Assembly: GCF_010093595.1 (NCBI RefSeq)
Contig: NW_022985448.1
Location: 1,282,593-1,346,592, forward strand
From: Mytilinidion resinicola
Taxonomy: Eukaryota; Ascomycota; Dothideomycetes; Mytilinidiales; Mytilinidiaceae
Direction: 5' to 3'
DNA length: 64,000 nt
Shown piece by piece: positions 1 to 64,000 of the stretch (the first letter of the stretch is position 1; each line of letters opens with the position of its first letter). The notes under the pieces were generated by a model, which was given only the letters and a program-made list of their open reading frames with translations, did not search any database and was not told where the DNA came from. The translations under genes were made by a program, and so were the position numbers.

Positions 1-720
1 TCTGCTCGTGTCCGCTTCGCGAGCGTCTAATTTCCGCTTCCGAGCGAGCCATAGAAATAGCCCACTCTGGAATGGTCAAACCAACACCGGGCTGCAGCAG
101 GGAGACTACTTGTGTGCTTTTTTTCTTTGCTCGGCAGGAACTGTCGCCGTGGGCTGAAGCGTGACGCGTGCGCTATGAGGTGAACGCGATCAGTAGGTTT
201 AGATGCATGTGGAAGGCGAGCATCTATTGTTGTGAATGCTCTGCAGACTCGCCGTACCACCTCAAACGACGTCATTGGAAGGGGCCCGGCATATAGAAGG
301 CTTTTGAGACATGCGCACATGTGCCGCAGACACTGAGGAAAATGCAGGTTGGACTTGTACATTGCAATAGGAAACTATCCGACATTTTGAAGGTAGACCA
401 GCTTTCAAGTCTCCATACTCCCCCGGTTGTCTCGTGTGCCGTCAATGTTCCGTACGCTGACCTGGCGCTGGTAGATGCTTTGCGTCGTAGTGCACGTTGC
501 TCCATCAGTACGCTCCAGTCGCGAATGGAAAAGAAAAAGCCTGCCGTCCCATAACCCAAGTAGGCCCTCAAGAGACCAAAGAAGAGACCGCAGCCACGTC
601 GGTCAACCATGTGAACCCCATCGGAAGAAAATGACTTGAGCTGCCAGAAAGAAAAGCCTCGTGAGAAGTCGTCGATATCGTTGAATCTTCTAGTGACTCC
701 GTGCCGTACCGCCTCATAGT
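1..720. other. Left-edge intergenic sequence, no supported gene
   Basis: Short open frames exist on both strands, none with a recognisable domain, a convincing intron structure or a family resemblance. The stretch at 250-272 closely matches 26441-26463 (21 of 23 bases by eye). This may be a dispersed degenerate repeat. It also holds the 3' flank of the minus-strand gene that ends at 721. Confidence 0.5.
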
Positions 721-1310
721 TCAGGCCACGTCGGAATGTCCCTCAGCCTCGTCGTCTGGAAGAACATCGGTCAATCAGCAAGCAAAAGACAAAATATTGG
801 AAGCCAAAGCATCATCACATACCATATCCATTGCGGGCGTCGTGGGCATCGTAGAAGTTGTCTTGGTTGTCGAACGGTGAGGCACTGCCCTCTGGTTCCG
901 TCTTGACTTTGCCCCGGCCCTTCGCCTTGGGAGCACTGGCCGCACCCTTGGCCTTCTTCTTCGGTGGAGTGACGGATGCGGAGGACATCTGGGTGGCGCC
1001 TGCACTCGACTCGTCAGCTCAGAGCAAGGGCATCGTGAATGAAAGGTGGGCACATACCGCGCTTCTTGGCTTGGACTGGCACGAACTCTTCACCTGCATC
1101 AACGCGGGCCTTCAACTCTTTCGCCTTCTTGGTGATCTCGTGCATCTGGTGGGAGAACGATTTGGCGGTACGAGTACCGTCAATGGCAGACATCATCTCT
1201 AGCTGCTTCTGGCTGATAGTGGTAGCCCCTAAGGCCATCAGGAGGATGGCGACAGTATCAATTGAGACCATCTTGCTGCTGGAGCTGGATTCACCGTTCT
1301 TGGGAGGCAT
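721..1310 (-). CDS. Small basic, probably nuclear protein, 154 aa, unknown function
   Basis: Three exons on minus: 1310-1058, 999-823 and 755-721, total 465 nt with one continuous frame. The introns are 58 and 67 nt; both start GTATGT, and the acceptors are TGCAG and TTCCAG. The N-terminal ~85 residues look like a helical fungal domain (starts MPPKNGES, then SIDTVAILLMALG and a Lys/Glu helix ending ITKKAKELKARVD). The tail is Lys/Pro rich, with a PPKKKAKG patch, a GRGK patch and VKTE, which fits the sumoylation consensus. This suggests a nuclear, possibly chromatin-associated protein, but that is inference; I do not recognise a named family. The start at 1310 is the first ATG of the conserved-looking domain. 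The last exon codes only 11 residues and ends in acidic DDEAEGHSDVA. Confidence 0.75.
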
Positions 1311-1894
1311 CTTGAACGATATAGTGAGTGTAGGTCGGTGTGCTTAGGATGGTTGCAGTGGGACAAGTAGTGGGGAGCTCGAAGGTTGGAAAGTGATGGA
1401 GTTGGATTGGAAGTCTGAGGAAGAGGGAAGGCTAAGTAGAAGAGAGGGAGTGAAGAAGAGTGTGAGACAAGTGGGAGAAGATGAGTGAAGGCTGTCGGGT
1501 GAGATAAGGGGGACAGACGCCCGGTGAAAATGTGACAGGTAGTAAGGTGGTGAAGTGGAACAAGTGGTTAATGGTAAAAATATGGAATATGCAGAGGATC
1601 GAAGCTAGCAGAGCGAGACTGCTGCCTGAGCCTTGCCATAGAATAATGAATGACGGTTAGATAGCCATAAGTAATGAGAATACTAGATGGTAAAGATCAA
1701 CCATCAAGAGATAGAGAAGGTGGACAAGCCACTCGAACTTGCAGCTCGATCGCGAACATCCTCTACACAGATTCCGATCTGAGAGGAGGATAGAACCCCC
1801 ATCCAAGGTTCAGCCATTCACTGTCCCGGCATGATCCGCTCAAGCTACGCTGCCCTCTACTCCACCCACCCAACCTCCAGACCCGCCTTCCAGC
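1311..1894. other. Intergenic region between two minus-strand genes
   Basis: About 580 bases with no supported gene. Purine-rich GAAG/GAGG runs at 1380-1520 lie upstream of the 1310 start and probably form its promoter and leader. The part near 1890 is the 3' flank of the SET/MYND gene. Confidence 0.5.
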
Positions 1895-3711
1895 TCAGTA
1901 CTGCATCCAACCCCCCATCTGCCGGAAGAGCTCCCACTCTTTAGCAATCCTCCGCTCAACCCCCCTGAGCGCTCCTGCGTCGGCTCTCGTCATATCTACC
2001 TCAACCTCCTCCACCTTTCTTTTCACTGCTCTTGCAAATGAGCTATCCTTTCCGTGGCTCAATGGCACATTGCTCTGTACCTCGATCAGAAGTCCGTAAA
2101 TAATGATCCCAATGTCCACTCCCTGCTGCACCATGCCCTGAGTCATCGGGTCATCTGGTTCGCTCCCTAGGTACATCAGCAGCATCGCAAGCCTCCAGTT
2201 GTGCACCACTCGAACGGGATGATGTGATTCGGGGAACAGGACCGGATCAACATGGAAATACGACTTCGCGCCCTGCGCGAATGCGATGCCGTGATTACCA
2301 GCTGATATCATATTGACGAGCAGATCGTGTCGCAGTGCGGCATAGGGCTGTCGATACACTGGGAACAGCTTGGACTGGAAGCAAGTCCGTATTCCATCTT
2401 CGATAAGGGAGATAGCCTGGCGAGGGTCGAGCGTCGACCGCGCTGTCTCCAACTTATTGAAGGCAACGCCCTGGATGACAGCGGCGCGGCGGGAATTGAG
2501 GTCGTCACCGACGTAGTTCGCTGGCTCGTTGGCAAATGGAGTTTCTCTGAGCAGGTGGTCGGCAGTCTCTTTCCACTTGGCATCAAGGTTGTTCGGAGAG
2601 ATGCTGAAGAGGTCGGAAGGCGATGTTGGGCCCTTTTGGCATTTCGTGCATTTGCAGGTAAAGTGCCAACGCTGCTTGAGTTCCTGCTGGCGCCGGGCGA
2701 AGGGATTCGTCCCGTCAACGTACGAGATGAAGATCTCTTCATCCTTTTTAATTGGTCTGAGAGAGCGGAAGGAGAGCACTGGGCCGTCCATTACGACAAC
2801 GGCATTTGGGTCACAGGATTGATTTGCCACTGCTGCCAGTGGGTCTATGCAGATGCCCACTGGGTCGTATGTCGGGGTTACCAAGGTTATGGAGTTGGTC
2901 AATACCTTCACAGGAATAAGTATTAAAAGACAGTAGAGGAACAGTAAAGGACAGTAAAGGGACAGTAAAGGGACAGTGCAGGGACAGTGCAAGGGACAGT
3001 GCAGTGAACAGTACAGTGACAATAAAATGACAGATAATGGCAGATAGTTGCAGATAATTGCTGAAAATGGCAGAAAACCTTACCCTTCCAAACACTTCAG
3101 TCGTGAAGCCCAATGTGAACTCTGCCTGCGTCATCGAAAAAGCCCATGCCCCTTGAGCCACGAGCTGAACCTCCAGCCACTTCTCCCCTCCAGCCGCTCT
3201 CATCTCCTCAATGTGAGATTCCAGGCGGAGGACAGACTCCCAAGTCTCATCATTGATGAGGCCCTTGGCTCGTCGTATCAGAAACTGCATGGTTGCCCTC
3301 GCAGCTGTCGGCATATTGCCCTTGGAAACCGTGCTGGCCATGATTTCACATTCATATTTGTGGTGCCGCTTCCACCCTGCCTTTTGGCATTCCTGTATGA
3401 TGTTATTATGCGTGTCTGCCAGTCACCCTAACTATACTGACTTTGCTACAATATCCGACGGTCCTGCAACCTGTGCATGCTTTGACACCGTTGGGCTCGA
3501 CATTAGGCCGACTTCCGATAGAGGACTCCGCAGTCCACTTGAAGCAGTTTGCGCAGGTATCAGAGAGCCGCGCTGCTTCGACCACGCCGACCAAAGGTCG
3601 AGAAATTGAAAGGATTAGTTCACCGGCCGGGATTGCTTTATCGGCGAATAGCCCGTTCCCAGAAGTCTGGGACTTCCCGACACGAGCATATATTTGGTTG
3701 GGCATTACCAA
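1895..3711 (-). CDS. SET and MYND domain protein (SMYD-like protein lysine methyltransferase), 529 aa
   Basis: Three exons on minus: 3711-3442, 3392-3084 and 2905-1895, all phase 0. Exon 1 holds the N-SET part (GNGLFADKAIPAGE, residues ~19-32) and the first half of a MYND zinc finger (CANC, CTGCRTVGYC). Exon 2 completes it with ECQKAGWKRHHKYEC. Exon 3 carries the SET core: NQSCDPNAV (the NHSC-type motif), EIFISYVD (the ELxxSYxD-type motif), and the post-SET cysteines CKCTKC. The order N-SET, MYND, SET, post-SET is the SMYD layout, implying S-adenosylmethionine-dependent lysine methylation. The substrate cannot be read from sequence. Intron 1 is 49 nt, while intron 2 is 178 nt and carries an 11-bp minisatellite. 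Family identity is firm; the exact 5' edge of exon 3 is slightly less so. Confidence 0.88.
2930..3040. repeat. 11-bp minisatellite inside intron 2 of the SET/MYND gene
   Basis: About ten head-to-tail units of ACAGTAAAGGG and variants such as ACAGTGCAGGG on plus. On the coding strand this reads as repeated CCCTTTACTGT, a pyrimidine-rich tract inside the intron upstream of the acceptor near 2906. Central units are nearly identical and the edge units drift. It accounts for most of the unusual intron length. Confidence 0.9.
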
Positions 3712-3950
3712 ATCACAGCTGGATGAGGTTTTGGCTTTAGCAAGATGAGGCGAGTGGAGAAATAGATGTTGAGGAGACGGCGGTGAACGCGGTCGACGTC
3801 AGACCAATTAAACGTCGACGCGAGATCCCATGATCAGCCGTGCTTGAGTTAATTGAAATCGGTTCAGTTTCACGAGAGGACACTCAACTACACTTAATCT
3901 AGCGCGGATTATTACTCTGTCATCTCTCAAGCACATTGATTTGAGTGTGT

Positions 3951-4020
3951 GGTAACGTGGTATAATGTGTTATAATGTGGCATAATGTGGCATAATGTGG
4001 CATAATGCGGCATAATGCGG
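3951..4020. repeat. 10-bp tandem repeat
   Basis: Seven consecutive 10-bp units: ggtaacgtgg, tataatgtgt, tataatgtgg, cataatgtgg (twice), cataatgcgg (twice). It lies between the divergent end of the SET/MYND gene (start at 3711) and the 3' end of the NUFIP1-like gene (4156). The rest of 3712-4155 has no supported gene. Confidence 0.92.
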
Positions 4021-4155
4021 CGGACTGTATTGCAAACTATTTAGAATATTGCAAATTATGTATAGACATGAGACGTTCATCTTTTAGTATGCATGTTATC
4101 TCATTTGCATGGTTCACGAAAGGCCTCAAGAGGCATATGCAATTGGGTATCTCCA

Positions 4156-6065
4156 CTAAGACAGAAAACCGGTGCTACCAAGATATTTGATAGCCTGTAG
4201 GGCAAGCATGTCCGCTACTTTTTCCTCCTGCTCGATCATCTACATAATTGATTAGCATCATACTCCTCCGAGGGTGTCGACAAACTTACCCTATCGTACA
4301 AAGTTACTCGCTTTTTGGGCTCTTTTGCTGCAATTTCTGGTGGATGCGAAAATTTGCACCTCTTATTGGTGCATTTTCCGGACCTCTTTTGATAGGGGCA
4401 GACTGTCTGCGCCGTCTTACGCTTCAAGGCATCTTTCGGAGGGGATACGCGCAATGGTAGGTGCGCCTTTGATGTTTCCTCTTCAGGTGCTGAGTCTTCA
4501 TCATCAGATTCGGACTCTGAAACCGAATCCGAGTCTGAGTCTGAGTCTGAAGAATCGGAAGAGTCATCGCTGTCCGCAGATTCACCTGTAGATTCGGTGT
4601 CACTTCCGTAGTCCAGACCAAGATTATTCTTTGATAGTCTCACGCCGGATGGCGCAGAGTCCGTCTTGACCTCAGTCTTGACCTCAATGGTACCAATCCG
4701 TCCCAGTGTGGAACCACCTTCCGACTTAGCGAGCATTTCCTCGCTCTTTTGCAATTTCTTTCGCAGCTTCTCGATCTTCTTGAGCTGCCGTTCATGTTCC
4801 ACTTGCTTTCGCTTATCCTCAGAAGTCAATTCTTGCCTCTGATCAGTCTTCTTGTCCTTCTTCTCCGATTTGACAGTGACGCCAGCCTTAGCATCTTTTT
4901 CTTCCTTCACACGCAGAAGTATTGCGTGTTCGTTTGCTAGTCTGAGGCGGTCCTCCTGTAATTTCTGCTTAGCGCGAGCTTTAGTTGGGTACAGTCTCCT
5001 CCGCTCGCGGATCCACGCTGCGATTTCGGCTGGAGAATTCAAGGCTGCCGTCTCCCCGTTGTATTCGAAAATAAGACTTCACACAATTAGTACTATATTC
5101 TCAGAAAGTCGTGGTGTCAAGACTAACCCTGTGACATTCACTGCATAGGTAGCCTCCTCATCAATGCTTTCCGGCTCGCTGTCACTATGGTCAGCCTGTG
5201 GCGTGAGACCTAGTAGATTGCCCCTTTTCGCTTTCTTTGCGTCCTTTTTGGCTTTTGGAAGAACTAGCGGTGGCGGAGGAGCAGGTTTTGAAACGGTCGG
5301 AAGTGTGATTCCAAAACTGGGAACGGTAGGCGGCACGTTCACCTTGGCTTTCGCAGGCTTTGATTTCGTCGACGCATTAGTCTGAAGTTTGGAAACATGG
5401 CGTTCCTGATACTCTTCGTTTGAACTCCGTTTCCTCTTGTTACCAACTACAGTAGGAGGGGACCGCTGGTTTTTAGAGTACCGGGGTGGCGATGCTTGGT
5501 ACTGGCTAGGGGCCGCCGGATTGACTTGAGCAGGCACATTCTGCATCCCAGCTTGAGAAACCATGAATGTCGAGAAAGCCTGCATAAATGCCATCGGATC
5601 AATTTGTGGCTGAACAGGCGTCGCATTCTGCATTTGAGGGGCCATCATAACCGGCGACAAGTTCGGATTGACGTATGTGCTGACGGGAACTTGTGTCTGG
5701 CCGTAGGCATTTGATGATGTTGGCGGGTATTGGTATTGAGCTGGCTGTTCTTGTAGTGCATAGTTGTGCCCATATTGCTGAATTTGGCCTCGACTTCTTC
5801 CTGCATGCTCTTGTCGACGATCCCCACCAGCTTGCGGGTTTCGAGGTTGCTGGAAGCCGTGGCCGCCTCGCTGCTGCTGCCCTCCTCCTCTGTAGTTATT
5901 GCTCTGTCCACGCCCACGACCTCCCTGATTGCCTCTTCCGCCTCGGTCGCTACGGAAGTTGTTGCTATAGCCACCTCTTTGCGACGAACTGCTCGGAGCG
6001 GAAGGTTCTGGGGCCGTCGATCTCGGGGGAGGCGGCGGGGGCGGAGGGAAGGAAAAGCCTGCCAT
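4156..6065 (-). CDS. NUFIP1/Rsa1-like snoRNP assembly factor with CCCH zinc finger, 602 aa
   Basis: Three exons on minus: 6065-5128, 5076-4290 and 4239-4156 (1809 nt). The N-terminus has a polyproline run and an RGG/QN-rich low-complexity region (residues ~30-170), as in many RNA-binding proteins. The start of exon 2 encodes the NUFIP1 conserved segment, PAEIAAWIRERRRLYPTKAR, followed by a long charged coiled-coil-like stretch and an acidic Ser/Asp tract. Near the end comes a C-x8-C-x4-C-x3-H zinc finger (CPYQKRSGKC, then CTNKRCKFSH). The last, 28-codon exon gives MIEQEEKVADMLALQAIKYL, the typical NUFIP C-terminal helix, and supports the 50-nt last intron. NUFIP1/Rsa1 proteins act with the R2TP complex in box C/D snoRNP assembly in the nucleus; that role is by family. 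Confidence 0.87.
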
Positions 6066-6668
6066 TGCTTGAGACGTCGCTCTGATGGATGGTGATGTTT
6101 ACGGAGGGACTTAGGAGTGACGTTTTGGTCGGGTTGCTATGCTCTGATTCTCGTCATGATCGCCATCTGGAAGCTGCTCACTTGCAACCGTGGTTGGAGG
6201 AAGCTTAAACTTTTTGGACCTTATCTTATCGCTCACGTCGTCACGTGATGTGCATCATCCTCTGATTCTCTAGAATAGTGTTGGGCTATCTTGGACTGAC
6301 ATTTCATTTTCGATTCATCAGCTAGTAGATTTGAAGCTTGGGTTACCTATACACAATTTTGCCTTAAGAGGTTATGGAAGCGTCCAGGCGAAACACCTGC
6401 CATTCACAGACTATCCTGTCCTAGATTTGAACGATGAAGGCTCCGAAATAATTTACAGACTGCTCCACATCGACGGCACTCATCGAAGCATCCCGTGAGC
6501 GTACCAAAGCATGCTTTCTACTAAAATACAGTACCTGTGCATGATAACACTACCGCAGGATTGGCCAGTGTAGAAACCGTTAAAACACGGCAAAAGGCTA
6601 TGGAAATAACACCTATGAAGCCATATTACTGTATTCTTCCGTTGGAAGCGTTCTGTGTACGAAGTATC
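6066..6668. other. Intergenic region upstream of the NUFIP1-like gene
   Basis: Promoter side of the minus-strand gene starting at 6065 and 3' flank of the small cupin gene. Contains TCACGTGATG-type E-box sequence near 6240. No coding region is supported. Confidence 0.45.
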
Positions 6669-7007
6669 TCACTCCCCAATGACATATGTGCATCCCTGTT
6701 CTCCTATCCACACCTCATGAACACGCTCCGCATCTACATCCACTCGATCGCCTATGCCAAATGTCTCTTTCGACGGGCTCGAGTCCTTGGGGTATGTTAT
6801 TGTGAGCTCCCCATTGGTAATGAGATGTGTCGTTAGGCCCCGATGAGAGTGCGGAGGGTAGTGAGCGTTTCTGTGGCGATGCGTTAGATGGATGGCCACA
6901 ATGTGTTGATGAGTTGAAGCTTACGGGCCATCGGTCCAGGTGAATACATGCTTGAAGCCCCAAGACTTGACCTCGCTCTCCGCTTGGTTCTTGGATTTGT
7001 TGGACAT
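6669..7007 (-). CDS. Small single-domain cupin protein, 94 aa
   Basis: Two exons on minus: 7007-6925 and 6870-6669 (285 nt). The 54-nt intron starts GTAAGC and ends CACAG. The product runs from a short N-terminus (SWGFKHVFTWTDGP) into a cupin fold with NAHYPPHSHRG (His-x-His metal-ligand motif), GELTITYP, and FGIGDRVDVDAERVHEVWIG, where the last His would be the third ligand. The protein ends YVIGE. Splicing here joins TGGCCC to AAACGCTCAC and keeps the frame, and the conserved His motif starts right at the junction. Function is unknown; such small fungal cupins are usually annotated only by domain. It is divergent from the phospholipase C gene, with 474 bp between starts. Confidence 0.8.
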
Positions 7008-7481
7008 TGTAAGTACGTGTCAGTTGTTAATGTGGATGGCGGATTGATGCCGGGGAACTGAGTAGGATCGGTATGACGTTTACTCCAGCTTGGCGGAATG
7101 CCCAAATGGAAGACCGCGGTAAATACAAAAAGTACTGTGCCTTCTATGCGTCCACCTTCGACGTTTTTGCTTCTTAGTGATGCTAGAGCGCGCGGCTGCT
7201 CTTCGAATGGATGGACGATCAATTGAAGCGGTCGAGCTTGACGTCTGCTCTGCCAAGATCCTGCTCAGCTGCCAACGCAAGATGACCACCTCCTCCTCAG
7301 TCCCGTTAATTCTCCTCTCTCGACAGAGAGGTCAAGAGTAAGATGCCAGTTCCTAAGGTCTGATCAAAACTGTACGAGGCTGACCCGCATTTCCTTTGCT
7401 TCTAGACGCGACTGCAGGCAAGAACCATCACTCTTTCACCATCAATAAGCACCAAACACCCTTCACGCGCCCAGCATCAAC
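7008..7481. promoter_or_regulatory. Divergent promoter region, cupin / phospholipase C
   Basis: 474 bp separate the two outward-facing start codons. No clear TATA box; a CT-rich stretch (7290-7330, 7420-7450) precedes the plus-strand start. Regulatory role is inferred from position only. Confidence 0.4.
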
Positions 7482-9967
7482 ATGGCCAGCTCTTCGCCTT
7501 CGAAAATACCGGCCCCAAAGCCAGCCGAAGCCAAAATGCCCACCATAGCAGCTCCAGATACCGCCCAGCCTGAGCTCCAAGCTGGAGGAGGCACCCCCGC
7601 GAACACTAGCCCAGATGCCAACGCAGTGGAATACCTCTCTCCGGTCCTCACAAAGCATATGAAAGCTGTGTACGAAGAGTTGGAAAAGACGCATTCATTG
7701 GCTACGAAGGACGGATTCCTCAAGTGGCTCGCTGAATCACAGCATGTTGTCCCTCAGGGTATTGAGGTGTCTACAAACGGCTCCTCTTTCTCCCAATTCG
7801 CCAAATACCTGTCGTCGAGCGCTACCAATGCTATGGGCCCTGCCGCGATAGTGGATTGCTCGTACCCTATATCCAACTACTTCATTTCCTCTAGTCACAA
7901 TACGTACTTGACTGGCAATCAGCTGTCAAGTGAAGCGAGCGGGGAAGCATACCAAAATGTCAGTAGGACGGAGCTTACCGCATAAAACTACAGTCACTGA
8001 CCTCCTCAGGTGCTTTTGCGAGGATGTCGGTGCGTGGAGATCGACGTCTGGGATGGCGAATCGCCTTCAAGCTCTAGTTCCGAAGACGAGTCCGCAAAAG
8101 GCCCCAAACCTAAGAAGAAAGAGAAGGTAGAGAAGGTTGAGCGGAAACTTATGAAGAAGCTAGAACTGCGGTTTGGCAGGAAATCGGATCGCAGCCCTTC
8201 GAAAGGTGCGCATGATGCACATCCTGTCTCGAAGGCCTCGCCCGAGGACAAAGTCACGCCATGGAAGTCCACCTCGAGCTCGATACGAGCGGAACCACGA
8301 GTCCTTCATGGCTACACACTCACAAAAGAAACACCGTTTCGAGATGTGTGCAAATCTATACGGGACTATGCCTTTGTTGCTTCGGATTTGCCTGTAATCG
8401 TCAGTCTCGAGGTACACACCAGCCTCGAGCAGCAGGAGATTATGGTAGAAATCATGGAGGAATACTGGAAAGGCATGCTGGTTGATCTTCCGATCACATC
8501 TTGTGAGAGCACGGAAGAGCTCGTCCTACCGCGCTTGGACCAACTTCGGAACAAAATCTTGATCAAAGTCAAATACACAGCACCAAAGCCTCTGGATGCT
8601 GAACCGCCTAAGCCAACGAACCTCCAATTGGAAAAATCGAAGTCGTCGAGTGCTCTCTCTTCATCGTCAGCATCATCCTATGATGTGCCCGAGACAGTCG
8701 CCAAACCAGCTGCGCCAAAAGCAAAGATTCTCGAAGCTTTGGGACGACTGGGCATCTATACTCGTAGCTATCACTTCAAGAATTTTGATCAGCCAGAGGC
8801 GAAGATTCCTACGCATGTGTTCTCTTTGTCCGAGAAGACGCTGATGGAGGTGCACGAGCAAACCCCCACCCAATTGTTCGCCCACAACAAGAACTTTTTT
8901 ATGCGGGCATATCCCAAAGGCCTCCGCCTCAACTCATCCAATCTAGACCCATCCATTTTCTGGCGAACTGGTGTCCAGATCGTGGCCTTGAACTGGCAGA
9001 AATGGGACGCGGGAATGATGCTCAATGAAGCCATGTTCTCTGGATACAATGGCTGGGTGTTGAAGCCAGAAGGCTATCGCAGTGCTAGCACGGCAGAAAA
9101 CCAGGCATTAGCAACGACCCACCACAACCTCGATCTCACGATTGAGTTCTTTGGCGGTCAGGATATCCCACTCCCACCCGAGGAGCACAATCCCAAGAGC
9201 TTCAAGCCTTATGTCAAGTGCGAGCTGCATGTGGAAAAGCACGAGGAACGCAGTGATGAGCCAATCCCCGGAGGTGGGAAAAGCAAAGGCGGCGGCGACT
9301 ACAAACGACGCACGAAGACAACAAAGACCCCCGACCCGGATTTCCAGAGGGAGACTATTCGTTTCTCAAACGTGAGAGGGGTGACGGAAGAGCTGACATT
9401 TGTGCGGTGAGTAGCCGTTCAGTACAATTTTCTTTCCCCCTGCCCTAGGATTGCGGCTAGACCTACGTCCTCGTGGCTCGATTCAAATGCCTGTCGCCAG
9501 AAAGGAGCACAAGCAGGATGAGATCTAGCCATGTAGATCGCCACGCTCCTCTTGCCAGCAGCAAGTGCCCCAGCTGTGCTACAGCCATACCTACGAGGCG
9601 ATTCGTTGCACTGCAGGAGTGGCTGTGGTGTGGCGATATCGTCTCGAAGGCTGCACGCAGCCGCTTCTTGTGCTCGAGAACTCGAGCAAACTTGTTATTC
9701 CCTCTCGTACCTGTCCTGTATCTTCCCTCATCCGCTTTCGCGCATTTCCCGAATCCGCCTCGGAAGACCGGCATGATTCATACTAACAATCACCTCAGAC
9801 TCAAAGTCATGGACGACGAGCACTTCAACGACGATCTCGCTGCATGGGCCTGCTTCCGCCTCGACCGCTTCCAGCCTGGCCTGCGCATGATCCACTTGTA
9901 CGATGCACATGGGGTCCTGACCAAGGGCGTGTTGTTTGTGAGAATCGAGAAGAGTGTCAGTGCCTAA
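7482..9967 (+). CDS. Phosphoinositide-specific phospholipase C (delta-like), 680 aa
   Basis: Exons 7482-7958, 8010-9406 and 9799-9967 (2043 nt). It hydrolyses PI(4,5)P2 to inositol trisphosphate and diacylglycerol. The X box begins with ISSSHNTYLTGNQL, with the first catalytic His at residue 139, and continues after intron 1 with LRGCRCVEIDVWDG. A ~75-residue Ser/Lys-rich insert follows, then VLHGYTLT with the second catalytic His at residue 259. The Y box shows IYTRSYHFKNFDQP, the PTQLFAHNKNF stretch, AYPKGLRLNSSNLDP, and VQIVALNWQKWDAGM. A C2-like C-terminus starts with LTIEFFGGQDIPLP. No EF-hand is evident; residues 1-45 are Ala/Pro rich. The last intron is 392 nt, with a textbook TACTAAC branch point near 9781 and a CACCTCAG acceptor; it joins CG to A, giving FVRLKVMDDEHF. 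Confidence 0.9.
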
Positions 9968-12900
9968 TAAGCAGCTACACGCACATCGTTCACCCGAGCC
10001 ACGGAGCCTTCCCTCTAGCTGTCGAGCGATTAGTTGCCGTGACGCTCACGCTGATGTAGATTTCCTAGTTTCTGCCCAGGAGGGCGTGCATGCCCCCGAA
10101 ACGGCGTGTGAGGGAGTTTTGAGGCATCATGGGGTACCTACGGATGCGGCAGACCCGTTTTGGGAGCAGGATCAACGAAAATGAGCGGTGCTTGATGAGG
10201 AGATTATGAGTTGATGAATTATGACTTCCTTGAGCGTCTGGTCTGCCTGTAGACCTCAGTATCAATACCATTCGGTCTATTTCAAGAAGTGGGTTTGAAG
10301 TCGCGTACTGACCCCTTTTCTCAACTTGGGTTTCGTCAGACAGGAAAATCGCTCAGCTTCTAGGGCACGCATACTAAAGACCACAGCTATGACCAATCGA
10401 TCGCCTCCTTACCACATCCGTCCCGCCGTCCGCAATACCCTCATCCCGAACCCTAAACCCAGAACCGTTCCATCCAATCCATACCGATAGGAAGCGGCAT
10501 ACCGCACACGGGCATCTCAGAAAAAATGTACGTGAAATGCCGTGACGTCATAAGTATCACCAGCACGCCACTCTCGGCGGTTCGCGTTACGCGCACGGCG
10601 GGGGATTCGTCCGACGCCGGTTCAGCCTGACCCAGCCCGCTCGTGAGTTCGGTGGCATGTGATCAACGTGGTTTGTGAGAGCGTGAGTTAGTGGCTAGGC
10701 ACGCGGGTGCAATAGCGGGTTGGAGGATGTCCAGAGGGGTGGTATATCGTGTTTCGAGCATGGCTGCGGGTGGTTTGGCCAGCAATTGCCGTCCTTGGCG
10801 AGGAAAGTGGTTATATTGGTGCTGTGGCAGCCATATTGGCGTCCTAGTATGGGCTGTGGATGGGGATAACTAGCATTTGCGTTTTGAGGTTGGCGCTGTA
10901 GCACCTCTATCGCGAGTTGCCAGCGCCTATGTAAATGGAACGGCCGATGCTCACGAAGCACCCTGGTTATTTTCTGGTTTTGTTGTCATGCGCGTACCCT
11001 CAGTGACCGGGGATTTGCGAGATTTTAGTGTGTACACACGTGAAATGGGATCTTCCTTGGGTCTGCGGTAGCACAGAACGAATTAGCACACAGCTTAGCG
11101 AGTCGTCGGAGACAATCCCGAGCTCGTTGGTGGCGCAGAGAAGCTCTTAGGCGAGATATGTGTGGTTGGTTCTGAGACACGATACATTCAGGAGGTACTG
11201 TTGGTAATAAGTGAGCCTAAAGAGCAAGGCTTCGTGGTCCGATATCGGACGATCTTCTACCGTGATTTCTCTAGATATACGCTTATATCATAGACGTTGA
11301 CGTTGAATCAGGTTGTAGTCTGGTGAAACTGACGAAAGTATTTCTAGAGTACATTGGGCTTGGCTGTGTAAATTTGGGGACCTTGATGACCCATCTGCTG
11401 CGCTGTAAGATAGTGCTGTATAATAGTTAACGGTCGAGTTCTTCCGCGACGAGACGAGTGTACAAAACTGTAGTAAAGCTTCCAATCGATTGAACCATAT
11501 GACGATCCTTACCCTTGAGGATTTTCGGATATGCTAGCATGGCGGTATGCTGAAGTTGAAATAGCGCTTGCGATAGATTGTATAATGCGTTTTCGAGGCT
11601 AACCTGGAAACGTGGGTACCAGCATATCGATACTATTGATAACTTTTCCCCAAATCCCATATCCTGTCAACAATGCATTGCCGCCGATCGAAAAAGTGCC
11701 CGGGGAGATGAGATGGGTCCAGAATTCGAAACAACCATCGAATGGGCATCGAGGAGAACCATATTAGTGCAATCATTGTAAAAAGGCCATGGAACTTTTC
11801 CGACCGAAGCGAGTGACGCAATTCCGAACCAGTGGAAGCTTGCTGCAGTCCTCGTGGACTATGCAGGTTGTCGGGAGTGTTAGCTGTACAGATCGACCCT
11901 GGTATGCTGAGCCGTGGTGACACAACTGATTGGCGGTGTGATGGGTGGACTTGGAACAAAGTGTCGTGCAAGGCTTATTCGTAGCGAGAAGACAGAATAG
12001 CTTCACTGCCACGGGCTGCGACGAGCGCGTAGAAGTCATTTTGTTAGATCTGTAGGTCCACGGTCTTACCATGTAAAATTCGTAGCCAGGGAATTTCACC
12101 TTGACAAGTGATGCCGCTATGAGCCGTTATTACAGTGTGTGGCCTGTGAGTGATGCTCCTTAGCGCGGCTATGGTGACAGGATCGACGTTAGGGGCTTCC
12201 GGAGCCGTACTATGGGAGAATGGAGATGGCGGTGAGGTTGCTTGCTTGCAGCTAGGAGCGTTGGAGTGCCTGGATTTTTGAGAGGGCATCCACATTCAAG
12301 ATGACGCTGGGAAAGGAATGTCGTGGCGATCACGCAGAATCGGCTCTTCGCTCAGCTAGACGAGGGTTCGAGGGACGTACCAGTACAACCGCGAAGGTAC
12401 AAAGTAGGTTTCCGGAATAACGAGTTAGTCGCCGGGAGATGAAAGATGGAGCAGCCATGCACGCAAGTGTGGACTTGCAGGATGATGTTGTTAGGAAGCG
12501 GGTACAGCGGGAAAACAACAGAGGAATTTTGGCACTGACTGCAGCTTGAGGTTCCACACCTTAGCGAAATGTTTAGCTGCAGCATGTACGCTCGCTCTTT
12601 GATGCACAAGGGCACCTTGGACGTGCAAGATGGGCGTAAGGCGCCCTACTTCGCGACTTGATTCCCAAGATTCGGTCGTAACAGGAATCCGACTCTAATG
12701 TCACCATCGGCAGGAAAATCCCCTCGAAAATCATCCCTCGTGCTTGAGTATCTTCACACACGCGAAAGTAGTAGGGTTGCGGGGTTGCAGGAATAGCGTG
12801 CGTGTAAGGGTCTGGATATGCGGCCTTGTGGCACAATGGTGTATTCAGCCAGGCAGAGGAAAGTGACAAGTCGCTTCAACAAAACAAAATCGCCTGCTTG

Positions 12901-13806
12901 GAAGGAGTAATGCTCCGACTGGTCAGCTATCTGAACAGCTGCATATAGCCACAATGGTCCACGCCGACACAGCACCGAACCGTCCGCCAGGTCGTTGAAT
13001 AGGCTACGTGATTGGCCCTCGGAGCGGACATCGAAGCCGTCATGCAGAGGATGGTGTACGCGCTGCAACCCTAAGGCCAAAACAATGTTAGACCTACTCA
13101 AATTCGCGATGGACGCAACGTCCATTAAGCGACTCAAAAGAAAGGGAATATGACGGGTCATAATCCGATAGCCCCGACCACTAGGTTCGCACTTCACTAG
13201 GTCTTGTGAGGTAGATCTGTCCGACAGCCAACGAAAGGCTTCGAGTACCAACAAGGATGAAATATCGAAGCTGCATGTCCCAGAAGTTTGCTCCTGTTCC
13301 CATCGCTCCAAATTCGGGCGAGGCCATAGCTAGTTCCGCGACAATACTTTTGGCCACTTATGGCAGTCTGTTAGCGAACGTGAAACCGAAGCCACTGGGT
13401 CAATTCGAAGCAGAAACTAAGAGTAAGAGTTGATGAGGAAGTAAAGGGAAGCAGATGCAGAGCTTGGACAGAAAATCCGAGCCATGGCTTGTCATGCTAC
13501 ACGATTCACCAGACGGCGCATAATCGCATCACAGTCAGGGAACTATCGGATACAGTGCCATTGGTTTAGGTTCCGGTGCTACACCGGCCTTTTGAGGAGC
13601 GTTGAGTAACCTCGATGACGAATGAAAAGCATATGCCCCTGCAGGAGGATAGGGACGAGCCAGGAGAAAGGCGACTTGAAAAGTATAAAGCCAGGCTCAC
13701 CGCCCGTCGTTCTTTCCCGCCATCACAACCAGCTACTCTTTCGGTTTCTCCACCTCTTCTCCTCCAAAGCTAACCAAAAGAAATCATCCATCTTCGCTAA
13801 TTCGAA
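9968..13806. other. Gene-poor 3.8-kb region, one weak open frame
   Basis: I find no recognisable domain, tRNA or complete transposon here. Short open frames on both strands look random. The only frame of note is 12754-13311 on minus, listed separately. There is a telomere-like CCCTAAACCC motif near 10450, but only as a single copy. The stretch 10680-10960 has a slight G-rich strand bias. Confidence 0.4.
12754..13311 (-). other. Uncharacterised open frame, 185 codons, possibly a decayed gene
   Basis: An uninterrupted ATG-led frame on minus whose composition looks protein-like (hydrophobic helices such as LWLYAAVQIADQ and LLKRLVTFLCLAEYTIV). I recognise no family. Near 12770 its frame ends soon after SCNPATLLLSRV, while another minus frame reads on from the overlap (YYFRVCEDTQARGMIFEG, VTLESDSCYDRIL). 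Either an unmodelled intron or a frameshift could link them. The surrounding 7 kb is gene-poor. It may be a relic or chance; I do not call a function. Confidence 0.22.
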
Positions 13807-14042
13807 ATGCCTTCGTCGGCCTGCCACCAGAACTGCTCCGAGGAGCTTAGCGAAGTCCTTCTCGCTAGCGGTCCCATCACCACCATGCCGGTTCGTCTTC
13901 TCGCCTGATTCTGAATATGACCTTGGTGCTAACAATCGCTCAGGTTCCGGGTAGACGTTGCCCGGCCTGCCTCGAGAAGGGCGAGACTGTTTGGGTCATT
14001 CAGGGAAAGTGCTGCCCTGAATGTGGAACTCCGGTCAACTAG
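13807..14042 (+). CDS. 60-residue cysteine-rich putative zinc-binding microprotein
   Basis: Two exons, 13807-13890 and 13944-14042 (183 nt). The 53-nt intron starts GTTCGT and ends with a GGTGCTAACAATCGCTCAG branch/acceptor, one of the best branch points in the window. Exon 1 gives ACHQNC and a short acidic helix (SEELSEVLLASG). Exon 2 gives RRCPACLEKGETVWV, then KCCPECGTPVN at the C-terminus. The CPAC and CPEC pairs, about 20 residues apart, look like a treble-clef or zinc-ribbon knuckle. Too short for standard gene finders to weigh well. There is no signal peptide, so it is probably intracellular. Function unknown; the metal binding is inferred from cysteine spacing. Confidence 0.72.
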
Positions 14043-14599
14043 CTGAACTGGTACGTGCCTAAGAGCCTTCTTTCTTTCGTACAACTAGTCGCTGATAGAG
14101 CTTATCAGGCTTGGGTCGAAGACGTCCTGCGTAGCTTCATGGCTTTCTGGTTTCCGTCGGATCATGAGGTTTCGTTTGAGATACTGTGGGTTGCTCGTAA
14201 AGAAGGAAAGAGCTCGTGGTATTTGCAGGATGTCTGGCGCTTTTGCGGGTGTGTCCTTTCCACGGACGGCGTCGCTGGAGTCGAAGAGTTTTCATGCTCT
14301 TGTTCCTGGCGTGTGTTCTTCCTGAGATCTCATCGATAATGTGCAAAACGGAATTAGAGGAAGAACTGTAAGGGAGAAAAGTGTTTGTTTGGAGCCAACG
14401 AGCCAATAACCAATCAATGACGTTACCCTTTCCTTTATTGGCTAACGTGAATTTCCAATGTGATCGATATAATCGAGGTATTCGGCATGATAGAGAAAAT
14501 CGCATTCTAAAGAAGGCTCCAAAAGAAATCTTTGCAAAGGGTCCCAGCTAGTCTTACGATGTTGACGCAAAACACGCCTGCATACCTCTTCATTTGTCT
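14043..14599. other. Intergenic region, nothing supported
   Basis: About 560 bases downstream of the microprotein gene. Open frames on both strands are short and have no family features. Confidence 0.4.
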
Positions 14600-15216
14600 C
14601 TAGCTTACGTAAACCCCGTTCAATGCACTTAATTGGCTGTTATTGCATGAGTGGATGCATGACCAAATGGGATGGGAAAACCAAAAACCGACCTGGTCAA
14701 CGTCCGGATGAACGTTGGGCCTTGGGATTGTCTCAGGAGAGTGTTGGAACCTATCATGGGGGACTTGGAGATATGCATTAGAAGAAAATGGTTTCTCGTT
14801 ACGACCTCGAATTATACCTTGCTGGGCAGCATGTGAAGTATGGTCGAATGGAGGACGGGGAACTGGATAGTCCCGGGGATGTGGCAACACCGTGTTAGAT
14901 ATGGCGTGATCTATAGGCCTTGGTTCCATGTATAGATGTTGGGGAGGCCGTCTCCATGTCTGGCCAGAGGAAGAGGGTCTGTCCGATTGCTGCAATGATA
15001 ATTCTTGACCACCAGTAACGTCATTAGGATCATGACTGGTGGGACGTGGAATGCATATGGAACTGCGAGCTTACCTGTAATGTAGGTATCAGGGGGGTTG
15101 AAGGACTGTCCGCCATCTGGGACTGTGGGTACGTCTCCTTGGCTAAGAGATGCTACGGAGGGGGCTGGTGGGGTGGAGTCTTGTGCGTGAACTCGACAGG
15201 CACAACAACACACCAT
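14600..15216 (-). CDS. Candidate two-exon hypothetical protein, Pro/His-rich, 181 aa
   Basis: Proposed exons on minus: 15216-15075 and 15003-14600 (546 nt). The donor is ACAG/GTAAGC and the acceptor GTCAAG, with a CTAATGAC-type branch point; phase 1 joins G to AA and opens 404 nt without a stop. A TATATATGG element lies ~90 bases upstream of the start (near 15298). The product begins MVCCCACRV, then a Ser/Pro/Asp region, then a His/Pro/Arg-rich tail (RRPPQHLYMEPRP, HPRDYPVPRPP). An alternative acceptor (TTGCAG at about 14992) would give a much shorter product. No known domain. Support is only splice logic and frame length. Confidence 0.33.
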
Positions 15217-17029
15217 ATTGACGGGTCAGAGAGCTGATAGGGATGGGAGTTTGAGGGATAGCAGATAATTGTCTAGGACAAGCCTGTTGGAGCTGGCCAT
15301 ATATATACACTGCCCTGGGTTTCGGACTGGCTTCGAGACCTTTGGTATGTAACGGGGATATCGAAAGCCAATCGAATTTCAAGGCGGCTCTGTCTAACCG
15401 TCTAGCCTTAAGAGCCACGATTTGATGAAATTGAGGGAAAGAAAGCCCTGCCCGGGACGGAGTCGAGACCAGTCGGTGCGGCTGGCGATGATGCCCGCTA
15501 GCGACTATGCAAGAACTTGCATGAATGAATATACGGAGAATCGTTATTCGGTGCTTCACTGCGCGAGGCATACACGCTGAGGCTATGTATCGTGGAAGAG
15601 AATGGCTGTAGCGTCTGGCTACTGGGCGGCCTGATCCTTGAGGTCATTTACGAGATCGATCTAGCAAGCTGCGGTCTCGCAATTTTGTGAGGCGAATACG
15701 ATGTTAGCTGTAGCTAATGCCGGATCCGACGCTGAGATTGGAACTGCATCCGGCTCGTGAGAGTTGAGTATACCACGAGCGGTGAGATTGCCTACCGAGG
15801 CCTTGAATTCGCCTACCCGCGTGGGATCTTTGGGCCCGATAGTTTAAAGGAAGATAGCTAGTCTGTATGGAACTCACGCCCCACACTAGGAATGCTAACG
15901 GCATGGAAGATAAGTGCCCCTTGGAGAGATTCAGATGACATGGGCCAGCCCGGTTGTCCGGGCCTAGACGAGTCCATCAGACCATGTGCGTGTGGACCAT
16001 TCGTGACTGGCACACATTCCACAAGACTGTCTAGGCTGACATGGAGCTTTTATGCGATCCGAGAAATCAAAAGGAAGGCTTCGTGTGGCGGTCGTCACGC
16101 GTCGTATCCCTTTATATCCATCTGCTATGGATGTCCGGGCATATATCCGATGTATAGCTCTTGAGTAGTAGTTGATGCTAGTCTTACAAGATTATAAGAC
16201 GCCCATCGAGCTCAGCTTTTGAATGGTCGGAACGTTGGCCACATCTTTGCCGTGGGAACAGGAGTTCTCGAAATTTGACGTCATGGCCCATGATGAGAAA
16301 CAAATTCGCGCTCTCTAGCGGAGATCTGAACATAGCCAGTAAGATGGCCTCTTCATGGACAGGTTCTGGAACGACAGCGGGGGGCTGAGCGAATTGAATC
16401 TACGTAAAGAATGAGGCTTTAGAGAGTGAGGCGACTAATGACAAGGGCAGGAATTATTGTAGCAGAACAAATATCGCAACTTAACCTCAAAGGATGCTGT
16501 AGCTAGACACTGCAAGGATACATTAGCCGAATGCCCATCAATTAAGAAAAAGGCAGTGAAGATCGAGGTTAGACACTTGAAATGTCGACCAAGTCCGCGA
16601 CGATAGGCAGCCAGCCTTATAAGGCATATCGCAGGGCTGTGAAGGGCCGATCGAATCTTTCACCTCTCGGAGACTGAATGCGTTGATTCATAGGCGGCAT
16701 CTTTTCGCCGGACCGGTAGACAGTGGAGTCGGGGTGAGGTTGGAAAGTCGGCACAGGCCTTGGCGTTGCGCTAACTAGGCTTCTTCTGGTTGGGCAATCG
16801 ACATTCAATATCAAGAGGATGGTATGCGCGTCAATTTAATGCTCTCAAATTCATCCTCCTAAGAATTACTTGCTAAGGAGCGATACGCAGGAAGTAACAC
16901 CTAGATTCCGGTTGTTTGCAATTCCCCATGCCCCAGATAGTGCGCCATTCATATCCACCGAACGCCAGACCATGCCTTCGTAAGAGAGTTGAGGTTGGTC
17001 CAAGTGACCGGAATGTTGAAAATCAGGAT
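15217..17029. other. Gene-poor 1.8-kb region
   Basis: Only short, unrelated open frames on both strands. No tRNA, tandem repeat or transposase fragment was recognised. The right edge is the 3' flank of the dihydrouridine synthase gene. Confidence 0.4.
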
Positions 17030-19056
<2,027 letters not shown>

Positions 19057-22000
19057 TCAAAGCTTGAACTTCTCCAGATACTTTGTCGCCTCCTCAACGC
19101 CTTGGTCGACCTTGTCGGCATTGGTGCCTTGGCCGATGGACGTCGCGCCCTTACCACCTGCTTTGCCGCCGATGATGCCGGCGACTGTCTTGGACCATTC
19201 CGCGGCGGAGGCGCCTTGGGTAGAGAAGTGCTACGAGGCGTTAGCGCATCGAAAAGATAATGGAACATGTGTAGTGAAGGGAAATGACGAACCTCAGCAA
19301 CATAGCAACCGTGCACCACCTTGCCCTCATCCTTACTGGCAGAGAAGAGATAGACCGACTTTTCCTTCATGGCACCCTTACTACTGACACTCTTGATCGC
19401 CTCACTAATAGCCTTATTGACCGTCGGGCTCCAATCCACCTTCGCAACTAGATGGTTCTTGGCCTCGTTCTCGCCGAAGAAGTTGACAATCGTATCCAGC
19501 ACCCTCTTGTTGTCCGCCTTGGCAGCTGCCTTCTGCTGGTCCAAGATGCTCTTCTGCACCTTAGCGAAGCGATCGCGGAACTTCGACTTTGTGATGGCGG
19601 AGATGCCGAGATTGTTTAGGTCCTGACCCAGCTTCTTTGCTTCGGATTCCTTGTCGGTCGAGTAGGATGCCTTCTCCAATCGCACTAGCCTCTGTTCAAA
19701 TTCGGAGGCCTCGCGTTGCACTTCGTAGGCGGTTTGGCCTGTCACGGCGACGATGCGGCGAATGCCCTTTGCGATGCCAGACTCTTCGAGGACGATGAGC
19801 TCCTTGATTTCGCCGGTCTGCTTGACGTGGGTGCCGCCGCAGAACTCGACAGACACCTTCTCCCAATCTTCTCGCTTCACGTCGCTCAGAAGCTCCTCGA
19901 CTGGCACACCAACGCTCACGACGCGAACGGGGTCTGGGTACGTCTCGCCGAAGACAGCACGGACACCGCGGATCTCACGCGCAGTAGCGAGTGGGACATC
20001 CAGAGCGTAAACCTCGCAGTTCTGGCGGATGTATTTGGTGGAGATTTCTTCCACTTTCTCAAGTTCTACGTCCGAGAGACCGGCCTTGTGCGAGAAGTCA
20101 TAGCGAAGCTTTTCTGGGCTGACCAAGGAGCCCTTTTGGTCGATGTCATCGCCAAGTACTTCGCGGAGTGCATAGTTGAGAATATGTGTGCCAGTATGAT
20201 TACCGCGGATGGGGAAGCGGCGAAGCTGAGTGCGTTAGTGATTGGGCTCAACATGACCACCCTGGTAATGAAACAAGAGACTTAACGTACCTCATCGTAC
20301 TCGGCAATAACCTCGTTGCCAACACTGATCTCACCATACCTCAGCTCACCAGTGTGTAGAACGTAGCCGGCATAGACCTGAACATTCTGCACGTCGATCT
20401 CTGCCTCGCCGTCAATCACCAGCTTTCCAGTGTCATACTCTTGACCACCCTGCTCAGCATAGAAGTTCGTGCGGTCCAGTAGCACACCAAATTGCTCGCC
20501 TTCAGGCACTTCTTTCGTGCTCTTGAGGAACTTCTTCGAATGGTAGATGGCCTTGACGACAGAGGTGATGTTTTCGCGGCCAAATTTGGGCGAGTCGTCC
20601 GTCTTTGGAACGTCTTTCATGTTCTCTAGAGCGCCGAGATCGTGAACGTCGAGCTTCACAAGTCCGGCAGCGGCCTTCTTCTCGCCCTTGCTGGCCTCTC
20701 GTGCCTTCTCTTGCGCCTCTTCGACCTCCTTGTCGTTGATGCGTAGGCCCCGCTCCTCGGCCATGATCTTTGTCAAATCAACAGGGAAGCCGTAGGTGTC
20801 GTATAATCGCCAGACATCGTTTCCGGGCAAGTCTATCGAGCCTTTCACCTTGCACTGCTGGGCGTACTTCTCGAACATGATCTCGCCGCGATCCAGACTC
20901 TTTGCGAAGCTCTTCTCTTCCTCGTCCAGGATCTCCTTGACGTCGCCCTCCTTCTTTTTGATCTCGGGGAACATGTCGCCCATTTGCTGCACAAGACTTG
21001 GCACGAGTTTGGAGAAGAAGTCGCCAATCTCAGTGTTGAAGTACTTGCGCGCATATCGAGCTCCACGTCTGAGCACACGACGGACCACGTATCCCCGTCC
21101 AACGTTGTTAGGCACACCTCCATCAGAGATGGCGAATGTGAGAAGCCGAACGTGATCGGCAATGACTCGGTATGCAGTATCAATGCCATCTGCGTCCTCG
21201 TCGCCAAACTTGCCCCTGTACTCCCTCGCTCCAGTGATCTCTTGTATCCGCTTGAAGAGAGGTGTGAAGACATCGGTATCGTAATTCGACATCTTGTTCT
21301 GCAGCACAGACACTAAGCGCTCGAAGCCCAAGCCGGTATCCACGTGTTTGTTTGGGAGAGAGCGCAACGAACGGTCCGGTTCACGGTTGTATTGGATGAA
21401 CACGTTGTTCCAGATCTCGAGGACATTGGGGTCGTCTTGGTTGACCAGGTGTGCGGCATTACGTCCACCACCAATGCGGTCGTAGTGAACTTCGCTGCAG
21501 GGTCCGCAGGGTCCTTGGTCGCCCATTTCCCAGAAGTTATCCTTCATGTTTCCAGGGAGGATATGGTCCTCGGCCACACCCACTGAGTGCCACAGCTCCT
21601 TGGCCTCTAGGTCGGCGTCCAAGCCCTCGGAGCCCTCGAAGTATGTGACATATAGCCTGTCCGGGTCCAAGCCGTACACCTTAGTCAGAAGGTCCCAGGA
21701 AAACGAAATAGCCTCCTTCTTGAAGTAGTCTCCGAAACTCCAGTTCCCCAACATCTCAAAGAAGGTGTGATGGTAACTATCCTTGCCAACATCGTCCAGA
21801 TCGTTATGCTTGCCACCGGCACGGATGCATTTTTGTGAGTTGACGGCGCGCTTGAGGTTTGCAAAGTCGGACGCAGGATCCACGGTCCCCAGGAAGATTG
21901 ACTTGTACTGGTTCATTCCAGCATTAGTGAAGAGGAGGGTTGGATCTGAAAGGGGGACGACCGAGGAGGAGGGCACTGGATGTGTCAATTGAGATATTTT

Positions 22001-22380
22001 TGAAGGCTTCCAAAAGGAACTTGTGAGAGCAACGCTGGGCCAAATCGCATGGGAGAGGAGTATGAGATAGCAGAGTAAAGCAAATACCCACCAAAAGTGT
22101 GTCCATTCTTTTTGAAGTACTCCAAGAACGTGTCCCGCACCTTCACAGCACTCCACTCGTGCTTCTCCTCCGTGAGCGAAGTCTCCGCCATTGTGTGCAG
22201 GCGTCTGGCGCTCGCTCCGATCCTAAAGGTGACCTGTGTGCTGCAGAGATTCGGCCGTCGGACTATGTTCTGTGCGAGAGTGGTGTGGCAATTGTTGTTG
22301 GAGTAAAAGATCGAGAGGCCCCTCCAAGTGAACGCGGAGGCCCCGTGACTCACACCACTGCAACACGACTTCCGCAGCAT
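19057..22380 (-). CDS. ALA1: Alanyl-tRNA synthetase, cytosolic/mitochondrial dual-start, 1026 aa
   Basis: Four exons on minus: 22380-22092, 21975-20291, 20225-19293 and 19230-19057 (3081 nt). Charges tRNA-Ala. Exon 2 covers the class II catalytic core: [18 protein letters not shown] (motif 1 region), the [14 protein letters not shown] stretch, [15 protein letters not shown], and DTGLGFERL (motif 3 region). Exon 3 opens with the editing domain [13 protein letters not shown] (HxxxH zinc site) and has CGGTH. The end carries the C-Ala-type Gly-rich segment [10 protein letters not shown]. Two in-frame ATGs exist. From 22380 the protein has a 63-residue leader with no Asp or Glu and many Arg/Ser (a mitochondrial presequence); from 22191 it starts [13 protein letters not shown], the cytosolic form. 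The divergent neighbour starts at 22535, leaving only 154 bp of shared promoter. Confidence 0.95.
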
Positions 22381-22534
22381 CAACTCCTGTCGCTCTTGCG
22401 TCGAGGGCGCTTCACTATCTAATGAGCGACCACCCCACCGGCCTCTACAGTCGCAGATTTGATTGGTGACGACGGAACCGACGCGCTGCGGATTCAAGGA
22501 AAGACTTAGGAGTGCTGGAGGGAGGGTGGGATGC
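22381..22534. promoter_or_regulatory. Compact divergent promoter, AlaRS / unknown acidic protein
   Basis: 154 bp between the long-form AlaRS ATG (22380, minus) and the ATG at 22535 (plus). The AlaRS frame stays open upstream through this whole interval, so the 22380 start is chosen because the upstream part overlaps the neighbour. No TATA box seen. Confidence 0.5.
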
Positions 22535-23278
22535 ATGGCGAACAACAGTCGCGCCGCGATCACAGCTTCTCCCGGCCAACAACCACAACAGCAGCATGGA
22601 ACCAAACGGCCGGCTGATACCACCTTGCAAAATGAGCAGCGGCTGAGCAAGAGGTTCGATCTGCTCAATATAGGTAGGACCAACCATTTCATCTTCATCC
22701 CAATAGTCACCTCACTTGAAGCGCATTTCAGCTCACTCAACTCGATAGACAGCAATGGCCAGCGCCTCTATATTCCCGTCTCGTCCTCCTCAGATGCTCT
22801 GCGGCAGCCCCCAAAGCCAGTGCTCCTCCCAACAGATAGGAAAGAGAAGCGGAAGCTCCGAATTCCTCCAGATGGAGACTCCCTGATGGAAGTGGAAGAC
22901 AGCCCTCACAAAGTCTACATACACGACCTGGCCGCCGAGCTCTCTGACGTAGAGTCTGATGACGAGCACCCGGTGTTCCTCTCCGACATCGAGAAACACT
23001 TATCAAAAATCCCGGCCTTCATTCTTGCAAGCCCCGAACCTAAGTCCACGCGCGACAATCAAATCGTCCTATACAATGTCCCAAGTTCGCTCAGCGTGCC
23101 GGAGGAGAAGGATAGCGTGCGGAAGGCGATTGTGGAGGCGCGAGCGAGGATGAGAGAGAAGCAGGGCTCGACAGTTCAAGAGCCTGCGTTACATGAGGTC
23201 AATAGTAAGATGAATGGGAAGGAAGAGAAAATGTCCGCGACTGAGGAAGATGATCCAGATGCTATGGAGATAGACTAG
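22535..23278 (+). CDS. Conserved-looking acidic fungal protein of unknown function, 222 or 247 aa
   Basis: An open frame of 744 nt from the ATG at 22535, head-to-head with the AlaRS gene. A 75-nt stretch, 22674-22748, starts GTAGGA and ends GATAG; removing it keeps the frame and joins RFDLLNI directly to DSNGQRLYIPV, which reads more naturally. I therefore favour a spliced 222-aa product, with a 247-aa retained form possible. Features: Gln/Pro-rich N-terminus, EQRLSKRFDLLNI, HKVYIHDLAAELSDVESDDEHPVFL, SDIEKHLSKIPAF, QIVLYNVPSSLSVPEEKDSVRKAI, then a basic helix and an acidic end DDPDAMEID. No catalytic motif seen. Probably nuclear or cytosolic. It converges with the RCR-family gene downstream. 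Confidence 0.78.
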   Translation: MANNSRAAITASPGQQPQQQHGTKRPADTTLQNEQRLSKRFDLLNIGRTNHFIFIPIVTSLEAHFSSLNSIDSNGQRLYIPVSSSSDALRQPPKPVLLPTDRKEKRKLRIPPDGDSLMEVEDSPHKVYIHDLAAELSDVESDDEHPVFLSDIEKHLSKIPAFILASPEPKSTRDNQIVLYNVPSSLSVPEEKDSVRKAIVEARARMREKQGSTVQEPALHEVNSKMNGKEEKMSATEEDDPDAMEID

Positions 23279-23549
23279 TTATGATCAGCAGTATACACAA
23301 TTGGATTCCCTTGAATGGTGTTTCGTAGTCCATAGTGACAGGTCGCTGTTTTGAGGTATCTAGGTAATTACTGGCTTTGGAGAGGCCAAACTCTGAGTCC
23401 CAAACGTGGCCCAGCCATGCTGAAACACCGCCGTTCCTGCAAACCAATATGTTCCGCTTCTAAAGATGTGGCAGACCAGAATACAAGTTCCCAACCAAAA
23501 CTCCACCAACCGATTCCGAGTGTTTCCTCTACATCCCCTGTTACCCAGC

Positions 23550-24485
23550 TCATCGTCTCAGCTTCCCAAGAAGATTACCAACTGCCAGCTTGGCCCTCTG
23601 CGGCCTCGGCGGGAGCTCCGCGGACTGATTCTCGAGATCGCTCTGCTGTCCACCACCCACTACGCCTGTCTCCTGGCCCACTGGTCCGCTGTATTCAGGG
23701 GCCATGCCATATCCGCTAGGCTCCTGTGATCCGCTTCCCATGTGTGGCCACATTTCCATAGCATTTTGTTGTGGATGAAGCTTCGTGGCTCCTGGAGGTG
23801 GCACGTATGAAGGGGGGGCATCGTGGTTGTAGACTGGAGGAGGCTCGAAGTAAGTGCCGTCGTTGGCTCGGTATGGTTGTTGCTGGTACTGTCGTTGCTG
23901 GGTATTGTAAAACGTGAAGTGATTCTGCGGTGCCTGGCCGTACGGCATTTGGCCGTAGCGCTGACGGTCACGGAGGGGAACTAGCCACTTCAGTTTTGTC
24001 AGCGTGTGTCTTATAGAGATAGCAGTATGGCTAGGGACAGATTTGGGCTTAGGCGGTTGCAGGTGGAAGATAGATATCTGCAACTGTCGCCCTCACCAAA
24101 TGTCTGCTGATTTATGCGCAATTGCTGCTAGCTGCTTTTAAGAAGACGGTCAAGCAGCAGTTTTGGTATTCCAAGGTAGGTGGGGTAGTTTGGCTGGAAG
24201 CACACGTACTCGGTGATATGCGAGGAGCGGTAGGCCTTTGCGCATGCGGCTCTTGGCGTGAATGTATCCACCTAGGAACCAGGCCATGAAGAAGATGAAG
24301 ATGGCGGCAAGAATGGACCATTTGATTATTTCTCCTTTCTAGGGCAAATGTCAGTATAAGCAACAACAATCAACGAGCGACACCATGTTCGAGAAGCTTA
24401 CCGTTGTGTACCAGAAGCCGTTGTACTGGTAGCATTGGATATCGCCATTGAAGTCCTCCACGCAATCACTCCTCTTCGAGAACAT
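23550..24485 (-). CDS. RCR-family single-pass membrane protein (chitin deposition/Congo-red resistance type), 216 aa
   Basis: Three exons on minus: 24485-24402, 24338-24210 and 23987-23550 (651 nt), phase 0 at both junctions. The short N-terminus MFSKRSDCVEDFNG with CYQYNGFWYTT precedes one membrane helix (IIKWSILAAIFIFFMAWFLG). Then come a basic stop-transfer patch (HAKSRMRKG), the hallmark LLAYHRWLVP, and a long Gln/Pro/Tyr-rich cytosolic tail with PPPVYNHDAPPSYVPPPG, a PPxY-type motif. RCR proteins act in plasma-membrane protein sorting through PPxY binding to Rsp5-type ubiquitin ligases and affect cell-wall chitin; that is family knowledge. The second intron is unusually long (222 nt), but the join YHR-WLVP is the conserved one. 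Confidence 0.85.
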
Positions 24486-25124
24486 GGCTGGCATTGATTT
24501 AGGCTCGTACGCCAAGAGCTATGAAGTCAAGCTGAATAGGGCGATGTGCGGAAGGTGCTGTTCGTCAAAGTCGGGAGCCAAGGAGTCGTATTAGAGTTAC
24601 GATTCAGGGAGGGCGATGGTATTGAGGGAAATATAATTCCAAGAGGAAGGCTGAGCAAAAGACGTGCGACGGCGTCCAACGTGTGGGGTTTCAGGAAGGT
24701 CGAGGTAGTTTCACGATGTGTCTGAGGGAGTGTTGCTGACTGCGAGCCAGCGAACAACAGCAAGGGGCTGGAGGCTGGGAGGCGTGTCCAGAAGCGATTG
24801 AAGGAGCAACAGGATGATGCAAGGAGATGCAAAAAGAGAGACAGAGGACCCGCCGTCTTAGAGAGAGGAGTGGCTGGATCTCGCAAGGAGGGTGGTGCAG
24901 CCGGTGCTGGAGATGCGTTCGGGAATGAAGGCAGAAGCCCCCAGCCACGTCCAAGCTCCCAAATCGCAGCTCCTGGTCCACTGTTTTTACGGTCCCTGCA
25001 TAAAGATCACCGCTCGGCATAACTTATTTACGCCTTGCCAGTCACCAGTTCACTCATGCTCAATGTATCTCACCTCGAATATGGAGAGAATATGCTGGCA
25101 CTCATGCTAGAACACCAGTTTGGG
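24486..25124. other. Intergenic region upstream of the RCR-family gene
   Basis: Promoter side of the minus-strand gene. Chance frames occur on both strands. No tRNA or coding region supported. Confidence 0.4.
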
Positions 25125-25320
25125 CACGCCGCCTTTTCATCTTGTCCCAATTTATGATGAGGTGCTGAAGCACCGCAACCGGTGGCAAGTAGGCCGACTG
25201 TCAGCGCTGAAAAGTCTCCAATTCAAGTTCTCAGGGGACTTTACACCTTATCAAAGCTTTTAGAATATACCAACAGTCGTGAGCGAGTGTGCCTAGACTT
25301 TCGGTAAAGCATTGTGTGTA
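25125..25320. repeat. Degenerate direct repeat, copy A
   Basis: Aligns by eye with 26296-26505 at roughly 65-70 percent. Shared blocks include GAAGCACCGCAACCGGTGGC versus GAAGCACCACAAACAGCGGC, and GAGCGAGTGTGCCTAGACTT versus GAGCGAATGTGCCTAGGCTT. Many differences in the best blocks are transitions. It flanks the two MITE-like elements. Confidence 0.6.
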
Positions 25321-25359
25321 CTGATATCACTTATGCCCGAGAAAAAAGCCAGCGCATTA

Positions 25360-25783
25360 ACGTACCCTGCGGGTGAGCTGCCCATGCGGGCGAGCTGCCC
25401 AGTCCGTGCACCACTAGAAATTCAATAATCTAACCTTAAATAACTCTACAACTACCTAATAAAAAGTTATACAAATATAATATATTATTCTTATATATAT
25501 AAATACTTAGTATATAGAATATAAAGTCTATTTTTATAGTAGTTAACTAATTATTAAATTTAGACCCCTATTTTAGACCTTACCCTTTATTACTAGCTAA
25601 CTACTATAAGGATAGACTCTATATTCTATATACTAAGTATTTATATATATAAGAATAATACATTAAATTTATATAACTTTTTATTAGGTGGTTGTAGAGT
25701 TATTTAAGGTTAGATTATTGAATTTCTAGTGGTGCACGGACTGGGCAGCTCGCCCGCATGGGCAGCTCACCCGCAGGGTACGT
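25360..25783. mobile_element. Foldback/MITE element 1, 424 bp, near-complete palindrome
   Basis: Starts ACGTACCCTGCGGGTGAG and ends with its reverse complement CTCACCCGCAGGGTACGT, flanked by TA on each side (25358-25359 and 25784-25785). The arms pair for about 200 bp each, with few changes, around a short centre near 25560-25610. The outer 60 bp is GC-rich and contains two near-repeats of GGGCGAGCTGCCC-type sequence; the inside is strongly AT-rich. No transposase is encoded. TA target duplication with inverted repeats fits a non-autonomous Tc1/mariner (pogo/Fot1-like) derivative; the superfamily is inference. Confidence 0.85.
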
Positions 25784-25785
25784 TA

Positions 25786-26217
25786 ACGTGTTCTACATGC
25801 ATGTGGTGGTTACAAGCGAGTGGTGGCGCTTAATTTTTGGTGCGATTTGGACGTTTTAACACCCCAGCAACCTCAACAACTATAAAAGATTTGAATCTAT
25901 AACTTAGAATAAAGATATGCATAGCTGTTTCAATATTATAAGACAAATTTTTAGGGTCTCTTGATGGCCACATTTAGTTATAGTAGAGTTTTGGCCCCCT
26001 AGCATTGGGTAAGATCTACGATATAATAGAATTACAGAGACACATCACTCCAAACTATTGCCTAGCCATTGAAATGAGCTAAATACTATATGCATTCATA
26101 CAATCTTATTTAATACTTTATGGTTGTTGAGATTGCTGGGGTGTCAAAACGTCCAAATCGCACCAAAAATTAAGCGCCACCACTCGCTTGTAACCACCAC
26201 ATGCATGTAGAACACGT
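25786..26217. mobile_element. MITE element 2, 432 bp, 101-bp terminal inverted repeats
   Basis: Left arm 25786-25886 starts ACGTGTTCTACATGCATGTG; right arm 26117-26217 is its reverse complement, with only about three transition differences across 101 bp. The 230-bp centre is AT-rich and non-coding. Flanked by TA at 25784-25785 (shared with element 1) and TA at 26218-26219. The termini share the ACGT tip with element 1 but are otherwise unrelated, so this is a second family. No open frame for a transposase. Confidence 0.88.
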
Positions 26218-26295
26218 TAGAGTGGGGAGATAGCATTGTAATCATTCTCTTTCTGCGGCTTCTATGCTTCGATTACCTCCCAGAAATCTGATTTG

Positions 26296-26505
26296 CACAC
26301 GTCGTCTTTCATTTATTCCATAATGATGATGATGTGTTGAAGCACCACAAACAGCGGCCAACTACGGTGACTGTAAGCGCATGGACCCTCTCTGAGTTAG
26401 CTCTTAAGTCTCTTTATATTTTATCGGAATTTTCATAATGCGCCGTAGCACCTCAAACGATGTTGAGCGAATGTGCCTAGGCTTCTGGCAAGGCACTATA
26501 TCATC
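26296..26505. repeat. Degenerate direct repeat, copy B
   Basis: Same orientation as copy A (25125-25320) and on the other side of the two MITEs. It contains CGCCGTAGCACCTCAAACGA at 26441-26460, which also resembles 250-269. Not coding. Confidence 0.6.
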
Positions 26506-27512
26506 CTAATGGACTGTAGCCCGATGTTACTACAAAGGTTGGAAACTTTATAAAATGATGAAAGTCTATCCTGTCTACCTTTTATGAAATGTATCAAGAT
26601 ATTTCAAACAGTAGCAGTCAAGCGTATACAGACCCACAGCGAGGTCGTGGCAGTAAGACAGAGGGCCGGGCCTGAACATCCTACCCTTCAAAACACACAT
26701 TTTCCTCCTCTTTTTCTTTTGCATCGTGCAAAGACATCTGAAAGATTCAGTTCCAAGCTATCGTACTCCTCGACCGCCATTTCCGCCTCAGCGAATCTCA
26801 CCTTTCTCCCTATTGGACTCCTCTCTATATCAGGTTCTTATTTCGAACACAACCACAATCTTCTATCCGGCGCGGTGTAGTTGGCTTAGCATGCTCTCGG
26901 TTCTGAATCTGTCGATCCGTCCCGCCAGCGACCCAGGTTCGATCCCAGGCGTCGGACACATGACTGTTCATATTCTTTTTGGCCTCCCGGTCGCTATGAG
27001 GTTGATTTCAGATCCATATATGGAGTTCATGTACGAGAAGGAGAGCTGAGCAAGCCCCTACCTATTTCAGACTTGGAGAACATAGAGAAAACTTCACCTA
27101 GGACCTCAATGATAAAGTGCGAACATGTTTCTTTCTTGAGTCCTATAGCTACACGACACCACCTCCATCCCTTCCTGGAGTTGCGCAAAAAAGCCAGCTA
27201 TAAAAACAGTGCTCCGAATGGTATCATCACCCGCAAACTCCAGCCATCCAGCCTGTGCCCGTCTGTTCCTGAATGATCCACCCAAGCCAGCCCAACCGGA
27301 ACCCAACCCGATCTTATTTCCTGGCCAGACGCCAAACTACCCTAGCTCCGTCGTGCTGCTCACTACTGAAACAGGCACACAAAGCCGCTCGTCTCAAGCG
27401 GCGCTGCCCACGGTCACTAATGGCAAGACTCCGACCCGTGCAATTCGCTTATAACTGAAAGGAAAAGGTTGGATACATAGAACGACGGGGAGTCAAAATA
27501 CATCGGGAGAAT
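26506..27512. other. Non-coding region between repeat island and SNT2-like gene
   Basis: Apart from the tRNA-like sequence at 26866-26957, I see only short chance frames. The right part is the 3' flank of the minus-strand SNT2-like gene. Confidence 0.4.
26866..26957 (+). tRNA. tRNA-like sequence, Gln(CTG)-type, probably decayed
   Basis: The acceptor halves TCCGGCG (26866-26872) and CGTCGGA (26950-26956) pair 7 of 7, with one G-U. An A-box-like GGTGTAGTTGG and a perfect B box GGTTCGATCC follow in order, with a TTTTT terminator at 26976-26980. The anticodon loop reads TTCTGA, giving CTG. Problems: position 8 is C rather than T, the T stem has a central A-A mismatch, and the anticodon stem pairs only with a bulge (CTcGG with CCAG) if a ~17-nt intron is removed. 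This is either a divergent intron-containing gene or a pseudogene; I favour a pseudogene. Confidence 0.45.
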
Positions 27513-30500
27513 CTAATGCAAAAGGTTCCGCAACGACGGACTAGCGCTCGCGCCTCCGGGCATCCGGTTGTCGCCTTGAGGGGGTGCTGTTGGCGTCTCT
27601 CTCATCGCTACGTCGCGTGGCGTTGAGGGCCGCGTGTTGTGAAGCTGTCCAGGGCCCGGGCTCCCGTGGTGGTTCGGATACGCGAATGGACTTTCTGTCT
27701 GCCTTGATGGCATGGACCCATTGTGCTGAGGCGGCGGTCCATTTGTATGAGGCGGCGGTCCATTGGCGTGAGGTGGCGGCCCATTAGGGTGAGTTGGGGA
27801 GTAGGGCAGGTGCGGGGAATGCATGCCATTTGTCATAGTCATCATTGGAGCATTGGAGAGATGGAGGGGCGCAGGAGTATGGATTGGAGGATAGGGCGAC
27901 CGAACAGGTCCGTGATGTATAGGCTGATAGGATGGAGGCCCGGAAAACTGTTGGTACCCATTCGTTTGATGCATTGGGGTGTATGGCGTCTGATATGGTT
28001 GGTGGTGAGGAGGCATAGGCGGTACCTGCTGAGGAGGATGAGGTTGATGAGGCTGATGAGGTGGCGGTGGGTGAGAAATCCCGTTGCTCATTTGCGGTGG
28101 ATGAGGTCCCCAATCTGGCATATGCGGTGGTTGCGGTGGCATGTGAGGGTTCGGCGGCCAACTGGGCATTGGTGGAACATATGAAGACGGCGGAGGAGGG
28201 GGTGATCGGACCGGTAGCTGTTGAGGTTCTGGAATAGTTTGAGCTGGTGGTGTTGGCGACGGTGCTCTCTCCAACTCTTCTGGTTCTTCAGGGGCCATTT
28301 TCTTCTTCCAGTGGCATTTTTGACATAGGTACTTGGCGATCTGGGTGATCGTGACGTCTGTGCCTACCGTGAGCCTGGGCGCAACATCAGGCGCGGGAGG
28401 TGTGGCGTCGGGCATCGCATAGTCGTGATCTCCTGTGCCATTGGGCAACTGGATTCCGTCAGGTCTTGGTTGATTCTCTGAGGCAATGTGGTTTTCTCGG
28501 TCGACGCCATTCATGACAAGTCCCTCCATTGGCTGGCTAGTAGTGAGTGGAATTAGTTTTGGGGCCGGAGAGTCCTGGACTTTCCACCACTTCGGGCTCG
28601 CGTCAATATCACACGTAGCGCATCGGCGTTCTAATCGCGCAGACTTTGCTTCAGTATCCTCCTCTTCCTCTTTAACCTGAAGCCCAGCGTTGGACGGTCG
28701 TCCTGGCCTCGCTGACGTCGGGGTTGGATTCGTTGTTGAAGTGCGCCGATTAACTGGAGCTGGCCCTGTTGTCGCCGCGGGTAGTGTTTTCGTGGTTTGA
28801 TCCATGAGACTAGCCTTCCGCGCGGTCCCGGTCAGTGTGAGGTCTGCCTGCTTGTAGTTCTGGGCGTATAGTTGTAGTGCATTTGTACCAGCCTCATCAA
28901 TTACCTCGCTCATCTGATGGACAATGGTTTTCGGTGTATGCTCCTTGCACCAGATAGCAGCAGTCATTGAGCCGGTTTCCCCACCAATCGTGAAAGTTGG
29001 AATTGCATCCCGACGAGTAGCCTTTACGGGTGTAATATCAAATCCGAACGTATAATTTGCCGCGTGTGCGCAACCCACGTGAAAGAGGGCATGGCATTGA
29101 TGGCAGGAAACACAGGCGCCCACCGATGTCTTACAGATCTTGCAGCTACCATCATATCGAAGTGTTGGCGCACCCACGCCTTCGACAACGTCCAGTGTCT
29201 TGGCTTTAACGAATTTGGTTTCTGGACACCACACCGCACAATGAACGTGGACCCAGTTGTTGTCGGCCGTTCGCTTCAATGGCCCACGAGGTATTTCAGG
29301 CCGGCCTTTATCGCGTTGTCCTTGACGGTAGTCTTCTCTGAATTTGTCGACAAGCTCTTTTTCAAGTCTCTCCTTTTCCCTCTCCCTGTCAGTCTTCTTC
29401 TTGTGAGATACCTTGGGAGGCTCCACGAGGTCAATATCAACGTCGACGACCGGACAAAGCACGCAGGAATAATTCTAAATGGCGTGAGTATTCGGCCAAC
29501 CTCTAGCAGGTGTGATGCACTTACATATGAAACTTGCTCCTTCTTATCGTTTTTACACATATCGCAGAACCAATTTGGATTCCTAATATACTCTATGCCA
29601 TAGCAATTTCGGTGAACGGTCAACTTGCAACCACTACAGCTGATATGCTGATCGCCGAGTGGTTCGAGTTGCCTACAGACAGCACATGGTAAGATACGCA
29701 TCCTAGGCTTGGCGGGAATAGGGGGAGGAGTAGGGGCTCGGGGAGGGGGTGGAGGTTTCTCCACCTTCTCCTTCTTCTTTGGAACGGGTTCGGCGATAGG
29801 CGTCACGGTGCCACTGTCTTTGTCGGCGGCCGTCGTCTTTAATTTCTTCTTGGGTGGTTCAGGAACCGGTTGGCTGATCAGCTCCATCTCTGGGAGCAGC
29901 TCTGGCCCTGGATGGGTCGCGGCTTCGTTTGCAGCGTAAACCTCTTTCAGGAGTTCCTCATCAATCCTCCTCTTCCAAGCTTTGCCTCCACCCTGCGCAA
30001 CCTTCTTCGCGATTTCATCCGTGTTCTCCCACTTCACGGCATACTTTCGCCACAGACCAGCGCAGCGCAGACACAATGAAACGACGAATCCGCCGGCTTT
30101 CTCTTTCGCCATCGGCTTGCCCTCGGCGGATATGATGGTGCCAGGCGCAGCACCCGGAGCTCGGCGCCATTGCCGAGATGACCGAGTTGAGCAAAACTTG
30201 CACTGAAAACCACGCTTCTTCGCCATGGCCTTGTCGTTATCGAATGCGGAATCATCATAGTCGTCTGCAACATCGTCGAGTAATCTAGTACTAGGATCGG
30301 CCTTCACGCCGAAATCAGGCTTTGCATCAGCTTCGGCCTTTTTGTTTTTTCCCTTTCGACCTCCATAGCCTCCCCAGATCTCTTTGCCCTTTGGAGTCTT
30401 CTTCCAGAGGTAATAGTATCTGACTGCATCTGCGTGGCTGATCGTCTTAACGTGCATGCGAACACTTCGAATTTCAGACCCGTATTTGGCTACGCCGTCA

Positions 30501-32903
30501 TCCCACCGCTTCATTTCTTCCTTGGTCAATTCTGGTTCGTGGAGATCTTTTCGCCTGTCGATTTTCTTGACATGCTTCAACGCGACGTCAGCGTCGTACT
30601 GGTACTTCGTAAATAGCTGTAGGCACTTGTCAAGGAAGTTGGTGTTGTACTCCTCGACTCCGATAGCTTTAGCAAATGTCTTTGCACGGTCCATGTAGAC
30701 GTTGACTTGCTCCTCCGTGCATGTGGGAGAGTCGTCCTCGCCTCTAGATGAATGCACACCCAAAGGCGGCATTTTGAATAGGAGTTCGGCGGTACATTTG
30801 GAATCCTTATTGGGTAGATCTTCGCCTCGACGGACATATCCCGCAGGCTCGTCTTGTACCCACTTTGGGCGCTTTGCTTTTTCTGCCCTGTCCGCCTCCA
30901 TTGCAGCGACAGTCTCCTTGGAAAGCTTGGTCTCCTTCTTATGGCCTGGTCCTTTGACATAACGTTTCTTGATCTCTGCTGGCTTCACCAGCTCGACTAC
31001 ATGGCCATGCCATACGTTGACGTTAGCTTGATGTCTCGGACCGAGGCGAGAACTGGCACGTGGATAGATCGCTCGATCATCGTATTGCAATGCGTCTTCT
31101 ACACGGCAATGAATCCCTAGATAGCGCATAGGCCACATCTTTGCAAGTGCAATCTCGGCCTGAGTTCCCGGATGTTTGTCGATCACGGGTGCATCGGATC
31201 CACTGGGACTAGGTGTGGTAGTAGCACCTCCGGCATCTTCCTCTTCTTCGTCAAGAAGCTCCTCTTCGTCAGGATCTTCATTGGCACCGCCAATCAGCGG
31301 AGTCCGACGAGCCTCCAACTTTCGCTCTTGAGCTCTACTACATGGACCGCAAGCCCATGCGAAACCCCTGGATGGTTTCTTCAGTAGAGGCGGACGGACG
31401 CAAGTCATATGGTACGTGTTGCGGCAAACTGCGCATTCAACTGAATCAGTCCTGTCGCGCGATAGAGTTTAGCATTGATTTTAGATTGATAGACAGTGTA
31501 GATGACTTACGATGCGCAATATGATGTACAGCGCTTGCAAGTTTTTACCGCACTCGTCAGTTCCTTCACACGGGCGGCCTCAACGACCAAGTATTTCCAC
31601 CGCTCGTCTAGCGCTTTCTTCACCTTTTCGGGGACGTTGATGACCGACGAAGTTGGGATCGCTTCATACCATCGGTGGATGAAGCGATCGAAGACCTGGA
31701 TAAAGTAGAAGGAATCCTTCGTCTTCCGATACTCGTCAAGGTCTTTAATCTCGCTCCGGTGGACAATCTTACATCGTCCGCGCAAGGAAGTGATTGGGCA
31801 TATGTCTGAATGCATAGTGGAATAGACAAGGCGAGTGTCGTTGTTGTATCGCAAGACATCCCGTGGCCTGTAGTACCAATTGCAGCGCATAGAGTCAACA
31901 GGCGCACTTGGCTTGTTGTCCACATGGAGAAACTCCATGATTCTACAGAGGTAATATGGCTCCCCTGGTGGCTCACAGACGAGATAGACGTGATCTAGGC
32001 ACAAATTTAGCACGCTTCTAGGGTCCCAAAGATTGTCAAGGCTTTAGTATACGCACCATTCACAGACAAGAAGGTGCCATCATCCGCCTCGAGTTTGCCG
32101 TTCTTCAAAAAAGCTTTCGATTTCTCAAAGGTCATCATGTTCGTTTCCCGCGAGTGATTAGCTGCAATCATGGCGGTGGATCGTCGCGAAGACGCTTGGC
32201 CCGACGCATGACCGCCAGAATGATTCCCATTCGTGGTCGCATGATTTGCAGCGTTCTTCCGTCGTTTCGGTTGCGGTGCAGGAGCAATATTGGGATTTGC
32301 TGAGAAGCTCGAAGTTCCGGGTATTGTGGACGGTGCTTCCTTCGAGGGCGGAGTGGGCGCCCATGTCGTGGTGCCTGTACCGTTGGCCTTCTTCCCACTC
32401 GCTCCAGGAGATTGTCTGCCCTCGCTCGCAAGCGACCCACGCGATGGTGCCTCAGATATTGTTCCATTGGCTGGCACGGGCGCGGCTTCGAAGTCCATCT
32501 CGACGTCCTCGGCGTAGTTTATTCGCGAAGTGCCTGGGCGGTTCCGCGAACGCGTCCCGTAAGGCGCAGCGCCGGCGCCTGATTCTTTCGCTGACGCATG
32601 CGAGGACGCAGAAGTCGTTGCGGTCATGGGTTGCGATTGCGCTGGCGCATCCGCTGCTGAAGGGGTGCCGACCGCTGACTGGGTCTGTGGTGCTGGTTGG
32701 CGGAGGTCTGAGGATGTGGTGGGCGTCGAGGTTCGAGTACTCGGGGGCTTGTCCGCCACGGTCGAAGGCGTTACATCGTCCGCAGTCGCTTTTGCGGCGA
32801 TGCCTGGCGCGTTCTCCTCGCTGCGCGCGGCGTCTGCCGCGTTGGGGTGATTCACAGCTCTGAAGGACGAAGCCTCGCCTCCGCCATTCCGAACATCAAC
32901 CAT
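27513..32903 (-). CDS. SNT2: Snt2-like multi-domain chromatin reader (BAH, PHD, SANT, ePHD), 1739 aa
   Basis: Four exons on minus: 32903-32057, 31994-31511, 31451-29525 and 29474-27513 (5220 nt), with introns of only 50-62 nt. Order by approximate residue: a 1-280 low-complexity Ser/Thr/Ala region; BAH 283-430 (DHVYLVCEPPGEPYYLCRI, LVYSTMHSDICP); PHD1 ~435-490 spanning an intron (CASTDSVECAVC, TYHMTC); SANT ~705-790 (KEEMKRWDDGVAKYGSE); GATA-like finger ~865-915 (CKFCSTRSSRQWRR, CLRCAGLW); PHD2 ~1035-1083 (CAVCRQLEPLGDQHISC); extended PHD ~1087-1290 (VHVHCAVWCPE); Pro-rich tail. In yeast, Snt2 works with Ecm5 and Rpd3 and binds histone H3; in other fungi it links to stress and fusion responses. 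The ATG at 32903 is the first in frame; only non-ATG codons lie upstream. Confidence 0.92.
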
Positions 32904-35345
32904 GGCGTTCGATCCCTGCAAGAGGTCGACTCGGCACGGCAAGGTGCTGGAGGAGATGGCGAGAGTCCCGGCGAGCGCTGGTGCGACCCGTCGTCAGAGC
33001 TGTGAGTGAGTGAATGGCGTCGAGGATGGAATATCACGGCCGCATGGGAGGCCTGGAACGCGCATTCATCCAGTAACGTGGGCCAGGAACGTCGAGAATG
33101 GTGCGGGTCGAGGGAAGTGATGGTGTCAGCGATGCAGTCGACCACAGCAAGCCTCAGGGCGACCAGGGGTCGGGGCAGTGGATGGGCGTGGAAAAAGGGT
33201 GCAGTGGTGATGGAAAGTGCAGAGGGATGCCGGTGGAGGGTCAAAAGCAAGCGGAGCGCCAAGTCGTTGGAGGACAGAAGCGATTGATGAGCACGCCTGC
33301 CTGCGGACAGCACGGCAGGGTCTCGTATCTAACGCGCCGGCGTCGTCCCCAGTATCGAGCGTGGTCGGACAGGGAGAGGGATGGGGTATAGCGTCACGGC
33401 ACGTCTTCCAAAGGCATGTCACAGCACCAGCACGGGAGAGTCTGCTGTTTGCTCTGGCTCTCGTCAAGCCTGTGAGTTCATTCCTAGCGTGCCTAGCTAC
33501 CCTCCAAGCTTCATGATGTTCCTTTGCGGATCGCCTATGTATGGCGCACCCAATCACCGAGCGCGTCGCACTCCTCACAAGGGACTGGAACCTCCCGCCA
33601 GCGGCAATGGAGCAGGCAGAACGATGCCGTCTGACTCCATATCTGCTCGCTAGGGCTTACCATGCTTTCTGCCTTCCAGTCATTGATAATTGAAATAGTC
33701 GTGGCGCATAACCATCGTCAACGAGCAAATCGCCCGCAATCCGGTCATGCCATATTGTTAAATCCAAGTCTTTTGCGGCTTTGGAAGGGTCAGCTAGACG
33801 GCACAAGAAAGTCGCCCAGGTGGCCCATATTCCTAGGTTGGGAGCTGCAGTGGTGGGTGGAGGCGAAAATAGGATCTAGTCCTTCAAGGCGATGAAGTCG
33901 GGGGGAATCCACCGGGAGGGAGGCGTTGCGCTAAGGCTGGCGCTAAGCCTGTCCAAAGACGAGCCGATCACGTGCCTCTCACACGTCAGCGACTCCAGGG
34001 CTACTCCATTTCAACGTTGCAGACACCAAAAGACACCAGAAAAAAGCCCCATATTTTTTATTTAAAGATTTAATAACAATCTTTTTATTTATTATAGTTC
34101 TATCATTATTTGTATTCTTCGAGAACGGCCCCAAGGAGTAGTCGGTCCGCGTGCAGCTCTGTTGATTTTCGGACCTGCGCTGCTGATTATGTCTCGCCCA
34201 TACATACCGTCTCCGGCAGATCCCCAGCATTTCTGTCTCACACAGCACGGGCTGGAGTTTCATTTCTAAGTACTCCAGCGCCCGTTGGAATAGCGAGGCG
34301 GTGCACGGATACACCGGACTCAAGGCCTTCCTCTGTTTCTGGCACCAAAACTCCCCCGTGCGCTTCATGTGGGCGAAAATGCATCGTACCCAAGAGTCGT
34401 CAGCTTGGCCGCTGCCTATCCACTCGCGCGAATTTTTGCTTTATCTCCGCATCCAACACCCCCGAGGCCCTCCATTCGCCTAGCCCTCGTTTCTCAAGTC
34501 GCCATGCTTGATGCCACCTATGGTCTGATATGCCGGTTGCGTTATTGGCTGCGCTCGAACCCTGGTTCAGTCTTGTCTCTTTTTGGATGTCCGGGCATCA
34601 AGATGAAAATCGCGATACCAAGCCGTTGGCAACATACCACAGCACACTATTGGTTGAGCGCGGGCTGGCTCTCTTCAAACTTCCTTGCGCGTGGCTTTAC
34701 ATTGTCAGGAATGCATCGCCTTGATGAAGCCTCTTGTTGGGTATTGATGGAGATGATGAGCTAATAGCAAGATTAGGGAGCTAATGGTGACGGGTATCGG
34801 CAATTCGGTATATGCTCTGTCGCAGAAGTAACTTGATGGCGTAGCCGGTCGATCACCAGCAGGTAAGTGACTTTCAAGGGATGAAACCGGAGGATACCTT
34901 TGTATCTACATAGTTAATTTCGCTTGCACTCGAACTCAGAAAGTGATGGCAATGCCTCGCAGAGCCCAAGTAATGAAGAGGATGTCCACATAGTAGTATC
35001 CCGGTACTTTCGCAAACTGTATGTCATGTTCCAGCAGCTCGACATCACGTTCAAAGTAAAATTCGCGGGCAAATTCTCAGCCACGGACAGACCCCGATTC
35101 CTTTTTCCATATCAGCAATACTGTACAAATATCGCACAAATAAGCGAAATGTCAAGAGCAAACAAGTCTTGCAGCTTGAAGTCTCTCGCCTCAGCCCCAT
35201 GTCGTCCTCCTAGCATTCGTCCCCAAAGCAACCCCGCACTCCGTGCTCCCGGATAATCATTAACCATGGTCCTAAATATGCCCATTCTTTCTGTGCCCCA
35301 TCCTTAGAACGCTCAAGTCTCGAATTACGCTGATTGAAGGCTCAA
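32904..35345. other. 2.4-kb region without a supported gene
   Basis: The first ~700 bases form the SNT2-like promoter and leader, with open frames on both strands that are GC-rich shadows. 34040-34120 is a short AT-rich patch. 34110-34770 carries several overlapping short frames that match nothing I know. The right edge is the 3' flank of the GPI-type protein gene. No RNA gene recognised. Confidence 0.4.
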
Positions 35346-35946
35346 TTACAAAGCGAAAATGGCCATAAGGAGACCAGCGAAGCCAGCGGCGCCCGCACCC
35401 ATCTGGGCATGGGCGTTGGCGGCACCCTTGGAAGAAGAAGCGACAGCACCAGTGGCGGTTCCGGAGGCAGCAGTTCCAGTTGTCTTAGTGCCGGTTGCAG
35501 ATTTGCCTAAGAACATGTTAGCATGCGCCGTCCTCTACGGGGCAAGAATAATTACCAGTAGCTTCGGAAGCTTGGCTACCAGTCACGGACGCAGAAGCAG
35601 CGGCGGTTCCAGCGGCGTCAGAGATGGTCTGGCTAGTAGGGAAGTGGTTGGCGATGCAGGCCTGCACACACGCGCTGTACTTCTGTGTAGCGGCAGGGCT
35701 TCCGTCGCCCTGATCGCACTTCATGGCGCACTGGGTGGTGTCGACGACCTGCGAAGAGTTGGGGTGGGCGGCGCCCACGCAAGCAGCCTCGCAGTCGACA
35801 TCGCCAGCCTTGCAGGCCGCAATGCAGGTCTGGGCGGGGGAGAGGCCGCTCACGACGGAGGGAGCAGCAGTGACGGTGGCCGAGGCATTGGGACGAGCGA
35901 AGGCGACGGCGATCAGCGTGGACAGGATGATGGCAGAGTACTTCAT
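35346..35946 (-). CDS. Small secreted cysteine-rich, probably GPI-anchored protein, 183 aa
   Basis: Two exons on minus: 35946-35556 and 35506-35346 (552 nt). The 49-nt intron starts GTAATT and ends GCTAACATGTTCTTAG. Starts MKYSAIILSTLIAVAFARP, a clear signal peptide. The mature N-half has eight cysteines arranged as four Cys-x3-Cys pairs (CIAAC, CEAAC, CAMKC, CVQAC). A Ser/Thr/Ala/Gly-rich stalk follows, ending in a hydrophobic tail (GAAGFAGLLMAIFAL) after small residues, as for a GPI-anchor signal. It is not a standard CFEM pattern. Likely a cell-surface protein; adhesin or effector-like roles are possible but not shown. Divergent from MPH1, with 480 bp between starts. Confidence 0.85.
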
Positions 35947-36426
35947 TTTGAGTGTTGTTTTGGAGATTCGCGGTGAGTTGGCAGTGTTGTGATTAAAAGT
36001 GATACGGAGCTGTTTTGAAGGCACGCGGAATGGAAGTTCGGCAGCGAGCGTCGGGTAAGCGAGTGTGAGAATGAAAGGAACTGGTAACGAGTGTGATGAG
36101 TGAATGCGGTGATGGAAGGTCGCAGGAATCTGGGGAACGAGGGCGTTCTTTTATTGCTGCCAGGCTCTCAGGAGATTTGCAGGGGCTAGCCGTGTTCGCC
36201 AACAGCTGCCCAATTACGGCTACACAAAAGCGCCACAGCCGCGCCTTCATTGGTGTGGGAGATGATTCAGCAGGGACCATGGCCTGGGCTCCACTCCGAT
36301 CTCTCGGCTTGGCGTTTTGCACCTGCCTCGCCTCAACGCGTGCATCACACGTCGCTGCCGAGCTGTCTCCACGACTACCTTCACTCCACTCCAGGACTTC
36401 TGAACCGGGTGCTTCAATGCACTGCA
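35947..36426. promoter_or_regulatory. Divergent promoter, GPI-type protein / MPH1
   Basis: 480 bp between starts. The MPH1 frame extends upstream in frame to 36250, so a longer N-terminus cannot be excluded, but the 59 extra residues look unlike a conserved protein. Confidence 0.45.
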
Positions 36427-39400
36427 ATGTCGGACACCGATGACTATGGCGACTTCGATGACGAGCTGTTCGAGGTTGCCACCCAAGTTGAGCGCGCCGC
36501 CTCAGCATTCCTGCCGTCTCCAAGGCCACAGAAGCGGCGGCGGTTGGCAGGACATGTATCCGACCATGAAAACGAGAGCGACAGTGACATTCCGATAACA
36601 AGGAAGCCGGTCCAGAAAGCGGGGCGCCAAAGCAGGGTTGGTACTGAGAGTGAGGAGGGTGAAGGCACATTTGATCCTGCGCCGTTCGCCACCAGCATCA
36701 ACGCCCATCTGAAAAATAGACCACAGAAAAAGACGAAGAACCGACCAGATCAAGAAGACAGCCCAAATAAGGCGCCACGAGCCACCAAGACCACGCCGCG
36801 GCGACGCAAAGGAAGCGCTGCTCAAATCTCAACGGATCTCGATCTGGCCCAATCAACCTCAGCAACCTCCATTAGCTCCACTGGGAAGGAAAAGAGAGCA
36901 AGAAAGCCCAAAGGCAAGGAGAACGCTCCAGAAGCGGAGTCTCCCACCAAGAAGGCGCCCAAGAAGCCCAAACACAGGATTCACATTCCTACCAAGGTCA
37001 TCAATCTTGACGACATCTACGCCACCCAACTGCCCGATTCTGATTCGAGCCCCGAGACTCTTAGAGGACCAGTATGGCAGAAGAGTCGGAACCCAACTCC
37101 TACCAGTGCCGGAGTGGAGGAACTATTGGGTGGAAGGCCTAGTTCTGCCAAGGGTATTGCTGGTCAAATATCAGAAAATGACCGAGACCACACCGCGCAG
37201 CTGCAAACGAGTGCGCGCATATCAAAAAAGGGTACTTCAAAAGACGCTACCCTCACTGAGAAGAACACGTCTGCCGTGAGTCGTGTTTCTTCTGTAAGCA
37301 TTGGTGGCGGGGAGTCTCCTAAGCTACCCCTCAACACAGCTCAAATTGCAGCATTCGATGCCGCCCTGGAGCTCGCCGACATTCCCTCTGACGCTTTCGA
37401 CTCGTCTTCGTCTCCACAGAAGCAGGATGATATTATCTTCCTTTCGTCTCAAGTGTCCCCAGCTCGTCGTCTCGTCGCATCTCAGACTGGACTTCGTCAA
37501 ACAACTTTGTTCGGAACGCTAGGTAACAAGGAACCCGTGCCAGCTTCACAGGTCAAGAGACGCTACAACTTCACTGCGTCACAAAAACCCGAGCCGCCTA
37601 CCCATCACAAGCTCGATCAGGAAGCTATGAAGACTTGGGTTTATCCGATCAATCTCGGAACAATACGAGATTACCAATTCAACATTGTTGCGCGCGGTCT
37701 TTTCCATAACTTGTTGGTGGCCTTGCCGACCGGCCTTGGAAAGACTTTCATCGCTGCTACGATCATGCTGAATTGGTTCCGTTGGACTATAGATGCTCAG
37801 ATCGTCTTCGTTGCGCCCACCAAACCACTTGTATCACAACAAGTTGAGGCCTGCTTCGGGATAGCGGGCATACCGCGATCACAGACTACCATGCTCACAG
37901 GTGGTATCAGCCCGGGACTAAGGGCAGAGGAGTGGTTGACCAAAAGAGTTTTCTTCATGACTCCACAAACTATCATGAACGATCTCAAGACCGGAATTTG
38001 CGATCCAAAGAAGATCGTCCTTCTAGTGGTTGACGAAGCTCATAGAGCCACAGGAGCGTATGCGTACGTCGAGGTTGTCACATTCATACGCCGCTTCAAC
38101 GAATCCTTTCGCGTGCTCGCACTAACTGCTACCCCTGGGTCGGACGTTGAGTCGGTCCAGAAAGTCATCGATGGTTTGGACATTTCACGAGTCGAGATCA
38201 GAACTGAGCAGTCCCTCGACATTCGAAACTACGTCCACAGCAGGAAGATTGACACACATGTGTTCGAGAACTCGGACGAGATGGAGATGTGTATGTCGTT
38301 TTATTGCCAGGCGGTGCAGCCTGTCTTGAACCAGCTCAATGCACAGAACGCGTTTTGGAGTAAGAACCCTCTCGAATTAACACCCTACGGCTGTTTGATG
38401 GGTCGCCAAAAATGGATGAAGGATGCGGGCCGAAATGCTTCATTCGGTGTCAAGGGCATGGTCAACACCATATTCACTATTCTCGGAAGCTTGTCACATA
38501 GCATGGAACTCCTCAAATACCATGGTCTGGGCCCTTTTTACCAAGGGCTCGTCGGCTTCAGAACGGCGGCGGACGAGAAAAATTCAAAGTATAAGAAGAT
38601 GATCATCGATAGCGAGCACTTCAAGAAGCTGATGACTAGGCTCCACGCTTGGGTCAACAACGACAACTTCGTCGGCCATCCTAAACTCGACTTTCTGCAA
38701 GAAGCCATCCTCGAGCATTTTGTGAACGCTGGAGAAGGTAGAGGTCCTGAGGGCGCCCCACCATCGAGTACCCGAATAATGGTCTTTGCCCATTTCAGAG
38801 ACAGCGCCGACGAGATTGTCCGTGTTCTGAAGCGAAACAGCCCTATGATTCGACCTCATGTCTTCGTAGGACAGGCCGCCTCGAAGCATTCCGAGGGCAT
38901 GGACCAAAAAACGCAGCTGGACGTCATTCAGAAATTCAAGAACGGATTCTACAACACTCTCATTGCCACTTCTATCGGTGAGGAGGGCTTGGATATTGGT
39001 GAAGTCGATCTCATCATCTGTTATGATTCCAAGGCTTCGCCTATACGTATGCTTCAGCGAATGGGACGGACAGGTCGCAAGCGTGCTGGCAAGATCATCT
39101 TGCTGCAAATGAAGGGCAAAGAGGAAACCGATGCCATCAGGGCCAAGGATAACTATGAAAAGATGCAAGAGCTTATTGCCAATGGGTCCCGGTTCGCCTT
39201 CCACGATGAACGCTCTCGACGGATTCTGCCAAAGGAGGTGCAACCTGTTGTTGATAAACGACACGTCGAGATCCCGTTCGAGAACTCACAAAAAGAGCTG
39301 CCTGAACCGAAGAAGGGTCGTGGTAGAGCCCCTAAACGCCCGCCAAAGAAATTTCATATGCCTGACAATGTCCGAACTGGGTTCGTGCAAGCATCAAAGA

Positions 39401-40416
39401 TGGGTGGTGATGACGCCGAGGAGCAAGTCCCCACTCGACGAAGCGCAAAGAGGAAGGTGGAAAAGAAATACCCCAGTGAAGAGCCGGTTGTCCTAGGAGC
39501 ATTGGAAGAAGTTTTACTCACTGATATGGAAATGAAAGATCTCGAGCGTCGATACCAGCCCGTCATCGACGACGATGATATGCCAACTATTGGCGCTCTA
39601 AATTTTTCAGCTCATCCAGCTCGACAGCGGATCATGGCCAGGACCGCAGCTTTCCGGCGTCCGAGCCGCTTGACCTCGTCTATCGTAGATATGCTACGGA
39701 GGATGCATCGGATGGACGAGGATCAGGTTGAGGAATTCAAGAACAACTTCAATCATGCTGATCTAGGGACAAGCCTCGTTAGCGGAGAAGAATATATTAT
39801 TTCTTATACCTCCGAGACTGAAGATCGAGCACAAGCACCGCGTTCTAAGCCGCAATCACTGCCTGCCAAACCTCGCGGCCGCCCGCCCAAGACCCCAGCT
39901 CGCCAAAAAGCTCGTCCGACCGCGCGGCCCCAAGCGTTCCGCATATCAGACCTGGTTGAAGAAGGCGCATCGAGCAGTCCACCTCCTACGGACCCTCGCA
40001 TGCGCATACCATCGCAAGCCGAGACCTTGGGTTCCGACACTTCTGGGTCCGAACCCGAGCAAGAAGAGTTCGACTCAGAGCTTGCAGATTTCGTTGCCGA
40101 TGATGACGAAGTGATTGGGGAATTTAGCTCGTCCTTACCAAACATCGACTCGGCCAACGGATCGCTTACAATACCGAAGGTCACGAAGGGCATTAGTAAG
40201 GTTCAGACAAAGACACCGATGTTCTATATCTCTCAAGAGGTCGTGAGCGGTGACGAGGATGAGGAGCTCCCGGATCCCAGTACGTTGGTTAGCAAAAGGA
40301 AACCTGAGGTCATTGAGGACGATGACGATGGCGATGACGATGACGATAACGACGTACCGGTAGTTAGACAGCGCAAGCGTATAAGGAGGATTGTAGACGA
40401 TGATAGTGATGAGTGA
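36427..40416 (+). CDS. MPH1: ATP-dependent 3'-5' DNA helicase Mph1 (FANCM family), 1329 aa
   Basis: One intronless frame. Remodels replication forks and D-loops in recombination and interstrand-crosslink repair in the nucleus (family knowledge). The start at MSDTDDYGDFDDELFE matches the acidic Mph1 N-terminus. SF2 helicase motifs: ALPTGLGKTF (Walker A, Lys 439), FVAPTKPLV (Ia), VVDEAHRATG (DEAH 536-539), ALTATPG (III), then the long insert typical of FANCM/Hef, and the second domain with STRIMVFAHFRDSA, IATSIGEEGLDIGEVDL and QRMGRTGRKRAGKI (VI). N- and C-terminal arms are Lys/Ser/acidic and low complexity, with an Arg/Pro AT-hook-like patch KPRGRPPKTP near residue 1145. The tail is acidic. 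Length agrees with filamentous-fungal Mph1 proteins. Confidence 0.95.
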   Translation: MSDTDDYGDFDDELFEVATQVERAASAFLPSPRPQKRRRLAGHVSDHENESDSDIPITRKPVQKAGRQSRVGTESEEGEGTFDPAPFATSINAHLKNRPQKKTKNRPDQEDSPNKAPRATKTTPRRRKGSAAQISTDLDLAQSTSATSISSTGKEKRARKPKGKENAPEAESPTKKAPKKPKHRIHIPTKVINLDDIYATQLPDSDSSPETLRGPVWQKSRNPTPTSAGVEELLGGRPSSAKGIAGQISENDRDHTAQLQTSARISKKGTSKDATLTEKNTSAVSRVSSVSIGGGESPKLPLNTAQIAAFDAALELADIPSDAFDSSSSPQKQDDIIFLSSQVSPARRLVASQTGLRQTTLFGTLGNKEPVPASQVKRRYNFTASQKPEPPTHHKLDQEAMKTWVYPINLGTIRDYQFNIVARGLFHNLLVALPTGLGKTFIAATIMLNWFRWTIDAQIVFVAPTKPLVSQQVEACFGIAGIPRSQTTMLTGGISPGLRAEEWLTKRVFFMTPQTIMNDLKTGICDPKKIVLLVVDEAHRATGAYAYVEVVTFIRRFNESFRVLALTATPGSDVESVQKVIDGLDISRVEIRTEQSLDIRNYVHSRKIDTHVFENSDEMEMCMSFYCQAVQPVLNQLNAQNAFWSKNPLELTPYGCLMGRQKWMKDAGRNASFGVKGMVNTIFTILGSLSHSMELLKYHGLGPFYQGLVGFRTAADEKNSKYKKMIIDSEHFKKLMTRLHAWVNNDNFVGHPKLDFLQEAILEHFVNAGEGRGPEGAPPSSTRIMVFAHFRDSADEIVRVLKRNSPMIRPHVFVGQAASKHSEGMDQKTQLDVIQKFKNGFYNTLIATSIGEEGLDIGEVDLIICYDSKASPIRMLQRMGRTGRKRAGKIILLQMKGKEETDAIRAKDNYEKMQELIANGSRFAFHDERSRRILPKEVQPVVDKRHVEIPFENSQKELPEPKKGRGRAPKRPPKKFHMPDNVRTGFVQASKMGGDDAEEQVPTRRSAKRKVEKKYPSEEPVVLGALEEVLLTDMEMKDLERRYQPVIDDDDMPTIGALNFSAHPARQRIMARTAAFRRPSRLTSSIVDMLRRMHRMDEDQVEEFKNNFNHADLGTSLVSGEEYIISYTSETEDRAQAPRSKPQSLPAKPRGRPPKTPARQKARPTARPQAFRISDLVEEGASSSPPPTDPRMRIPSQAETLGSDTSGSEPEQEEFDSELADFVADDDEVIGEFSSSLPNIDSANGSLTIPKVTKGISKVQTKTPMFYISQEVVSGDEDEELPDPSTLVSKRKPEVIEDDDDGDDDDDNDVPVVRQRKRIRRIVDDDSDE

Positions 40417-40872
40417 TGGATGATTGACGCTGCATATAACCGATTTCTTGTATATTCTAACTGGAGCATTGACTTGGTCCCGTGCAATATCATCCCAAAG
40501 ACATGTTTCGCAAGACCTAGTGAGCTCACCAACGTGAGTGAGCTTTTGTTGCTTAATGATATTGTCAACGAAGTGTAAAACGGTGGCCGAAAATCCTCAG
40601 TCGCATTGGACTTCAACACGACCTTGCAAGCAAATCATTAAAATATGGTCACCCTCTATTTTCTTTTCTTCATCTGGAAGATAGAGCATGCTCATCTCCC
40701 AAGGCTCAGATAAGCATGCAAGCCGCCGCATTCGCTGAAGCACCGCACATGCCGCATCCAATTACGTCCATCCTAGTGCAACGCAGCGCTGAGCCGCATG
40801 AGGCCTGCATAACTCCCGCCATGAGCGTTCCGTTTCTGCCTTGGGGGCCTCTAGAAGTCGTTGAAGGTAAGT
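40417..40872. other. Intergenic region MPH1 to deaminase gene
   Basis: 456 bases with no separate gene. Contains the alternative upstream ATG of the next gene at 40821 and a GTAAGT donor-like site at 40867. Confidence 0.45.
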
Positions 40873-43118
40873 ATGTCTGACGCATTGGTGCAGCTGGCAG
40901 AGAATGTTATTCTTCTTCAAAAGCTCAATCCCGAGCCGGAAAAAGCTGGTACGAATCCGGCCCCAAAGTTGCCGTCTAGTAAGAGGACGTTGAGTATGAA
41001 ACATGAGCAAGCTATTTTGGAAAGTCTTTCTTTTCTGCTGGCATCAAGCGATAAACCAGATCGTATCTTGGCTCTTTGCATGGAGGAGAAACGCAATCCT
41101 CCTGGCGTTATCCTGAGCTACGCCGTAAACATCGACGGCCAAGAGGTTCTCCGAGTTGGAATCGACGGAGTTGCGAAGATCTTGAAACGGGAAGCTTACG
41201 GTTTGTTCTCGGTCACATGTGTTGAATGTACTTCAGCTTACATGGTATAGAGCATGACGAACAGAACCGTGTAGCACTACGACACCAAATAGCATCACAC
41301 AGTCAGTCTCGATTGCTTCGTCGTCTTGACTCAACACATCAATTATCATCGCAAAGAAATCTGAGCCCGAAAGTTTCTGTGGCAATACGACTCCGGAGAG
41401 TTCTTGAGAGCTTCCAGGATACCCACCGTGCCTTACCTTGCGATCATCAGGCTTTATGGCCGCTGGCAAGGAGCCTCGAGGAGCAATATGGACGGCTCGA
41501 GAAACTAGCTCAAGAAGAAGCTCGATCTGAGAAAGGTCTCTCACTGCTGAAGACCATCCTGGACACTTTAGCAACCATATACACCAACCACATGGATGGA
41601 CTAAAACAGGTCCTTAATTTCCTCCCGTCGAAGGAGCCGTGGGACCCAAGTACAAAATCTACTTTGATACGTAAGATTGAAAAACTGGGGCATTACTATT
41701 CTGCATGTGATCATCTTCTGTCAGCTACTTCTCGATTCCCGATCCTTCGCTCTATAGAGGTGCGATATATCCCACTTCGCCCGGCCGATCTTAGGAGGAC
41801 GACCAATCGACTCGTGAATCCGAACACCGCCGGCTTATTGAATCGATACCTACTTGATCACCCAACAGCAATCAATGACGCTGCAGAAACAAAGTTGCGC
41901 CAGCGGACCTCGACCGATCTCAAAGCACTCCATAACCAAATCCGAACTCAAGTCAACGAGACCCGTTTCAGAGTCCATGCAGAGATGAAGCTTCTGCTAT
42001 ACTACGAACAACAACAGAGCCAAAATACTATGCCTCCACGAGTAATTGTTTCTAGTAAAAGTGCTTGCTTTCTCTGTGATCTGTTCTTCAAACTCCATGG
42101 CGGGTTCTATACGCCTAAGACGCACGGCACGCTCTACGAGAAATGGACACTTCCAGATATGGACCAGCTAGAATCGCTGACACCACGGAAAAGAGCGTAC
42201 TTGAATGATGTTTTGATACAGCTCAACGCTACCATTGAAAATAAGATTGTTGAATCTATCAAAGCGGGACCGTTGGCCCGGAAGCATCCTAATGAGAGCA
42301 TGATTTTTCCTCTGCCTCCTTTCACATCATCCGCCGTCTCGATTACATCAACTGTCAGGCCAAAATCCGGAGCTCTTGACCAAGGACAGGCTACCGGTCA
42401 CTTTGATCCTCCAGTATCGAGGGCTACCAATTTAACCCCGTCCTACATCGCTGCAACCAATTCGATCGTCTTAAACCCTCAGCCAAGTGGCCACGATCAT
42501 CCTGGTATATTGCGGCTTAATAAAGTCAGCAGCCAGGAAGCTAAGGACAGCGTGGCCATGCCAATACGACGAGACTCAATGTTCAGCCCGCCGCCGTCTT
42601 TTCTATCACCCATTACCTCGACTCAAAACGACTTCAATGCGCCTTCATCGAACCTCCTAGAGACATCCGAACCTCAACCCGGGCTTCTCAAGGACATCCC
42701 AGAAGAAACAGAGGCAGGTCGACTCACCAACGCAGAGCCCGCCGCATCTAAAGAGATAATCCACCTTGACCCAGGTATCATCCATCACCGCATCTTCACA
42801 AAACACTCCCCTCCAATCAAATTCCACAGTCAGCACATACATGTTGAGCTTTCCCGCTCCTGTACCGAACATATTCTCTCACTTGACACGGACTCCGAAA
42901 GCAGTCGAATATCTGAAAATTCTGACCTCTACGTCGCGGTAGAGCTTTTCACACCAGACCGTGCATCAGAGACTGCTGATGATCCTGACCAGTACACTGT
43001 GGACATGAGATCAGACTGGCGGAAATTGAGCGCTCAGAACGGTGTCATGTATTCTCCTAATGGGCTCTTGCTATGTAGGCGTGGTGATGTAGTTTCCCTT
43101 AGAGTATGTTTGCGATGA
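40873..43118 (+). CDS. OTT_1508-like deaminase-family protein, 731 aa
   Basis: Two exons, 40873-41200 and 41251-43118 (2196 nt). The 50-nt intron starts GTTTGT and ends GGTATAG and splits the Glu codon (LKREAY-EHDEQN). The middle carries the zinc-dependent deaminase signature: FRVHAEMKLLLYYE (His 352, Glu 354) and SACFLCDLFFKLHGG (Cys 382 and Cys 385), followed by GTLYEKWTLPD. This fits the OTT_1508-like deaminase family, frequent and expanded in filamentous fungi; the substrate is unknown and a nucleic-acid base is only a guess. The N-terminal 340 residues are helical; residues ~440-600 are Ser/Pro rich and likely disordered; the C-terminus looks beta-rich. An alternative start at 40821 would need a 34-nt intron. 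Confidence 0.82.
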
Positions 43119-43675
43119 CCGGAGAATGGCTAGGGAACTAATATGGATGGGTGATCAAAGGGGTAGCTCTACAAGCTAGTAGAGATAGTTACGATTCCGG
43201 TATCTATTTAATAAGCAGATCCATAAATATATCTGAATGCTCACCCTCTGCCACTGTGTTTGCGTTTGATACAATGCCTCGTCATGGAAATCCGTACACT
43301 CGTTTACCGCTACGTGAGGAGCTTTATAGTATTTTCAGCATTCCAAATGAGAGGGTTTCGCCATTTTGGACAGATTGCAAACTCGCGGGCTTATCCCAGA
43401 CAGCGTCAGCAGGGTGTGCGAAGATCGCATATTGGAAGGGTATCCGCTGCCCCCGACTTCCATAGGTGGTTGAAGTCCCTCGAACAGTGGCAGAAAAGTG
43501 TGCGGATATCTATGACAAGGCACTGTAAGTGACTTATATCTCAACAACCCGACTTGCCAATTTACCTGACCAAGCCACTAGCACACACCACATATCGTGC
43601 TTGGATTTTATCGCAGCAAAGAAGCTTTGTTGCACCTACATATTCATACAAACCTCGCCGTCGTCCAATCAAAAC
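43119..43675. other. Intergenic region between deaminase gene and tRNA-Cys
   Basis: About 560 bases. Short frames (for example 43275-43465 on plus) lack family features. The last 16 bases, with a CCAATC box at 43665-43670, form the immediate upstream region of the tRNA. Confidence 0.4.
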
Positions 43676-43806
43676 GCGGCTGTAGCTCAGCGGTAGAGCA
43701 GTAAGTCACCACCTCTACAACGGTGGAAAACACCAAACTAACAACTTCATAGTCTGACTGCAGCAGTGCTATCAGAGGGTACTGAGTTCGACTCTCAGCA
43801 GCCGCT
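43676..43806 (+). tRNA. tRNA-Cys(GCA) with two inserts: a 52-nt spliceosomal-type intron and a 7-nt anticodon-loop intron
   Basis: Acceptor GCGGCTG (43676-43682) pairs fully with CAGCCGC (43799-43805), discriminator T. T8 A9; D arm GCTC-AGCGGTA-GAGC (43685-43699), A26 at 43700. Then 52 nt (43701-43752) interrupt. The anticodon stem TCTGA (43753-43757) pairs with TCAGA (43772-43776). The loop is CTGCAG plus a 7-nt insert (43764-43770) plus A; anticodon GCA at 43760-43762. Variable loop GGGTA; T arm CTGAG-TTCGACT-CTCAG with a good B box. Two TTTTT runs follow at 43813-43823. Without both inserts the 72-nt product is a perfect cloverleaf (7, 4, 5 and 5 pairs). The 7-nt insert sits at 37/38, the canonical tRNA endonuclease site. 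The 52-nt insert does not. Confidence 0.92.
43701..43752 (+). other. 52-nt GT-AG insert inside tRNA-Cys, between positions 26 and 27
   Basis: Begins GTAAGT, contains ACTAAC at 43738-43743, and ends TTCATAG nine bases after the branch motif. These three signals, their spacing and the total length match the protein-coding introns of this window (for example GTTCGT...GCTAAC...TCAG at 13891-13943, 53 nt). A 5-bp hairpin, CCACC (43709-43713) with GGTGG (43722-43726), lies in its middle. Removal from G to G restores A26-T27 of the tRNA exactly. Confidence 0.85.
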
Positions 43807-43812
43807 AGATTC

Positions 43813-43823
43813 TTTTTCTTTTT
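43813..43823 (+). terminator. Pol III terminator of tRNA-Cys
   Basis: Two T5 runs separated by one C, starting 7 bases after the discriminator base. This supports the view that the gene is a Pol III unit. Confidence 0.85.
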
Positions 43824-44103
43824 GCTTTGTCTGATTCGCGGTGTAGATATCCTGAGGGAGGGTTAGGGTAAATGAGAAGAGACGTGAAAGGAAGGAGCAT
43901 GTTTTTTTTAGGATCTGGAGTCGGGAAGCAAAACATCTAAAATATGAACACAAACAATTTGAAGTAGACGTGTGATAGTGGAAATGATTTCTATACTCTA
44001 GCCAAGGTATTTACTCGCTATGTACCGCTTACCAACGCTCCAAAGCAGTCAAACACATACAAGCCAGGGGTAGCAGCCTTCTTCGAGACACCGAGTTAGC
44101 GGC

Positions 44104-45499
44104 CTATTTGATCTCGGTCTTACCCAACAGGTCTGCCAACTCGTCCACCTTCTTATCCTTCTGCTGAGCCACAGGCTCCTCCTCCGCCTTCTGCGTATCT
44201 GCCACCTCCCGAGCAGCCCTCTCCTCAACCTCAACACCCTCTTCTTCCTGATCACTCGCAACGCCCTCCTCGTCTTCTTCATTTTCATCTTCACTGTCGA
44301 GCTCGTCCAACTCATCGAGACCCCAGTTTTCGTCATCCTCGTCCTCGACTCCGGCTTTCTCCTTCCTCGCACCAAGCGCCTCCCGCAAAGCGTCAATCGC
44401 CTCTTCCTCTTCGCTGAACTTGTTCCCGTTCAGCTCCACACGTCTTAGCACCGGCAGCTTCTCCACCGCGCCCGCAATGCCTTTGACACCCTGAGCATTG
44501 ATATCGTTATACTGCAACCTCAAAACCTCCAGCTTCTGGTTTCCGCCCTTCTCCAGTGCCGTCGCCAACATGACACCACCTCGTGGGGAAAGCAAGCAAT
44601 CTCCCACTCCCAACTCCACCAGCTCCGGCCAGCGACCCACCACATCACTCAAGGCCCGCGCACCAAGTGCTGTGAAGGTGTTATCCTGCAAATCCAGCAC
44701 CCGCAACGCCGTAGTCTGCGACAAGCCCTCTTTTAATAGATGCGCGATTCCCTCTTGTCGGATCCCATTCTGCACCATCTTGATCTCCCTCACACCCGTA
44801 TGTGCCGCATACGCCTTCGCCCAAGCCGCCATACTGCCATTCTCCAGCCGATTGCGGCCGCAAATCACAGTCTCAAGATCTGGAACTTTCTTGCCAGAAG
44901 CGCGAGCCGCGGCTTTCTTTCCTGCGAGGACGGTCAGGGCGTCGGCGATCAGCACGCCAGCGGCGGGCCCGAGGCCGTTGTTGTTGAGAATGAGGTGGCG
45001 CAGGGGCACGTGGGAGGCGAGGAAGGTGACGAGGGGCGCTTGGGTGTTGAGGCCGAAAGCATTGTCGGAGAGGTTAATGGTGTGGAGGTCGGGCAGGGCG
45101 AGGAGGGCGGTTAGGAGGGAGGATAGGGCGGGGGGGATCTCGGAGAGGAGGCGGGAGGTGAAGATGTCGGCGAAATTGACGATCTGGGAGGAAAGGAGGG
45201 TAGTTAATGTGTGTGCTGGATAGATCGAAGCACATGAAAGGGGCTTTTTTCACGAAGGCAGATGTGCGGTAGGAGTGAAAGGTAGGGATCAAGGAGAGTA
45301 AACAAACCTGCAACTTCTTCTTCGTATGCAGCACCTTCGCGAGAGCTTCCGAGGCGCCTATGCCAAGCGTGTTTCCTAAGAATCTGACCTCTTCCACATC
45401 ATCGTTCTCCCGCAGCGCTTTGATATGCGGCTCGATGTCCTCAGCGGTATCGAGCTTGAGGCCCTTGCCTTCGAGGGAAAAAATCTTGGCTGAAGCCAT
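44104..45499 (-). CDS. RNA1: Ran GTPase-activating protein 1 (Rna1), 423 aa
   Basis: Two exons on minus: 45499-45308 and 45183-44104 (1272 nt). The 124-nt intron starts GTTTGT and ends after a pyrimidine run CCTTTCCTCCCAG. It stimulates GTP hydrolysis by Ran in the cytoplasm and so drives nuclear transport. The protein starts MASAKIFSLEGKGLKLDT, then has regular leucine-rich repeats: VRFLGNTLGIGASEALAKVL, HLILNNNGLGPAAGVLIADA, ETVICGRNRLENGSM, LRVLDLQDNTFTALGARAL and LEVLRLQYNDINAQGVKGI. The end is the acidic tail (residues ~335-400) typical of RanGAP. Gene symbol from the yeast and fission-yeast orthologue. Confidence 0.93.
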
Positions 45500-45772
45500 G
45501 GCGCAGAGCGGACCCAGGGATGAAATCCAAAAGGTAGTTAAGTCCAAGAGGTAGTTGTAGTTGTAGGAAACGTAGTCCGGGGGAAGGTATTTATGTGAGT
45601 TTGTGTGGGAGCAGTGAATTGGTTGTTGGTGGGGCTTTCCTTCCGAGGCGGCGAACATCCCTGTCGCCTCGGGCATGAATGCCAAGCCGGATGACCTGAG
45701 CGACAAGACGACATTTCTGTGCCTGATTTCCAAGCACCCTCAACGCGCACTCACATTCTTCACATCGTCGCA
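45500..45772. promoter_or_regulatory. Divergent promoter, RNA1 / COX17
   Basis: 273 bp between the two start codons. No clear TATA box on the COX17 side. Function inferred from position. Confidence 0.45.
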
Positions 45773-46155
45773 ATGGGGTCAGGACAATCAGGTGAGTACC
45801 GTAGTATCAAGGGGAGTCTATCAAATAGCTAAGATGTCTCTAGTACCATCAATGCCACCGCCCGCCACCGCCGCGAATATGGGCGCAGATCTCAAGACAC
45901 CGGGAACAGAGGCGGCGAAACCAAAGGTACCGTCCTCACGCCTAATCACCGCCAATCGGTCGCATGATTCTATATATTTATCCGGAAGCTAATTGAGAAA
46001 ACCTCTAGCCTTGCTGCGTATGCAAGGACGAAAAGAACTCCCGCGACGAATGCATGCTCTTCTCGAAATCCGACAACCCCCAAGGCGAGTGCCAGGACCT
46101 GGTCTCCAAATACCGGAGTTGCATGGCTGGATACGGCTTCCAGATACCGGCTTAA
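45773..46155 (+). CDS. COX17: Cytochrome c oxidase copper chaperone Cox17, 82 aa
   Basis: Three exons, 45773-45791, 45844-45926 and 46009-46155 (249 nt). It carries Cu(I) to Sco1 and Cox11 in the mitochondrial intermembrane space. The first exon codes just six residues and a split Val (MGSGQS-V). Exon 2 is a Pro/Ala-rich linker. Exon 3 begins PCCVCKDEK, the CC-x-C copper site, followed by SRDECMLF and the second Cys-x9-Cys half GECQDLVSKYRSCMAGYGF, the CHCH fold of Cox17. Splice sites GTGAGT/CTCTAG and GTACCG/CTCTAG. Readily missed because of its three tiny exons. Confidence 0.94.
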
Positions 46156-47032
46156 GTGCGCAATTTCATGCTTGTGTGTATGAATTATAGCGTTCCGAAG
46201 GCACTGTAGATATTGGGTATGGCATGGTCACGGCGTCAAGCATAATTTGCTGGAGGTGTATATATAAGATGGCAACGTTGTACATATATTGCTGTACAAC
46301 AGATGAAGGAAATCCGCTCTATTCATGGTGTTGCAAAGATTGAGGCTTGGGCGACGATGTCCTCAATGTAAGATCAGTAAAGTCGATCATTTGAGTTAGA
46401 AAAATTCTTGGAGGCCTTCAGTACAATGGAGTCTAGGACGACATACGCCCTGGTTCAGCGTGGTCATCTCCTCCCTCTATTCAAATGTCTGTATCCACCC
46501 GACAATTCGGATATCAACGGCGCGACACGCTAAATCAGGACCCTGAAATTGTGTGTTGTCGAGAAGTATAACCAGGGACACCTCAGGTTTGTGAAAAGTA
46601 AGTTAATATAGTCCAACCCAAGTCCAGATCTACAGTGGCCCGATTTCAAACCCGCGCACCGTCTTATTTTACCCCATCCTTAAAATATAAAATCCAGGAT
46701 ACTCCGAATCGAATCATGGGTTAACGCTGAAAATATAAGGTAATAAGATGTATAAACGAGAGCTAGTCCGTGCTATGTATGCTGGAGTCCGGCACGGTGT
46801 TAACGCGACACTGAAGCCAGGCCTGAAAGAATATGTTCACTTTGACGGTATGGAGAAGCACAAGCGGGGCCCAACTGGTCGACTTAGGCTTGCTGAGCAT
46901 CCTCATAGCGCTAATATACACACTGAATGTCTACGAAGAACAGAGAACTTGACTATCTTAACGCCTTTCGACTCGCGATGAATGCAAAACGGGTATACAT
47001 CGATATCTAGAAGACTGACTTCTCCGCAATTA
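46156..47032. other. Intergenic region, convergent gene ends
   Basis: 877 bases between the 3' ends of COX17 and the DUF1295 gene. AT-rich in places. One 77-codon frame on plus (46748-46981) has no family features. No RNA gene seen. Confidence 0.45.
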
Positions 47033-48235
47033 TTAATTATGTAGGTTCTGCTCCTCACTTCCCCTTCCGTTCTCAACGCTTCCTCTGCCCTCTTCCGCCG
47101 CATTGCTCTGCGTCTTCGCTTGATCTGCATGCTTCGCTGGATCGAACACATAAATGGGGAACTCGAGGAAGATAGTCTGCTTCAAGAATACAGGTAGCTT
47201 CTCGTAAACGCTCGGCGGAAAGGGGACCAGAATGCTCGTGCGGCGAAGGTAGGTAGCGTACCCATCCCAGTTGTCACCCTTTTCGTACCGCTTCTTCGCG
47301 CCGGGCCGCTCTTGCAGATTCAACCCGGACACGAACATCAATAGCGTAGTGAGGAAGATTGACCCCAGAATTGATGCGTATAGTGCTGATGTTGCGCCGC
47401 CGCTAGTGCGATGGTTGGCGGCCGGGGCAACGGCGATGGTGAAGATGCCTGTTAGTTGTTAGAACGTAGAGTGAGGGGGTAACGAGGAAATATGAGCGTA
47501 CCGAATTGAATGAGGATTTCGCCAAAGTAATTGGGGTGGCGCGTGTACTTGAAGAAACCAACGTCGCATACGGATCCGTCACGACCATGAGCGCTACGGA
47601 AGCGGTACTTTTGGATATCGGAGACGGATTCCATGATGAAGCCAATGGAAAATAGGATTACCCCTGCTATGTCGCAGGCGGTGCCGAAGGAAGGTTGCGA
47701 GAATTGGGATACGTTGGGGGAGTTGAGGATTGTGACGGGCAGTGAGACAACCCAGACCCAGAGCATTTGGCTGATGAAGCGTTAGTCTAGAGTTTACGAA
47801 GACGATGAGATTTGGTAAAGAAGTGCTTGAAAAATGAAGTAGGAAGTGAGGCGAAAAATGATCAAAGTCATAAAAGATAGGGAGGGAGTGAACATACGCT
47901 ACCCAGAACCCCAGAAACGGGAAGAATTTGTCGCGTTTATCGTCAAATCTATCATCTGACCCAGTTTTCAAGATCCGGAAAAGAAGAAAACCCGAGAGAC
48001 GTGCTCCCCAGGCCATGATGAAAATCGAAGCGACGATATTGCGTGCATTTCCACGATCACCGCCGAGCGCAAGAGTGACAATGGCAAGAACGACGAAATT
48101 TGTACCACCAGCAAAATCAGTTAATTTGTCGAATTTGAGACTGAATGCAATGGAGAAGAAAAAGAGTTGGTAGGCGACCGTAATAAGGAGGGAAATGGCG
48201 AGGTAGTAGTTATCCAGGACGTGGACGGTGCCCAT
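47033..48235 (-). CDS. DUF1295 / steroid-reductase-like multi-pass membrane protein, 340 aa
   Basis: Three exons on minus: 48235-47898, 47770-47502 and 47448-47033 (1023 nt), with junction phases 2 and 1. The DUF1295 family is related to steroid 5-alpha-reductases and to delta(14)-type sterol reductases in fold. Visible membrane helices include LAISLLITVAYQLFFFSIAF, FVVLAIVTLALGG, NIVASIFIMAWGARLSGFLL, QMLWVWVVSLPVTI and LYASILGSIFLTTLLMFVSG. The conserved signature DVGFFKYTRHPNYFGEILI is present, the NADPH-binding region in this superfamily, followed by KKRYEKGDNWDGYATYLRRT. The tail is Glu/Asn rich. Substrate unknown. The first intron is 127 nt; the acceptor ACTAACGCTTCATCAG is strong. Confidence 0.87.
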
Positions 48236-49302
48236 GTTTGCGATTACTTCTTTCGTTCTCTATATAGAAATGATAAATGACGTAGAGGAACAATACGAAG
48301 GGGCCGTAGCCGTTTTATATAACAATAATAGAGAATCTGATAACTAGGTTGCCTAAATGTCTGGTTGTCTTACGGCCACGAAAATCTAGAAGAAATGAAC
48401 AAAGAATGGTATCCGCGAACATTATGATCTTGATGATGACGACAGGATCTAGCAGCGGCTCGGCATTACGATCTTTGGAGGTGACATTTCCCTCGACGAT
48501 CTGGCCCCCCGTTATTTATGGAGTATCCTACCGATGCTGCGCCTGGTTGGCTCTCCAAAAGCTCTTTAGCTCCGATCTTGAGCATTGCTAAAACTCTATC
48601 GCGTCGACCCCTTCTGGTTAGGAAAACACAACCACGAACAGAAACCATAAATACGAAGCATGCGCAGCCAAGAGTGCCTAATCCGCATGCCCCATCCTCT
48701 CGAATGTCAAGTTGCTCTTCGGATGATTCTTAGGCACGTGAGGATGAAATGGCCATCCTTCATATCTCGGGCAAAAAGTTCCATAGGGGCGATGAAACGC
48801 CGCCCGTCTCGTCGGCAATCACCTACAACACTATGCGTGTCAGCCACTTCATCACATTCGTAGCCAGACCTACCTGAGACTGCGATTCGCTAGAACACTG
48901 ACTTTTGCCCTGGGTGCCTGAGCCGCCAGAAGGCTCTGGACATGGCGGCCACGCAACGGGACGCCGAGGCCGTTACAGCCTGCTGCCATGGGCGCCTCCC
49001 GTTCAATTACGGGCCCAGTACTGAGACCTAGCCGCGGCGATGTGCGCCGGGTATCAAACAAAAGTGTTATTTAGTATGACGGAGGCCCATTCTTGGGACC
49101 TCTCTTGGTTTTGGATCGCGTGGTGATTTTCGCTCACTATTCTCCCCCCACGATTTCCTTCTTTTCGACAGTCTTTTCTTCGCATGTCTTGACGGCGCGA
49201 TTCGCTATCCAGCTGGTCTGCTTCTTTAACTCTTATACATTTATTCAAACATCTGAGCGAGCCTCGATTTTCCTATTCATCAACTGAGTCCACATTTGAA
49301 GC
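48236..49302. other. 1.07-kb intergenic region
   Basis: Divergent spacing between the DUF1295 gene (minus) and the secreted-protein gene (plus). Frames on both strands are short and unlike proteins. Pyrimidine-rich 49140-49210 probably forms the plus-strand promoter/leader. Confidence 0.45.
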
Positions 49303-50817
49303 ATGAAGAGAATAAAGAGCGGATGGACGCTAGCCCTTCTTGTCGTGCTGGAGCTTCTTCTAATACCTACTGTTCGTATGGACCTTTGATAAACTTCTGG
49401 CAATTATTAATTGATCACCGATAGATCGCTGCAGATAGTCTCGGTGGCGGACTGGGTCATGGGAAGGGTGGGATCAAGCAAGCCAATGATGGTATGCAGG
49501 CCCATAAGCAGCAAGACGGTAAAGGGGACTACAATGGTGCAAAGGGCGGCGATAGGAAAGGCAAAGGCAAAGGATATGGGAAAGACGATGGAAATAAGGG
49601 CAACAACACCGAGCTTGCTGCCATCACGGTCGCACAAACCCTCACGCTGGCAGAGTTCAGCCTCTCGTAAGTAATGGGTAATTTCACTATTGGATCTTGA
49701 TTCTGATGGGGTATAGGAATGTCACAGTTACCGAGGAAAGGAAGGTGACCGAAGAAAAAACAGTTACAGACGTCCAGACTCAGGTTCAGACTGCTGCAGT
49801 ACGTTCATTGAGAATTGATGTCGCGAACAGCGCAACTGACTATGCAAGGTTACTATTACAGAAACTCAGCATGATCAAGTTACTGTCGCTCAGACAGTCT
49901 ATGCAACGATCACGGCTGTGCAGGTCTCGACCGAGACTGTCACTTCAATGGCTGTTTCCACAGTATCCCAGTTCCAGCTCATAACAATGACTGAGAGTGT
50001 AAGCTGATTCTTTACTGATCTCTCTCATCCTTTCTGACGCGCCGTATAGATCTGTCAAGCTAGCGCCGCAGCCACAGCTCCCTTCGTTCTCGCATCTTCC
50101 GTGGAATCATCTGCGTCTCTTGTTGAATCAGCAGCCGCGGTAACGGCCCTCACGGACTCCGCTCTAGCACTACCGTCAGTCACGGTGGTGCAACCCTCGA
50201 CAGTTCTCTCAGCAGACAACAGCATGTGCACGTGCCAGTGCTTGTGCCCAGCGGGAAGCTTTGATGCACAACCCAACGCTGCGCAACCGTTCCAGGTGGC
50301 ATCATACTCTGCTATGACAGCCGTAACCCCAGCTATGTCGACTCTATTGACTGTTGCTACCGTGGCCTCCGAGGCCTCCGCCGCCGCAGCAGCGTCGTCT
50401 GGGTTCGGGCTTTCCCCTGAAGCATTAGGTTCAACTTCGACTATCATTGCCGCATCGACATCTCTCGTAGGATTCAGCTCCTCTGTAGCCTCGGTGGCTG
50501 AACCTTCGTCGAGTTCCGCCCTGGCAGAAGCCGCCTCTTCGGTAGCATCGAGTAGTATCGCCTCGTCTGCGGACAGCTCGTCCGCCATTGCGACAGAAAG
50601 CTTGCCTGTCGCCTCGTCGGCCCTTGCATCGTCTCCAGAGGCCGTTTCGACTCCAGCAGCTTCGACCACCTCTAGCGAGGCAATCGCCCTTTCGCAAGTA
50701 GCTGATTCGTCCTCAACAGTGGGAGCAAATGGACTCCCTTTTGATATCAGTACGATAGCCCTGCAATCGGCAGTAACAGTCAACCTGGGCGCTCGAGATC
50801 CGGAGCCCACAGGATGA
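49303..50817 (+). CDS. Secreted Ser/Ala/Thr-rich protein with a small cysteine cluster, 436 aa
   Basis: Five exons: 49303-49371, 49425-49666, 49717-49798, 49849-49998 and 50050-50817 (1311 nt), introns 50-53 nt each. The first exon is a signal peptide (WTLALLVVLELLLIPT). Exon 2 encodes a Gly/Lys/Asp-rich basic stretch (KGGDRKGKGKGYGKDDG). Exons 3-4 encode a Thr/Val beta-like repeat (VTVTEERKVTEEKTVTDV, then VTITETQHDQVTVAQTVYA). Exon 5 has one tight cysteine cluster, CTCQCLCPAGSF, and a long Ser/Ala-rich region likely to be heavily O-glycosylated. No GPI signal is obvious: the C-terminus is LGARDPEPTG. Probably a cell-wall or extracellular-matrix mannoprotein. The antisense strand is also open for 250 codons because of its Ser/Ala codon bias. 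Confidence 0.82.
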
Positions 50818-50906
50818 CGGAGGGTCTTCAGACACTGGCGGTCTAATACGGCGATTTCTTATCTTCATCACTAATACCCAGAGTACTTCAGCGATGGTTT
50901 TGTAAT

Positions 50907-52080
50907 TTAGTCTTCCATTCGAATAGGCATATTATTAGTAACGCCATTGACTTTAGTGCCTGATGCAGCGTCCTTGGTGGGTGCCACTTCTACCTGGCCC
51001 TCAGTCTTTGCTTTCTTCTCTTGTCTCTTGAAGTCTCGCTTCGGTACCGGTTTCGGAGAGTTCCCCGCTAGAGATCCTCCATTGCTGTTCATAGCATCAG
51101 CTTTACGCTTCTTCTGGGCTTCTGCCCTCTCTGCCTTTGACAGTGCCGGCGCTTTGGTCACTTGTTCTGGCTTCTCCCCACCATACACCACGTCGACTAC
51201 GCCCCGGTAGCTCGTCCGCTTCAGTTGCGCCGTGACAGTCACACCCCTCGCCTCTTTACACACCGCGTCCTTGCCCCTCTCCTGCCCAAGGCCCCACACC
51301 GACGCAAGATTGATAACATCAGACGGCGCGCGATACGCCAGCGCCGTCTTCGCCTCGCTGCTAATGACCAGACCTCGGCCCCCTCTCGTCGCGCGTATCA
51401 GCCCCACCACGTTCCCGATCAGATTCCTGCGTGCGGCCCCGTCTACGGCTAGGATGCCAGGCGCATAGCATATCTCGAAGCGCACGCCGCGCTCAATGGC
51501 CTGGCCTAGCATCTTGAACTTGAAGTGGAAGCCCAGTCGCTGTGTCAGGTCCAGGGAGATGAGGTCGCAGTCCAGCGACTCGCAGGCTTGTTTGAGGGTG
51601 CGTTCGTCGGTGGGCCGGATTGCGAGGATGTCGTACGCGGCGGAGAGCTGTGAGATGCGGTGGTTTTGGGAGGGGTCGGCTAGGATGAGGGTGCAGCGGC
51701 GGAGGAAGCGTAGACGAGAGGGTGTGGGGAATGGGAGGGTGGTCGGGATCGGGCAGGTCTGTAGAAAGGCGTGTGGTTAGTATAGGTACCGCATACATGA
51801 TGAATTCGGTAGCGACACTTCGTAGATGTTGAGAAAGCCGTTCTAAAATCTAGGAGGATAGTTTGAATTTGAGAAGGAGCAAAAGATAGACTCACCAGGT
51901 CTGCGGGCAGCTTCCCTGAAAGGGTGTGGGTGAGGGCGACCACATCGTATCCTACTATGAGGAGTCAAATTTGTGGAAGCTGCAGTTAAGCAAATAGAAC
52001 TTACGCTCGTCCAGGAATGCAACTGTGCGCTGAAGCTCTCTGTCAGAGGCAGTCCAGGGCACATTCAGATCGTAGAACAT
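50907..52080 (-). CDS. RPP1: Ribonuclease P/MRP subunit Rpp1 (p30 family), 327 aa
   Basis: Three exons on minus: 52080-52005, 51951-51896 and 51758-50907 (984 nt). It is part of nuclear RNase P (5' maturation of tRNAs) and RNase MRP. Starts MFYDLNVPWTASDREL with RYDVVALTHTL across the first intron. Exon 3 has the PHP-like barrel: RRCTLILADPSQNHRIS, AAYDILAIRPTDERTLKQAC, CDLISLDLTQRLGFHFK, AIERGVRFEICYAPGI, then NLIGNVVGLIRATRGGRGLVIS and SSEAKTALAYRAPSDVINLA, all standard p30 features. A Lys-rich C-terminal tail follows. The short 56-nt middle exon is forced by frame and by the TAGTAG acceptor at 51952. Divergent from the CK2 gene. Confidence 0.93.
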
Positions 52081-52531
52081 ATTTCCACCGCAACCTGTTT
52101 TATTCGGACCGTGATGTTGTGTTAGAGAGGTGGTAAGTGAATCTGTTCAGAGCTGTTCAATGAAATTCTCGATCACGTGCAGGCAGCGTTGACCAAATCC
52201 ACACAAGCAGCCTTCCGAAGCCTGCACCACGGTCCCTCTCCCAATCCGAGCGTTCCAGAGACTGCCCCGCCATCACCACAACGAGGGGAGGAAAAGCCTG
52301 GCCGCCCTCAGTGCAGTAACCTCGTGCTGCTGACTGCCGTCACCCTCTTCATCACTTTGATTTTCCGCCCTGTGCTTCCACGGTTCCCGCGAGCAGCCGC
52401 CCCCGTCTCCCTGGCATAAACAACACCCCCCCAGCACCTCTGAGAGCGAGACCGCTGCCGACATCGAGCAGCCGGTCACTGCGTCGCCATCCTACAAACT
52501 GGCTATCAATACTACCGGCGCGGCGACCAGT
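52081..52531. promoter_or_regulatory. Divergent promoter and leader, RPP1 / CKA1
   Basis: 451 bp between start codons. A plus-strand frame at 52177-52419 is open for 80 codons in the CK2 leader and could be an upstream frame, but it lacks an ATG near its start, and I give it no coding role. Confidence 0.4.
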
Positions 52532-53774
52532 ATGGCGCGCGTGTACACGGACGTGAATGCCCAGATGCCGCGGGCGTACTGGGATTACGACAGCGTCAAC
52601 ATCTCCTGGGGCGTCCTAGAGAACTACGAAGTCGTGCGCAAAATCGGTAAGGTCTTCGTTCACATGCAATCCGCGCGAGAGGCTATATTGACACTTATCG
52701 CAGGCCGGGGCAAGTATTCGGAGGTCTTCGAAGGCATAAACGTCGTCAACTACCAGAAATGCGTCATCAAAGTCCTCAAGCCTGTCAAGAAGAAGAAGAT
52801 AAAGCGAGAGATCAAGATCCTGCAGAACCTCTCCGGCGGGCCCAACATCGTCGCTCTGCTAGACGTCGTGCGGGACAATCAGGTCGGTGGATCCTTTTCG
52901 GTAACCAGCTTTCATGTTGATGTGCCTGGGCTGATGTGTTCTTTGTTGACACTTGCAGAGTAAAACACCCTCCTTAATATTCGAATATGTCAACAACACC
53001 GATTTCCGGAGCCTTTACCCCAAATTCGTCGACTACGATGTGCGATACTACATTTATGAACTGCTCAAGGCGCTGGACTTTTGCCACAGCAAGGGTATCA
53101 TGCATCGGGATGTGAAGCCGCACAATGTCATGATAGATCACGAGAAGCGCAAGGTAATTTGTCGAAGCGGCTGGAAGGATGGATGGACACAGGCTAATCG
53201 AGTCCAGCTACGATTGATTGATTGGGGCCTCGCCGAGTTCTACCATGCAGGAACCGAATACAACGTTCGCGTAGCATCACGCTATTTCAAGGGTCCGGAA
53301 CTGCTTGTGGACTTCCAAGAGTACGACTACTCTCTGGATATGTGGTCGCTGGGTGCCATGTTTGCCTCGATGATATTCAGAAAAGAGCCTTTCTTCCACG
53401 GCACAAGCAACTCGGATCAGCTCGTCAAGATTGCCAAAGTGCTAGGTACCGAGGACCTGTTCGACTACCTAGACAAGTACGACATCGAGTTGGATGCTCA
53501 GTACGATGACATCCTGGGGAGATTCCCGAAGAAGAGCTGGCATTCGTTCATCAACGCGGAGAACCAGCGATTCGTCAGCAATGATGCTATTGATTTCCTG
53601 GATAAGCTTCTAAGATACGATCATCAAGTATGTAACCTTCCTGTTGTGCTTACGGCCTACACTAATTGGCCTCAGGAACGACTCACAGCGAAAGAGGCCA
53701 TGGCGCACCCCTACTTCTCGGCTGTACGACAACAAGCTATGCAGAACCACAACGCGACCGCCTCCCACTCGTGA
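52532..53774 (+). CDS. CKA1: Casein kinase II catalytic subunit alpha, 335 aa
   Basis: Five exons: 52532-52646, 52704-52882, 52959-53153, 53208-53627 and 53676-53774 (1008 nt). Constitutive, acidophilic Ser/Thr kinase. Seen: start [20 protein letters not shown]; Gly-loop [32 protein letters not shown], the CK2-specific basic cluster with the catalytic Lys in [22 protein letters not shown] (catalytic loop); IDWGLAEFY (DWG in place of DFG, as in CK2); and [20 protein letters not shown]. Length matches CK2 alpha of other fungi. All junctions are phase-consistent and the five-exon structure recovers the whole kinase domain. Confidence 0.96.
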
Positions 53775-54444
53775 CCGATACCCATCTAGTTTTCTTCTAT
53801 CCCTTCTGGCGTCTGCATACGTACCATATCCTCTTCTCTCATCCAACCTCTCTTGACCAACTCCTGGATTGTACCTACTAGCGAGAGTGTCTGGACACCA
53901 AAATGGCTTTCCAAATCAATGACATTACCTCGACAAGACTTGCTTATAGTGTCTGTGAGCAAAACACATTCGATCCTGAAATGTACCAGCAGCGGCAGCC
54001 ACTCTTGACGCTGGGGCTTTGGTCGCTGACTCTTCACCAACCCTCCAGGCACCCTCCAGATGCAAGTAGGCAGGTCGTGGAAGGAAAATGGAACAGCGCG
54101 TTATACTGACTTCCTGCGGCGTCGGGAAATAGTGGACACCGTAGTAGGATACTGGTTCGCCGGATGAGATGCTCTTTTTTGGACAATCCCTCGTGATGCA
54201 TGGAGCAGGGGCTTTCCTTCAAGTAGATATCCAAAAGAGATAATGTCTTTAATGGGTGACGCGTGCTGTGAAATTGTTATGTACCATCATAGTTCACGCC
54301 AATGCAGAACCGCGGACTATCCATGTATCAAACCTCGGAAAGCATTTTGACTGTTGAATGTTCCCCACCGAAGCCTTGGCGCGCTAAGATTTGACTCACG
54401 TGGGTCTTCATGCGGGAGTCACCCCCTCGACTCACACTTTTTGT
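53775..54444. other. Intergenic region, CKA1 to ValRS
   Basis: 670 bases, 3' flank of CKA1 and promoter of the ValRS gene. No separate gene supported. Confidence 0.45.
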
Positions 54445-57400
54445 ATGATCAGAGCTATATCCCTCCAACGCGCGCTGCTCCTGCGCATCCCTCGCACTAC
54501 CCACTCCACTGCAGCTCCAATCCATTCAATTGTACCTCTGGCTGCGTACCGACGCCATAAATCCACGAACATGGCGCTCAATGCCGCTTCCCACAACCCC
54601 ACGGGCGAGGCAACTGGCCCAGCGACTGGCGCCCCCCCGAGCCTGAGCAATGGCATTAAGAGTGAAATTGTGGGAGCTGCGAGCTCAGACGCCGTGGGAC
54701 AATCCGCGCCTGGAAAGGATGGGGGCGAGAAGGGCGTCGCGAAGAAAGTGAAGACGGAGAAAGAGCTTGAGAAGGAGCGGAAGAAGGCCGAGAAAGACAA
54801 GAAGTTCCAGGACAAACAAGCAAAGCTGAAGGGCGTGGATGGAAGCAAAGGTGGGAAGGAGGCTGCGAAGCCAAAAGAGAAGAAAAAGAAGGAGGAAGTA
54901 GAGGTGTTGCCGGCGTATGTGGAGGAGACACCCAAGGGCGAGAAGAAAATTCTGAGGCCGCTAGATGACCCGTTCACCAAGGCATACATCCCAAAGGCTG
55001 TGGAGAGTGCGTGGTATGACTGGTGGGAGAAGGAGGGCTTCTTCCAGCCCGAGTTTGTGGATGGAGAGGTCAAGCCTGCCGGCCACTTCGTCATCCCGAT
55101 TCCTCCACCGAACGTTACTGGAGCTCTACACGTCGGGCATGCTCTTGCCACCGCTTTGCAGGATCTCTTGATCCGTTGGCACAGGATGAAGGGGTTTACT
55201 ACACTCTATGTACCGGGCTGCGATCACGCTGGTATTTCTACCCAAAGCGTTGTGGAGAACATGCTATGGCGACGAGAAAAGAAGACACGATATGACCTGG
55301 GACGGCCGGCATTTGTCGAACGAACATTTGAGTGGAAGGAAGAATATCATACCAAGATCAACAAAGTTCTAAGGCGAATGGGAGGAAGCTTCGACTGGAC
55401 ACGCGAGGCTTTCACCATGGACAAGAACTTGAGCGCCGCTGTCACCGAGACATTTGTGAGACTACACGAGGAAGGCTTAATCTACCGCGAAAATAAGCTT
55501 GTCAATTGGTGCACGAAACTCAACACCGCTCTCTCGAACCTAGAAGTCGACAACAAGGAGCTGGAAGGCCGCACACTACTGGACGTCCCAGGCTATGACC
55601 GCAAGGTGGAGTTTGGATGCATCACTACATTCAAATATCCTCTAGATGGGGAAGATGGGTTTCTTGAGGTGGCCACCACTCGGCCGGAGACTATGCTTGG
55701 CGACTCTGGCATAGCTGTTCATCCCGATGACGCTAGGTACAAGCACCTTGTCGGGAAGAAGGCAAAGCACCCGTTTGTTGATCGTCTCCTACCTATCATA
55801 GCTGATAGTTACGTCGATCCGGAGTTTGGTACCGGAGCAGTGAAGCTTACTCCAGCTCACGACCAGAACGATTTTGCACTCGGCAAACGACACAACCTTC
55901 AGTTTATCAACATCCTGAACGATGATGGCACTCTGAACCACAATGCTGGACCCTTTGAGGGCAAGAAGCGGTTCGATGTTCGGTACACTGTTGTCGAGGA
56001 GCTTACCAAGTTGGGACTTTTCGTGGAGAAGAAGGACAATCCCATGAAGGTAATAGGCCCTTTTATACTCAATTGAGACGCATACTCTAATACTAATGTA
56101 ACTTATCTAGGTTCCACTTTGTAATAAGTCGAAGGATGTGATTGAGCCCATCATGAAACCGCAATGGTGGATGCGCATGAAGGGCATGGCACAAGAAGCA
56201 ATCAAGGTCGCCAAGAACGGCGACATCAAAATTCGCCCGGAGAATGTGGAGAAAACCTACTATCACTGGCTCGAGAACATCAATGATTGGTGTCTATCCC
56301 GGCAGCTCTGGTGGGGCCACCAGATCCCAGCATATCTTGTCAAGTTTGAGGGTCAAAACGTTGACAGCTCAGACAACGAGGCATGGGTGACCGGTAGGAC
56401 CGACGAAGAGGCGAAGGCCAAGGCCGAGAAGAAGTTTCCAGGCAAGAAGCTCACTCTTGAGCGAGACGAGGACGTTCTCGACACATGGTTCTCGTCTGGT
56501 CTGTGGCCTTTCTCAACGCTAGGATGGCCAAATCAAACTCATGACCTCGAGAAACTGTTCCCTACTTCCGTGCTGGAAACGGGCTGGGTGAGTGAGCAAT
56601 CTCTTCTGGAATTCAATGTTCTACCAAACGAGGTTAGAGTGTGCTAATTCGCCGTACTTAGGACATTATCTTCTTCTGGGTTGCGCGCATGATCATGTTT
56701 TCTCTTCATTTGACCGGAAAAGTCCCGTTCAAAGAAGTATACTGTCACAGCTTGATCCGAGATTCGGAAGGCAGGAAAATGTCTAAATCCCTGGGAAACG
56801 TCGTTGATCCCGTAGATATCATGGACTCGATCACACTACCAGAGTTGCACAAGAAGCTGTTGGCGGGCAACCTAGATCCTAAGGAGCTCAAGACTGCCGA
56901 GAAGTATCAACGAACAGCTTTCCCGAACGGTATTCCCGAGTGCGGCGCTGATGCTCTGCGTATTGCGCTATGTGGATACACTACGGGAGGTGGAGGTGAG
57001 TCATCGAAGTAATTCCTTATATAGCACATGTTCGCTAACTATCGTTCCCAGACATTGCCTTCGATGTGCAGGTCCTTCATGGGTACCGCCGATTCTGTAA
57101 CAAGGTATACCAAGCCACAAAGTTCGTCCTCGGTCGCATTGGCGAAGACTTTGTGCCACGGAAAACCGTTGCGAAGTCAGGACAGGAGTCTCTCTCAGAA
57201 CGATGGCTTCTCCACAAATTCTCTAGAGCGGCTAAGGAGATCAACGAGAAGCTGGAGGCTAGGGAATTCAGCAACTCGACCCAGGTTGCGTACAAGTTCT
57301 TCTACAACGACATCTGCGACACATTCATCGAGAACTCGAAAGCGATCTTCGAAGACGAGTCCAGCACGCCGGAGCAGAAGGAGAGCGCGAAGAACACACT

Positions 57401-58117
57401 TTACACTGCGCTAGAGGGCGGCCTCACTATGCTCCACCCATTCACACCATTCTTGACTGAGGAGCTCTGGCAGCGCCTGCCGAGACGCCCAGAAGACTCG
57501 TGTCCCTCCATCACACGGGCGAAGTACCCAGAGTACCAGCCCGAAATGGACGACCCTGAGGCAGAGGCACAGTATGAGCTCGTAATAGGCTGCGCGGCTG
57601 GTATACGTTCTCTTATGGCAGAGGTAAGTTGAATGGCCTCATTTATCCCTTCTCTACCAGGACGAATATTTACTTGATAATGTAGTACGTGATTAAAGAA
57701 GACGGCCATGCTATCGTACAAGCCCTCACCCCCTCCGCCTTGGCTACCGCAACTGCCGAAACCCTGGCAATCAAGGCCCTTGCGGCCAAGGGCGTCGCCA
57801 CCGTCTCTATCATTGGCCCTGATGCGCCGGTACCTACTGGCTGCGCTGTATTCAGCGTCGGTACGAGCGCGACCGTGTTCGTCGAGGTGAAAGGTCGTGT
57901 GGATCTGGACGCGGAAATTAAGAAAGGCACGGAGAAGATGAAGAAGGCCGCAGAGGGTGTGGAGAAGCAGAGGAAGGTGCTCGGCGCGCCGGACTTCGAG
58001 AAGAAGGTCAGCGGAGCGGTGCAGCAGGCTGAGAAGCAGAAGCTGGAGGACTTCTTGGCGGAGCAGCGGAATAGGGAGTTGAGCATTCAGCAATTTCAGC
58101 AGTTGAAACTAGAATAG
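54445..58117 (+). CDS. VAS1: Valyl-tRNA synthetase, mitochondrial/cytosolic dual-start, 1139 aa
   Basis: Five exons: 54445-56049, 56111-56587, 56662-56995, 57052-57623 and 57686-58117 (3420 nt). Charges tRNA-Val. Two in-frame ATGs: 54445 gives a 42-residue presequence without Asp or Glu ([26 protein letters not shown]), and 54571 gives [12 protein letters not shown], the cytosolic form, as in yeast VAS1. Then a Lys/Glu-rich eukaryotic extension, and class I motifs: [17 protein letters not shown] (HIGH), the editing region [31 protein letters not shown], and [13 protein letters not shown] (KMSKS). The anticodon-binding domain follows ([15 protein letters not shown]) and then a C-terminal coiled coil. 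Intron lengths 56-74 nt. Confidence 0.95.
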
Positions 58118-59075
58118 ATGTAGGGAAGGAGAAGATGCGGAGAGTGTGTGGTTGGATGGGTGTATGAGACTTTGGTCTGCGGACCCTGGATCCTTACGGA
58201 ACGTTGAGCATACACAGTATAATCGATACCGTAGATAGTATTGATGGGCCAATGCAAGACATCAGAGTCAACGCCATACCTCGAGGGTTCGTTTCGAAAA
58301 CATGTAGCTGCCTTCCAATTATAGTACCGAAGTAGCCCTAATGATTCGTCAACCTTTTCTTCCCCCGATGAGGATTTAGGTAGACCCTTCGCTCATGGTT
58401 TCTGACATGGTTCTTTGTATCTGTTCGTATGTTGGACGTTCTTGACATCTATGAACCACGGAAATCAGTGCAGCTACAGCTTAAGACATAGTTCTAGCCT
58501 ATCTACGAAGTACGCTAACGTTTTGTCTCTCCTCAAACGTGGCATTGAAGCCATGATGTGTTCTACGCCAATCGGCCTTCCGCCCTAGCGGGTATGTATC
58601 TTTGTAGCTGTTAGTGAGTGAGACCATCTCCGACAAAGGCTGACTCTGAATTGAGAGCAGCTTATATCAGAGAATAAAGGAGTTCAATAGGAATAGGTTT
58701 GCTTCTGCACAGCTCGCTTCTTCACTGCGCCGGCCCGGTCAGAGACATGGCAGCCACAAAGAGCATTGGCTGCAAAACATGCAGCAGGTCCCGTCAGCTC
58801 AAGAGGACAAGTAGACGATTTCTAGAAACGTCTTTGGATGAGGCTGGGGCTTTTCCCGCCATGGCTGATGCACTGCATTCACCAATGGGAAGGCGCGCGC
58901 TGGGGCACCACCGCGGCGAAATTAGAAAGTAGTTAAACGGCAATCTGTCCTTCACGCCAGAGCCCGCTCTACATAAAGAATCCCCCACGATTCTGTCCTC
59001 CGTCAACCCTGATCCACCACTCTCCCCAAATCACCGAAGAGACCTCTGCCAGCCAGTAGGCAACTCGCTGCCACG
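58118..59075. other. Intergenic region, ValRS to calnexin
   Basis: 958 bases. Only short chance frames. The last ~300 bases are the calnexin promoter and leader. I could not identify an unfolded-protein-response element with confidence. Confidence 0.4.
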
Positions 59076-61026
59076 ATGCGTTTCGGTGTTGTTGCTACCG
59101 CCCTCCTGTCGGCCGCCGTCGTGCGCGCAGACATCGCCGACGACCTCGAAGAAGGCGCCTCATCTGTGTCGTCTGCCGTCGAGTCTGCGACGTCCTCTGC
59201 CGTGGAGAAGCCTACGTTCACGGTATGCTGGCTGCCCTAGTCCAATGCCTACTCTCTAGCACGCCCTGCTAACTTTGTCTCAGCCCACTACTCTCAAAGC
59301 ACCCTTCCTTGAGCAATTTACCGACGACTGGGATACCAGGTGGAAGCCGTCCCACTCCAAGAAGGAGAACGATAAGTCGTCCGAAGAGGAGTGGGCCTAC
59401 ATTGGCAACTGGGCCGTTGAGGAGCCCACCGTGCTGAAGGGCATCGAAGGGGACAAGGGCCTGGTGATCAAGGACAAGGCAGCTCACCATGCCATCTCCG
59501 CCAAGTTCCCCAAGAAGATTGACAATAAGGGCAAGACCCTTGTTGTGCAGTACGAAGTCAAGCTTCAAAGTGAGACTGCTCCCATTTCCTCTACATGTAC
59601 GGGATACTGACTGGCTACAGATGGTCTCGAGTGCGGTGGAGCTTATATGAAGCTTCTCCAGGACAACAAGGCCCTCCACGCCGAGGAGTTTTCCAACGCC
59701 TCCCCGTACATTATCATGTTTGGTCCTGACAAGTGCGGTGCCACCAACAAGGTTTGTGTAACTTGCTTAACCATATTGGTTTGCTTGCTAATCAGCTATA
59801 TAGGTCCACTTCATCTTCCGTCACAAGAACCCCAAGACTGGCGAATATGAGGAGAAGCACCTCAAGAACCCGCCCACTGCCCGCATCGTTAAGACCACCT
59901 CGCTCTACACTCTCATTGTCAGGCCAGACAACACCTTCGAGATCAAGATCGATGGCGAGTCGATCCGTAACGGCACCCTTCTCGAGGATTTCAGCCCCTC
60001 CGTCAACCCGGAGAAGGAGATTGACGATCCCAAGGATGAGAAGCCAGAGAGTTGGGTTGATGAGGCCCGCATTCCTGACCCAGAGGCTACCAAGCCCGAG
60101 GATTGGGATGAGGATGCGCCGTTCGAGATCGTTGACACCGAGGCCACCAAGCCTGAGGACTGGCTCGAGGACGAGCCCACCTCTATCCCAGATCCTGAGG
60201 CCGAGAAGCCCGAAGATTGGGATGATGAGGAAGATGGTGACTGGATTCCTCCCACTGTCCCCAACCCCAAGTGCGAGGAGGCCTCTGGCTGTGGAAAGTG
60301 GGAATCTCCCCTGAAGAAGAACCCAGAATACAAGGGCAAATGGAGCGCACCTGTCATTGACAACCCGGCTTACAAGGGCGTCTGGAAGCCAAGGAAGATC
60401 AAGAACCCTGCCTACTTCGAGGACAAGACCCCGGCCAAGTTCGAACCCATTGGTGCTGTAAGTGATATCCTAAACGTGGTAAACTCCAACAGACACTAAC
60501 ATACTCCCAGATTGGCTTTGAAATCTGGACCATGCAGAACGACATCCTTTTCGACAACATCTACATTGGACACTCTGTCGAGGATGCTGAGAAGCTCAAA
60601 GAGGAGACTTTCGATTTGAAGCTCCCAGCTGAGAAGGCCGAAGAGGAGGCTACCGCTCCCAAAGCTCCAGAGACACCCGAGAACCCCTTTGAGTCCACCT
60701 TCAAGGAGGACCCGGTCGCTTACATCAAGAACAAGATCGACCTCTTCCTTACCATTGCCAAGCGTGACCCCATTGAGGCCATCAAGTTCGTCCCTGAGGT
60801 TGCTGGTGGTATTGGTGCCATCGCCCTTACCGTTCTCGCTATTCTCGGGTCTCTCATCTTCGGCGGAGCGTCGGCTCCTTCCAAGGAGCAGGCCAAGGAT
60901 GCCGCGAAGAAGGCAAAGGATGCCGCGGTCGAGGGCAAGGACAAGGCAGCCGCGGCGGTCGCCAGCGGTGTGGAGAAGGCGCAGGCTGAGGCTAACAAGC
61001 GCACTACTCGCTCTACTGCGTCGTAG
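59076..61026 (+). CDS. CNE1: Calnexin, ER lectin chaperone, 577 aa
   Basis: Five exons: 59076-59222, 59284-59569, 59621-59751, 59804-60457 and 60511-61026 (1734 nt). Binds monoglucosylated glycans on folding glycoproteins in the ER. Signal peptide [18 protein letters not shown]. Lectin domain: [49 protein letters not shown] (the calreticulin-family signature), [11 protein letters not shown]-domain: repeats [31 protein letters not shown] and the second-type repeats [21 protein letters not shown]. Globular closing [19 protein letters not shown]. One membrane helix ([20 protein letters not shown]) near the C-terminus, then an Ala/Lys-rich cytosolic tail without an evident KKxx signal. Complete and typical. 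Confidence 0.96.
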
Positions 61027-61555
61027 GGGTTGAAATGTTGGCGGAGGAAGCATTTGAGAAGCCTCGTTAGTAAGTGCGATAAAAGGAATCGACAAAAAGT
61101 TGGGCTCGCCGCGATTAGTGGTGAGAGAGCTGGAGAAAGTGCTGTATGCTTGGACTATTCGTGGATATCGTCAATGGTCAAACTATTGCTCTGGGGGCCC
61201 TGGTGCTGCTACTTCTGTACTATAGCTCTCGCGCTGAAGATGAAATGTTATGACCCAGTTGCAATGAAGATATATGTATAGCCGACAAACCGAGGGCTAA
61301 TGGAGACGTCGGGGTGGATATATAAGGCCCCGAAAAGAGTGACGCTATTCGGTTTACGTCCGGCAGCTCGGCTTTAGGCGCGCAGCCCCGCTTGTTGAAG
61401 GGCTACCGATGTCGCTCGAATAAAGCGGATAACAACTACCGCATACAAGCTCGCCGAGTCCTCAAAATTGAAGAATTCCTTCCTGCGAGTGCCTGGGCAG
61501 TCAGTTCGACCTCAGACTCAGCTTCTACAGCATTTTCAACCTCTTTCTCCTAGCT
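61027..61555. other. Intergenic region, calnexin to MMSDH
   Basis: 529 bases. Contains a TATA-like ATATATAAGG at 61318-61327, 228 bases before the next ATG, plus CT-rich sequence just before the start (61537-61550). No coding region. Confidence 0.5.
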
Positions 61556-63456
61556 ATGGCGGCTCGGCGTGTGCTCTCCCGAAACATTGCTTCCCTAGCT
61601 AGTCGCTCCTCCACACCGCGTATTGCCTCTCTCTCCTCCAGAATGTCATCGCCAAAAATCAGCACAAGCAAGATTGCCGCACGGCGTCTACACGCAACGG
61701 TACAGCACCTAAAGCCTGCGACGACGTCTGCTGCTTCGACCCCGGAGTCATTCCCCACGTCCCACGAACCCATCTCCGCACCGATCGACACCACCAACTT
61801 CCTGGACAACAAGTTCGTCGAGTCCAAGGCCACAAAATGGATAGACCTGTACGACCCGGCGACAAACAACCTGGTGACTCGCGTGCCGCAGAGCACTGAC
61901 GAGGAACTCAAGGCGGCCGTCGACAGCGCGCAGAAGGCCTTCCCCGCGTGGCGGGATACCAGCTTACTGGCTCGTCAGGCGATCATGTTCAAGTATGTTG
62001 CGCTGATTCGGGAGCACTGGGACCGCCTGGCGGCGAGCATCACGCTGGAGCAGGGCAAGACCACTGCGGACGCGAAGGGGGATGTTCTGCGTGGACTGCA
62101 AGTTGCGGAGACTGCGTGTGGTATTACCACTCAGATGACCGGAGAGGTGCTGGAGGTTGCGAAGGATATGGAGACCAGGAGCTACCGGGAGCCATTGGGT
62201 GTTGTTGCGGCCATCTGCCCGTTCAGTAAGTTGGGATGCTACCTAGCAATACACAATGACTTGAAGCTAATTTCTCACCAGACTTCCCCGCTATGATTCC
62301 GCTGTGGTCCATCCCAATCGCGACAGTCGTCGGCAACACCCTCGTCATCAAGCCTTCGGAGCGTGACCCCGGAGCTTGCATGATCTTGGCCGAGCTCGCT
62401 GAGAAGGCTGGTTTCCCTCCTGGCGTGGTCAACATTATTCATGGCTCCGCCCCTACCGTCGACTTCATCCTTGACGAACCCCGCATCAAGGCCATCAGTT
62501 TCGTCGGCAGCAACAAGGCCGGTGAATACATCTTCTCCCGCGGCTCTGCCAATGGCAAGCGTGTCCAGGCCAATTTGGGCGCTAAGAACCACGCTGCTGT
62601 GTTGCCGGACTGCAACAAGAACCACGCCCTCAATGCGATTGCTGGTGCAGCCTTCGGTGCTGCTGGTCAGCGGTGTATGGCGTTGAGTACTCTGGTCATG
62701 ATTGGCGAGACCAAGGATTGGGTCCCCGAGATTGCGGAGCGGGCGAAGGCGCTCAAGATGGATGGTGGATTCGAGCCAGGTGCTGATTTGGGTCCTGTCA
62801 TCAGCCCAGAGGCACAGAAGAGGATTGAGGGTTTGATTGCCAGCGCTGAGGCGGAGGGTGCGACTATCCTGCTGGACGGCAGGGGACAGAAGCCGGAGAA
62901 GTACCCCAACGGCAACTGGGTAAGTGATTTCCGAGGCAATTCGCCATGATTCCTCTTGAGCTTGCTCCTAATGCTTAACAGGTCGGCCCAACTATCATCG
63001 CAAACGTCAAACCCCACATGAAGTGCTACACCGAGGAAATCTTCGGCCCCGTCCTTGTCTGCCTCAATGTCGAGACCATCGACGAGGCCATTGAGCTGAT
63101 CAATGCAAACGAGTACGGCAACGGTACCGCCATCTTCACCCGCTCCGGCGCCACTGCTGGCAAGTTCCAGCGCGAGATCGAAGCCGGCCAGGTCGGCATC
63201 AATGTCCCCATTCCCGTCCCCGTAAGTGCCCGTTCCCTTTTCAACATGAGCCTCATCGCTAATCGGTTTCCTTCTTTAGCTGCCCATGTTCTCCTTCACC
63301 GGTAACAAGAAGAGTGTCGCTGGTGGTGGAGCCAACACGTTCTACGGCAAGCCTGGTCTCCAGTTCTACACCCAGCAGAAGACTGTCACCAGCCTGTGGC
63401 GCAGCGAGGATGCTGGATCGCAGAAGGCTAGCGTGAATATGCCTACGCATAGTTAG
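61556..63456 (+). CDS. Methylmalonate-semialdehyde dehydrogenase (acylating), mitochondrial, 574 aa
   Basis: Four exons: 61556-62225, 62282-62919, 62982-63221 and 63280-63456 (1725 nt). Oxidises methylmalonate or malonate semialdehyde to propionyl- or acetyl-CoA with NAD+ and CoA, in valine, pyrimidine and inositol breakdown (ALDH6 family). The N-terminal ~50 residues are Arg/Ser rich without acids ([17 protein letters not shown]), a mitochondrial presequence. Core motifs: [39 protein letters not shown], the join [13 protein letters not shown] across intron 1, [25 protein letters not shown], and [10 protein letters not shown] with the catalytic Cys 355. GCYT-type [11 protein letters not shown] and GNGTAIFT follow, and the end has [15 protein letters not shown]. 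Length fits the family. Confidence 0.95.
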
Positions 63457-64000
63457 GCCCTTTCGTCTCGGGATATCTAGGATTTCATCTTCGGAGTATA
63501 TATATGCATGGCTATCTAGTCAAGGTCGTTCAGGACTGAAATTGAGCTTTCAAAGATTTGAGGGCTTGGAGAGGCAAAATTGGTAGATAGGGCTCTGGGA
63601 GAGGGGGATGGGTGGCAGGCTGAGTAATTCGACGCTGTGGATGAGGGATGAAAACTATCATGAATAGTAAAGACTTACGAAGAATGATAGGCTTGCATAT
63701 GAGTTGTGCTGTTTCAGGTGATATCCGGATATATAAAACCCCTCGCTCACCGACTCCTGAGCTTCTTAAGGAGCGGCGAGACTAGGAGCGGCGAGACTCG
63801 GAGTCAACAAACTCGTAGTACTGTTGGTATCTATGGGTGGTGGAAGTGTCTTGGTTCAAATCTTACGCCAGCGCGTTGAATGGTGTGTGGGATGGATTGA
63901 ACCGGCCCCGATGCCACCGGTATGGAGGTTTGTGGGACTTCAAAGGTTGAACGATAGTGATGGAGACTATCACCCTTTCATTTTGTTTTCATTAGTCCGT
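63457..64000. other. Right-edge non-coding sequence
   Basis: 3' flank of the MMSDH gene. No further gene seen before the window ends. Contains a perfect 15-bp tandem duplication (63769-63798) and a TATAAAA-like element near 63731, which might belong to a gene outside the window. Confidence 0.45.
63769..63798. repeat. Perfect 15-bp tandem duplication
   Basis: AGGAGCGGCGAGACT occurs twice head to tail. Confidence 0.85.

Follow-up and report, generated by a model that had tools for sequence, protein, structure and literature searches.

Spliceosomal-type introns in tRNA genes of the ascomycete Mytilinidion resinicola suggest a role of the spliceosome in tRNA production

The window analysed here, a stretch of 64,000 nucleotides from the genome of Mytilinidion resinicola (Ascomycota, Dothideomycetes, Mytilinidiales; 47.1-Mb assembly, 44 contigs), harbours on its forward strand a tRNA-Cys gene at positions 43676 to 43806. 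These ends, proposed in an initial annotation made from the letters of the sequence, are identical with those of a match to the Rfam tRNA model RF00005, which scores 38.7 bits (gathering score 29); ARAGORN in its default mode makes no tRNA call anywhere in the window. Exon 1 (43676 to 43700) comprises the 5' strand of the acceptor stem, positions 8 and 9, the D arm and A26, and it is followed, between tRNA positions 26 and 27, by a spliceosomal-type intron of 52 nt (43701 to 43752) which starts with GTAAGT and ends with ATAG. In a search over insert placements of 35 to 99 nt this placement, which is also that of the initial annotation, reaches the top score, equalled by the one shifted one base to the left. 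The ACTAAC reported for this insert is present as well; its core, the branch-site motif CTAAC, occupies positions 43738 to 43742, and the presumed branch A (43741) precedes the 3' splice site by 11 nt. Exon 2 (43753 to 43763) supplies the 5' strand of the anticodon stem and the sequence CTGCAG with the anticodon GCA, while exon 3 (43771 to 43806) supplies the 3' strand of the anticodon stem, the variable loop, the T arm, the 3' strand of the acceptor stem and T73. The A box TAGCTCAGCGG (43683 to 43693) conforms without mismatch to the consensus TRGYNNARNGG and lies clear of the insert. The B box AGTTCGACTCT (43785 to 43795) shows one mismatch to the consensus GRTTCRANYCY and is likewise not touched by any insert. 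Downstream of the gene, T runs (TTTTT C TTTTT, 43813 to 43823) fit a Pol III terminator.

The initial annotation had regarded the 52 nt as the sole interruption, whose removal yields the cloverleaf. Clearly, the 52 nt must go, but their removal is insufficient, as it leaves an anticodon loop of 14 nt. A further insert of 7 nt (CAGTGCT, 43764 to 43770), which had been overlooked, is located by the structure search at 37/38, the site of endonuclease introns. Freed of both inserts, the exons amount to 72 nt with the anticodon GCA and T73, and all 21 stem pairs are formed (acceptor 7/7, D 4/4, anticodon 5/5, T 5/5). The RNA of 79 nt from which only the 52 nt have been taken out is predicted to fold into a cloverleaf or nearly so, with the UGC of the 7-nt insert pairing with the anticodon GCA. 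Substrates of the endonuclease commonly show such pairing between the anticodon and a small intron. The complete precursor is predicted to adopt a fold other than the cloverleaf, and at minimum energy the 72-nt form deviates from the cloverleaf in the anticodon and T arms; among the other interrupted genes described below, Arg-ACG1 is predicted to adopt a cloverleaf or nearly so, and no cloverleaf results for Ser-GCT2 at minimum energy. For the 52-nt insert, the possibility of an endonuclease intron at 37/38 was considered and is ruled out by its site at 26/27, while the separate 7-nt insert fits this description. A group I or group II self-splicing intron was rejected in view of the length of 52 nt, the tRNA being the sole match in the window that attains an Rfam gathering score.

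Mapping of the annotated M. resinicola AlaRS protein, with identical exons, located the introns of this one coding gene within the window. In size and signals the tRNA inserts resemble two of its three introns, one of 65 nt (GTACGT..CTAAC..CAG, in full GTACGT..CACTAACGCACTCAG) and one of 62 nt (GTTCGT..CTAAC..TAG, in full GTTCGT..GCTAACGCCTCGTAG), whereas the third is 116 nt long and less typical; the likeness to coding-gene introns claimed beforehand is borne out by this gene. Judged from its sequence, the 52-nt insert of the Cys gene conforms to the U2 type in its ends, its branch motif and its size and signals, and this assignment would agree with the function proposed for it below.

The insert is not an isolated case, which the initial annotation, limited to one window, had missed. 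Rfam, DNA and motif searches of the genome yielded 15 tRNA genes with 18 inserts of spliceosomal type, 49 to 56 nt in length and distributed over about twelve positions. Eleven genes besides Cys-GCA carry a single one: Val-CAC (L135), as Cys, at 26/27, Ala-TGC (L025) at 10/11, Arg-CCG (L038) at 17/18, Ile-AAT (L058) and Gly-GCC (L060) at 28/29, Arg-ACG (L027), Ser-AGA (L033) and one Ser-GCT gene (L036) at 52/53, Arg-TCT (L037) at 53/54, a second Arg-ACG gene (L039) at 55/56, and a Leu gene (L102) at the end of the D loop. Two inserts each are found in the other Ser-GCT gene (L130; 30/31 and variable arm), in a Leu gene (L149/L156; D loop and 30/31) and in Leu-CAA2 (L083/L114, C1:97298-97516, minus strand), where they occupy the D loop and the anticodon itself, between its first and second bases, and where an additional insert is present at 37/38. 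Ordinary 37/38 introns occur in many of the interrupted and in many of the uninterrupted genes; that of Gly-GCC2 measures 10 nt, the tRNA without inserts being 71 nt long. Since 32 further tRNA genes do not contain a spliceosomal-type insert, the interrupted share is 15 of about 47, in a sample which is neither complete nor random.

Upon removal of the inserts, a blind fit converts all 15 genes into cloverleaves with T33 and the expected anticodon. Every counted pair and T8 are present in 14 of them, while Leu-TAA2 is without T8 and one pair of the acceptor stem; in Leu-TAA2 and Leu-CAA2 the anticodon stem has 5/5 pairs, wobbles included. Filled and empty paralogues can be compared directly for Ile-AAT (L058 and L015, which differ in one exon base) and for Gly-GCC (L060 and L019). 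Outside the 15 genes, a Leu paralogue (L160) possesses a D-loop insert of 50 nt homologous to that of L102, with donor, branch and acceptor kept; the gene itself looks decayed, since bases are missing ahead of the D arm and the T loop contains TTAGAAT.

The ends of the 18 inserts are GT-AG in 15 cases, GC-AG in one and GA-AG in two. A YTAAY motif whose branch A lies 9 to 14 nt from the insert end is present in all 18, a condition satisfied by 1.0% of random segments; together with a GT or GC start and an AG end it is found in 16 of the 18 inserts compared with 0.0068% of the random segments (400,000 segments of 49 to 56 nt from the window). The G+C content of the inserts is 41%, that of the joined exons 58% and that of the window 52%, and the interiors of the inserts show no marked similarity to each other. 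The two GA-AG cases are Ser-AGA (L033) and Ser-GCT1 (L036), in which the donor reads GAAAGTG in place of GT while AACTAAC and ATAG are kept. GA is a very poor splice donor, and a conserved GA-AG donor would be unusual in itself. In Ala-TGC the acceptor that yields the tRNA is GAG, 3 nt beyond a better TTAG.

As to the scope of these searches, Rfam scored 63 of 1387 tRNA candidates, and the DNA searches, which detect close copies only, missed Ser-GCT2 and returned no second place in the genome for the Cys gene. Three B-box motif searches gave 93 places, of which 14 were known, one lies in the window, 72 were examined in 71 pieces and six were left out; a genome-specific tRNA model (R1) was applied to 20 genome pieces. 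A genome search for the motif GGTTCGAGTCC found it no more commonly than its control (28 compared with 37 places), and a query of 12 Saccharomyces cerevisiae tRNAs produced no candidates, from which no conclusion can be drawn. ARAGORN with introns allowed reported nothing in L001, L025 and L027, which indicates that genes of this kind can escape searches in which introns are admitted in the anticodon loop alone.

Several other loci bear some resemblance to tRNA genes. L035 (C5:1656061-1656204, minus strand), L088, L098, L117, L118 and L126 are tRNA-like; the first of them scores 33 bits and has a long inner stretch as well as a poorly paired acceptor and other stems. L059 and L061 resemble fragments or decayed copies, L059 (C7:1109154-1109189, plus strand) being an inverted copy of the 5' half of a Thr-CGT tRNA, at a distance of about 550 bases from the whole gene, L012 (C7:1108518-1108600, minus strand). 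Within the window, positions 26866 to 26957 (plus strand) resemble a tRNA (TCCGGCGCGGTGTAGTTGG...GGTTCGATCCCAGGCGTCGGAC) in that an acceptor stem can pair, but the T stem contains a mismatch, the anticodon arm is not clear, and there is no Rfam tRNA call at the gathering score.

For seven isoacceptors interrupted copies alone were found: both copies of Ser-GCT, both of Arg-ACG and the single ones of Ser-AGA, Arg-TCT, Arg-CCG, Ala-TGC and Val-CAC. Since the inventory is incomplete (Met, Asp and Tyr are absent from it), diverged intact copies of these seven are possible. Ser-GCT is, by established decoding rules, the only reader of AGC and AGU, and the AlaRS gene alone uses these codons 20 times. 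The finding argues against an explanation according to which introns or intron-like DNA killed spare tRNA genes while other copies supply the tRNAs. This explanation, which we consider unlikely, draws on the uninterrupted paralogues that exist for Cys, Ile-AAT, Gly-GCC, Leu-AAG, Leu-TAA and Leu-CAA, on the decay seen in Leu-TAA2 and L160, and on Arg-ACG2, whose B box is broken by three mismatches.

Also at odds with the loss of function is the condition of the exons, whose stems are still paired and have changed on both sides. Ser-AGA and Ser-GCT1, which share the site 52/53 and the GA donor, differ in 6 of 17 stem pairs, all six changes being two-sided and none one-sided. The two Arg-ACG genes, with their inserts at different sites, differ in three pairs, again all two-sided. 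Within the Ser pair, donor, branch and acceptor are kept in introns whose interiors are no longer alike. If the shared Ser insert was inherited from a common ancestor, the stem changes came later, which would need an intron that can be removed. In addition, a run of four or more T starts within the first 16 nt downstream in all 15 interrupted genes and in 23 of 28 uninterrupted ones, compared with 4.7% of random places, and in the DNA of 14 of the 15 interrupted genes neither the A box nor the B box has more than one mismatch, which is true of 0.6% of random 140-mers (the A-box test by itself is weak, as 25% of random 140-mers pass it). In several genes it is a terminal G of the intron, the first or the last, that makes the box complete.

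A search of the genome for other copies of tRNA-Cys(GCA), a comparison already envisaged in the initial annotation, shows that an uninterrupted paralogue (L021) exists, and for this reason the interrupted Cys gene could be idle. A dead copy could thus be accommodated here, although exons, boxes and signals show no decay: in the pseudogene test the gene displayed 21/21 stem pairs, T8, T33, an A box with no and a B box with one mismatch, and a T run.

Less probable than dead copies are transposon-like introners that recently spread into tRNA genes, whether spliced or not. Introner-like elements are reported from Dothideomycetes, which counts for this possibility, as does the close relative that the insert of L102 possesses in the paralogous Leu gene L160. 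Yet all 11 inserts searched (10 of the 18 tRNA inserts, the Cys insert among them, and one from a U6 gene described below) were found at their own place only, the 52-nt Cys insert having no other copy in the genome. These results, along with the mutually dissimilar interiors of the 18 tRNA inserts, make a recent introner burst unlikely; for the 11 searched inserts an introner identity was rejected, there being no near-identical copies in the genome.

Just as improbable are endonuclease introns of the non-canonical kind found in archaea and Cyanidioschyzon, resembling GT-AG introns by chance: multi-intron tRNA genes are listed for a red alga (PMC4033280) and ordinary 37/38 introns abound in this genome, but bulge-helix-bulge pairing at the junctions averages 3.44 of 10 pairs in the 18 pooled inserts compared with 3.76 ± 0.29 after shuffling, by which test the mimicry was rejected, and this reading gives no reason why all 18 inserts should have an AG end and a branch motif. 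At the Cys junctions, 5 of 10 bulge-helix-bulge pairs are formed and none in the outer intron helix.

The initial annotation had left spliceosomal removal, a killed gene and an endonuclease mimic side by side. Among these, removal by the spliceosome is favoured by the genome-wide pattern, namely by 18 inserts in 15 genes, by the isoacceptors found only in interrupted form, by the two-sided stem changes and by the kept promoter boxes, and the mimic is disfavoured, as it comes without a bulge-helix-bulge signal. For individual genes there are real difficulties: two inserts have a GA donor, Ala-TGC has its TTAG/GAG acceptor, the B box is broken in Arg-ACG2, and Leu copies show decay.

Spliceosomal introns in Pol III genes have a precedent in the U6 snRNA genes of fungi such as Schizosaccharomyces and Rhodosporidium, where a short intron with GT-AG ends and a branch site is likewise present. 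In M. resinicola, too, one of 17 U6 loci (L070, G000:C1:2369760-2369910, minus strand), the sole U6 match of a length suited to such an insert, exhibits an insert of 51 nt with GT..CTAAC..AG. It lies between ACAGAGAAG and ATTAGCATGG (ACAGAGAAG/ATTAGC), in the ACAGAGA-AGC region. The tRNA inserts differ from the fungal U6 introns in affecting many tRNA genes, with up to two per gene and often a 37/38 intron in addition. U6 introns serve as the textbook example of reverse splicing, and reverse splicing into tRNA precursors would fit the present inserts. We also observed a B-box-like GGTTCGAG shortly 3' of the U6 terminator at L138 and L068/L069, two of the motif-search matches adjoining U6 copies; in yeast SNR6 the B box is likewise situated downstream of the terminator.

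The mechanism proposed here is that of an artificial yeast tRNA with a pre-mRNA intron which Koehrer, Vogel and Domdey in 1990 reportedly found to be spliced by the pre-mRNA route; in contrast to that construct, the genes of M. resinicola are natural, occupy many loci and include isoacceptors found only interrupted. Spliceosomal introns in a structural RNA of ascomycetes that is not made by Pol II are also familiar from the rRNA genes of lichen-forming species, although those are Pol I rRNA genes and not tRNA genes. The eukaryotic endonuclease introns at 37/38 have their counterparts in the 7-nt Cys insert and in nearly all other tRNA genes found, whereas the 52-nt insert is set apart by its site at 26/27, its splice signals and the lack of a bulge-helix-bulge signal. 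Multi-intron tRNA genes described with bulge-helix-bulge motifs and the endonuclease share with the present genes the presence of several introns per gene outside 37/38 and differ in that spliceosomal signals are found here. In the literature searched, to which subscription papers mostly do not belong, no spliceosomal intron was found to be reported from a nuclear tRNA gene in nature.

Taken together, the inserts in its tRNA genes suggest that the spliceosome of M. resinicola takes part in tRNA production. The 52-nt insert, found in a Pol III tRNA gene, is in our view probably a true spliceosomal intron of the U2 type, belonging to a set of at least 18 in 15 tRNA genes, and probably removed along the following pathway. 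Transcription of the Cys gene by Pol III would be driven by the internal A and B boxes and end at the T run. The spliceosome would then take out the GT-AG intron via the CTAAC branch site, most likely, as for the other introns of this kind, before the endonuclease acts on the tRNA precursor. The joined exons could fold into the cloverleaf, from which tRNA endonuclease and ligase would subsequently excise the 7-nt intron at 37/38. The product would be a normal tRNA-Cys(GCA), presumably charged and used in translation. The intron itself may have arrived by insertion or by reverse splicing.

With somewhat less assurance we propose that about a third of the identified tRNA genes (15 of about 47), both found copies of Ser-GCT and Arg-ACG included, would have to pass the spliceosome, often followed by the endonuclease acting on the same precursor. 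Translation would then depend directly on pre-mRNA splicing, and a single tRNA may require splicing machineries of two unrelated kinds and as many as three events, one of them, in Leu-CAA2, inside the anticodon. A 2026 review states that tRNA splicing does not rely on the spliceosome (PMC13149111), and the tRNAscan-SE 2.0 paper that eukaryotic tRNA genes are limited to one intron (PMC8450103); if the present reading is true, both rules, as worded there, fail in one ascomycete. Spliceosomes would then routinely act on Pol III precursors, with two splicing systems working on one transcript, and intron gain would become open to study at structure-defined sites, in very short genes and in filled and empty paralogues.
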